From Ignisphaera aggregans (GTDB lineage: Archaea; Thermoproteota; Thermoprotei_A; Sulfolobales; Ignisphaeraceae): DNA of 43,757 nt. Shown here piece by piece: positions 1-43,757 of this stretch. The notes beneath the pieces are model-generated. The model worked only from the letters and a program-made list of their open reading frames with translations, was not told the origin of the DNA and made no database searches. The stretch is from NCBI GenBank assembly GCA_015662595.1, contig DQTV01000037.1, positions 1 to 43,757 on the forward strand, written 5' to 3'. The stretch's first letter is position 1, and every line of letters starts with the position of its first letter. A program made the position numbers and the translations under genes.

Positions 1-1
1 C

Positions 2-895
2 GAAGTTATTAATGGACCTCAGAAGAACTTGACTTACTTTCAATCGATATACTGGGCTATAGTCACAATGGCTACGGTGGGCTACGGAGATATAGTTCCA
101 CAGACATTTGCAGGCTACATAATTGCTAGCTTAACTATTGTTTTAGGTATAGCGGTGTTCACACTACTAGTATCAACCATCGCTGAAGCTTTTCTAAGAC
201 AGAGCTTGCGGAGGTATATGGGGTTAGTAAAGTTGAAACACGTAGATGTAGTTGTTGTAGGAGCTTCTGAGATATGTAGAGAGGCTATTGATGAGCTTCG
301 AAATAGTGGGCGTGGTTATAGGATTGCATGGGTGCTTGAAGAGAGGCCGAGAGCACCTCCCGAGGATATAGACTTCGTTGTGGGGAATCCCCTCGATGAG
401 GATACCCTGATTCGTGCAGGTATCAAGAGCGCTAAACACCTCATTATATGCATTCTAGACGATTCAGCCACTATACACATAGCGTTAATGGCTAAACGAC
501 TCAACAAGAACCTTAAGATAGCGGCTATAGCTAAAAGCAATAAAACTAAGGAATTGCTAGAAGAGGCCGGAGTATCGATAGTAGTACCGTTGAGAATTAT
601 TGGACGTGAACTGGCTTCCGCAGTATTCGAACCCTCGGTCACTCTATTCGTGGACGAGGTCACATCCTCTCGTGGAATTGCCGATCTAATTGAGGTACCC
701 ATAGACCACAATCTTAGCGGTATGACTCCGGAGGAGGTGGTGAAAGGTCTTGAGCATAGAGATAGAGCTCATCGATATGTGCCATTGATGCTGGTGAAGG
801 ATAGTGGTGATAGGATTGCAGCTCCAGACTCAGGGACTAAACTTAAGAGTGGCGATAAACTAGTTGTGTTGAAAGCGAAACGAAACACTGAGTAG
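2..895 (+). CDS. K+ channel with TrkA-N/RCK domain (5' truncated by window edge)
   Basis: TVGYGD selectivity filter followed by VVVVGASEICREAIDEL Rossmann-like region; the frame stays open to the window start. Confidence 0.9.
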   Translation, partial: EVINGPQKNLTYFQSIYWAIVTMATVGYGDIVPQTFAGYIIASLTIVLGIAVFTLLVSTIAEAFLRQSLRRYMGLVKLKHVDVVVVGASEICREAIDELRNSGRGYRIAWVLEERPRAPPEDIDFVVGNPLDEDTLIRAGIKSAKHLIICILDDSATIHIALMAKRLNKNLKIAAIAKSNKTKELLEEAGVSIVVPLRIIGRELASAVFEPSVTLFVDEVTSSRGIADLIEVPIDHNLSGMTPEEVVKGLEHRDRAHRYVPLMLVKDSGDRIAAPDSGTKLKSGDKLVVLKAKRNTE

Positions 896-904
896 ACATG
901 TTAA

Positions 905-1936
905 TCAGCTCTTCACAGAGTCGGAATTGCGATGCTGAGTTTGACGCGTTTTAACGTCGCTATCGATCCTACGAGCCCGCTTTGATAACCTCCTGTAATA
1001 ACCGCGATGCGTAGTGCCTACGGAGCTAGTTTGCGGAACTATCACTACGAGAGCTCTGATAGCTTCAGGAACCCTCAATACAACCTCGCGCGCTATTGAC
1101 ACAGCGTAACGGTAAGCTTGGCGAAGAGTGAGGTTTGGAGGTGCTTCAAGCCATAGTTCGATCTCCGCAAAACTACCGAAAGTCTCAATCAGCAGCTTTC
1201 GTATGCGAAATCGCGTGATACTCTTTATAACTGCAATTACATTTCTACGCGTCCTCTCAATATGTTCCTTAGGACCTATACCGATTAGGTTAAGGAATGA
1301 ATCACGAGCAATGGTTGCAACGCCCCACAGTACGTATACACCCATTGCGATAGCTATGCCATTCTCTATAATTGGCGTGTTAAAGACGTTCGATACGATG
1401 ATTGCCACACCAGCTCCCAACTCAAATAATGCGTCTAGCCTAAGCTTACTCTCCATCGTCTTGGCAGTCAATATAAACACCTTACGCGATTCGAGAACGG
1501 CTCTACATTTAGAGCTCATTATGTAGGATAGTATTGCACTGCCAAGCAGGTAAGTAGATGCTCCTATTAACGAAGGTCTGTACGTACCGTTAATCAACAT
1601 TCCTATACTATGGGCTATGTTTAGGCATACTATTACGGTAGCAACTATTGAGACGAGTATAGCTGCAAATGACTCCGATCTAAATATTTCATAGCGTGAG
1701 CCATAGAATACAGCTCTTGAGGTGGCTATCTTTAGCACTACCATTAAGCTGAAGAACGATATGCCCTCGATAAGCCATACAAATCCCTCCATCAACACAA
1801 CTAAGCTCGGTACGTACACCAGGTATAGGGCAAAGCCCAGCGCTGCCAAGATAAATGATGCAATCACTACCACGCTAACAAAACGTAACTCCCTAGCAAT
1901 TCTCAACACCTTTCTCACAGCGATCTTCCTTACCAT
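905..1936 (-). CDS. Cation diffusion facilitator (CDF)-like membrane protein
   Basis: Multi-TM N-terminus plus CDF-like C-terminal domain (ETFGSFAEIELWLEAPPNLTLRQAYRYAVSIAREV). Confidence 0.7.
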   Translation of the reverse strand: MVRKIAVRKVLRIARELRFVSVVVIASFILAALGFALYLVYVPSLVVLMEGFVWLIEGISFFSLMVVLKIATSRAVFYGSRYEIFRSESFAAILVSIVATVIVCLNIAHSIGMLINGTYRPSLIGASTYLLGSAILSYIMSSKCRAVLESRKVFILTAKTMESKLRLDALFELGAGVAIIVSNVFNTPIIENGIAIAMGVYVLWGVATIARDSFLNLIGIGPKEHIERTRRNVIAVIKSITRFRIRKLLIETFGSFAEIELWLEAPPNLTLRQAYRYAVSIAREVVLRVPEAIRALVVIVPQTSSVGTTHRGYYRRLSKRARRIDSDVKTRQTQHRNSDSVKS

Positions 1937-2219
1937 CGCCTCAACACCACGCTTACGAGAGGTCTTTTGATAGCATAGCCCAGAACTAGCTAAGCTCTAA
2001 ACGTATATATTGAGAACTCTTGATCAGCTCGATGAGGTAACATATGATCTAAATGCATTGAATGCAATACTTCGTTGAGGATCGTCCATGCGTACCTGTA
2101 TATGAAGGTGATCACCGCAGAACACTATCGTATTACTAAAGTCGAATCTGTGCGTCAAGGGTATCACGAACCACGAGAATTCAAGCTGTATAGCGTTGTA
2201 GATAGCACGGAGTAAAACC

Positions 2220-2417
2220 ATGTCGAGTCTCACCTCACTTCTTGAGAAAGCACTACAGAAGAGGCTACGCATAGCTAAAGTCGAGCTCATCACAATAGAA
2301 CGTGGAGATAGATGGGTATACGCATTCTTTAGTCATGAAGGTGGGGATGTGGTTCAGGGACGTGTCATTATAGAGTGGAGGGAGAAACCTGTGGTTCAAC
2401 ATATAGACTTTACGTAA
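2220..2417 (+). CDS. Small conserved-looking hypothetical protein
   Basis: 65 aa ORF with balanced composition; the overlapping antisense ORF 2024-2293 looks less protein-like. Confidence 0.5.
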   Translation: MSSLTSLLEKALQKRLRIAKVELITIERGDRWVYAFFSHEGGDVVQGRVIIEWREKPVVQHIDFT

Positions 2418-2654
2418 TGTATCCTCACATACTATTTTTCCATGTTCCTAGGCTCTAGATTAATCTCGATTACCTCGTTAATCACGATATCTCAATACAA
2501 TACGCTCAATACGTACAATAACAAAAACTGGTAATATCTATATTAATCCTACCCCTATGACATTTCTCACTAATTGTCTATACATCAGAGACGGTAACCT
2601 ATGCACTCTTACCTCTTGACAGTTTCAGGTAATTTAATTGACCTCATGATACAT

Positions 2655-2930
2655 CTACAAGGTTACATCTCGGCGTAAACCCACAGCGAAAATCTTGTCT
2701 ATACCTATAAATGTGCCATCAACATTCTCAACTACGTTACCCCAATCAATTCAAATCATATCTCTCATTATAGACGTGAATGTCCATACCCTATGAATTG
2801 CGACGACTGCATATAGCTAATACAATAGCTTCCATGCGTTATAATGGGCAAATAGGCTCTATATAGTTGTACTCATCGTGAATCTAGCTCTTAACATCTC
2901 TACATCGCAATCCTCCGGTAGTTCTCATCT
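2655..2930 (-). pseudogene. Relic of B12-binding/radical-SAM-type protein
   Basis: Reverse-strand translation gives IHDEYNYIEPICPL*RMEAIVLAICSRRNS*GMDIHVYNERYDLN* then, after a frame change, DWGNVVENVDGTFIGIDKIFAVGLRRDVTL; resembles the B12-binding domain N-terminal to radical SAM domains. Confidence 0.45.
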
Positions 2931-3136
2931 AACAAGGTTCCATGCCAAGTTTTGAGCTCATTATCTTCGTTAACTACTTGGTTTTCAGGGTTTTGAACGT
3001 TTTGATCGCGCTTAAAGCTCTTGTATGGAGCAATTTCTGATTAGCGTAGCATATAAAGGTTTGTCTGCGCTATAAGCTCCTTGAGAATGGCTTCGATACT
3101 GATAACAGGTCTTAGAGTTCTACCAGGCGAAGTAAT

Positions 3137-3424
3137 ATGGTATGTCTAGACAATACCATACTCGTGGGCAAGAAGTACTTTGTACGGTATGTAGCCGCAG
3201 TACTTTACAAGCTATTTGTTGAGGGTTGTAAGAGTGTTAAACTACGTGCACTTGGTAAAAACATTTCGCGAACCGTGCACATTGCTAACTCTGTGATATC
3301 GCTTGTTAAGGAGCTTGGCATAGCTTACGTGGGTATAGGCACTCTATCACTGATATCGGAGGGTAAAAGGCGTAGCGTATCGTGTATAGAGATTGAACTG
3401 CGTATCCGGGACTACATTCCATGA
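3137..3424 (+). CDS. Divergent Alba-family DNA/RNA-binding protein
   Basis: ILVGKKYFVRYVAAVLYKLFVEGCKSVKLRALGKNISRTVHIANSV matches the Alba core pattern (hhGkkp..YV.a......g...v.i.arG..IskaV). Confidence 0.75.
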   Translation: MVCLDNTILVGKKYFVRYVAAVLYKLFVEGCKSVKLRALGKNISRTVHIANSVISLVKELGIAYVGIGTLSLISEGKRRSVSCIEIELRIRDYIP

Positions 3425-3430
3425 GAGTGT

Positions 3431-4459
3431 GTGGTTATGAGCAATGTGTCTAGATTGCGCTCTAACATAGCTCAGCTATTATCAAAGCTGAAAGGTGTGG
3501 CTCACTACCTACTGCTTACTGATCCGAAGGATATTGAGTACCTCGCTGAGACACCGCATTTGAATGGGTATGTACTCCTCGTAAATGTAGATACCGAAGA
3601 ATGTTACGTACTCCAACCTCTTAGAAGTAGCGTATTGCTAGACTGCTCCAAATCGATAAGATATTCGTATCTACCCGTTAGCAGCGATACAACATACATG
3701 ATCTCCGAGAACTTTGCAAGCGCCTTACTATCATTCGTTAAGGGCTTTGTTGAACCGGGAGCCACGATAGCTCTAAGGCTTGATAACATCAGCGCACCTC
3801 TATACATGGACCTAACACAACTATGGAAACTCGTAGACATATCGAGAGATCTAAACATGTTTAGAGCATATAAACCAATACACTTACGCCAGCTAGCTGA
3901 GAAAGCTGCCCTAAAAGCTTTCGACATTATAAAAAGGATCGAGACGTGCAAAGACCTTGAATGTGCGGTAGCAACATTTGCACGCTCAACTCTTCACGAA
4001 GCTGAGCTTGACTATCCGTCATGCTATATGCGTAGAGAGGGAGATCTCATCATACTACGAATCGTAACCGTAGAGAAGGGTTTGATACGCGGTGCTGCGA
4101 GTACAACAATATCCTTCGAGAACGGTTCTATAGCTCAATACAAACATAGATTGGAAATGGCTTTAGCTAGCGCTGTAAAGGGATTGATGTTAGATACGCC
4201 ATGCGTATCGCTCATAGAAAGACTTGAGAAGGTACTTAGTACCTATAGAGTTCAGGACGCACATGTGGAGATTTGCGGTCTTGGAACGGCGTTTTGTGAA
4301 TATCCAACGCTAAGCGATGTCGTATCTGAAGATTGTTTACTGAAAAGCGGGCTAACACTGTATGTAGAGATAGGGGGGTTTATAGAAAGGAAAAGAATAG
4401 TTATCGGAAGAACACTCATAGTGAGAGAGGAGGGGGTAACAGTCGTAGGTGAGGATTGA
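3431..4459 (+). CDS. M24 (creatinase/Xaa-Pro peptidase)-fold protein, metal ligands degenerate
   Basis: N-terminal LLLTDPKDIEYLAE; C-terminal GLGTAFCEYPTLS...LKSGLTLYVEIGG...VIGRTLIVREEGV aligns with M24 GHGIG..VHE.P...LkpGMv.tiEPG...RiEDtvlVte.G. Confidence 0.7.
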   Translation: MVMSNVSRLRSNIAQLLSKLKGVAHYLLLTDPKDIEYLAETPHLNGYVLLVNVDTEECYVLQPLRSSVLLDCSKSIRYSYLPVSSDTTYMISENFASALLSFVKGFVEPGATIALRLDNISAPLYMDLTQLWKLVDISRDLNMFRAYKPIHLRQLAEKAALKAFDIIKRIETCKDLECAVATFARSTLHEAELDYPSCYMRREGDLIILRIVTVEKGLIRGAASTTISFENGSIAQYKHRLEMALASAVKGLMLDTPCVSLIERLEKVLSTYRVQDAHVEICGLGTAFCEYPTLSDVVSEDCLLKSGLTLYVEIGGFIERKRIVIGRTLIVREEGVTVVGED

Positions 4460-4692
4460 TGTCAGAATCCGTAGAGCGCGAAGCTAGAAGACAGCTCGTA
4501 GTGTATCTAGATGAGCTTGAACACGCATTTATAAGATATGACGAGATAAGCGATACACTCTACATCAACTTATCTAATGAGGAAGCAGATGAAACACTGC
4601 TACTAGAGAACAATATCATTGTGCACGTGAAGAACAATAGAATAATAGGTCTAACCATACTTGATCTCTTAAGAAGAGTAAAAGAGGCCTAG
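4456..4692 (+). CDS. DUF2283 family protein
   Basis: YDEISDTLYINLSNEEADET...VHVKNNRIIGLTILD; 4 bp overlap with the upstream gene. Confidence 0.8.
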   Translation: MMSESVEREARRQLVVYLDELEHAFIRYDEISDTLYINLSNEEADETLLLENNIIVHVKNNRIIGLTILDLLRRVKEA

Positions 4693-4796
4693 AACATACT
4701 TATAATGCAATTACCTTAAGATCTGTGAATCAATATCTGTTAATGCGATGTTAAAGGCTTTTAAACATCTATGCATATCGGTATAGAGGTGTTAAA

Positions 4797-5846
4797 ATGG
4801 TGCGAATCTCTGAAACCAGAAAGGTTCAGCGTTTTGGGCGCTCAACTCTAATGGTATCGCTTCCATCTGAGTGGGTCAAGGATATAGGCTTAAAGCCAGG
4901 CGATTTAGTTAGAATAGAGACTAGGGATGACGGGTCACTTCTAGTAATTCCCTACTCAGTGTTGGAGAAGAGGGTTAAGGGAAAGGAGGTTAAGATAATT
5001 ATTTCCCATACTACACCTGAAGAGATACTAACTCGTAGTATCTATGCTACCTACATAGCAGGATTCGATAGAATAGTTATAGAAAGCGTTGAAAGCTATA
5101 TCCTTACACAACACATGCAAAGCTTACGAACGATAGTACGAATGCTTATTGGTGCTGAAATAGTTGAGCAAACTGCTAATCGCGTTGTTATACAGGTTTT
5201 CATCGATACTGAAAGGTATAGCCTAGATAACTTAGTTCTTAGAATGCTCAACTCTATCAAGAGTATGTTTGACTTTTTAGCAATATCGATAAAGAACAAG
5301 AACGCTGACCATCTAAGAGAGGTCCTAGAACTTGAGTACGAACTTGATAGAGTGCATGCGCTAGCCGTACGCTATACATACGTACTCAATATGTTAGGCG
5401 GAGCTCCCTTCCTCACGGAGTACAGAACTCTCATCAAGTCGTTGGAGGATATGGGTGATGCTCTTGCATATGCTGCTCAGATATTTATTGAGAAGCCAGA
5501 GCTTATGGAGGTCATAAGCTATGCTCTTCAGGATAGACTTGACGAGCTAAAAGAGATGCTGTTCTACACTATGGATATAGTCTACGAGGCTCTAGTAAAG
5601 GACGATGCATTTATGGCTAGTCGTGCTGTAGACCTATCGCTCGAGACCTCTAGATTCGTAAGTAAACTAGAAGCGGAGATTATTCCGAAGTACAAGTCTC
5701 TTGAAGAATACATAAAGGCTAAGTCATTCTTTGAGAAACTCGCCCTCGTGTGTAGCTATTTACAGGCAACAGCTGAACTAACATTCGATATCGTCCTAGG
5801 CAAAGCTGGCCATACCGTAAACCTGGCGGTTCGAAGTAGTAAGTAG
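4797..5846 (+). CDS. AbrB/SpoVT-PhoU fusion, phosphate-uptake-regulator type
   Basis: N-terminal RKVQRFGRSTLMVSLPSEWVKDIGLKPGDLVRI AbrB domain followed by helical PhoU repeats. Confidence 0.85.
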   Translation: MVRISETRKVQRFGRSTLMVSLPSEWVKDIGLKPGDLVRIETRDDGSLLVIPYSVLEKRVKGKEVKIIISHTTPEEILTRSIYATYIAGFDRIVIESVESYILTQHMQSLRTIVRMLIGAEIVEQTANRVVIQVFIDTERYSLDNLVLRMLNSIKSMFDFLAISIKNKNADHLREVLELEYELDRVHALAVRYTYVLNMLGGAPFLTEYRTLIKSLEDMGDALAYAAQIFIEKPELMEVISYALQDRLDELKEMLFYTMDIVYEALVKDDAFMASRAVDLSLETSRFVSKLEAEIIPKYKSLEEYIKAKSFFEKLALVCSYLQATAELTFDIVLGKAGHTVNLAVRSSK

Positions 5847-5885
5847 CGATAGATCTGAGCTAGAGACGGTACATGAATATAGACC

Positions 5886-6881
5886 ATGTTGGCGCTTGTA
5901 CTATTTGAAGCCCATAACCTAAGATTAGAAGATGTACCAGTGCCTCAACCGCCACCAAAATGGGCCCTGATAAAGACTATAGCTGTTGGAATATGCGGTA
6001 CTGACAAGGCTTTCTTCACAGGCTCGTACCCACTGTTCAAGAAGCCGATAATCTTAGGCCATGAAGCGTCGGGGATCGTCGTTAGTGGTCCGCGCGAACT
6101 AGAAGGAAAGATCGTTGTTCCAGAGATCAACTTTCCATGCGATAGCTGTCAATACTGTAGATCAGGTCTCTACACTCACTGTCCTTACAGAAAGGTTCTA
6201 GGTATAGACTTCGATGGTGCTATGGCCGAGTATTTCATTGCTCCAGTGAAAGCTCTTCATGTAGTTGAGGGTTTAGACCCTGTAGTAGCGGTAGAGGTTG
6301 AGCCATTAGCTGCCATCATCAACGCTCTCGAACAGTTCCCACCCAGACCCTGCGATGAAATAGCAGTTATAGGTAGCGGTAACATAGCGATACTGACCAT
6401 CCAGCTCCTGAGGTCCATGGGTTTCGATGTCACTGCGATTGTACGTAGAGATAGCCCGAAGATTAGGTACGTATCTAAATACGCTACGCATATCCTTACC
6501 ATAGACGAGATTGAGCAATACATAGACGTCAATAAGAGGGGATTTAGCTATATCTTCGAGACCTCTGGCGATCCAAACGCTATCAATATAGCCATATCCA
6601 TAGCAAGGCCTAGAGCGCTCATCCACCTCAAATCAACTCCAGGAAGTTACGGCAATGTAAACCTGACACCAGCAGTAGTTAAGGAGCTTAGGATTATTGG
6701 ATCACGCTGTGGATCATTTCGAGAGTTTGAGAAAGCGATAAACATCCTTAAGGAGGGAGTAATTGAGCCCCCAATAACTAGCGTCGTGAAGGGACTTGAG
6801 AAGGGCATTGAAGCTTTCAAACTAGCATTTCAACGTGATCAGATTAAGGTGGTGATTAAAGTTCATAACGAAGCTCTATGA
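5886..6881 (+). CDS. Zinc-dependent alcohol/sugar dehydrogenase (MDR family)
   Basis: GICGTDKAFFTGSYPLFKKPIILGHEASGIV, CDSCQYCRSGLYTHC, IGSGNIAIL. Confidence 0.9.
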   Translation: MLALVLFEAHNLRLEDVPVPQPPPKWALIKTIAVGICGTDKAFFTGSYPLFKKPIILGHEASGIVVSGPRELEGKIVVPEINFPCDSCQYCRSGLYTHCPYRKVLGIDFDGAMAEYFIAPVKALHVVEGLDPVVAVEVEPLAAIINALEQFPPRPCDEIAVIGSGNIAILTIQLLRSMGFDVTAIVRRDSPKIRYVSKYATHILTIDEIEQYIDVNKRGFSYIFETSGDPNAINIAISIARPRALIHLKSTPGSYGNVNLTPAVVKELRIIGSRCGSFREFEKAINILKEGVIEPPITSVVKGLEKGIEAFKLAFQRDQIKVVIKVHNEAL

Positions 6882-6903
6882 ACAGCATTCCTAAAGTAAT
6901 AAG

Positions 6904-7920
6904 TTGAACCAAGTTAACTCAATCCCGGTGAATTCCGCTATGAGAGTACGCATTACTACCTCAGCTAGACTACACTTAGGCTTCTACAACTTTCGTAAAG
7001 GAGATCGAGTTTATGGCAGTATAGGTGTTGCGATAGATAAACCGGTTCTTGATGTGGTTGTCGAACCTCTTGAACAAAAGCGCATTGAGGTCGTATCGAG
7101 TCAGGACATAGACGATGTGATACGTAGGGTAAGGCAGGTCTTTGATATAGGTGCAAAGGTATATGTACACAATTCTATTCCTAGGCATGTGGGTCTCGGT
7201 TCTACGACACAACTTGCATTAGCTATCGGAGTGGGCATATCGATTATCGCACAACATCGAACTGAGATCGATGTCTACGACATTGCTGCTAAACTTGGTA
7301 GAGGTCTTGTTTCTGGAATTGGGATAGCGGCATTCAAATACGGTGGTTTCATAGTGGATTGCGGACGAAGAGTTTATGGTGATAGGCTAGAGCTTCCAAG
7401 AAGTGCCAGCGACGTTCCTCAACCTATAATTCAACACAGATTACCTAAGGACTGGAGATTCATAGTTATAGTGCCACGAACATCAAAACCCCGTGTTAGT
7501 GAAGACAGAGAGTTGCAGATGATGCAGCCCCCATCCAACATACCAGAAACGCTACAGTATGAACTATACGCTACACTACTACTTGAGATGCTTCCCGCAC
7601 TATGGAAAGGAGATATAGAGAGTTTTGGCACAGCTTTGACGAGGATTCAGATACTTACTGGAAAGTTCTTCGAACCGTTACAAGGAGGGATATTCTGCTG
7701 TCGTGAAACTGAAGCTGTTATAAAAGTGTTCAACGAACTTGGAGTCTATGGATATGGTCAAAGTAGCTGGGGACCGGTAGCCTATGGATTAGTTGACATC
7801 GATAGGTCAGAGAGGATATTCATTCGCTGCATGGAGAGACTAAAAGAGCTTGGTATAGATGTTGAGTATGCTACGATTGCTACGCCTAGAAATGACGGAG
7901 CGAAAATCTATCTTGAATAG
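6904..7920 (+). CDS. beta-ribofuranosylaminobenzene 5'-phosphate synthase-like (GHMP family)
   Basis: TTSARLHLGFYNF start; IPRHVGLGSTTQLALAIGVG GHMP motif; GLVSGIGIAAFKYGGFIVDCG. Confidence 0.85.
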   Translation: MNQVNSIPVNSAMRVRITTSARLHLGFYNFRKGDRVYGSIGVAIDKPVLDVVVEPLEQKRIEVVSSQDIDDVIRRVRQVFDIGAKVYVHNSIPRHVGLGSTTQLALAIGVGISIIAQHRTEIDVYDIAAKLGRGLVSGIGIAAFKYGGFIVDCGRRVYGDRLELPRSASDVPQPIIQHRLPKDWRFIVIVPRTSKPRVSEDRELQMMQPPSNIPETLQYELYATLLLEMLPALWKGDIESFGTALTRIQILTGKFFEPLQGGIFCCRETEAVIKVFNELGVYGYGQSSWGPVAYGLVDIDRSERIFIRCMERLKELGIDVEYATIATPRNDGAKIYLE

Positions 7921-7945
7921 AATCCGAGATTCTAGAGTATGGTCG

Positions 7946-8746
7946 TCAACTCCTTAATAATCGCAATACTTCATGGATATCGGCTCTGTGTACGCAATTG
8001 AGGTCTGTCGATGATAGTGTATAGACCTCGCTTCGAGAGCTGCAGACAGCATCTTCAATAATCTGCTTCGCGATATCTAGCTTCACTCTCTTTCTCTCAT
8101 CAGCTTTCATGGCTCGGTGAAGCCAAGGTTTTGAATAGGGCCCAACAACATCTCCAAAGTCCATCCCTACCAATATCACGGCCCTAGGATGGAATCTAAG
8201 GGTTAGTAAGAGAGCTCGATCACCATCCGTAAACCCGCCAATGTTAATAACGTTGTCTGTAGGCTCGACCTGAGTTGTACCTAAAACTCTTACCCCATAA
8301 CGACGTGCACGCGGTATCCATTCTATAATTCTATCTATGTTATCTCCATGAGCATGTAGTGCCACAACAGCTCCTCGAAGCCCTAACTCAAGTATTGACC
8401 CATCTTCACCATCTAGGTCTGTTACTATGGCTGTAGGTATGACGTTGTATATACGTAACAATCTCGCAACACCGTCGGCCACCACAATACAACACTCATT
8501 TAGGATTTTCAGAGCATGTAGTTCACGTACCTGACGCTCTAGACTAGGCCCAGCACCCATAACGATGGTCACGGCACCCCTCAACGCCTTCTCAAGATAA
8601 TGTAGAATGCTATGTACATCGAGTTGAAAACTGCGTAAAAACTCCGATAGCATCCTAGTCGCAAAACGGTCTAACGATTCGTCAATGCCTAGTTTAGAAA
8701 CTATGTATTTGTATCGCATCCACCAGATAGCGGAGACTGTACTCAC
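7946..8746 (-). CDS. mptE: MptE-like 6-hydroxymethylpterin pyrophosphokinase (DUF115 type)
   Basis: VMGAGPSLERQV, VADGVARLL, AIVTDLDGEDG, VVALHAHGDN, GGFTDGDRAL, GMDFGDVVGPYSKP. Confidence 0.85.
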   Translation of the reverse strand: MSTVSAIWWMRYKYIVSKLGIDESLDRFATRMLSEFLRSFQLDVHSILHYLEKALRGAVTIVMGAGPSLERQVRELHALKILNECCIVVADGVARLLRIYNVIPTAIVTDLDGEDGSILELGLRGAVVALHAHGDNIDRIIEWIPRARRYGVRVLGTTQVEPTDNVINIGGFTDGDRALLLTLRFHPRAVILVGMDFGDVVGPYSKPWLHRAMKADERKRVKLDIAKQIIEDAVCSSRSEVYTLSSTDLNCVHRADIHEVLRLLRS

Positions 8747-8778
8747 ATCACATCACCACATAACCTGGGGTGTGATGC

Positions 8779-9408
8779 ATGGATGTGATGCGCGAACTCC
8801 GTCGATTAGGGTTTCGCATGAATACATTCAGTGAAGCGATAGTGGTATTCTTTCATACACGTCCCAACACAGTACTTACAGTGCCCTTAGGGTTAAAACT
8901 AGTTGATGAGGGTCTCAAAGCACGTATATACCCAAGTACCAAAGTGAGAAGAGTGTTGGAGTCAGAAAGGTTTGACAAGTGCTGTGTATGTATCACCATG
9001 AACCCGCTTCTATTCTATAAGGCTACACTCTATCGAGAACATTTAAAGTACAAAGTCATCAGAGTTGACAATGAGGAGTACTTGTGTTTAAGACGGTGTG
9101 ATGCTTATGTACTATGTAGGGTAGCTAAGCGCTATACCTCACACCAATTCCTGTACTTAGTATTCAAGCCCATTAAGTTGGCTTACTCTAGACGTAGACC
9201 CAGCGTGATTACTAGAGCTACATTAGCAGTTCTTGAAGCGCTGATATGCTTAACAAAGATGCCTTACGTCGATATGGCTACGCGAAAACGGTATCTGAAT
9301 ACGATGCATATGTTGATGGAGATAGTTAAACGCTGTACAAGTAGTAGGGCTATCCGTACAGCAATGCAAGACATATTACAACGAGCACAGAAGCTGGTTG
9401 TAGAGTAA
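8779..9408 (+). CDS. DUF447-like protein (flavin-reductase-like split barrel, archaeal)
   Basis: SEAIVVFFHTRPNTVLTVPLGLKLVDEGLKARIYPSTK and C-terminal RPSVITRATLAVLEALICLTKMP; adjacent to mptE and RFAP synthase. Confidence 0.65.
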   Translation: MDVMRELRRLGFRMNTFSEAIVVFFHTRPNTVLTVPLGLKLVDEGLKARIYPSTKVRRVLESERFDKCCVCITMNPLLFYKATLYREHLKYKVIRVDNEEYLCLRRCDAYVLCRVAKRYTSHQFLYLVFKPIKLAYSRRRPSVITRATLAVLEALICLTKMPYVDMATRKRYLNTMHMLMEIVKRCTSSRAIRTAMQDILQRAQKLVVE

Positions 9409-9496
9409 GCCAACAAGTAATGAATATCGGAAATCCTAAAATTTATAACCACAGAGAAGTCTATTGACAGGACTTTCCACTGATGGTTGACATAGC

Positions 9497-10390
9497 ATGA
9501 AATTGTATACGGAGTGTATCGCGTGTCAGGTAAAAGTAAGGTTTAGAGATATTGTTAAGCTCTTTCCAGACGAAAAGCAGCGAATGGAGGCTTTAAAAGC
9601 CGTTATAAAGGTCATTAACGATAGGATAGTTGATAACACCCTTAATCCTGTACGATTAGCAACAGAGTTATTCAGGTTATTAAAGTCCTTATCTCGAGTT
9701 ACAGATCCCTATGCTAAGGAGAAAGCCGAAGCAAATAAACTTGCGCTGAGTGTCTATCCCTCAATCAGAAGCCACGTCATGGCTATTAACTCCCCAGAGC
9801 AACGTGTAGTTGAAGCATTGAGGGTTTCACTCGTAGGCAACCTGATAGACTTCGGCGTGGCAGAACACACACCACCATCAATATCGGAACTGCTCTCAAT
9901 ATTGAAAACACTTCATATACACGGAGATCCTAAAGCCGCAGCCAAGGCATTGTTGAAGGCTAAGAGGATTGTCGTATTGATGGATAATAGTGGCGAAGCC
10001 GTATTTGATAGAATCATAGCCGATATACTTAGACCTCTTGGCAAGGAGGTCATAGCCATAGTTAAGGGAGGAGCTTTCCAAAACGATATAACGATACATG
10101 AAGCTAAAGATGCAGGACTTTATGAAAGCTTTGATGAGGTAGTTAGCACTGGCACTGATGCTGCAAGTATATTCCTAGACGAGGTCTCCGAGGAGGTTTT
10201 GAAGATAATAAAGCACAGCGATATCATCGTGTCCAAGGGTATGGCGAACTATGAATACCTGACTGACATAGAGCATATCCTTAGGAAAACAGTGCTCTAC
10301 CTGCTCATAGCAAAGTGTGAGCCCATAGCCATCGATACACGAGCTATAAAAGGTGCAGCCCTTACAATCCTCCGACACTTCACTACCTGA
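9497..10390 (+). CDS. DUF89/ARMT1-like damage-control phosphatase
   Basis: ECIACQ N-terminus; VLMDNSGEAVFDRIIADIL; VSKGMANYEYL. Confidence 0.85.
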   Translation: MKLYTECIACQVKVRFRDIVKLFPDEKQRMEALKAVIKVINDRIVDNTLNPVRLATELFRLLKSLSRVTDPYAKEKAEANKLALSVYPSIRSHVMAINSPEQRVVEALRVSLVGNLIDFGVAEHTPPSISELLSILKTLHIHGDPKAAAKALLKAKRIVVLMDNSGEAVFDRIIADILRPLGKEVIAIVKGGAFQNDITIHEAKDAGLYESFDEVVSTGTDAASIFLDEVSEEVLKIIKHSDIIVSKGMANYEYLTDIEHILRKTVLYLLIAKCEPIAIDTRAIKGAALTILRHFTT

Positions 10391-10511
10391 GTCTTAAACT
10401 CTGAACAGCTTATGCACATACCTCCAGGTATTACACGGTAATCGTTGAGTCTAAGACTAGCTTCCTTTATATCAGGTCTCTGCATGATAAGTACCAGAGT
10501 GGTGGGTCTGA

Positions 10512-10913
10512 GTGAGCGAATGCGTTGAGCAGCTCCTTAAGGTAGTGCGTGAAGCTCACGCTCCGCTACTTTTTGAAGTTGTAAAGTCCATAGCCAGCAT
10601 ATGTGGTGAAGACCCCTATACTCTATGGAATGCTTTGGCTAGTGGCTCAATACCTAAACCCAGTGAATCACAGCTAGCTAAGAAGTCAACCTCGACAGCT
10701 CAATCCATCACAAAACCGCATACCTTACAGTGTTGGCGCTGTCCAGCATGCAACAAGGAATTCAGCGATGTTAAGCAGCTAGTAAACCACATACTCTTCT
10801 ACGTTAAACAACGTGATAAGTCTCATATAGAAGTCTATAGGAATATTAAGCAACGTGTAGAGAGAAGCGGACAAACATTTACACAAGTAATCATGACAGA
10901 GCTACGCTGTTAG
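10512..10913 (+). CDS. Small protein with C2H2-like zinc finger
   Basis: CWRCPACNKEFSDVKQLVNHILFYVKQRDKSH. Confidence 0.6.
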   Translation: MSECVEQLLKVVREAHAPLLFEVVKSIASICGEDPYTLWNALASGSIPKPSESQLAKKSTSTAQSITKPHTLQCWRCPACNKEFSDVKQLVNHILFYVKQRDKSHIEVYRNIKQRVERSGQTFTQVIMTELRC

Positions 10914-11454
10914 TGTTCGCTACATGTACACGTCTTGACTTTAGATGTAGGGTAATAATGGAAATCAGTGCACACAACGAGATTGCGCTGCCTACTATCG
11001 CCAATATGAATGAGGGTATAGCTAGCCAGATGAATGGACGTACATAGATCGTATAGGCCAACAATACATTAACCTTACAGCTGTTGTTAGAGGTGAAGGA
11101 TAGAGCTGCAGCCTCCCATCGCTTAAGGTTAGTAAGCACCAATTCTTCACCTCTATACAGTACTCTTTCTAAAGATTTTCCATGGGCATTGACATATCTT
11201 AACACCGTAATCGATAACCGATCACAGCTGTGTCTAATACTCATATTGAAGTATATGGCCCTAGCTGGAAGCAATTGATTTAAAGTCATGTATACATTTT
11301 TCGAGGGCTCTAAGCACACCTCCTTCTCCACATAGCCATAGGCGGTATGCACTGTCATCGAAAGCAGGGATAGGAATAGTGCTGAGAGTAGTATGGTTAA
11401 GCCCATGAGTAAGAGCCGTGTAGCCTTCATAGCCTTCACGCCGTCTCTAGCCAT
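10891..11454 (-). CDS. Hypothetical membrane-anchored protein (two TM segments)
   Basis: N- and C-terminal hydrophobic helices flanking an extracytoplasmic segment; convergent 3' overlap with the preceding gene. Confidence 0.6.
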   Translation of the reverse strand: MARDGVKAMKATRLLLMGLTILLSALFLSLLSMTVHTAYGYVEKEVCLEPSKNVYMTLNQLLPARAIYFNMSIRHSCDRLSITVLRYVNAHGKSLERVLYRGEELVLTNLKRWEAAALSFTSNNSCKVNVLLAYTIYVRPFIWLAIPSFILAIVGSAISLCALISIITLHLKSRRVHVANTNSVALS

Positions 11455-11609
11455 AGTACTTAATCACTTAGAGGCTTGATAAAGGTCCAAGTTTATAGCA
11501 TAGTACTAACGCTTAACATAATCGAGAATTAGAATCGGCACTCAACTCTGTTTAACCCCCTGAGAACTGATCGTATTGAGCAATGTTTGGAGAGCCCCAA
11601 TATTTTGTG

Positions 11610-11687
11610 TGGCGGGCCCGCGGGGATTTGAACCCCGGACCTCCGGCTCCGCAGGCCGGCGCTCTATCCAAGCTGAGCTACGGGCCC
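11610..11687 (-). tRNA. tRNA-Arg (GCG), CCA encoded
   Basis: Acceptor GGGCCCG/CGGGCCC, D arm GCTCAGCTTGGATAGAGC, anticodon arm CCGGC-CTGCGGA-GCCGG, T arm CGGGGTTCAAATCCCCG, 3' G-CCA. Confidence 0.95.
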
Positions 11688-11727
11688 ACCTACTACTAAT
11701 AGCGGTTTCTTAACTAAGTCTTTTATC

Positions 11728-11784
11728 TTTTCAGCCGGTAGAGGGATCGTCATCGCGTCGGTCACGGCCACTTCTCATCATTTT
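11728..11784 (-). ncRNA. C/D-box sRNA
   Basis: On minus strand: C ATGATGA - 13 nt - D' CCGA - 4 nt - C' ATGACGA - 12 nt (tccctctaccgg) - D CTGA. Confidence 0.75.
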
Positions 11785-11844
11785 GTTACCGTTAAGTCAT
11801 TGATACTAATCCGCTTTTTAAGTCGTCTTACTAAACCTCATTTT

Positions 11845-11898
11845 AGGTGATGTGAAGGTCCGCTTCTGAGGTGTGATGAGGGAACCCGAGGCTGATCT
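11845..11898 (+). ncRNA. C/D-box sRNA overlapping the start of the radical SAM gene
   Basis: C GTGATGT(11847-11853) - gaaggtccgctt - D' CTGA - ggt - C' GTGATGA(11873-11879) - gggaacccgagg - D CTGA(11892-11895). Confidence 0.8.
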
Positions 11899-13045
11899 CA
11901 ACATGTCTCGATTGGTTAGCATCGTTGAGAGGCGAAAGCGTATTTCTGAGGAGCTACGAAACAGACTTAGTTCATATGCTAAAGCTCGCGCTGAAGCAGA
12001 TCCACACTCTCGTCGGAAGCCTAGACCGTGCGGAATGACTATACACACCGGTATCGGTTGTAGCTATCGTTGTCTCTACTGCTACATATTCGATATGGGG
12101 TTTCCAGGAAAGATCTCAACATATCCTCTCACACCTCTTGAACTCGCATATGCCCTATCATTGAACCCCTACATAGCGCCAGGATACACGCTCGCAGCCT
12201 ATGGCTCTGTCACTGAGCCCTTTGCTCCTGAAACGCGGAAGATTGCTGTAGAGTACATTCGCGAAGTATATAGATGGCTTCAGATGCCAAGCCAGGTCTC
12301 TACAAAGAGCGTTGTGGATGAAGAGTTAGCAAAGGCTTTGAAGAGCGCTGAGCCCAACCTCAGCCTTCTCATAACCGTAGTCACCTTGGACCGCTATCGT
12401 GAGCTAGAACCCGGTGCACCATCACCGTCAGAGCGATTTGTAGGAGCTTCAATAGCAGTTAAGCACGGCTTATATGTGTCCCTATTCCTCAGACCCATAA
12501 TACCTGGTATTACTGATAGGGAAGCGCACAAGATAGTCAAGATGGCTGTAGAGAGTGGTATAAACAGCGTTGTTATTGGTACGCTAAGGATTACACCAAG
12601 CATTGTATCGCGATTACAGAGTATAGATCCCGCAATTGGTCAGGAGGTATTGCGTAGAGCTCCTAAGCAGTTTCACAGTATTCGCAATTCACGAAAGCAA
12701 ATAGCAATACGTGGAGAGGACCTAAAGAGAAAGATAGCTGCGATCGCTAAAGACTACGGTATGAAGGTGTACGCCTCTGCATGCAGCGCCAATATTGATG
12801 CGCATAACGAATATTGCTATGCGTGTCACTATGGTCCCTGCGGTAATCCCTCTAGAGCACCTCAATTCTATGACACAGACATTACGGACTTCCTAGAGTA
12901 CTTAGGATTCAAGCATATCTCCGTAGAGATAAACGATGACACAGTCTCAATAAGGCTTAGTGGAGGTCACGAAACACTGCTTGAGATCGTTAGGTATATC
13001 CTGATGTCTACAGTTAGGAAACGGATAGTATTGAAGTTTAAGTAA
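11873..13045 (+). CDS. Radical SAM protein (SplB/Rv2578c-like)
   Basis: GCSYRCLYCYIFDMG CxxxCxxC motif; C-terminal CYACHYGPCG; the true start may be the ATG at 11903. Confidence 0.85.
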   Translation: MMREPEADLNMSRLVSIVERRKRISEELRNRLSSYAKARAEADPHSRRKPRPCGMTIHTGIGCSYRCLYCYIFDMGFPGKISTYPLTPLELAYALSLNPYIAPGYTLAAYGSVTEPFAPETRKIAVEYIREVYRWLQMPSQVSTKSVVDEELAKALKSAEPNLSLLITVVTLDRYRELEPGAPSPSERFVGASIAVKHGLYVSLFLRPIIPGITDREAHKIVKMAVESGINSVVIGTLRITPSIVSRLQSIDPAIGQEVLRRAPKQFHSIRNSRKQIAIRGEDLKRKIAAIAKDYGMKVYASACSANIDAHNEYCYACHYGPCGNPSRAPQFYDTDITDFLEYLGFKHISVEINDDTVSIRLSGGHETLLEIVRYILMSTVRKRIVLKFK

Positions 13046-13101
13046 GGCGAGGTTTATATATTCCACTACATAGTTAACGAGTTAAGGTACGGTGAAGCGC
13101 A

Positions 13102-13482
13102 ATGTTAGAGCATATAGCCTTTCAAGCTCTCAATACCACCACGACCATTGACGTAAGTTCGTTTATTGGATCCATCCTAATCAATCCAAGAGCTTACATC
13201 GTTATGCTAATACAGTTTCTACTGGGTTTAGGTTTAGGATATGTAGCTATGAGAGCTTTGAAGTACATACTCGGAGCTGTAGGTATAATATTCCTTGGCA
13301 TAGCGTTAGGTGTATGGTCTATAGGTAATAGCATATATGAAGCCCTTTACAGAATGGAGTTAATAGCTAAGAGCCTGTGGGAAATCGCATACTCTCTCTT
13401 AACGGCCTTAGGACTACTAGTTATAGGGCCCGTTACCGTGGGATTCATTGTTGGAGCGCTAATAGCTCAGTTCCGTAAATAA
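13102..13482 (+). CDS. Hypothetical membrane protein
   Basis: 126 aa with three hydrophobic segments. Confidence 0.6.
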   Translation: MLEHIAFQALNTTTTIDVSSFIGSILINPRAYIVMLIQFLLGLGLGYVAMRALKYILGAVGIIFLGIALGVWSIGNSIYEALYRMELIAKSLWEIAYSLLTALGLLVIGPVTVGFIVGALIAQFRK

Positions 13483-13488
13483 TCTCAG

Positions 13489-14538
13489 CTACAACACTCC
13501 GAGGAACTCTCTAAGCACTTTCTTAACTCTATTAACTACAATGCGCACACCTCTATGAGGTTCAACACGGTATTCGGTATCTATCTGTGGCTGTATATAC
13601 CCCCTCACAAAGGCTGGTAAGCCTTCACGAAGACCTACAGTATACCCTCCCTCTAACACCGTAAGCGTACCCAGAAACCTTTTAGCCATGAGAGCAAGAG
13701 AGCTTGCAGCAAAGGTAAAGAACTTTGATGTTACGCTCATAGATGCTAGACCGTCGTCGAGGTAGGCATCGAGACCTAGAGAAAGCATTATCATTCTAGG
13801 CTTTATGGTAAATACCAGGGGCTCTACGACTTCTTTCCACACGTAGATGTAGTCGTCATCACCTGAGTAATGGGGGAGGGGGATGTTCACCTTCGTTCCC
13901 CGAGCTTCATTACCACCAATATCCTCAACATCACCAGTTCCAGGGTATATACCGTGTTCATGAATATCTACATGAATAACGTTAGCATCGTTCCAAAATA
14001 TTTCCTGTGTTCCGTTACCATGATGCACATCAATGTCTATTATTACGATTGGTCTAAGTTTCATAACTTCTTCAGCATATTTAGCTGCTATAGCTATGTT
14101 GTTAAATATACAGAAGCCTAAGGTCGGAGCTCCTAGAGCTCTACCATACCTACCCGCATGATGACCTGGAGGTCTTAGTAAAGATAGGAATAGAGCGCTG
14201 CCCTTCTCGAGCAGGAGACGGACACCTTGAATAGCGGCTCCACATGCGAGCAACGCTACATCGAAGGTGTGAGGAGAAACGTACGTGTCTAAATCTATGT
14301 ATCCACCACCTCGCTTAGACATTTCACGGACGAGCTCAACATAATCACTATCGTGAACTGCAAGTACATTATCTAAGTCAGCTCTTTCAGGGACTATTAC
14401 ATCTGCCTTATCCCACATACCTGAATTTCTCAGGGCTTCTATAGCTATCTCTAAACGTAATGGATTCTCTGGGTGTGTAGATGCGATCGGAGGTCTGTGC
14501 TTCTTATGATCATCGCTATACGCTATGAAGAGCTGCAT
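13489..14538 (-). CDS. Histone deacetylase/acetylpolyamine amidohydrolase family protein
   Basis: LLRPPGHHAG, GFCIFNNIAIAAKYA, VIIDIDVHHGNGTQEIFW, SLGLDAYLDDGL, EGGY. Confidence 0.95.
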   Translation of the reverse strand: MQLFIAYSDDHKKHRPPIASTHPENPLRLEIAIEALRNSGMWDKADVIVPERADLDNVLAVHDSDYVELVREMSKRGGGYIDLDTYVSPHTFDVALLACGAAIQGVRLLLEKGSALFLSLLRPPGHHAGRYGRALGAPTLGFCIFNNIAIAAKYAEEVMKLRPIVIIDIDVHHGNGTQEIFWNDANVIHVDIHEHGIYPGTGDVEDIGGNEARGTKVNIPLPHYSGDDDYIYVWKEVVEPLVFTIKPRMIMLSLGLDAYLDDGLASMSVTSKFFTFAASSLALMAKRFLGTLTVLEGGYTVGLREGLPAFVRGYIQPQIDTEYRVEPHRGVRIVVNRVKKVLREFLGVL

Positions 14539-14609
14539 ACATCGTCATACCCCGAACTGCAGCCTCACCACACGTTATATAGCTTAGTAAGTAACTAGAT
14601 GTAACAGCC

Positions 14610-15611
14610 ATGAGTATCCGCCTACATTTAAATGAATCACCGTATCCTCCCACTCCTCGCGTGGGAGAGTATTTAGCGAGATACATTGGTGTTTTGAATA
14701 GGTACGAGAGTGTAGAGCTCAAAGAGGAGTTGCTACGAGAGCTCGCAAATTACGTAGGTATAGACCGCGACTACATATCGCTTTACCCTGGTAGCAGTGC
14801 TGCTATAATAGCGTTGCTTAAGTATGTTAAACGCAATAATCTACGCTTCCTAACGACATTTCCGGGGTTCCACGGAATTAATGAATTTGCTGAGCTTGAG
14901 AACGTGACCGTGTACTACCATGCTCTCACACCTAAGAGCTTTGAGCTAGACCTCGATAGACTCCTGAGGGAGGTAGATAAGCAGACTGTTGTATACATAG
15001 CCAATCCCAACAACCCTACATCAAACATACTGCTACACGATGAGGACTCGGTTAAGAGGTTATGCGAAAAAGCCTCGCTAGTTGTTATTGATGAGGCGTA
15101 TTACGAGTTTTCGGGTATCACATTCACAAAGCTATTAAGATGCAGTCTATGCGAGAACTTGGTCATTATACGCACATTCTCTAAAGCATTTGCATTAGCA
15201 GGCGCACGCATAGGTTACGTAATCTCTTCACCTAAACTTCTGTCCGAATTAGACCGTTGCAGACCACTCTTCGACATTGCTATACCTTCGATGGCTGCCG
15301 CATTGGCTGCTCTTAGAGATAGAGACTACATGTTTAAGCTCGTTAACGTTATCAAGTATCTACGCGATAAACTTAGATCTGAAGTTGAAAACCTCGGATT
15401 GTATGTGCTTCCCAGCGCTACTAACTTCCTCTTTATCGAATTGCCACTACCAGGTTACGTAGTAGCTGAGAAACTCCGCTCCATGAATATCCTAATCAAG
15501 ACGTATAGCGATCCCGGCATAGAGAACTATATCAGGGTTAGCGTAGGTAGTGAGGAGGAGAATAAACTGTTTGTGGAATCTCTCAAAGAAGTTCTGGCAA
15601 GTAGTAAATGA
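14610..15611 (+). CDS. Class I/II aminotransferase, histidinol-phosphate aminotransferase-like
   Basis: NESPYPPTPRV, YIANPNNPTSNIL, VIDEAYYEF, RTFSKAFALAGARIGY. Confidence 0.9.
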   Translation: MSIRLHLNESPYPPTPRVGEYLARYIGVLNRYESVELKEELLRELANYVGIDRDYISLYPGSSAAIIALLKYVKRNNLRFLTTFPGFHGINEFAELENVTVYYHALTPKSFELDLDRLLREVDKQTVVYIANPNNPTSNILLHDEDSVKRLCEKASLVVIDEAYYEFSGITFTKLLRCSLCENLVIIRTFSKAFALAGARIGYVISSPKLLSELDRCRPLFDIAIPSMAAALAALRDRDYMFKLVNVIKYLRDKLRSEVENLGLYVLPSATNFLFIELPLPGYVVAEKLRSMNILIKTYSDPGIENYIRVSVGSEEENKLFVESLKEVLASSK

Positions 15612-15658
15612 TGACACTACCGCGTCTGAATGGTGATGAATGCCGTGGCCACTGATCA
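15605..15658 (+). ncRNA. C/D-box sRNA whose C box contains the stop codon of the preceding gene
   Basis: C ATGATGA(15608-15614) - cactaccgcgt - D' CTGA - atg - C' GTGATGA(15633-15639) - atgccgtggcca - D CTGA(15652-15655). Confidence 0.8.
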
Positions 15659-15659
15659 G

Positions 15660-15819
15660 CCGCGCGGGATCCGGTCATCTAATCACTTCGGTGAGGCTAT
15701 CATCACGGACCTTACCACTATTATGATGGATAGTAGAAGTGTGTGTCGCGCGGTGAATACGTCCCTGCCCCACTCATCCAGGGGGAGACCCCCCAGTTGT
15801 GGGGCCCCCACGAGGGGCC
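15660..15819 (+). ncRNA. Candidate GC-rich structured RNA of unknown class
   Basis: No convincing ORF; CCGCGCG(15660-15666)/CGCGCGG(15747-15753); cUUCGg hairpin TCAC-TTCG-GTGA(15683-15694); GGATCCG/CGGACC; ACTAT/ATAGT; GGGGG-AGA-CCCCC; GGCCCC-CACGA-GGGGCC(15803-15819). Confidence 0.5.
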
Positions 15820-15879
15820 GAGAAAAGCTGTCTAACTACTTGCTTATAAGCTGATGCGGAGATTGTAGGAAGGCGAGTT

Positions 15880-16263
15880 ATGAGGGTGAAGTTCCTTAAG
15901 GTAAGCCTCGTACAGATATTATCGCGTGTGTTTACACTTCAGCAGCGCGCACATGAGCTACAGTCCGTATTCTCTATCCCCTGTAAACCGACGTTGTTTA
16001 TCATAGTATCCAGACTTGTTGCAGCTCAGTATAGGATTAGGTACAGTAACCTGATTCAGTGTGTGGATGGCACTATCTATGGGTCAGAGGTTCTTGATGT
16101 TGGCTCAAGCACGGATGTAGTTGAGGTGGCTAGATACATACTGTGTAACGGGTTTGAAATTCGAGGCTCAGATGCTTATAGACTTCGATATATTCTTCGA
16201 AGATCTAGCGGCGTCCTAGTTGAAGAACATGGAGATAGAGTTGTGATAATGTATGCTCCCTAA
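15880..16263 (+). CDS. Hypothetical protein
   Basis: 127 aa ORF preceded by a TATA-like cttataagc at about 15842. Confidence 0.6.
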   Translation: MRVKFLKVSLVQILSRVFTLQQRAHELQSVFSIPCKPTLFIIVSRLVAAQYRIRYSNLIQCVDGTIYGSEVLDVGSSTDVVEVARYILCNGFEIRGSDAYRLRYILRRSSGVLVEEHGDRVVIMYAP

Positions 16264-16361
16264 GATCATTGTATAGATCATCGCTATCATAGAGACCCTT
16301 AGCTCTAAGCTTAAAAGCTTTGAAATCAGTTCTTGATGAGGATGGAGCGGACAGACATATT

Positions 16362-16416
16362 CGCATGATGAGTCCGGCAGGATCGGATTGATGAAGATAA
16401 TTCCATGGTCTGATCA
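16362..16416 (+). ncRNA. Tentative C/D-box sRNA
   Basis: C ATGATGA(16365-16371) - gtccggcaggat - D'-like CGGA - C'-like TTGATGA - 15 nt - D CTGA(16410-16413); TATA-like cttaaaagc lies upstream; D'/C' spacing is irregular. Confidence 0.35.
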
Positions 16417-16880
16417 GCTGGTTGATCTCTCTTCATCCCTTAGCTAGGTACGTGATCACCTCCCTCATCATCTACTACAGATCTCCACATCACAGCTACT
16501 AAATCTATAATATCGTTATGTCCTGGCCAAGGATGTTAATGCTGATGTATATATCGATATGAGAAAACCGATACCGATACTTAAAGCCTAAGGATCCCTC
16601 CCTACAGATGATTATACCATGCTCCAAAGTAGAGATGGAGCTGCTATGTAATGCAGAGAGTGCAAAGGTGTAGATAAAGACTTCTAGAGCCATAGGGTGT
16701 ATAAATTTAGATTTCTGAATATGGATGTGGTAGAAGATGTATTCAAGTGCATAGCAGGAGTTGCAAAGCTCTAAATGCTGAAGGTTCATCTTCATCTCCT
16801 TAGCATAGTGTAGTAAGCAATGCTCAACAATGGGCTTTCTAAGATCAGGTTAAGTGAGTTTAGATAGCTATAGCAATTCA

Positions 16881-17012
16881 ATGGATTTAGACATTGAGCA
16901 GTATGTTCGAAACTCACTTCGTTACAGTCTAGGGTTAGAGGTTAAGGGATCGCACAGTGCAATGCTCCTAGCTCTAGACCTCATCTATACGGTTTGTAAG
17001 CTAATTTCCTGA
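16881..17012 (+). CDS. Possible 43 aa small protein
   Basis: MDLDIEQYVRNSLRYSLGLEVKGSHSAMLLALDLIYTVCKLIS; not in the supplied ORF track. Confidence 0.3.
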   Translation: MDLDIEQYVRNSLRYSLGLEVKGSHSAMLLALDLIYTVCKLIS

Positions 17013-17036
17013 TCAAAACATAAAGCTGATACTGCT

Positions 17037-18257
17037 TTATTCCATAGATGCAGATCTTTCACTACGTTTATAGAGATACAGTTTCTGCGGGTTTGTTAAA
17101 CCCACAACCAGCTTTACGTTGTCTTGTTGTGCGTATGCCTGCAATAGAATGTGGAACCTCCTTATCGCCGACGCCTCGATCCTAACGAACCTGTCCACGA
17201 GGTCTATGGGTGTCGGGACAGCGTTGTGCGACGTGTCCGAGATGGCGTAGGAGACGACCTCCTCAACCCTCGAGCTCGGGTATATATCGAGGCGGATGGC
17301 CTGGGGGTAGACGAGGTCCTGCGAAGGCATGTAGTAGACCACAGCCGTGTCCCTCATATAGCTACACAGGCGCTGCGGTAGCTCGCCCAGCGCTCCGCGA
17401 CAGCTCTCCTCAAGTATGTTCACAAGCCTCTTCTGGCCCCGTAGCCTGAGGCTCTCTATCAGGAGGGTGTAGAAGTCTCCCACAACCGTGTACTCACCGG
17501 GCCTTAGAACGAAGCTCATGAGGGTCTTGTCGTTGCTTCTGCGGAGAGCCTCCGCAGCTCCGAGCAGTCCCGCGTCCACGAGCTTTCTGTATAGGAACCT
17601 GCTGCTGACGCGCTTAACGACACCAACAACGGGCTTCTCCAGGTCGTGCGCATCGTCCAGCAGGTTTATCAGTGCCGCTGATACGTAGTGAGCGAGCTCC
17701 CTCCCATAGGCCTCCCTACTGTGTCGAAGCGGGTCGGCGAGGCCCCTGGGGTCGTAGAACTGTGGAAGCGTTGCTCCGGGGAAGAGGGGTCCGTCGATGA
17801 GGACCAGGTCGACGAAGCTGTGGTTGATAAGCTCCCTCCTGGCGGTGACGAACTCGAGCACCTTGGCCTTGAGCTCGACGCTTAGGCTGAACCTCTCCTC
17901 GTGCTCCCCCACGCTGCGTCGTAGAGATGCGTACTTAATGCCGTAGAACCCAGGGTGCTGAGGTACGGCAACTATGTAGCCCGTGACGATTATCGCCATG
18001 AGGCCCGAGACCAGCTCTAGCGGGGGCTTGGACCACGTACTGTCTACAGCTAGAACAGCCACGTAGTCATCTCCTCGCTCAGCGCGCCGAATGCTGAAGA
18101 GACTGCGTAGTCTGTCGCGGCTCTGCACTATGGGCTTGACCACGTTCCTGTCTAGCCAGTCAAGAGCTTTCTTAGCGAGACGCGAGAGCATTAGGGTTAG
18201 CTCTGGGTTCTCCTCCTCTAGCTCGATATCCGCAGAGGGTAGCCACTCCTCATACAA
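17037..18257 (-). CDS. NurA-domain nuclease (paired with HerA)
   Basis: VLAVDSTWSKPPLELVSG and DLVLIDGPLFP acidic motifs; overlaps the HerA-like ORF end by 8 nt. Confidence 0.8.
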   Translation of the reverse strand: MYEEWLPSADIELEEENPELTLMLSRLAKKALDWLDRNVVKPIVQSRDRLRSLFSIRRAERGDDYVAVLAVDSTWSKPPLELVSGLMAIIVTGYIVAVPQHPGFYGIKYASLRRSVGEHEERFSLSVELKAKVLEFVTARRELINHSFVDLVLIDGPLFPGATLPQFYDPRGLADPLRHSREAYGRELAHYVSAALINLLDDAHDLEKPVVGVVKRVSSRFLYRKLVDAGLLGAAEALRRSNDKTLMSFVLRPGEYTVVGDFYTLLIESLRLRGQKRLVNILEESCRGALGELPQRLCSYMRDTAVVYYMPSQDLVYPQAIRLDIYPSSRVEEVVSYAISDTSHNAVPTPIDLVDRFVRIEASAIRRFHILLQAYAQQDNVKLVVGLTNPQKLYLYKRSERSASME

Positions 18258-19818
18258 CGTCTCTCACCCTGATTAGCACTGGCTTGCGGAGGGGGTTGGC
18301 AAGCCCCGTGACGAAGAACTCGCGACGACCAAGCATCGGGAGCACGTACTCCATGTACTGAGCGCCCTCAATCCAGTTCCTAAGCTCCTGATAGTCGCTG
18401 TGCGTCTGGAGTCTGGAGAAGAACACTGTGTTTATGTTGCCCCTCACCTCGGGAGCTATATCCACTATCCTCTGGCTCGCTAGAACTATACCGAAAGCCC
18501 ACTTCCTACCCTCACGAGCTGTCCTCGCGATCTCGGTAACGGAGGGCTTGCAGTGAACGCATGCATAGTTATGCGCCTCATCCACCACCACAACCAGGTT
18601 AGCTGGCCGGCGCTCCGACTGAACAACGCTCCAAACACTCCTCAGAAACTGGTAGACTATGTATCGCTTCGCTTCGTACTCTAGCTCCGTAGAGAGGTCG
18701 ACAATGACAAGCCTCGACTCTCCGGAGAGAAGAGCGTTGATGATGTTCGTGATCAGAACGCTTCGGGGCGCCAGGTACCGGTCGAAGAACTCCCTCCCCA
18801 CGCGGACCGCTAGAAGGGACTTGTACTTCACTATCGTGTCCTCCCTAGCGTTTATCTCACTCAAATACCTCGGTAGAGCCTGTGAGAAGGAGTCGTAGCT
18901 CCATGAAAATGCACGCTGCTCACACAGCTTAAAGTACTCGTTGACCACCATCTCGAGGTCCATATCTGTCAGCGGCTCATGGTATCGCTTTCCGCGGTTC
19001 CCAGCTCTATCAATAACTTCTGGACGCTTTCTAACTACTTCATCGTATACGTATCTAACGATTGCATAGAATGTCTTATCCTCGTGATATCCCGAGAGCC
19101 CCATCTTCTCGTTTAAGAGGCTCGCTATGATTGATGGATCTAGCACTATCCTAGACGCGTCGATCACCGTAGGCTCGACGCCTACCGACTCCCACCGCCT
19201 GGTGTCGGCGTAGTCGACGCCCGTATGGTCGAAGATGAGTATGCTGAAGCTGGTCTTGGTTAAGAGCTCCTCGACAAGGGCCTTCACGAGCCTCGACTTT
19301 CCCGTGCCGGTGGCCCCCAGCACAGCTACGTGGTACACGACCGCCTGTGGATCGAGGTGTATACTCATACCTGAGAACTTGTGTACGCCGACATATAGCC
19401 CCCTAGGGAGCTTCAGTATCTTAGAGAGTCGCTCACCATCTAGTACCGCGTATACATGGCTTCCCGGTCTCGGGATGGCGAAGCTGAGCTCCAGCCCTCC
19501 CTCACGGCTTATCTCACCGAAGATCTCTACGTAGGTACGCATCATCGGAGCCGAGTAGTGCCTACTATGCTCTGGGCTGAAGGTTGTGGGTAGAGCTGAC
19601 CCATCAACAGCTATATCGAGCTTCGTAGACCCCTTTATCACGCCCAGAAACCTCCTGTCCTCGATATAGTCATCGATTATGACTAGCATCTCATCGCGTA
19701 CCTCTGAAATCAGCTCGCGAGAAACTCGTATGGGTGCGAAAGAAGCTCTAGCCCCAGATGTTACGATGCCTATCAGGACTCCAAGATCCTGAGGCTTCCA
19801 GCTCCATGCTAAGTGCAA
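18250..19818 (-). CDS. HerA-like DNA translocase ATPase
   Basis: Walker A VLGATGTGKSRLV, Walker B LVVVVDEAHNYA, ARTAREGRKWAFGIVLASQR; N-terminal HAS-barrel-like region. Confidence 0.9.
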   Translation of the reverse strand: MHLAWSWKPQDLGVLIGIVTSGARASFAPIRVSRELISEVRDEMLVIIDDYIEDRRFLGVIKGSTKLDIAVDGSALPTTFSPEHSRHYSAPMMRTYVEIFGEISREGGLELSFAIPRPGSHVYAVLDGERLSKILKLPRGLYVGVHKFSGMSIHLDPQAVVYHVAVLGATGTGKSRLVKALVEELLTKTSFSILIFDHTGVDYADTRRWESVGVEPTVIDASRIVLDPSIIASLLNEKMGLSGYHEDKTFYAIVRYVYDEVVRKRPEVIDRAGNRGKRYHEPLTDMDLEMVVNEYFKLCEQRAFSWSYDSFSQALPRYLSEINAREDTIVKYKSLLAVRVGREFFDRYLAPRSVLITNIINALLSGESRLVIVDLSTELEYEAKRYIVYQFLRSVWSVVQSERRPANLVVVVDEAHNYACVHCKPSVTEIARTAREGRKWAFGIVLASQRIVDIAPEVRGNINTVFFSRLQTHSDYQELRNWIEGAQYMEYVLPMLGRREFFVTGLANPLRKPVLIRVRDVV

Positions 19819-19901
19819 GGTAGTGCATACCCGTACAGCTTAGGATTGAGAAGCCGTTTATATGGCGTGTGTGGGAGGTAACTAAAAGTGCTAAACTGAG
19901 G

Positions 19902-20777
19902 CTAGGGAGTGTATTTCGATACCTTGATATCTAGGACGACATGATACTTCCTAGGTCCTATACTGCGAATGACGTGACCTCCATGTAAATATATTTTGGC
20001 TCCAGTAAAGGGTTCCTGCGTTAATTTTCGCATAGCTTCAGCGATAGCATTCTTCTTTTGTTGTGATTCTACAAAGAGATGAACATGTACAATCCCGTTG
20101 TTTCGAACTACACGTAATGCTAATTGAAAAGCTTTGAGAGCTAGCTCCGGAAGAGGTATAAGAACTCTATCGAAACTATTATCGCTAAGCGACTGAGTCA
20201 CCAAGAAAGCATCTCCGTGAATAACATCGTTTACTTCCTCAACCCCATTCAAAGGAATATTCATTTTCAAGTACGTAACCGCATACTCATTTATATCTAT
20301 AGACAATACGTAGGAGGGTTTTGCGTGTTTAGATATCACTATGCTGTACCCTCCAATACCTGCAAACATATTCAGTATACGTTCACCGTCTTTCACCATC
20401 CGAGCCACGCGAATATGGTCATAGCTTAGAACAGGGGATATGTATACCTTCCTTATGTCAAGTTTAAACACGCAGCCATGCTCACGATACACTGTTTCGC
20501 TTCTATGTTCGCCCGCTAAATGAATATATTCACGAATTCTAAAATCTCCATGGACTGGGGATACAGCTAGCCATACACTCTTAACGTACTTGAGCTCTTT
20601 AAGTAACGCCTCGGCTATAGGTTTAAACACCTCAACATCCACATCAAAAGGCTTTCTCAGAATTGCGATGTCACCTATTATCTCAACTCTCTTCCATAGC
20701 TTGTTTGCAAGTTCATCGCCAAAAATTTTCTTAGCCAATCTTCTGAGTATAGGCTCACCCATTAACGCTGCACCCAC
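19902..20777 (-). CDS. Trm5-type tRNA (guanine37-N1)-methyltransferase family protein
   Basis: SPVHGDFRIREYIHLAGEHRSETVYREHGCVFKLDIRKVYISPVL...GERILNMFAGIGGYSIVISKHA...DINEYAVTYLKMNI. Confidence 0.85.
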   Translation of the reverse strand: MGAALMGEPILRRLAKKIFGDELANKLWKRVEIIGDIAILRKPFDVDVEVFKPIAEALLKELKYVKSVWLAVSPVHGDFRIREYIHLAGEHRSETVYREHGCVFKLDIRKVYISPVLSYDHIRVARMVKDGERILNMFAGIGGYSIVISKHAKPSYVLSIDINEYAVTYLKMNIPLNGVEEVNDVIHGDAFLVTQSLSDNSFDRVLIPLPELALKAFQLALRVVRNNGIVHVHLFVESQQKKNAIAEAMRKLTQEPFTGAKIYLHGGHVIRSIGPRKYHVVLDIKVSKYTP

Positions 20778-20857
20778 TACTCGCAGTTACGATGCATAGC
20801 GACATAATCACTCCATATTACTCCGAACCTAGGTAGAGCGTAGGGAGCACCGAACTC

Positions 20858-20914
20858 TACATGATGAGGTTTACGCCATGCTGAATCGTGATGTTAGCCC
20901 GTCCCCACTGATTA
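20858..20914 (+). ncRNA. C/D-box sRNA
   Basis: C ATGATGA(20861-20867) - ggtttacgccatg - D' CTGA - atc - C' GTGATGT(20888-20894) - tagcccgtcccca - D CTGA(20908-20911). Confidence 0.85.
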
Positions 20915-21070
20915 CCAAGCAGGTCTCTTACACGCCGTACCTCGACGTCTACACACTAAACAGCATTCAGGACATATAAACACACTACTATGATATGTAC
21001 ACGACTTTACCGGTAGGTACTTTCCACAGATATCACATCTTAGCCAATACATTGTCAATATCTCAACCAT
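20912..21070 (-). CDS. 52 aa cysteine-rich zinc-ribbon-like microprotein
   Basis: MVEILTMYWLRCDICGKYLPVKSCTYHSSVFICPECCLVCRRRGTACKRPAW; absent from the ORF track. Confidence 0.55.
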   Translation of the reverse strand: MVEILTMYWLRCDICGKYLPVKSCTYHSSVFICPECCLVCRRRGTACKRPAW

Positions 21071-21150
21071 ATACACACTTCGATATCGCTACCTGATTAA
21101 ACAGCTATTCTCAATACATAGATCGTAGGTCTACTGGATGAGAAGGAGTA

Positions 21151-21241
21151 TGGTCCCGCCGGGGGGATTCGAACCCCCGACCACCCGGTGTCTACGCCCG
21201 CCCCACTACAGCCGGGCGCTCTGCCGCTGAGCTACGGCGGG
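21151..21241 (-). tRNA. tRNA-Tyr (GTA) with an intron of about 16 nt after position 37; CCA encoded
   Basis: Acceptor CCCGCCG/CGGCGGG (C1-G72), A73-CCA, D arm GCTCAGCGGCAGAGC, anticodon stem CCCGG/CCGGG with CTGTAG-[TGGGGCGGGCGTAGAC]-A loop, T arm GGGGGTTCGAATCCCCC. Confidence 0.85.
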
Positions 21242-21346
21242 TTCCTAAATATGCCCAATCCAAATAGTTACTAGATGGCCTAGGGGATATGAGCTTTTCG
21301 CGCCCAACAACACCCTTTATAGTTCATGCGTTAATAGGGAGCGTAG

Positions 21347-23089
21347 TTGAAGTGGCGATACCTCTACTCTTTAGAGGGATTAGGAGGCCTATGGATTTCC
21401 CTCGCCATTCTAATCATAGAGACTCTGATAATAGTTTTGAAATCGCCCCTACGCACAATGACACCACAGAGCCTGTCTGTACCTACGCCTCAGACGCTTG
21501 CATTATTCATGTATCTCGTCAGCGTGTTCGCCATACCAGCACTCTTTGCGTGGCGTACTAACATCTCTAAAGAGCTTGCTAATATTCAACGACGCTACGC
21601 TCCAAAAGCACTGATTCCGGTGAGAATCTCCGAACTTAAGAAGAAGATAGGTTTGATACTTATTTCGATTCCCTTGTCTGTGCTATTTACACTAGTAGGA
21701 CTAATCTACGGTGTGAGCTATCTGTGTCTGCTATCGCTTATACCAGTGGCCATCTTGACATCCATAATCCTTAGACCCTATCTCGCCATCTACAAACATA
21801 GAATGGAATTAGATCATGAGCTTTGTTGGTTCTTGGTACTGCTAATAATTGCAGAGAGCGTTGGTGCTGGATGGAAGTACCTATCACGTAGGCTGATAGA
21901 GAGTAGGATACTTCCAGCTACTGCACGTGAGCTTGAGGTTATAGATAGAGATGCGAGGATATACTTTCCATCGCATATAGATGCCATGTTACATAGGTCA
22001 AGTCTTACCCCTAACGAACGCTTTGGACGATTGTTAGCAGGCTATGCATCGAGACTCAGGGAGGGAAGTAACGTGCTATCATGGCTATATTCATGGTTAC
22101 GTGAAGAGTTTGTACGGCTTGAGTTTAACTATAGACTATTTGCTGAACGTATAGCATCTCTCATAGGTCAGATGGGCTTAGCGATATATGCGATACTTCC
22201 ACTAATATCAATTAGCATGGCATCGATTACAGGACTAAATATCGTCACCTACGTCGTAATCCTTGCAACCCCGCTCCTAACTATGATAGCATACGTGCTC
22301 AGACCACGTACTTTGGATAGGGTGAGCCTAACCCCATCAATTATCAGCTTTACACTGCTGATATTTATCGCAATTCTCTTGTATAAACTTGTAGGTCCAC
22401 TAAGTCTCGTACTTGGATGGTGTTTAGCACTCATACCATCGCTTCAGCTATACGCAAGAGTTAAGGAATGCGAAGCTCTACAGGTGGAAAGTTTAGAGTT
22501 TTTACGTGAAATAATAGAGTTGAAGCGGTGTGGATATAGCATAGCAGCAGCTTTTCAATACATCGCAAAAATGCCTACTTATAGCTCTTCACTTAGGAAG
22601 TACCTAACGAAAATAGTTCAGTTGATAGAGTTGGGCATACCATTGACACACATAGCTACACTCATTAAGACTCCAAGTTTTGTATTGAGATACACACTCT
22701 TCAGTCTAGGCCTCATACATGAATGTGGGGGAGGCAGTATTGAAGCTATTCAACATCTTTACGAGTCGCTTAAACACATGCATATGCTGATTGGTAATGC
22801 TAAAAGAGTATCTCTATTCTTCGATATCTTTGCAATCATAAACACCATAATAGTTGCGATAATAAGTAGGTTGATTATCAGACTGAGTTCCGTAGGTCTA
22901 ACACTTGCTTACAGCTTCCCGCTCATGACATTACCTGAAGTGAGTTCAACAACCATATCACTTGTGTTACTGATCTCTGCCTTGGGTTACAGCGTGGTGT
23001 CCACCACGGTAAGAAGAGGTATCCCATTGATTGAACCTAGACAAGGCATATTCTTAGGGATAGCCGCTGTCATGTCAACTCTTGTATAA
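21347..23089 (+). CDS. TadC/FlaJ-like type II secretion system F-family membrane protein
   Basis: Two repeats of a GspF-like pattern (e.g. FLREIIELKRCGYSIAAAFQYIAKMPTYSSSLRKYLTKIVQLIELG) with TM helices. Confidence 0.65.
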   Translation: MKWRYLYSLEGLGGLWISLAILIIETLIIVLKSPLRTMTPQSLSVPTPQTLALFMYLVSVFAIPALFAWRTNISKELANIQRRYAPKALIPVRISELKKKIGLILISIPLSVLFTLVGLIYGVSYLCLLSLIPVAILTSIILRPYLAIYKHRMELDHELCWFLVLLIIAESVGAGWKYLSRRLIESRILPATARELEVIDRDARIYFPSHIDAMLHRSSLTPNERFGRLLAGYASRLREGSNVLSWLYSWLREEFVRLEFNYRLFAERIASLIGQMGLAIYAILPLISISMASITGLNIVTYVVILATPLLTMIAYVLRPRTLDRVSLTPSIISFTLLIFIAILLYKLVGPLSLVLGWCLALIPSLQLYARVKECEALQVESLEFLREIIELKRCGYSIAAAFQYIAKMPTYSSSLRKYLTKIVQLIELGIPLTHIATLIKTPSFVLRYTLFSLGLIHECGGGSIEAIQHLYESLKHMHMLIGNAKRVSLFFDIFAIINTIIVAIISRLIIRLSSVGLTLAYSFPLMTLPEVSSTTISLVLLISALGYSVVSTTVRRGIPLIEPRQGIFLGIAAVMSTLV

Positions 23090-23130
23090 AGTTTCACAAT
23101 ATAAGGCTTAGCATATACTGGGAGCTAAGT

Positions 23131-23607
23131 ATGTTGGGAACATCGAGATATAACACGAGAAGGGGTATGAGCGAACTACTAGCGATTGTGATCGGAGTGC
23201 TTATCACTATCGGTGTCGGGGTCGCGCTATTTACAGCAATCCCAAAGCTTATCACAACCAATATACAAAGCTCACGAGTTGCACTAGATCTCTATGCATC
23301 CATGGTCAATAACAGTGCGGCAGCCATCACAGTGACGCTGAAGAACTTAGGACAGATAGATATAGATGGAGTAGAGGTTCTGAGCATCGAAGTGAACGGC
23401 AATAGAGTTACATCTGCAACAATAATCTGTCCTGACGGTAAGCAAACAACATTGAATTCAAAAATAGATATTAAGCTTCCACCCGGAATGCAGACATCGT
23501 TTGTAGTCTACATCAAAAGTCCGTACATAAGGGTAGGGGCTAAAATAACAATGGTAGTAAAGGCAGGTAATGTTGTAGTACATGGCACTACAACTGTCAT
23601 GCCCTAA
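23131..23607 (+). CDS. Archaeal type IV pilin-like protein
   Basis: NTRRGMSELLAIVIGVLITIGVGVALF class III signal peptide-like N-terminus, beta-rich C-terminus. Confidence 0.75.
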   Translation: MLGTSRYNTRRGMSELLAIVIGVLITIGVGVALFTAIPKLITTNIQSSRVALDLYASMVNNSAAAITVTLKNLGQIDIDGVEVLSIEVNGNRVTSATIICPDGKQTTLNSKIDIKLPPGMQTSFVVYIKSPYIRVGAKITMVVKAGNVVVHGTTTVMP

Positions 23608-23629
23608 TCTCTAGAGCATTAAACGTGCC

Positions 23630-24205
23630 CTAATACTCATAAATTTTTTCTATGGCTTTACAGAACTCTCTATATAGCTCGTTGTCTATTGCTACAAGCA
23701 GGATCCTCTTTAACGCTGTTTTATGCTCCTTCACGAATTCGACGATCGTCTTGACCATAACTCTAGCCGCTTCACTATATGGTACACCGCCAGCTCCCGT
23801 ACCCATTCCGGGAAAGGCTATTGAAGTTAGGGAGAGCTCACCAGCTTTTCTCAAAGCTGCAAGCACTGCCTTAGCTACGTTACTAGACTCTATTCTCATT
23901 GCAGGTCTCTCCATAGTCGGGGCATGGATTACGTACTTAGCTGGCAACTTACCAGCACGTGTAACTATAGCTTTGCCTACCTCTACTGGTGCGTACTGTC
24001 TAGCCTCACGCTCAATCTCTTCACCACCCTTACGTTTAATTGCAGCTGCAACACCGCCACCCATAATCATTAAGCTATTAGCGGGATTCACAATAGCATC
24101 CACACTCAACTCCGTTATGTCTCCAAGTACGGCCTCTATCACAGTTCCATCAACTTCAGCCACACACTTATCTGTATCACCACGCTGAACTCGATTCTCC
24201 CGCAA
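23630..24205 (-). CDS. Macro domain (ADP-ribose-binding) protein
   Basis: GDITELSVDAIVNPANSLMIMGGGVAAAIKRKGG, AFPGMGTGAGGVPYSEAARVM. Confidence 0.95.
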   Translation of the reverse strand: MRENRVQRGDTDKCVAEVDGTVIEAVLGDITELSVDAIVNPANSLMIMGGGVAAAIKRKGGEEIEREARQYAPVEVGKAIVTRAGKLPAKYVIHAPTMERPAMRIESSNVAKAVLAALRKAGELSLTSIAFPGMGTGAGGVPYSEAARVMVKTIVEFVKEHKTALKRILLVAIDNELYREFCKAIEKIYEY

Positions 24206-24236
24206 CTCAACTCACCACACATGCACACTTACTATG

Positions 24237-24295
24237 TGCTCAGGGGGTAGGGGCTTCCTCACATCTTCGGCGTCCTAAAACGTCATCATCACACA
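24237..24295 (-). ncRNA. C/D-box sRNA upstream of the macro domain gene
   Basis: Minus strand: C GTGATGA(24286-24292) - 15 nt - D' CCGA - agat - C' GTGAGGA(24256-24262) - agcccctacccc - D CTGA(24240-24243). Confidence 0.65.
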
Positions 24296-24479
24296 ATCGC
24301 CTACTCAAACCATAGCAATACACAGTACAATAAAGAGCTTTCAATACCGTGCCATATAAAGCTGAAGCCCTCTGAAGTATGATGCACAGAGTTTAAAGCA
24401 CCGCAGGATGAATGTTGATTAAGAGGGCTTAGCCAATTACTCCGTTAACAAGATCGATGAAGTACTTTGGGACCTAGTA

Positions 24480-25688
24480 ATGGGATTAGAGGGCATAGCA
24501 GACTTACCTCTTCACACTGGTAAAGTCCCCTCATGGCTGATACCCTACATGCGTAGACTAGGCAAGGCTATAGTTGAGCTCATAATTGATGAGTTTGGTC
24601 CTCACGAGCTTGTTAAGCGCTTTGCTGATCCCTTCTGGTTTCAGGCTTTCAATAATGTTATAGGTATGGATTGGGATAGCAGTGGCTCAACAACTGTCGT
24701 AGTGTATGTACTTAAAAGCATAGCACCGCCTCAGCGATTTAATGAACTTGGACTTGCAGTGGTCGGAGGCAAGGGAGTCGATGCTAGAAAAGTACCCGAA
24801 GAATTGAGGACGTTAGGAGACAGCGTTGATATCGATATGCTGACGAAGAGTAGTAAACTAGCAGCAAAAATTGATAGTAGTGCCCTGCAGGATGGCTACG
24901 AACTGTACATCCACAGCATGATAGTCTCAGAGAATGGTGAATGGACGGTTATACAGCAGGGAATGAATTTAGAGATAAAGATGGCACGACGATATCACCT
25001 CCACGGATTTAAAAATATACCTACGGTTGAGATAAACCCACATACCGGAATTGCATGTAATAGAGTGAGTGAGGTCCTTAACCTAACCGATACCGAATCG
25101 CATCAGGCACGCAAGGCTATACTCGATATAGTTGCCGATACAACACCAAGCAAACTCATTGAATCGATTGCAAACATTAACAGGATCTTAAGGGGTGTAC
25201 ATAGTTTAGAGAAATGGATTTCTCCCTCAGCATACCCACATAGACTCATTGTAGAGGCTAAGAACAAGGTCTTAACTAACAAGAGATTCTACAAACCCAT
25301 CGCAAATATGCACTTGGTAGAGAAGACCGTTAAGCTACTCAATAGCATTAAGCCCAAGACCTTTGACGAGCTGTTACTAACTCCTGGAGTAGGGCCAGAA
25401 ACGCTTCGGGCCTTAGCTCTTGTAGCTGACCTAATCTACGGATACACACCATCGTTTAAAGATCCCGTTACACATCCTCTAGACCCCTTCATCTATGCAT
25501 ACGCTCACGGTGGGAAAGACGGTATCCCGTTTCCTGTAGACATACGCACTATGCGTAAAACCATAGAGTTCCTCGAACAAGCATTGATGAAAGCTTCCTT
25601 AGATGCTAAGCTTAAACGCCAGGCACTAAGGCGCTTATCTCAATATGTTAGAAGAGTCTTAGCTGCTACTCAGAGAACCACTCAATAG
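24480..25688 (+). CDS. DUF763 family protein
   Basis: GIADLPLHTGKVPSWLIPYMRRLGKAI...FADPFWFQAFNNVIGMDWDSSGSTTVV. Confidence 0.9.
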   Translation: MGLEGIADLPLHTGKVPSWLIPYMRRLGKAIVELIIDEFGPHELVKRFADPFWFQAFNNVIGMDWDSSGSTTVVVYVLKSIAPPQRFNELGLAVVGGKGVDARKVPEELRTLGDSVDIDMLTKSSKLAAKIDSSALQDGYELYIHSMIVSENGEWTVIQQGMNLEIKMARRYHLHGFKNIPTVEINPHTGIACNRVSEVLNLTDTESHQARKAILDIVADTTPSKLIESIANINRILRGVHSLEKWISPSAYPHRLIVEAKNKVLTNKRFYKPIANMHLVEKTVKLLNSIKPKTFDELLLTPGVGPETLRALALVADLIYGYTPSFKDPVTHPLDPFIYAYAHGGKDGIPFPVDIRTMRKTIEFLEQALMKASLDAKLKRQALRRLSQYVRRVLAATQRTTQ

Positions 25689-26205
25689 TTTGCTTATCTA
25701 TAACAACCTGATCTCCATACCCTCTGCATATACCAACCTTCTCACAGAGTTTGATGAGATTAGCAGAAGACTTGCTGAGGACCACTTTATCATCCGAGGC
25801 CAACCTATACACATCACGTAGCTTCTTTAACTCCTCAAGTACATCGATACTGAGTACAATACCTTTGTACAGTGCTCGGTTGATGATTGCGCGTATGACA
25901 CTTCTCAAAACAATATCCTCTCCTGTAAGTATATCCGATATGTTGAGCAGTCTCATGACTAACCAGCGACCTTTATCTTCACCTAGGATGGGCAGTTTAC
26001 CCTTTGGATAAAATGCCGCAACTAGATACCTAAACACCTTCTCTACACATCGTGCACGAACCTTTGTATTGACAAAACTCAAGTCTAATACAACACTATC
26101 CTCCGCAGCCATTCCTATCTTTACATCCTTGCATAGTGGGTCTGCACGTCGTAACTTTTCAATGATCGATATTAACACCTCATCTACTTTATACATAAAG
26201 CCCAA
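25666..26205 (-). CDS. Hypothetical protein
   Basis: 179 aa ORF with plausible composition; convergent overlap with the DUF763 gene. Confidence 0.6.
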   Translation of the reverse strand: MGFMYKVDEVLISIIEKLRRADPLCKDVKIGMAAEDSVVLDLSFVNTKVRARCVEKVFRYLVAAFYPKGKLPILGEDKGRWLVMRLLNISDILTGEDIVLRSVIRAIINRALYKGIVLSIDVLEELKKLRDVYRLASDDKVVLSKSSANLIKLCEKVGICRGYGDQVVIDKQTIEWFSE

Positions 26206-26460
26206 GTAAACGAGCTTGTATTGCAGAAGTGTTATAACCGTTAAACCCCAAACACATCGATACGTGAGGGGCGATGCTGATCGTTGATACGGTTAATAGT
26301 TTGTAATTAATAGTATCTGGGAAATCTATTTGATATTAATAGAGATCTTTAATGCGCAGCACTACCCTGATCATTCATGCTTAAGCGACATCTAAAACCT
26401 GCTACAGCTTAAAGGACTGAAGACACACTATCTAGTTCGGGACAAATATAGCAATGCTGA

Positions 26461-27357
26461 ATGACTATGGGTATGAAGATGCGTAACAACGTAGTCCTAG
26501 TTAGTGGGCTTCTGGTCCACGATTCTGGAAAAACTTGGTTAACATACTCACTCCTTCGAGCGGCGAGCAAACTCGGTTTAAAGGTATCTGTATATAAACC
26601 AGTTGCAGGACATAACGCTTGGTATCATTATCGAACGGTTGTAAGAAGCTTAGAGTTACGAGCGTTGGTAGGCAACGATGTACTGACTTACCATAGTATA
26701 CTTCCTCATGAACCTATAGAGAAGATGAATCCTGTAGACTTACTCCTAGCACCACCATCGATACTGCCTTACCTTCCCAAAGAAATCGAAGAGTACTTAT
26801 CGGATCTTGAAAGTCAGTTTAGACAGGTTGTTGTTGCTAGAATAAGTAATTGCTTCACCGGAGAGCATCGCCACATGTATGTTCCTGAAAATCTAGAGCG
26901 TTTACCATCGCTGTTACGCACAGCCGTAAAGAAGTTAATAATTGAATTGAATGCAGATCCGATAGATGTGCACAGCCTTGTAACTCATATTCAAAGTAGA
27001 GATATTGAGAAACTGCTCGAGTCATGCTTAGAGGATCTAGAGATGAATAGCGATTTAGTTATAGTGGAATCATTCAACGATGCTATAATACCATTCTTTT
27101 CACTACTCAAACACCTTAAGCTGTTAATAATTGTGAGCCCCGGACATGTACTCGTATACGATTCAATAGATCGAATAATTGATATTGTGAGAGTAGAAAC
27201 ATCACTACACGGTGTAGATGGATATCGAGCTTTTCACATCATTAAACATTTACAACCTAGAGAAGTAATTGACTTGGAGCCCATGGAGAGCATAGAAATG
27301 GAACAGAGATCGGCAGGAAAAATCCTTGATATGATATTACGTGAAATTAAGGCATGA
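26461..27357 (+). CDS. P-loop NTPase, dethiobiotin-synthetase-like fold
   Basis: VLVSGLLVHDSGKTWLTYSLLRAASKLGLKVSVYKPVAGHN. Confidence 0.65.
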   Translation: MTMGMKMRNNVVLVSGLLVHDSGKTWLTYSLLRAASKLGLKVSVYKPVAGHNAWYHYRTVVRSLELRALVGNDVLTYHSILPHEPIEKMNPVDLLLAPPSILPYLPKEIEEYLSDLESQFRQVVVARISNCFTGEHRHMYVPENLERLPSLLRTAVKKLIIELNADPIDVHSLVTHIQSRDIEKLLESCLEDLEMNSDLVIVESFNDAIIPFFSLLKHLKLLIIVSPGHVLVYDSIDRIIDIVRVETSLHGVDGYRAFHIIKHLQPREVIDLEPMESIEMEQRSAGKILDMILREIKA

Positions 27358-27450
27358 CAACAACGTTAATTAGTATCCCTAGCCTAAGATACAACATGAC
27401 TCGACTAGACTAAGCAATGATGTGGCAAAGCCTCATACCGTAACATTACT

Positions 27451-27506
27451 AAAGTGATGAGTGTGGTGGGCTCTGACTCAATGATGAGATGAATCCTCAC
27501 TGACTT
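27451..27506 (+). ncRNA. C/D-box sRNA antisense to the 3' end of the neighbouring CDS
   Basis: C GTGATGA(27454-27460) - gtgtggtgggct - D' CTGA - ctca - C' ATGATGA(27481-27487) - gatgaatcctca - D CTGA(27500-27503). Confidence 0.8.
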
Positions 27507-28851
27507 TTCCACGTAGAAATGATGTCAGGGACTTCTGCTTCATTCGAACTATAGTCTCCGCTTTCTTACTCTGCACACCCAAACGTTGAGCTTCTGAAGC
27601 TTTTGGATATTGGTGATGAGATGCTAGAATCACCTTCTCTATAAAGTTATCGCGAACAGGCTCATATACATATTTAAAGAACTTGTTAGGGTCTCGCAAT
27701 ACACTTTCCGGGAATTGCTTAACATAGTTAACAGCCATTCTCCATACTACTTCGAACGGTATGAAGGTCTCAAACTTGAACCGAACTTGCTTATCAAAAT
27801 CTGTAGGTGTTTGTTCTTGACCCCCTATCGTAAACCATCCACGTGGACCTACTTCAACACCGTCTTTCACAATACCTAAACTGGTGGATTCCGAGCCCGT
27901 GGAGTGGTTTCTCATCTGCTTTTCTTTTTCTATCACTTGAGGTACACGCCATCTTCTTGAGCCATGGTATTTCAACCACGCATAGAATATAGCTCTATTC
28001 AATCCGAAGCTTTTTGCCTTCTCCATATCACCGGTGAGAAGGTAGTAACGTACGGCTTGCAGTAAGGCCATTACTTCAAATCTACCAACGATCTTCGGTA
28101 ACGTTCCACCCCTAGCTACGATCTCACTAAAACTATGTGCTTTAACCTTACCCTTTCTGAAAGCCTCTATCACTAGGTTCGCGAGCTCACGCGCTTCTCC
28201 TGACACTACATCGTTCCACTTCTTTGAATGCATGGGATTCGATATAGAACTGGAGTCCAGGGTTAAGTCATCTAATAGGTCTCTAGTTACATAGATAGCG
28301 ACATTCATGGAGTCAACGATGCTGAGAGGGGCTATCAGTTTTTCACGGCTTACAGCGTTAATCACTTTTATTCTTCCACTTGACACAAACGATATCTTCA
28401 TCAACTTATCTCGCAATGAGGATAGTATGTACTCAGAGATAAGGGATGCCGCTATCACTGGATTAGAGATTTCCTTGAAGAACTCGCTAGGAAAGGCTAG
28501 CTCATGTATCCGAATTTCAAGCCATCGACCAGTCCATACTATATAGAGGGACTTTTTAACTCCAAGATCGTACACAAAGTCACTTATAATCTTCGCGGTT
28601 TCAAGTGCTAAGGCAAACACATCCCTATCGAATTCTATCGCTATACATGGCGTTGCATACCCGCTCGTAAGCATTAACGAACCGTATACCTGACATTCAT
28701 TACTGAGCTTAGGTATATCGCTAAGCATCACTTTACTCTCAACGTTTTTACATATGGCTACACCAATACGATTTTCAAGAAATTTCTGAATTTCGTTTAA
28801 TACTTCAGGACTTGCATAGTGAGACATCGTAGTTCGCCTCAGAGTAAGCAT
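27478..28851 (-). CDS. Divergent primase-like (AEP-like) protein with C-terminal PIP-box-like peptide
   Basis: ATPCIAIEFDRDVFALALETAKIISDFVYDLGVKKSLYIVWTGRWLEIRIHE resembles AEP motif I (DxD) and the SGRGxH region; REKLIAPLSIVDSMNVAIYVT resembles the post-motif III segment; C-terminus KQKSLTSFLRGK. Confidence 0.4.
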   Translation of the reverse strand: MLTLRRTTMSHYASPEVLNEIQKFLENRIGVAICKNVESKVMLSDIPKLSNECQVYGSLMLTSGYATPCIAIEFDRDVFALALETAKIISDFVYDLGVKKSLYIVWTGRWLEIRIHELAFPSEFFKEISNPVIAASLISEYILSSLRDKLMKISFVSSGRIKVINAVSREKLIAPLSIVDSMNVAIYVTRDLLDDLTLDSSSISNPMHSKKWNDVVSGEARELANLVIEAFRKGKVKAHSFSEIVARGGTLPKIVGRFEVMALLQAVRYYLLTGDMEKAKSFGLNRAIFYAWLKYHGSRRWRVPQVIEKEKQMRNHSTGSESTSLGIVKDGVEVGPRGWFTIGGQEQTPTDFDKQVRFKFETFIPFEVVWRMAVNYVKQFPESVLRDPNKFFKYVYEPVRDNFIEKVILASHHQYPKASEAQRLGVQSKKAETIVRMKQKSLTSFLRGKVSEDSSHH

Positions 28852-29246
28852 ATCTCGAATTCAGCGATCGTAAACCACGTAACAACGCTCCGAATACCCA
28901 GACTAAATAGGTCTGGAGCGGTATAGCGATATATATTTTAACCCAGTTCAACGATCCTCTCATTGCAGTGCTTTAGCTATACATAGTGAAACCGTAGACA
29001 CGAAGTTCAACTCCTTAGACCTAGTACACAATGTCACAGCTATCACAATCCTATAATAACAACAGTCTTTAAGACTTTTGAAATAGAAAAGGAGACGATA
29101 TATGAAGTATTCAATGTTGTTTTGAGGACGCGATCTCCGTCATCTTAGCTTGCTGTAAAGGAATTCATATCTAGACTGGTAGGGGATGGTATGTTCATAG
29201 GATTGGTAGCCATAGCCATATCAATCTTAACTTGTTCATTAATCCT

Positions 29247-29702
29247 CTACCTGGAAGCGATTACCTTGGACTTAAGAACCCAGAGAGCTATAGCCATCGC
29301 GAGTGCGGCTATTGACGACATCATTAAGTCGAATGTAGTCTTTGTTAATATAGATACGAAGATCTCCCTTATCGTTACAACAAAGCCTACCTCAGCTATA
29401 CCTATTATATAGGTCTCTGGTCGCCTATGAGATACGATTATGCTTCTCATAATCTCGGCAAAGATTATCAACATAAACACGTCATTAATTAGAATCTACA
29501 GCTCCTGAATTGAAGAGCCTAAAGTAAGATTTGATAGATCGCGAACAAGGTAATAGGCTGCATAGAGGGTCATAGCAGTAGTAGCGATTATCACCATGAA
29601 TTCGATGAGCAATATCATTGACTCTCCTAGCTTGTATAGATATTTCGCTAATGACCTTAGGCCTATAGGCATAACTACAACCTTGATTTGAGTTAGCCAC
29701 AC
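29247..29702 (-). pseudogene. PsiE-like membrane protein interrupted by one in-frame TAG
   Basis: ORFs 29496-29702 and 29247-29480 are in the same frame, separated by TAG at 29496-29498: ...SSIQEL*ILINDVFMLIIFAEIMRSIIVSHRRPETYIIGIAEVGFVVTIREIF...ALWVLKSKVI. Confidence 0.65.
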
Positions 29703-29705
29703 TAT

Positions 29706-30242
29706 TTAAGTCACGGGTCTACTTAACCATAGCTCGACGCTATACCTACCACCTCTTGAGCTTACCAATGCTAAGCCACGTACATGAACAGTCTTCGGGA
29801 CTTTAACCTCAATTCTCTTCATATGCTTTAAGACCTCGTCAATTACGTGCTCTGACGCAGGTCGAGATCTGCGAGCAATAGTTATGTGGGGATAGAACGA
29901 GTATCGGTCTTGGATCTTAACAATATCCCTAAGCATTTCAAGCATTTCATTTCTAATCTTGAGCATATCGTGTTCAGCTCTAACTATAGCAACTATATTG
30001 GTCGCCTTATGTGGTGGTAACAGTTCGAGACGCTCTATTTTCAGAAGTCTGCTATGCTCTACTATCAACGTAGCTAATCTCCGTTTTATCAAATGTTGAT
30101 GATAGCTATCAACATCGCCGATAAATAGTAATGTTAAATGCTGGTTCTCTAAGGGTACCGGAGCATAGCCGTAGCGTTCAAAGTACTTGCCTATTTCGTA
30201 AAGCTTTTCACTGCTAACCATATATGCTATGAAGAGTGGCAT
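29706..30242 (-). CDS. thpR: RNA 2',3'-cyclic phosphodiesterase / 2'-5' RNA ligase family
   Basis: Two HxTx motifs: HLTLLFIGDV and HITIARRSR. Confidence 0.9.
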   Translation of the reverse strand: MPLFIAYMVSSEKLYEIGKYFERYGYAPVPLENQHLTLLFIGDVDSYHQHLIKRRLATLIVEHSRLLKIERLELLPPHKATNIVAIVRAEHDMLKIRNEMLEMLRDIVKIQDRYSFYPHITIARRSRPASEHVIDEVLKHMKRIEVKVPKTVHVRGLALVSSRGGRYSVELWLSRPVT

Positions 30243-30459
30243 GTTGGATTCCTCAGTATACCCCGTAGCGGGACTTACTTACAGATCTTTGTTTAAAGAC
30301 CAGTATCTAAGCTCTTACACTGAATAAACTTTGAGTCAAACGAGATGTAATCCGTACCCGCATTGGTATAGATACAAATCCACGCTAAAGTGCTCAGTTG
30401 AGACAATTCATTAAAAAGATAAAGCTCCGGAAATAACGTTAGGAATGGGATATTGAAAC

Positions 30460-31776
30460 ATGAACCCAATATTCTTTGTTGAGAGAATAATGTATAAGAT
30501 ATCTATGGGCGAAACAGATCTTCCTGAAGAGGTTATTAAGGAGTGTAGCACGCTTCTTGGTCAACCAACTAAGAAACTCGACGTATTGAAAAACAGGTAT
30601 AAGCAAGTTTTCAGCAGGTACATAGTTAAGCGATGCTCTAAAGTTGACAATATGGAACTGTGTTTGTACACTTTGAATCAGCGTGTACCATTCAAGTTAA
30701 TGCCTGTAACTATGTACGCTACTGGAACTATACTACTGTTTAAAGATGGAGAACCGATAGATGTAGTCGCCTACCCAATGCCAAAGGCATTAAGCTACAT
30801 GAAGACACCTGGGGTTTCTGCAGAGGAGTACGGTAGCACGATACCACGTGAGGTAAGCGTACGCTTAGATGGGTGGCAACTCAACGCATACTACAATCCA
30901 ATCTTAAAACGTTGGATCTTCGCTACACGATATGTGCTTCACAACATGTATTTTGAGCGTGGTAAACTGGTAGAGGAGCCCTTCGAAACCATAGCTAATC
31001 CGTATGTGTATGTAGCCGATAGACTTGCTGAAGAACTGGGTATATATAATGTACTGGATAGATATCGAGGATGGACATTCACCTTCGTACTGCTCGGCCC
31101 TGAACCCGCAATCACACATCCACCATATCCTCTCGGCAGCGATTACAAGCAGTACAAACTAATTCCATTGCTAGCTAGGGATAATGAAGGCAAGCTCTAT
31201 ACATGGAGTGAGACCTCCTCCCTACTAGGGATTTCCGGACCTCCACTTATCGAATGCAGGAAACTTGAAGAGCTATACGAAGATGCTAAGAAGAGACTGG
31301 ATATACGCTCATACATTGCATTTATTGACTGTGGCAATCCCGAACACCCACTTCTAATAGAGCTAGAGTCTGAGGTTTATCCGGATGCTATGAATGTTAA
31401 GTACCTATACAGTGCTAAGTCAGCAGCTATTCTGATATGCGAAGGTTATGGAGATGAGCTGGCTAATATTGTCAGCGAAGATCTAAGACCCCGTGTAGCT
31501 CAACTGAAAGAGCTTGTGATAGCGTTAGAACGAAGTCTTCTTAACATAGCATCGGATCCTAGCATGAAAGACAAGGTGACAAAGCTTGTAAATGTAGTGA
31601 ACAGCATTACGAAAAGAAATGTTATTAACCTGGATGAAGTAGTTAAGAACCTTGAGAAAGGTAATATAAAGCGCATAATTAAGAAGATAGTTGGGTCCAT
31701 TCTAGAAGACCATTCATTGGTATCAGAGGAATCTATATCCCTTATCAAACGGGTTGTTGAGGAGATTGCTCGTTGA
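30460..31776 (+). CDS. T4 Rnl1-like RNA ligase homologue with Arg at motif I
   Basis: YPMPKALSYMK (cf. RPMEKFFNL), VSVRLDGWQLNAYYNPILKRWIFATRY (motif I KxDG position reads RLDG), WTFTFVLLGPEPAI (cf. FTANFEFVAPTNRIV). Confidence 0.6.
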   Translation: MNPIFFVERIMYKISMGETDLPEEVIKECSTLLGQPTKKLDVLKNRYKQVFSRYIVKRCSKVDNMELCLYTLNQRVPFKLMPVTMYATGTILLFKDGEPIDVVAYPMPKALSYMKTPGVSAEEYGSTIPREVSVRLDGWQLNAYYNPILKRWIFATRYVLHNMYFERGKLVEEPFETIANPYVYVADRLAEELGIYNVLDRYRGWTFTFVLLGPEPAITHPPYPLGSDYKQYKLIPLLARDNEGKLYTWSETSSLLGISGPPLIECRKLEELYEDAKKRLDIRSYIAFIDCGNPEHPLLIELESEVYPDAMNVKYLYSAKSAAILICEGYGDELANIVSEDLRPRVAQLKELVIALERSLLNIASDPSMKDKVTKLVNVVNSITKRNVINLDEVVKNLEKGNIKRIIKKIVGSILEDHSLVSEESISLIKRVVEEIAR

Positions 31777-31793
31777 GTTTCCTTGCTCAAACT

Positions 31794-32957
31794 CTATCTC
31801 TTCATTATACAGCTACGCAGAGGTGGAGGATCAAATTTTGTTCTTAGTAAGAACTTCTCTATTCTATCCCTGGCCTTCTCTCTCTTTAATTGATGATCTC
31901 GTAAGAACCTTGCTACACGCTCTGCTAACACGGCTTTACACTCACCACATAGAAGGGCTCCCGTACGACAAGCTAAGTACCGTTCCTGTAGCTTCTTATC
32001 GTCTTCTTCGAACAGCATCTCGAACATTTTGAAAACCGAACACACATCAGGATTGCCACCAAGCTTCCTTTGAAGCTCAGCTGTAGGCTGACCTCCTGTA
32101 TATGCACGCAAAACTTTCTTCGCAGCTACCTCAGGAGGGTCGGTAGTGTAGATAGCGGTCTCTGGTTTCGATGCGGACATCTTACCTCCAGGGCCAAGCC
32201 CTGGAAGCAGTTTACTATGTATTTGCGTTGGTTTCGGGTAGCCCATACTAGGAGCGATATCACGTGCTATCCGCCAATAAGGATCTTGGTCTATACCAGC
32301 TGGTATAAGCACGTATGTGGGCTCACCATACAATTCTGAGGGCAAAAACGCCATAGCTATCTGAAGCGATGGGTAGAATATCATTCCGATATTGGTTGAC
32401 TCGGTGAAGCCAAAAGCTGAGCGTTGAGTAGAGAACGTTATCTTTTTTGCTACTCGTACAGCGATAGGATACAGATAACGTATATCCTCCGTATCTATGA
32501 GGATGTGTGTCCTCTTCTCGTCGAACCCCAGCGCTATGAGATCAAGAACGTTCTCATACGCATAGCTATTAGTTAATTCAATACTTTGACCCTCTTCATG
32601 CCAAAACTTCTCATCGTCTGTCATCTGGAAAAAGAGGTCAATATTCAACTTCTCTTGTAGCCACCGTGTAAATATCCACGGAAGGATATGACCTAGATGA
32701 GTGTGGCCGGACGGTCCTCTGCCCGTATAGAGCGCTGTTTTCATTCCTTTAATATAGCTCTGTAGAAACACGTCAAAGTCTCTATGGGAGTAAAACACTC
32801 GTCGACGAAGCATAAAGTGTACATCCTTTGTTATACTTCTTAAAAGCTCGATCTCGTACTCTGTAAGAGGTTTAGCTCCAAATACCTTTAACAGCCTATC
32901 ATAGTCAACAAACGCCTCCGCTTCCCACGGAGTGATGCGAATCTGATCTGATGCCAC
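31794..32957 (-). CDS. trpS: Tryptophanyl-tRNA synthetase
   Basis: TGRGPSGHTHLGHILPW (HIGH region), GGKMSASKPETAIYTTD (KMSKS region). Confidence 0.95.
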   Translation of the reverse strand: MASDQIRITPWEAEAFVDYDRLLKVFGAKPLTEYEIELLRSITKDVHFMLRRRVFYSHRDFDVFLQSYIKGMKTALYTGRGPSGHTHLGHILPWIFTRWLQEKLNIDLFFQMTDDEKFWHEEGQSIELTNSYAYENVLDLIALGFDEKRTHILIDTEDIRYLYPIAVRVAKKITFSTQRSAFGFTESTNIGMIFYPSLQIAMAFLPSELYGEPTYVLIPAGIDQDPYWRIARDIAPSMGYPKPTQIHSKLLPGLGPGGKMSASKPETAIYTTDPPEVAAKKVLRAYTGGQPTAELQRKLGGNPDVCSVFKMFEMLFEEDDKKLQERYLACRTGALLCGECKAVLAERVARFLRDHQLKREKARDRIEKFLLRTKFDPPPLRSCIMKR

Positions 32958-33027
32958 AAAGACTGACCACCATACACTGCTGGTAATGGTCTCAAATATA
33001 AAGTTGGTTCACCAAACCAAGGATAAT

Positions 33028-33095
33028 GCTCAGTGTGCCCAAACCTCCTCATCCCTATCCCTTAGGTCAGGGGCCTGCGTGGCGTCATCATAGCC
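33028..33095 (-). ncRNA. C/D-box sRNA candidate upstream of trpS
   Basis: Minus strand: C ATGATGA(33086-33092) - cgccacgcaggccc - D' CTGA - 14 nt - C' ATGAGGA(33047-33053) - ggtttgggcaca - D CTGA(33031-33034); D'-C' spacer is long. Confidence 0.55.
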
Positions 33096-33182
33096 ATAAC
33101 TCCATTTCCACACTACAGCTCTACTCTAGCTCTCGATTTTAAGATTAAGTCTGTTCTCACATAGCGAATATTTGGTGATTGT

Positions 33183-33767
33183 TTGGCGCGTATAAGGATA
33201 ACCAGATTCGATGCATTAATAATAGTGGATATGCAACGCGATTTCATGCCTGGAGGCGCACTTCCAGTGCCCGAAGCCGATACTATTGTGCCTATCATAA
33301 ACAGGTATATTCAGATTTTTGAGAATCGTGGAGCAACTGTAGTAGCTACTCGCGATTGGCATCCTGTGAATCACATATCCTTTACTACGCGTGGCGGTCC
33401 CTGGCCTCCACACTGTATACAAGGTACTAGTGGAGCTGAATTTCATCCCGATCTCGCTCTTCCCGAAAGCACTGTAATAGTCTCAAAGGCTACGGATCCA
33501 GATAAAGAGGCCTATAGTGGATTTGACGGCACTAACCTCAACAACATTCTTCGAGAAAGAGGTGTAAATAGAATATTTGTGTGCGGGGTTGCCACTAATT
33601 ACTGCGTTAAAGCAACTGCCATTGATGGAATTAAACTTGGATATACAGTGATTGTACTTCTAGATGCCGTTAAGGGTATTGACATACCTCCAGGCAGTGT
33701 AGATATGGCATTGAATGAGATGCTTGATGCGGGTATCATCCTAGCTACTCAACATGACATAGAGTGA
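33183..33767 (+). CDS. pncA: Nicotinamidase (isochorismatase family)
   Basis: IIVDMQRDFMPGGALPVPEAD, ATRDWHPVNHISF, GGPWPPHCIQGTSGAEFHPDL, VCGVATNYCVKATAID. Confidence 0.95.
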   Translation: MARIRITRFDALIIVDMQRDFMPGGALPVPEADTIVPIINRYIQIFENRGATVVATRDWHPVNHISFTTRGGPWPPHCIQGTSGAEFHPDLALPESTVIVSKATDPDKEAYSGFDGTNLNNILRERGVNRIFVCGVATNYCVKATAIDGIKLGYTVIVLLDAVKGIDIPPGSVDMALNEMLDAGIILATQHDIE

Positions 33768-33774
33768 TCTAGTC

Positions 33775-34209
33775 TTGATACTCGTAGTAAACCCCGAGAT
33801 TATCGAGGATGTAGAGAAGGTGGTTATCAACCATGACAAGCTCTGGAAGATAGTGCCTAGTGACGTAGAAGAGGTTGTGGTTTTAGCCCTCGCAAAGAAG
33901 TCAGGAAGGAAACTGGAAGTACTTAAATTCATTAGCTGTAAGAATCTGAGCTCTGACCCGTCGATGTTCATAGCCGACCCGAGCTGTGTAATTCATGTCT
34001 TAACGTTATGTAAAACTATGAACTGTGTACCCATGATAATACATAGCCATAGAGTATCGTGTATGCCTAGTGAAATGGATAGAGAAAGTATGAAGTTGTG
34101 GAACACCGTATGGCTGATAATCTCAACGAGTAGAAGGGTTGTATGTGCCTGGTTAATTGAGCAGGACGCGATACGAAGGATCGAGATTGAATATACTGAT
34201 TCACAGTGA
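33775..34209 (+). CDS. JAMM/MPN (JAB1/Mov34)-like protein
   Basis: MIIHSHRVSCMPSEMDRESMKLWNTVWLIIST resembles the HxH...S..D JAMM motif (one residue shorter than canonical). Confidence 0.6.
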   Translation: MILVVNPEIIEDVEKVVINHDKLWKIVPSDVEEVVVLALAKKSGRKLEVLKFISCKNLSSDPSMFIADPSCVIHVLTLCKTMNCVPMIIHSHRVSCMPSEMDRESMKLWNTVWLIISTSRRVVCAWLIEQDAIRRIEIEYTDSQ

Positions 34210-34278
34210 TTTGCGTGGAACCATTACCTGGAATCAGCTGTTCACTGTGCTGAGGTGGGCTGTATTCGGGGCTTAGCA

Positions 34279-35085
34279 TCAATGTCGACTTAGAAGTCTA
34301 GCGGTAATGTTCAAAATCCTTAACGCTCTCATAACGTTGTCGCTCATTTCCTCAACTGCATTGGTCGGTATGAGGCGTGGAAGTACTGTATCGGCTAAAC
34401 TCAATGAAATTGTTCGCACGTCAACCTCCCCGCCCAGATACCTGAGCTTCAGATATCCAAAACCAAAACTCTTTACATAGCTAATCTCATACGGAAATTC
34501 TATGGTTTTGTTCTTTGAAGACCATACCCTGAGCTCGACTATGTGCCTACGCTGAATCTCTCTCCCTAAAGTAAGTTGAGGTATCTTCAGGTGTAGCTCT
34601 GCAATGTCTATAACATCGCTTTCAACCTCACTACTAGCCCGTTCAACAAGTATCCTTAAATTGTTCGGAAGGAGTTTGATTATCTTCATAGCTTCAGGCT
34701 CTAGACTTAGTCTCTCAGCTATTGCCGAAGCAAGTAATAGCAATAATACCTCATCACAATCTCCGATATTTATCCCTACGACGCCATCTTGCGACATCGA
34801 CAAGACCCTGAGTGAATGTAGATCTAAGCTAAGGGACTTGGATAGAAATACGAAGTTCTCATGAACATGAAGTGTGGTTGAGGGCTCTAATGAGCCTCGA
34901 GCAACTATGTCGTTTTCTTGTACGATTAATAGAGGCAATACAACGTTGGGTATGGCGACATGGAACCTACCAACGAATGATCGTTTATTTAATGGTGCTC
35001 TACGTACTTCAAGATGTCTTAACACTTCCGCGAGCCTATCTAGAATGTATAGCACTTCGGATAAGCGTCGCAACTTCTTTCTCAA
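34279..35085 (-). CDS. Hypothetical protein
   Basis: 268 aa ORF, no recognised motif. Confidence 0.6.
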   Translation of the reverse strand: MRKKLRRLSEVLYILDRLAEVLRHLEVRRAPLNKRSFVGRFHVAIPNVVLPLLIVQENDIVARGSLEPSTTLHVHENFVFLSKSLSLDLHSLRVLSMSQDGVVGINIGDCDEVLLLLLASAIAERLSLEPEAMKIIKLLPNNLRILVERASSEVESDVIDIAELHLKIPQLTLGREIQRRHIVELRVWSSKNKTIEFPYEISYVKSFGFGYLKLRYLGGEVDVRTISLSLADTVLPRLIPTNAVEEMSDNVMRALRILNITARLLSRH

Positions 35086-35147
35086 TCTTACTACCGGGAA
35101 GTACTTACGTTATCAAGCTCTTAAGCTAAACTAAGACAGTCATCTAC

Positions 35148-35636
35148 ATGGGAAAGATCTTGTTAAGTACCATACCTAAAGCTCCAGGAATCTATGCATT
35201 AATACTGAAGGTATGTCAAACATTGAAGATAGCTATAGGATCTCTCGGTTTTACAAATTTAGAACCTGGAATCTATTGCTATATCGGTTCCGCACGAGGG
35301 TATGGGGGTCTTTATTCAAGAATTGCACATCATATACGAAAACCGAAGTCCCGAATCAGATGGCATATTGATTACCTTACTAACGACCCTTCAGTCCTTA
35401 TAGTTTCAATAGTATATGCAATCACCAATATGGATTTAGAGAGCGTATTTGCGAATAACGTTAGTGCGTCAAGGTGTTGGCGCCCTACAATTCCGCACTT
35501 TGGTGCCACAGATAAACGTGATTACACTCACCTCTACTACTGCACATGTAGCTACGAAGAATGTTTAAGAGAATTACAATTCGTATTGGAGAAACTAGGA
35601 CTAAAACCACAGACCGTAACACTCAATACTCATTAG
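35148..35636 (+). CDS. DUF123 GIY-YIG-like protein
   Basis: GIYALIL...LEPGIYCYIGSARGYGGLYSRIAHHIRKPKSRIRWHIDYL. Confidence 0.9.
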   Translation: MGKILLSTIPKAPGIYALILKVCQTLKIAIGSLGFTNLEPGIYCYIGSARGYGGLYSRIAHHIRKPKSRIRWHIDYLTNDPSVLIVSIVYAITNMDLESVFANNVSASRCWRPTIPHFGATDKRDYTHLYYCTCSYEECLRELQFVLEKLGLKPQTVTLNTH

Positions 35637-35807
35637 TTTCAGTAATCCCCTAGAGCAATCCTATGTATGAGAGTACATGCTTAATACGACGACCTATCAT
35701 CGCTAACGAAACGCACTATCATGATGAGATGGTTACTGGGATGCCGCAGCATATCTAAGCAATGTATCTAGACTGAAGTTAGCTGAAGTTAGAGGAGGGT
35801 TTTGACG

Positions 35808-36839
35808 TTACTCCAGTATCTCACGACCACTAACTAATTGTACCCCTAAGCGATACATCGACTCTCTAATGGTACGAGAGTCAATCTTACTAAGCTTATG
35901 CGATAGCTCTAGGGGTATCGGGTAACCGGCCGGAGCTATCTTAGCAAGCCTAAGTGCTATATCCTCAATTGTATCGAGGATCTGTGTACTAAAGGATGAG
36001 AGTTGAAATGCTGGGCCTCCGCTCACTAACCTCATGTACGTTACTATCAATGTATCGAGCTCATAAGCTCTTAACTTACTTACTTCTACCTTCAATATCC
36101 GTGACAGTTCATCGGATTTCAATACTATCGGAACGCTAAACCCTGATTCTGAGTATGGATAGAGTTTAAAGAGTCTCGCAAGTTCAAGTACATAGAGATC
36201 AGGGTAATCTTTAATTCCGTAGAAACTTGCACCAGAGTTCTTAGCTATGAAGAGTGTTATGGTATTGCGATTGAGAAACGCAAGCGTTTGGAGTCTCATC
36301 TCCACAAGTTCGCCTACTGAATAACATCCATACGTGGCCGAACATATTCGCACATTCCTTACTTTCTTAAACCTATCCATAGTGAAAGATATGGCAGACC
36401 CATCAATTAGTACAAATGGCTTCTCACTCGCGTACCTAACAGCTTGCTTAAGTAGGTTTAGCTCTACGCATTGCGCATAGAGAGCCAACACCTTCTTTGG
36501 CGCTATTTTTCTCATACCAGCTACGTCATACATTCCAGGAAACTCAATGGTACCAACATCACCTATTCTAATGAATTTAGTATCATCACCGTGTGCTAGC
36601 GCTACACCCTGAACTACATATATGAGGCCTAGCCTAGTCTCTACAATAGTAAAGCTGGAGTCCGCAGCCACAACCTTACACGTATCACTATGCTTCTTAA
36701 CGTCTATCACGGTCCATCTCAGCTTGTTAACTACAATGCTCTTCAGCTCATCAAATCGATGTCTAGTATCGTCATAGAATTGCTTGGCAAACTGTAGAAG
36801 CGCTTTCTCAAGCTCAGGAAATATAGGCACAGCCGACAC
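35808..36839 (-). CDS. NurA-domain protein (no adjacent HerA)
   Basis: VVAADSSFTIVETRLGLIYVVQGVAL and FVLIDGSAI acidic motifs. Confidence 0.7.
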   Translation of the reverse strand: MSAVPIFPELEKALLQFAKQFYDDTRHRFDELKSIVVNKLRWTVIDVKKHSDTCKVVAADSSFTIVETRLGLIYVVQGVALAHGDDTKFIRIGDVGTIEFPGMYDVAGMRKIAPKKVLALYAQCVELNLLKQAVRYASEKPFVLIDGSAISFTMDRFKKVRNVRICSATYGCYSVGELVEMRLQTLAFLNRNTITLFIAKNSGASFYGIKDYPDLYVLELARLFKLYPYSESGFSVPIVLKSDELSRILKVEVSKLRAYELDTLIVTYMRLVSGGPAFQLSSFSTQILDTIEDIALRLAKIAPAGYPIPLELSHKLSKIDSRTIRESMYRLGVQLVSGREILE

Positions 36840-36908
36840 CCTTCCAACTAGTTAGGTTTAGATGTTGACACCTATTAGGAGTCGCACACACGTTACTAGC
36901 GGTGCATC

Positions 36909-37754
36909 ATGTTAGCCTACGTTAAAGCGGATCTCGACAGCGTCATTGAAATGTACTTGGGAAGACCTTCTCATTGCGTACTAGTGCTAGACATACCAAC
37001 GCCCTTTCTTGACGAGACTCTGCCACCACTACACGAAGTCTCCATGGTAATCTCAGCTCTTAACAGTATCTGCAAGCACTTACTGCTATACGTAAACCCT
37101 TTCATCGGTACTCATAGCGATATACTAACTAAGATCCCCATCCTCGTACCGCTATACAAACGCGGTCTGGTAATCGACTACAAATCTACACCTCGAGTAA
37201 AGGCTAGCATACATACTCAAGGACTTCACAATACACTAACCATAGAGGTTGCGAATCCCAATAATCTTGGGACCACAATAGTGTTCTCGATACCACGGAC
37301 TTGCGATGCTCCTCCAATACTCACACCCTCAGCCCTATACGTGTACTATCTAACCGATAGCAGCTCTAGGGCTCTGCTTAGACAAGGGTTTACAGCTACA
37401 CACCTTAACATAGCAACGATATTAAGGTACACGACACCCCATCTAGCAATCGTTTCGCTTTCAAAATGTATATCAGGTGATGGTCCTATCTTTGGGTACC
37501 CTGAATACATAGACACAGCATTTTTTGTGGGTAAACCGCATCTCATCGACATTGCGTTGGCGTTGTGTTTGGGATACACTTTACACGATATATACTTTGT
37601 CAAGCTCATTAACGATGCTCATAACCTTAACAAGCTATTTCAATTAGCTAACCACTTCGTGAAATCCATCACTACGTGTAGAAAGGTTAAGCGTCATAGC
37701 CTTTATCACTATCATAGACGATTGCTAATTACTAAGGCAGACTTACATACGTAG
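36909..37754 (+). CDS. DUF362-like protein
   Basis: VSLSKCISGDGPIFGYPEYIDTAFFVGKPHLIDIALALCLGYTLHDIYFVKLINDA resembles the DUF362 C-terminal core. Confidence 0.55.
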   Translation: MLAYVKADLDSVIEMYLGRPSHCVLVLDIPTPFLDETLPPLHEVSMVISALNSICKHLLLYVNPFIGTHSDILTKIPILVPLYKRGLVIDYKSTPRVKASIHTQGLHNTLTIEVANPNNLGTTIVFSIPRTCDAPPILTPSALYVYYLTDSSSRALLRQGFTATHLNIATILRYTTPHLAIVSLSKCISGDGPIFGYPEYIDTAFFVGKPHLIDIALALCLGYTLHDIYFVKLINDAHNLNKLFQLANHFVKSITTCRKVKRHSLYHYHRRLLITKADLHT

Positions 37755-38862
37755 TGCCAATATTCTTAAGCTGAATTGGTGTGCCTGGCTCAGCATCTAC
37801 GGGTATTACACGTATTATTAGCGTACGCATCTTGTATTTATGAACCGTGAATACATCGATAGCTAACCTGTCCAAGTCTATACTTCGAGGGATAGCTACC
37901 ATATCAAGTCCAGGTGCACAGAAAAGCGAGTAGCAAACGAGATCCCTCAGCCTCACATACCCTTCCTTAACACGCTCATTTAAGATATTGTCTTCAGCTA
38001 CCGAAAGCATAACTTCATTGAATCCAATTACATTGAGCCTCATCTTCCTTGCAATAGCCTTGATAAACATGTTCAGGCTATGCACCGCATTAATAGTTCC
38101 AGGACTACCTATCTTTGCAGATATGAGTTTTTCTATTAAATGACCCACGCTTTCATCCATCCACGGTGAGAGAGATAGGTCTATTCCTCTAAATGGTAGC
38201 TCACTACATAGAGCTACACTATGAAGCTTTCTTATTGAGGACTCTATGAATTCTGTCAGCTTCTCCACATCACCATGTAGCAGTGCTCGCTCAACAAGAT
38301 CTACGTACCGTAGCGAAGCAGAGATACCCATAGACATGCTGACATTTGCGGCTGCAGGAAAGTATGGAGTTTCAATCCATGTACCCACAGTAATGGCGAA
38401 CCGGGTATACGTGTCTGGTTCTACGGATTTCTTAAGCGTTTTGTTTACAGCGCGCAATAGGCACGTATCACTGTCACATCTTATACTGCCATAGATGTTA
38501 TGAGCGTTATCGATAAGCTCTAAGATGATGTCAGTGCACGGACTTTCACATTCTAATGGAAATGCCGCGATGAGAATGTCATCAATACTGGCTAGCATAC
38601 GAGCTAATCTTTGACACCATTCACGATCTAAGCTTGCTGGGAGAGGTGGTAGTATAGCACGCAATGTCCATACGTTAAGTCCGCATGTCCTGATACAGTC
38701 ACGCACCTTGGACACTAACTCAATAACACTGTCAACAATATCGTGTGGCGACCAATTACGTGGAGCGACATGTAGAGTTAGAGCCCTTATCAATGCCATA
38801 CTCAAGCCCTTACCTATTAGTCCTCTGAAGCGCCATTTATCAACCCCAACTTTATTAAGCAT
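37732..38862 (-). CDS. DUF711 family protein
   Basis: IRALTLHVAP, WIETPYFPAAAN, FRGIDLSLSPW. Confidence 0.7.
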   Translation of the reverse strand: MLNKVGVDKWRFRGLIGKGLSMALIRALTLHVAPRNWSPHDIVDSVIELVSKVRDCIRTCGLNVWTLRAILPPLPASLDREWCQRLARMLASIDDILIAAFPLECESPCTDIILELIDNAHNIYGSIRCDSDTCLLRAVNKTLKKSVEPDTYTRFAITVGTWIETPYFPAAANVSMSMGISASLRYVDLVERALLHGDVEKLTEFIESSIRKLHSVALCSELPFRGIDLSLSPWMDESVGHLIEKLISAKIGSPGTINAVHSLNMFIKAIARKMRLNVIGFNEVMLSVAEDNILNERVKEGYVRLRDLVCYSLFCAPGLDMVAIPRSIDLDRLAIDVFTVHKYKMRTLIIRVIPVDAEPGTPIQLKNIGTTYVSLP

Positions 38863-38937
38863 GCATTAGATCTCAGTCGAGGAGCTATATTTATAACTTC
38901 GAAAAGCGATAATTACTGTTGCCGGGACTGCGTAATC

Positions 38938-39072
38938 ATGTACAGGAGCGCGATATATTTTGTATGTCCACGCTGTGGACACAAGCTATACATCGTCTGT
39001 AACCAGATTGTATGTAAGGTATGTGGCTTCAAAACACGTGTATACGCTATGCAGCGCGTTATAGCGGCATAG
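38938..39072 (+). CDS. 44 aa zinc-ribbon microprotein
   Basis: MYRSAIYFVCPRCGHKLYIVCNQIVCKVCGFKTRVYAMQRVIAA; two CxxC knuckles; absent from the ORF track. Confidence 0.6.
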   Translation: MYRSAIYFVCPRCGHKLYIVCNQIVCKVCGFKTRVYAMQRVIAA

Positions 39073-39138
39073 TAACTACCGTAAAAGCTAGATATCTGGT
39101 CATAAGGATCTGGTCAACACTTATAGTGGGCCGCTGAG

Positions 39139-40056
39139 ATGTCGAAAATCGAGCAGATGTTTCGACATGCTAGGAAGGTAGCTCTAGATAGCTATGAGTA
39201 CAAGAAAGTGCTTGAGGAGTTTACCTCGATTCTAAGTTTTGAGGCTAAACATGTTCAGCGCAATCATGTTATGGTTTTAGACCGTGCTGAGAGGATACTG
39301 TTCGTAGGCGATGTGCACGGAGATTTGGAGACCCTATACGAAGTCTTTGTAAAACGTGTGGATCTCTATACACATCTGAGAGAGGGTGGCTACGTAGTAT
39401 TCTTGGGAGATTACGTAGATCGCGGAGCACAGCAACTCGAAGCATTATCGCTAATAGCTTTACTGAAAAGTGAATGGCGATCTCAGATAATCACGCTTCG
39501 CGGAAATCATGAACCACCACCCTGGTTACCACCTTACCCCCACGACTATCCACAGTATCTCGTCATGCGCTTTGGACGCGAAGAAGGTGAGCAACTGTAT
39601 GAGTTGAGTCAGCGTGTCTTTGAATGCTTGCCACTCATGGTTTACATTCCAAACAACTTATTAGCGGTTCATGGAGGACCCCCGATTTTGAGGGTATTGA
39701 AGTATTCAAATGCTGACGACATTCTGAGAATCAGCGAGGATAAGACCGCTATAGAGGATATTTTATGGAGCGATCCTATAGAAGAGAACGTAGAGTGGAT
39801 ACCTAGTTATCGAGGAGCTGGTAAGCTATGGGGATACAGGGTAACAGAGCAAACGCTTTCGAAGCTAAATATCAAGCTAATCATAAGAGCTCATGAGCCA
39901 TGCATCGCCGGTTACAAACTTAATCATGGAAATAAGGTATTGACTCTGTTCACGATGAGGGGTTACTATGGTAATATAAGCGCAGCTGTAGCGCTTATCG
40001 ACTTAACACGTGATAGGTGGTATGACGAGGTGAATAGATACATTATCACAGTCTAA
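39139..40056 (+). CDS. PP1/PPP-type serine/threonine protein phosphatase
   Basis: VGDVHGDLETL, LGDYVDRGAQQLE, LRGNHEPP, IIRAHEP. Confidence 0.95.
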   Translation: MSKIEQMFRHARKVALDSYEYKKVLEEFTSILSFEAKHVQRNHVMVLDRAERILFVGDVHGDLETLYEVFVKRVDLYTHLREGGYVVFLGDYVDRGAQQLEALSLIALLKSEWRSQIITLRGNHEPPPWLPPYPHDYPQYLVMRFGREEGEQLYELSQRVFECLPLMVYIPNNLLAVHGGPPILRVLKYSNADDILRISEDKTAIEDILWSDPIEENVEWIPSYRGAGKLWGYRVTEQTLSKLNIKLIIRAHEPCIAGYKLNHGNKVLTLFTMRGYYGNISAAVALIDLTRDRWYDEVNRYIITV

Positions 40057-40131
40057 TTGGGATGGTGTATCATGGCTATAATCCGCGTTAGCACCATTAA
40101 TCGTGACGTAGCTTAGGGGTAAGCCGAAGCT

Positions 40132-42261
40132 ATGAACCTTGAACCTTTAGAGCGGTTCGCTTTACCTGAGGTAATAAGACATGGATTGAAACGTCGTGGA
40201 ATTCACGGGTTTACGCCGCCCCAAGCCGAGGCCCTTCGAAAGGGGTTATTAAAGGGTAAGAACATCGTTGTCTCTACGCCTACAGCCAGTGGAAAGACAT
40301 TGATAGCAGAGCTAGCCCTGGTGTCGACGGCATTAAATAATGGTATAGGAATCTATGCTACACCATTGAAGGCATTAGCAAACGAGAAGTACGAGGAGTT
40401 TAGGTTCTGGGAGCGCTATGGGGTTTCGATCGGTATAACAACCGGTGATTATGACGAGCCTGGAGAGAACCTGGGTAAGTACGGTATCATCGTTGCAACA
40501 TATGAAAGGTTAGATTCCATACTTAGACATAGGCCGTCATGGCTTAATAGAGTCAAAACTATTGTGATCGATGAGCTGCACAGTATTAACGACCCTGAAC
40601 GTGGACCTATAGTCGAACTCATCGCAACGAGAGCTTTGTTCATGGGTTTGCAGATCATAGGGCTTTCAGCAACCGTAGGCAACCCTCATCACTTAGCTAA
40701 GTGGTTGAATGCTGAGCTCGTATATAGTGAGTGGAGACCAGTAAAACTCATTGAAGGTTATTATGATAGGCATAGAAATGAGATAGTGTTTGAGGATGGA
40801 AGGGTAGAACCCGTCGAACATGATTTACTCACACACATAGCATTGAGAGCTATGAACGAAAACTATCAGGTGCTCATATTTAAACAAGCACGTCGTCAAG
40901 CAGAACAAAGCGCTGCAAAGCTCGCTCCCATCGTTGAGCGATTCTTGGAGCCTCAGGAACGTAAGGAGCTACAAAACCTTATTTCAGAGTTGAAATCGCA
41001 ATCCTCTTCACGTATAGAATATGAGAGCTTAGCACCTCTAATTCAGAGAGGGGTCGCGTTTCATCATGCAGGCCTTTCAAGTATTGCTCGAAAAGTTGTA
41101 GAGAAGGGATTTCGAGAGCGCTTGATAAAGATTGTTGTAGCGACACCTACTCTTGCTGCAGGCATAAACATGCCTGCACGACGCGTAGTCGTCTATACTA
41201 GACGTTTTGAGTCTTCACAGTGGACGAGGATCTCAATAGCTGAGTACAAGCAGATGGCTGGACGTGCTGGTAGGCCTCAATACGACCCGTATGGCGAGGC
41301 AATAATAGCCGATGCCCCCACCCCTCAGGTAGCGCTTCACTATATTCGCGGCGTACCTGAAAATGTGGAGTCTAAGCTATGGAATGAACGCGCACTCAGA
41401 ATCCATGTTTTATCCACTATCGTTTCCGGATACGCCAATAGACTAAAGGAGCTCATAGACTTCTTCTCTAAGACCTTGGGAGCTCAGAACGCAAGGATAA
41501 TACTGGCTCAGCATAGAATACTCTCAACGATTAGGCATCTACAAGAAATGGAGATGATATATCAGGAAGGTGAAGAATACTTAGCTACACCACTAGGTGA
41601 AGCTGTTTCCAAGCTTTATGTAGATCCGCTCACAGCAAATATAATAATCCGAGGCCTGCGTAATCGTTCAAAGGCCTCAGAACTATACTACTTAACACTT
41701 ATAGCGTTGACACCGGATTTTGAACGTGTTAGAATACATAGGTATTCTCAGCTCTATGATGAGGCAGTGGAGCTTGCTAACATCGGCGAAATACCGTTGC
41801 CTGAGGATATCGATGAGAGAATATCCACTCAACAGTGGTTGCGAGGCTACAAGATAGCTAGAATTCTATACGAATGGATTAATGAGGTAGAGGAGGATAC
41901 AATAGTTGAGCGTTATGGTATAGGGCTTGGAGATCTTAGTAACATTGTTGACACCGCCACGTGGCTTACTCATGCTGCAGCACGTATATGCTCGATATGT
42001 GGTTTAGAACAGCATGCAAGAGCGTTAACTACACTCAGTATAAGGATTGAGAAGGGCGTTCGTGAAGACGCTGTTGATCTGGCAAGGGTCAAGGGCATAG
42101 GTAGGGTAAGAGCACGCATACTGATAAATGCTGGTATAAGGACGGTGCACGATCTCGTTAAGACCCCTAAAGCGAGGCTAATCTCATTGCCTTACTTCGG
42201 TGAAAAAGTGGTTGAGGAGATTTTAAGGAGTGCAAAGGAGATTCTCAATGGAACCAGATGA
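40132..42261 (+). CDS. hel308: Hel308-type DNA helicase
   Basis: STPTASGKTLIAELAL, IDELHSI, LSATVGNP, TPTLAAGINMPARRVVV, QMAGRAGRPQYDPYGEA, C-terminal HhH. Confidence 0.95.
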   Translation: MNLEPLERFALPEVIRHGLKRRGIHGFTPPQAEALRKGLLKGKNIVVSTPTASGKTLIAELALVSTALNNGIGIYATPLKALANEKYEEFRFWERYGVSIGITTGDYDEPGENLGKYGIIVATYERLDSILRHRPSWLNRVKTIVIDELHSINDPERGPIVELIATRALFMGLQIIGLSATVGNPHHLAKWLNAELVYSEWRPVKLIEGYYDRHRNEIVFEDGRVEPVEHDLLTHIALRAMNENYQVLIFKQARRQAEQSAAKLAPIVERFLEPQERKELQNLISELKSQSSSRIEYESLAPLIQRGVAFHHAGLSSIARKVVEKGFRERLIKIVVATPTLAAGINMPARRVVVYTRRFESSQWTRISIAEYKQMAGRAGRPQYDPYGEAIIADAPTPQVALHYIRGVPENVESKLWNERALRIHVLSTIVSGYANRLKELIDFFSKTLGAQNARIILAQHRILSTIRHLQEMEMIYQEGEEYLATPLGEAVSKLYVDPLTANIIIRGLRNRSKASELYYLTLIALTPDFERVRIHRYSQLYDEAVELANIGEIPLPEDIDERISTQQWLRGYKIARILYEWINEVEEDTIVERYGIGLGDLSNIVDTATWLTHAAARICSICGLEQHARALTTLSIRIEKGVREDAVDLARVKGIGRVRARILINAGIRTVHDLVKTPKARLISLPYFGEKVVEEILRSAKEILNGTR

Positions 42262-42309
42262 TTAGATCTAGCCAGGCTGAAATGTGATGAAGGGACCACA
42301 GAATGATGC
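42255..42309 (+). ncRNA. Tentative C/D-box sRNA filling the hel308-epimerase junction
   Basis: C-like ATGATTA(42258-42264) - gatctagccagg - D' CTGA - aat - C' GTGATGA(42284-42290) - agggaccacaga - D-like ATGA(42303-42306); internal boxes canonical, terminal boxes variant. Confidence 0.4.
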
Positions 42310-43280
42310 ATTTTCAAAGAGTTGTAGTTACTGGCGGTGCTGGATTTATAGGTAGTCATCTAGTAGATTTCATAGTTAATAAAGGACTTGCAGACGAGAT
42401 CGTAGTAATCGATAACCTTAGTTCTGGCTCCTTAAACAACATAGCGCATCACATCGATAAACCATACCTTAAGTTTATTCAAAGCGATCTCAAGATATAT
42501 GATAGCAAATGGGTGGAGCACTTCAAAGAGTCGGAAGTAGTTTTTCACCTTGCAGCTAATCCCGATGTTCGTACATCGGTAGAGAATCCACGAATACACT
42601 TCGAGGAAAATATCGTAGCTACGTTCAATGTGTTAGAGGCTTGCAGGGTTCACGATGTAGAACTGGTGGTCTTTGCAAGCAGCTCAACAGTGTATGGAGA
42701 AGCTAAGCGTATTCCAACACCTGAGAATTATTACCCTTTAGAGCCGATATCAGTGTATGGGGCTTCTAAGCTTAGTGCTGAAATCCTCATTACGACATAC
42801 TCAAGACTCTACGGTATAAAGAGCCTAATTCTTAGATATGCAAACATTATAGGGCCTCGCTGTAATCATGGAGTGATAGTGGACTTTATAAGGAAATTGA
42901 AAGCTAATCCACAGATTCTAGAGATTTTAGGGGATGGAACTCAACGCAAGAGTTACCTCCATGTATACGATGCTATAGACGCTACACTTCTATTAGTCAA
43001 CTACATCTTGGAACGCGGTTCACAATATGAGATATTCAACGTTGGTAACGTGGACTGGATTACGGTACTAGAGATAGCAAATATCGTTGTCGAGGAAATG
43101 GGTTTAAAAAATGTTAGGTATGTTTTCAGACCCGCTACTCCTAATGGACGTGGCTGGCGTGGAGATGTAAAGTTTATGCTATTAGATGTTTCTAAACTTC
43201 AATCATTAGGCTGGAAGCCGTCGATGAGCTCGAGGGAAGCTGTTAGGAGGACTGTGCGCGCACTTCTAGGGAAGGAATAG
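42303..43280 (+). CDS. NAD-dependent sugar epimerase/dehydratase (GalE-like)
   Basis: VVTGGAGFIGSHLVDFIV, FASSSTVYGEA, YGASKLSAEI. Confidence 0.95.
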   Translation: MMHFQRVVVTGGAGFIGSHLVDFIVNKGLADEIVVIDNLSSGSLNNIAHHIDKPYLKFIQSDLKIYDSKWVEHFKESEVVFHLAANPDVRTSVENPRIHFEENIVATFNVLEACRVHDVELVVFASSSTVYGEAKRIPTPENYYPLEPISVYGASKLSAEILITTYSRLYGIKSLILRYANIIGPRCNHGVIVDFIRKLKANPQILEILGDGTQRKSYLHVYDAIDATLLLVNYILERGSQYEIFNVGNVDWITVLEIANIVVEEMGLKNVRYVFRPATPNGRGWRGDVKFMLLDVSKLQSLGWKPSMSSREAVRRTVRALLGKE

Positions 43281-43287
43281 TGATATA

Positions 43288-43343
43288 AGCTCAGACCTCC
43301 GCCAATACATCACCTATCAGCTCCCGTGCGATATCATCACAGC
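43288..43343 (-). ncRNA. C/D-box sRNA
   Basis: Minus strand: C GTGATGA(43334-43340) - tatcgcacgggag - D' CTGA - tag - C' GTGATGT(43307-43313) - attggcggaggt - D CTGA(43291-43294). Confidence 0.85.
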
Positions 43344-43349
43344 CCCATT

Positions 43350-43405
43350 TAGTCAGTCAAGGGTGGGCTCCTCATATCTTCGGCTCTTCCCATTATCATC
43401 ATCTA
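43350..43405 (-). ncRNA. C/D-box sRNA
   Basis: Minus strand: C ATGATGA(43396-43402) - taatgggaagag - D' CCGA - agat - C' ATGAGGA(43369-43375) - gcccacccttga - D CTGA(43353-43356). Confidence 0.75.
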
Positions 43406-43490
43406 CTCAACAGCGTTCCCATACATCACACACTATCATTTAGAACAAAAAGCCGCGCTTTATTAGCTCTGTATTTTCGGGTACTTGTGC

Positions 43491-43545
43491 TGCGTGATGA
43501 AAGTTCCCATTGCTGATGTGTGATGATGGAATCCCGTTCTGAGTG
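43491..43545 (+). ncRNA. C/D-box sRNA
   Basis: C GTGATGA(43494-43500) - aagttcccattg - D' CTGA - tgt - C' GTGATGA(43520-43526) - tggaatcccgtt - D CTGA(43539-43542). Confidence 0.9.
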
Positions 43546-43568
43546 CTTAAGGTATTAGGTGCGATGTC

Positions 43569-43757
43569 TCACTTAGCACTACCGCGATACAGCGATGTAT
43601 AGAATAGAAGTGCTAATAGTGTCTTCGCATCTGCTATAGGAGCAGAGAGAATCAATTTTATAGCCTCGTCTACAGGTAGTATGACAACCCTCAGAAGTTC
43701 GTAACGCTCAGGCTTGGCCCCAACATATACGAGCTCCTTGGCCAAGTAGATGTGTAG
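43569..43757 (-). CDS. C-terminal part of NUDIX (ADP-ribose pyrophosphatase-like) hydrolase, truncated by window edge
   Basis: Minus-strand translation ...LHIYLAKELVYVGAKPERYELLRVVILPVDEAIKLILSAPIADAKTLLALLFYTSLYRGSAK*. Confidence 0.75.
   Translation of the reverse strand, partial: LHIYLAKELVYVGAKPERYELLRVVILPVDEAIKLILSAPIADAKTLLALLFYTSLYRGSAK

What the first reader, a model, noticed from the sequence alone, without database searches (positions are those of the whole stretch)
17037..19818. Standalone NurA-HerA cassette with distinct GC content
The overlapping NurA and HerA genes are visibly GC-richer than their surroundings (hand count: 35/60 in line 17161 versus 27/60 in line 22141), and antisense strands carry long spurious ORFs typical of high GC. 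No Mre11/Rad50 genes are adjacent, unlike the canonical archaeal end-resection operon. GC drops in patches (about 18960-19150 and the 3' end of NurA). This fits a horizontally acquired or defence-type NurA-HerA pair.
Basis: partly seen in the sequence, partly recalled or inferred. Interest (0 to 1): 0.7.

Follow-up and report, generated by a model that had tools for sequence, protein, structure and literature searches.

The report
Accessory archaeal HerA–NurA pair, GC mosaic
A two-gene DNA pump and DNA-cutting enzyme, present in about a quarter of the hot-spring archaea searched, sits here as a spare copy beside the normal repair set, and its interior has the base composition of a foreign, GC-rich version while at least one end looks native.

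Summary
In detail: a NurA/HerA pair (17037-19818, minus strand) is a sharp GC island (55.3% against 43.3±1.3% for same-size stretches) with no Mre11/Rad50 nearby. It is an intact, divergent, accessory HerA–NurA family. The genome also has a HerA–Mre11–Rad50 operon, a second NurA–HerA pair and two other NurA genes. The family runs HerA→NurA, occurs in 32 of 122 near-complete class genomes, is almost always single-copy, and was not found in phage or viral collections. Neighbours checked are mostly metabolic. It appears to match the unnamed, non-CRISPR second nurA–herA pair reported in Pyrobaculum/Vulcanisaeta (PMC3396285). 'Acquired cassette' is only partly right. The pair branches where vertical descent in the Ignisphaera family predicts (AU p 0.33 and 0.52), and a g2 relative has it near the same genes. 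The GC-rich tract ends inside NurA: the last ~37 NurA codons are native-like under every model, the first ~84 HerA codons under some. The simplest reading is homologous overwriting of a resident pair by a GC-rich allele from an unsampled relative. Defence remains possible but untested: patchiness and one in-place deletion show dispensability, not a target. The most likely activity is ATP-driven dsDNA degradation.

The parts
18250..19818 (-). herA-like gene, 522 aa, TTG start; divergent HerA/FtsK-type translocase with intact Walker A (GATGTGKS), Walker B (VVDEAHN) and conserved EGRKW
   Evidence: Pfam PF01935 64.2 bits; K174, D413, E414, R438 invariant in A1 and A5; predicted fold matches S. 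solfataricus HerA 4d2i, E 6.9e-26
17037..18257 (-). nurA-like gene, 406 aa, TTG start; RNase H-fold nuclease with conserved acidic residues D72, E135, D155 and a C-terminal extension with a TNPQK motif, absent from the genome's other NurAs
   Evidence: Pfam PF09376 34.7 bits; residues invariant; alignment of the extension; predicted fold matches S. solfataricus NurA 2ygk, E 5.7e-10
17153..19563 (-). GC-rich tract inside the two genes (GC3 about 0.7); its HerA-side edge is uncertain
   Evidence: two-state segmentation of GC3 and of amino-acid-corrected codon usage
17042..17150 (-). native-like codon usage at the NurA 3' end (about 37 codons, GC3 0.36)
   Evidence: called native under all settings, 8.7-12.7 nats
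19566..19815 (-). native-like codon usage at the HerA 5' end (about 84 codons, GC3 0.48); depends on model
   Evidence: called native by the GC3 model and by the stronger donor model, not by the weaker one
19005..19092 (-). internal 30-codon native-like patch in HerA (GC3 0.27), in a poorly conserved stretch; depends on model
19855..19869 (-). possible archaeal TATA element (ATATAAAC) about 40 nt upstream of the herA start
   Evidence: read from the sequence; inference

Best explanation
This is an accessory HerA-NurA DNA translocase-nuclease of a distinct archaeal family, long resident in this lineage (Ignisphaera family). Most likely a HerA hexamer uses ATP to feed double-stranded DNA into a NurA dimer that degrades it. 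Shown here: gene identity, predicted folds, conserved catalytic residues, pairing, separateness from the core repair copies, patchy single-copy distribution, and one in-place deletion in a relative. Inferred: complex formation, the activity itself, and that its role is clearing foreign or damaged DNA rather than core end resection. The GC island is best explained by homologous recombination that overwrote the interior of the resident gene pair with an allele from an unsampled GC-rich close relative, leaving native sequence at the NurA 3' end and probably at the HerA 5' end.
For: Fold and motif matches. Core copies elsewhere. Separate family in the HerA tree. HerA adjacent to NurA in nearly all Sulfolobales loci. 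Present in 32 of 122 near-complete class genomes, almost always single-copy. Genus g5 genomes carry clade A, clade B or neither. G013 keeps only the last 85 aa of NurA between the flanking genes that bracket the pair in G010, G011 and G015. Tree compatible with vertical descent (AU p 0.33, 0.52), and the G001 locus shares neighbours. Codon-usage heterogeneity inside both genes (p<0.0005) against 3 of 134 control genes at p<0.01, with a native-like NurA end. Both-strand dsDNA degradation is published for T. kodakarensis HerA-NurA (PMC12977600).
Against: No donor was found: best DNA matches in 229 class genomes are 69-72% over fragments. The HerA-side junction and the internal patch depend on model settings. 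Donor and native segments cannot be told apart by their relatives. A metagenome assembly chimera cannot be excluded without reads. Catalytic activity and complex formation are not tested.
Confidence: 0.6

Rival explanations
1. Dedicated antiviral system: the pair destroys invading linear dsDNA, like SIR2-HerA and HerA-DUF4297 in bacteria, and its sequence turnover reflects conflict with viruses.
For: Patchy distribution, alternative clades within one genus, loss in place, and clade-A members in other families (G103, an Acidilobaceae MAG) nested beside genus g5. The predicted HerA fold resembles defence HerA structures and NurA matches the nuclease of TdpAB. Published suggestion that archaeal HerA-NurA degrades viral DNA (PMC12977600).
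Against: Neighbours checked are mostly metabolic genes. A CRISPR-like array was found in only two Sulfolobales loci of the family (L053, L180). No defence partner was found. Core HerA-NurA fits the same folds. Vertical inheritance within Pyrobaculum is reported for each of its pairs (PMC3396285).
Confidence: 0.3
2. Whole-cassette horizontal acquisition: both genes were inserted from a distant GC-rich archaeon.
For: Extreme GC3. Members of the family have moved between lineages elsewhere (G103).
Against: Tree position near genus g2, neighbours shared with G001, GC junction inside NurA rather than at its end, no strong flanking repeats and no tRNA at the edges.
Confidence: 0.12
3. Vertical inheritance with unusual selection on codons, no recombination.
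For: Phylogeny and synteny are compatible with vertical descent.
Against: Only one other sampled ORF reaches this GC3. A native-like end within NurA is hard to explain by gene-wide selection. Relatives' pairs mostly follow their own locus GC.
Confidence: 0.15
4. Assembly chimera: a co-occurring GC-rich species' alleles were stitched into this contig.
For: The genome is a fragmented assembly (129 contigs, 80.6% complete); the mosaic has internal junctions.
Against: Both genes are intact and overlap in the right frames. The rest of the contig is syntenic with G001/G005. No relative shares long exact sequence.
Confidence: 0.1

Closest known systems
Second (non-CRISPR) nurA-herA paralog pair of Pyrobaculum/Vulcanisaeta (PAE2154/PAE2155; Vdis_1272/Vdis_1306), Bernick et al. 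2012, PMC3396285
   Same: The family member in Pyrobaculum sp. WP30 lies beside a NurA; in V. distributa JCM 11216 the family HerA is apart from its likely NurA by about 38 kb, as that paper's locus numbers imply. No function is assigned in that paper.
   Different: Identification is by arrangement and distance; the PAE/Vdis protein sequences themselves were not compared. In the window the pair overlaps and has a GC mosaic.
Canonical archaeal HerA-Mre11-Rad50-NurA end-processing set (S. solfataricus 4d2i, 2ygk)
   Same: Same predicted folds, motor motifs and catalytic residues.
   Different: About 17% and 11% identity in structure alignment; no Mre11/Rad50 linkage; gene order HerA then NurA (the own-genome canonical-type pair is NurA then HerA); NurA C-terminal extension; absent from most genomes.
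CRISPR-associated nurA-csm6-herA cluster (PMC3396285)
   Same: Accessory, non-core HerA-NurA pair.
   Different: No csm6 and no CRISPR array here. The V. distributa pair taken to be the CRISPR-associated one scores only 21.7 bits with this family's HerA profile.
SIR2-HerA and HerA-DUF4297 defence systems
   Same: HerA motor fold.
   Different: Partner here is NurA, not SIR2 or DUF4297.
TdpAB (PDB 8wfd)
   Same: HerA-like motor plus NurA-like nuclease; both predicted folds match it.
   Different: Weaker match than to canonical HerA/NurA; no DNA-modification gene recognised beside the window's pair.

Membership tests
NurA nucleases (PF09376) | Profile match above the curated cut-off | tested here: met
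   34.7 bits, cut-off 21
NurA nucleases (PF09376) | RNase H-type fold with acidic catalytic residues | tested here: met
   Best fold match 2ygk; D72, E135, D155 invariant in an alignment with the genome's other NurAs and part of 2ygk
NurA nucleases (PF09376) | DNA nuclease activity | not testable with these tools
   needs purified protein
HerA/FtsK translocases (PF01935) | Profile match, Walker A and Walker B | tested here: met
   64.2 bits, cut-off 23.2; motifs invariant
HerA/FtsK translocases (PF01935) | Hexamer, NurA binding | not testable with these tools
   complex not predicted here
Core HerA of Thermoproteota (NCBIfam NF040937) | Equivalog score of at least 800 | tested here: not met
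   50.4 bits; but the own-genome C87 (394) and C92 (277) copies also miss the cut-off
Core end-resection operon | Linkage to mre11 and rad50 | tested here: not met
   those genes are on C92 with another HerA
CRISPR-associated nurA-csm6-herA | csm6 between the genes, CRISPR array nearby | tested here: not met
   genes overlap directly; no array found in the window
Second nurA-herA pair of Thermoproteales (PAE2154/2155 type) | Orthology to those genes | tested here: inconclusive
   Pyrobaculum and Vulcanisaeta members found with matching arrangement; named sequences not compared
SIR2-HerA / HerA-DUF4297 defence | SIR2 or DUF4297 partner gene | tested here: not met
   partner is NurA
TdpAB | DNA phosphorothioation gene partner | tested here: inconclusive
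   none recognised among adjacent genes; genome-wide search not done

The most novel reading that the evidence does not exclude
A resident, dispensable HerA-NurA antiviral degradation system of hyperthermophilic archaea that diversifies by allelic exchange within the genes, independent of CRISPR.
Probability: 0.2. Interest if true: 0.65.

Novelty: new member of a known kind. Interest (0 to 1): 0.4.

Why it matters
Whether archaeal HerA–NurA does end resection or destroys foreign DNA is disputed (PMC12977600), and the core genes are essential in S. islandicus, which blocks genetics. An accessory pair absent from most near-complete relatives, and found deleted in place in one, is a version that can be knocked out. 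The intragenic mosaic would also be an example of homologous replacement between strongly GC-diverged alleles, if reads confirm it.

Tried and rejected
Viral, phage and plasmid searches: no family member; plasmid hits are partial, distant DUF87-type proteins. PADLOC: mostly generic HerA models, with the core HerAs scoring higher. Neighbourhood guilt by association: mostly metabolic genes, no recurring partner apart from lineage-specific synteny. CRISPR linkage: arrays in two Sulfolobales loci (L053, L180) and one Thermoproteaceae MAG (L220), so rejected as general. Donor search by DNA: no close match. NurA tree hint that the window pairs with G005: support 82/89, not significant. Mre11 as prevalence control: single-sequence search too insensitive outside the family, so used only inside it. 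Flanking direct repeats: only short imperfect matches of the kind expected by chance. The Iyer 2004 HerA-superfamily paper was not held.

Full report
Observation. The window carries HerA-like (18250-19818) and NurA-like (17037-18257) genes on the minus strand, overlapping by 8 nt. The pair is a sharp composition island: 55.3% GC against 43.3% (sd 1.3) for same-size stretches elsewhere, with GC3 0.64 and 0.71 against 0.41 (sd 0.03) for other window genes. In 210 genes sampled from the same genome the pair ranks 3rd and 1st in GC3.

Not the core copies. The genome (129 contigs, 80.6% complete) also holds HerA–Mre11–Rad50 on C92, a NurA–HerA pair on C87, a NurA on C27, a lone NurA at window 35808-36839, and HerA-like proteins on C31 and C110. 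In a HerA tree the window protein groups with 40 relatives, apart from all own-genome paralogs by long branches.

The family. The order here is HerA then NurA; the C87 pair runs NurA then HerA. In six loci of family f7 (Pyrodictium relatives) NurA is instead on the opposite strand, convergent with HerA. A strict profile search of the class found the family in 35 of 127 genomes, 32 of 122 near-complete, almost always one copy. A public genome scan extended it to Pyrodictium, Pyrolobus, Caldivirga, Vulcanisaeta, Pyrobaculum, Thermoproteus and Njordarchaeota. Phage and viral collections held none, and plasmids only distant DUF87-type proteins. Both predicted structures are confident (mean pLDDT about 91) and match S. 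solfataricus NurA and HerA best. Catalytic residues are invariant. The NurA has a C-terminal extension with a TNPQK-like motif (41 of 56 relatives) and 44 of 74 HerAs carry a CxxC-like motif after Walker B.

Link to literature. Bernick et al. (PMC3396285) described three nurA–herA pairs in Pyrobaculum, one CRISPR-associated with csm6. In V. distributa the family HerA is about 38 kb from a NurA, and a separate collocated pair scores only 21.7 bits. This fits the paper's unnamed non-CRISPR pair, so the family was probably seen before but not studied. The sequences were not compared directly.

History. Core genes TrpRS and Hel308 put the window sister to (G006,(G001,G005)). The HerA+NurA tree is compatible with that: grouping window, G001 and G005 is not rejected (p 0.33). 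G001 has the pair near DUF763 and a CobQ-like gene, as in the window. In four genus g5 genomes the pair sits between two other conserved genes, near TrpRS in three of them. G013 lacks it but retains the last 85 aa of NurA exactly there. So loss in place is shown once. Transfer is also likely: G103 of family f5 and an Acidilobaceae MAG nest beside genus g5, and some g5 genomes hold the distant clade B. The name Ignisphaera family is inferred from public records of the same loci.

Mosaic. Along the pair GC3 is not uniform. With amino-acid-corrected codon usage, the last 37 NurA codons are native-like under every setting. The first 84 HerA codons are native-like under the stronger donor model at both switch rates, and a 30-codon internal patch under that model at one switch rate. 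A simpler GC3 model gives similar segments. Both genes are individually heterogeneous (p<0.0005) against 3 of 134 control genes at p<0.01; relatives' pairs show little or weak heterogeneity. A GC-rich tract that ends inside a gene with homologous sequence on both sides points to homologous replacement. No donor is held. The patch is a poorly conserved stretch and the NurA end is short, which weakens them as independent evidence.

Mechanism. By homology, HerA pumps dsDNA into NurA, which degrades it. T. kodakarensis HerA–NurA degrades both strands, and an antiviral role was proposed (PMC12977600). Because core copies exist, this pair is likely accessory. Defence is plausible but has no positive sign here: metabolic neighbours, generic PADLOC hits and sparse CRISPR adjacency.

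Verdict. Real and mildly unusual. The protein family is a known kind without an assigned function; the new points are its distribution, its in-place loss, and the intragenic GC mosaic.

Noticed in passing
L012:1790-7386 (own genome contig C27): Apparent operon of a KAP-type NTPase (615 aa), a large 892-aa protein with a weak TrmB-like C-terminal match, and a NurA (350 aa), followed by a further ORF at the contig end: an unusual NurA context.
   Followed up: partly
window 35808-36839 (-): A lone NurA gene near TrpRS and Hel308; the same neighbourhood occurs in G001 and G005 (33-37% identity), so it looks like a resident gene of this lineage.
   Followed up: partly
L263:4563-4820: Remnant of 85 C-terminal NurA codons in G013 where relatives carry the full pair.
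   Followed up: yes
L053:9272-10340: CRISPR array (17 repeats) starting about 39 bp upstream of the family HerA in G075, with a second array of what looks like the same repeat, inverted, at 14052-15119.
   Followed up: no
L072, L075, L076, L079, L080, L083: In six loci of family f7 NurA lies on the opposite strand, convergent with HerA, and HerA follows a conserved methyltransferase gene block.
   Followed up: no
window 15604-15658 (+) and 16412-16475 (-): Sub-threshold matches to archaeal C/D box sRNA families in the gap beside the pair.
   Followed up: no
L011:820-3263: The second NurA-HerA pair of the genome also has mildly raised GC3 (0.51-0.52).
   Followed up: no
L130:2579-3562: The only other sampled ORF with GC3 above 0.6 in this genome (0.65).
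   Followed up: no
window 21151-21241 (-): ARAGORN calls an odd tRNA with a two-base anticodon, possibly an intron-containing tRNA.
   Followed up: no
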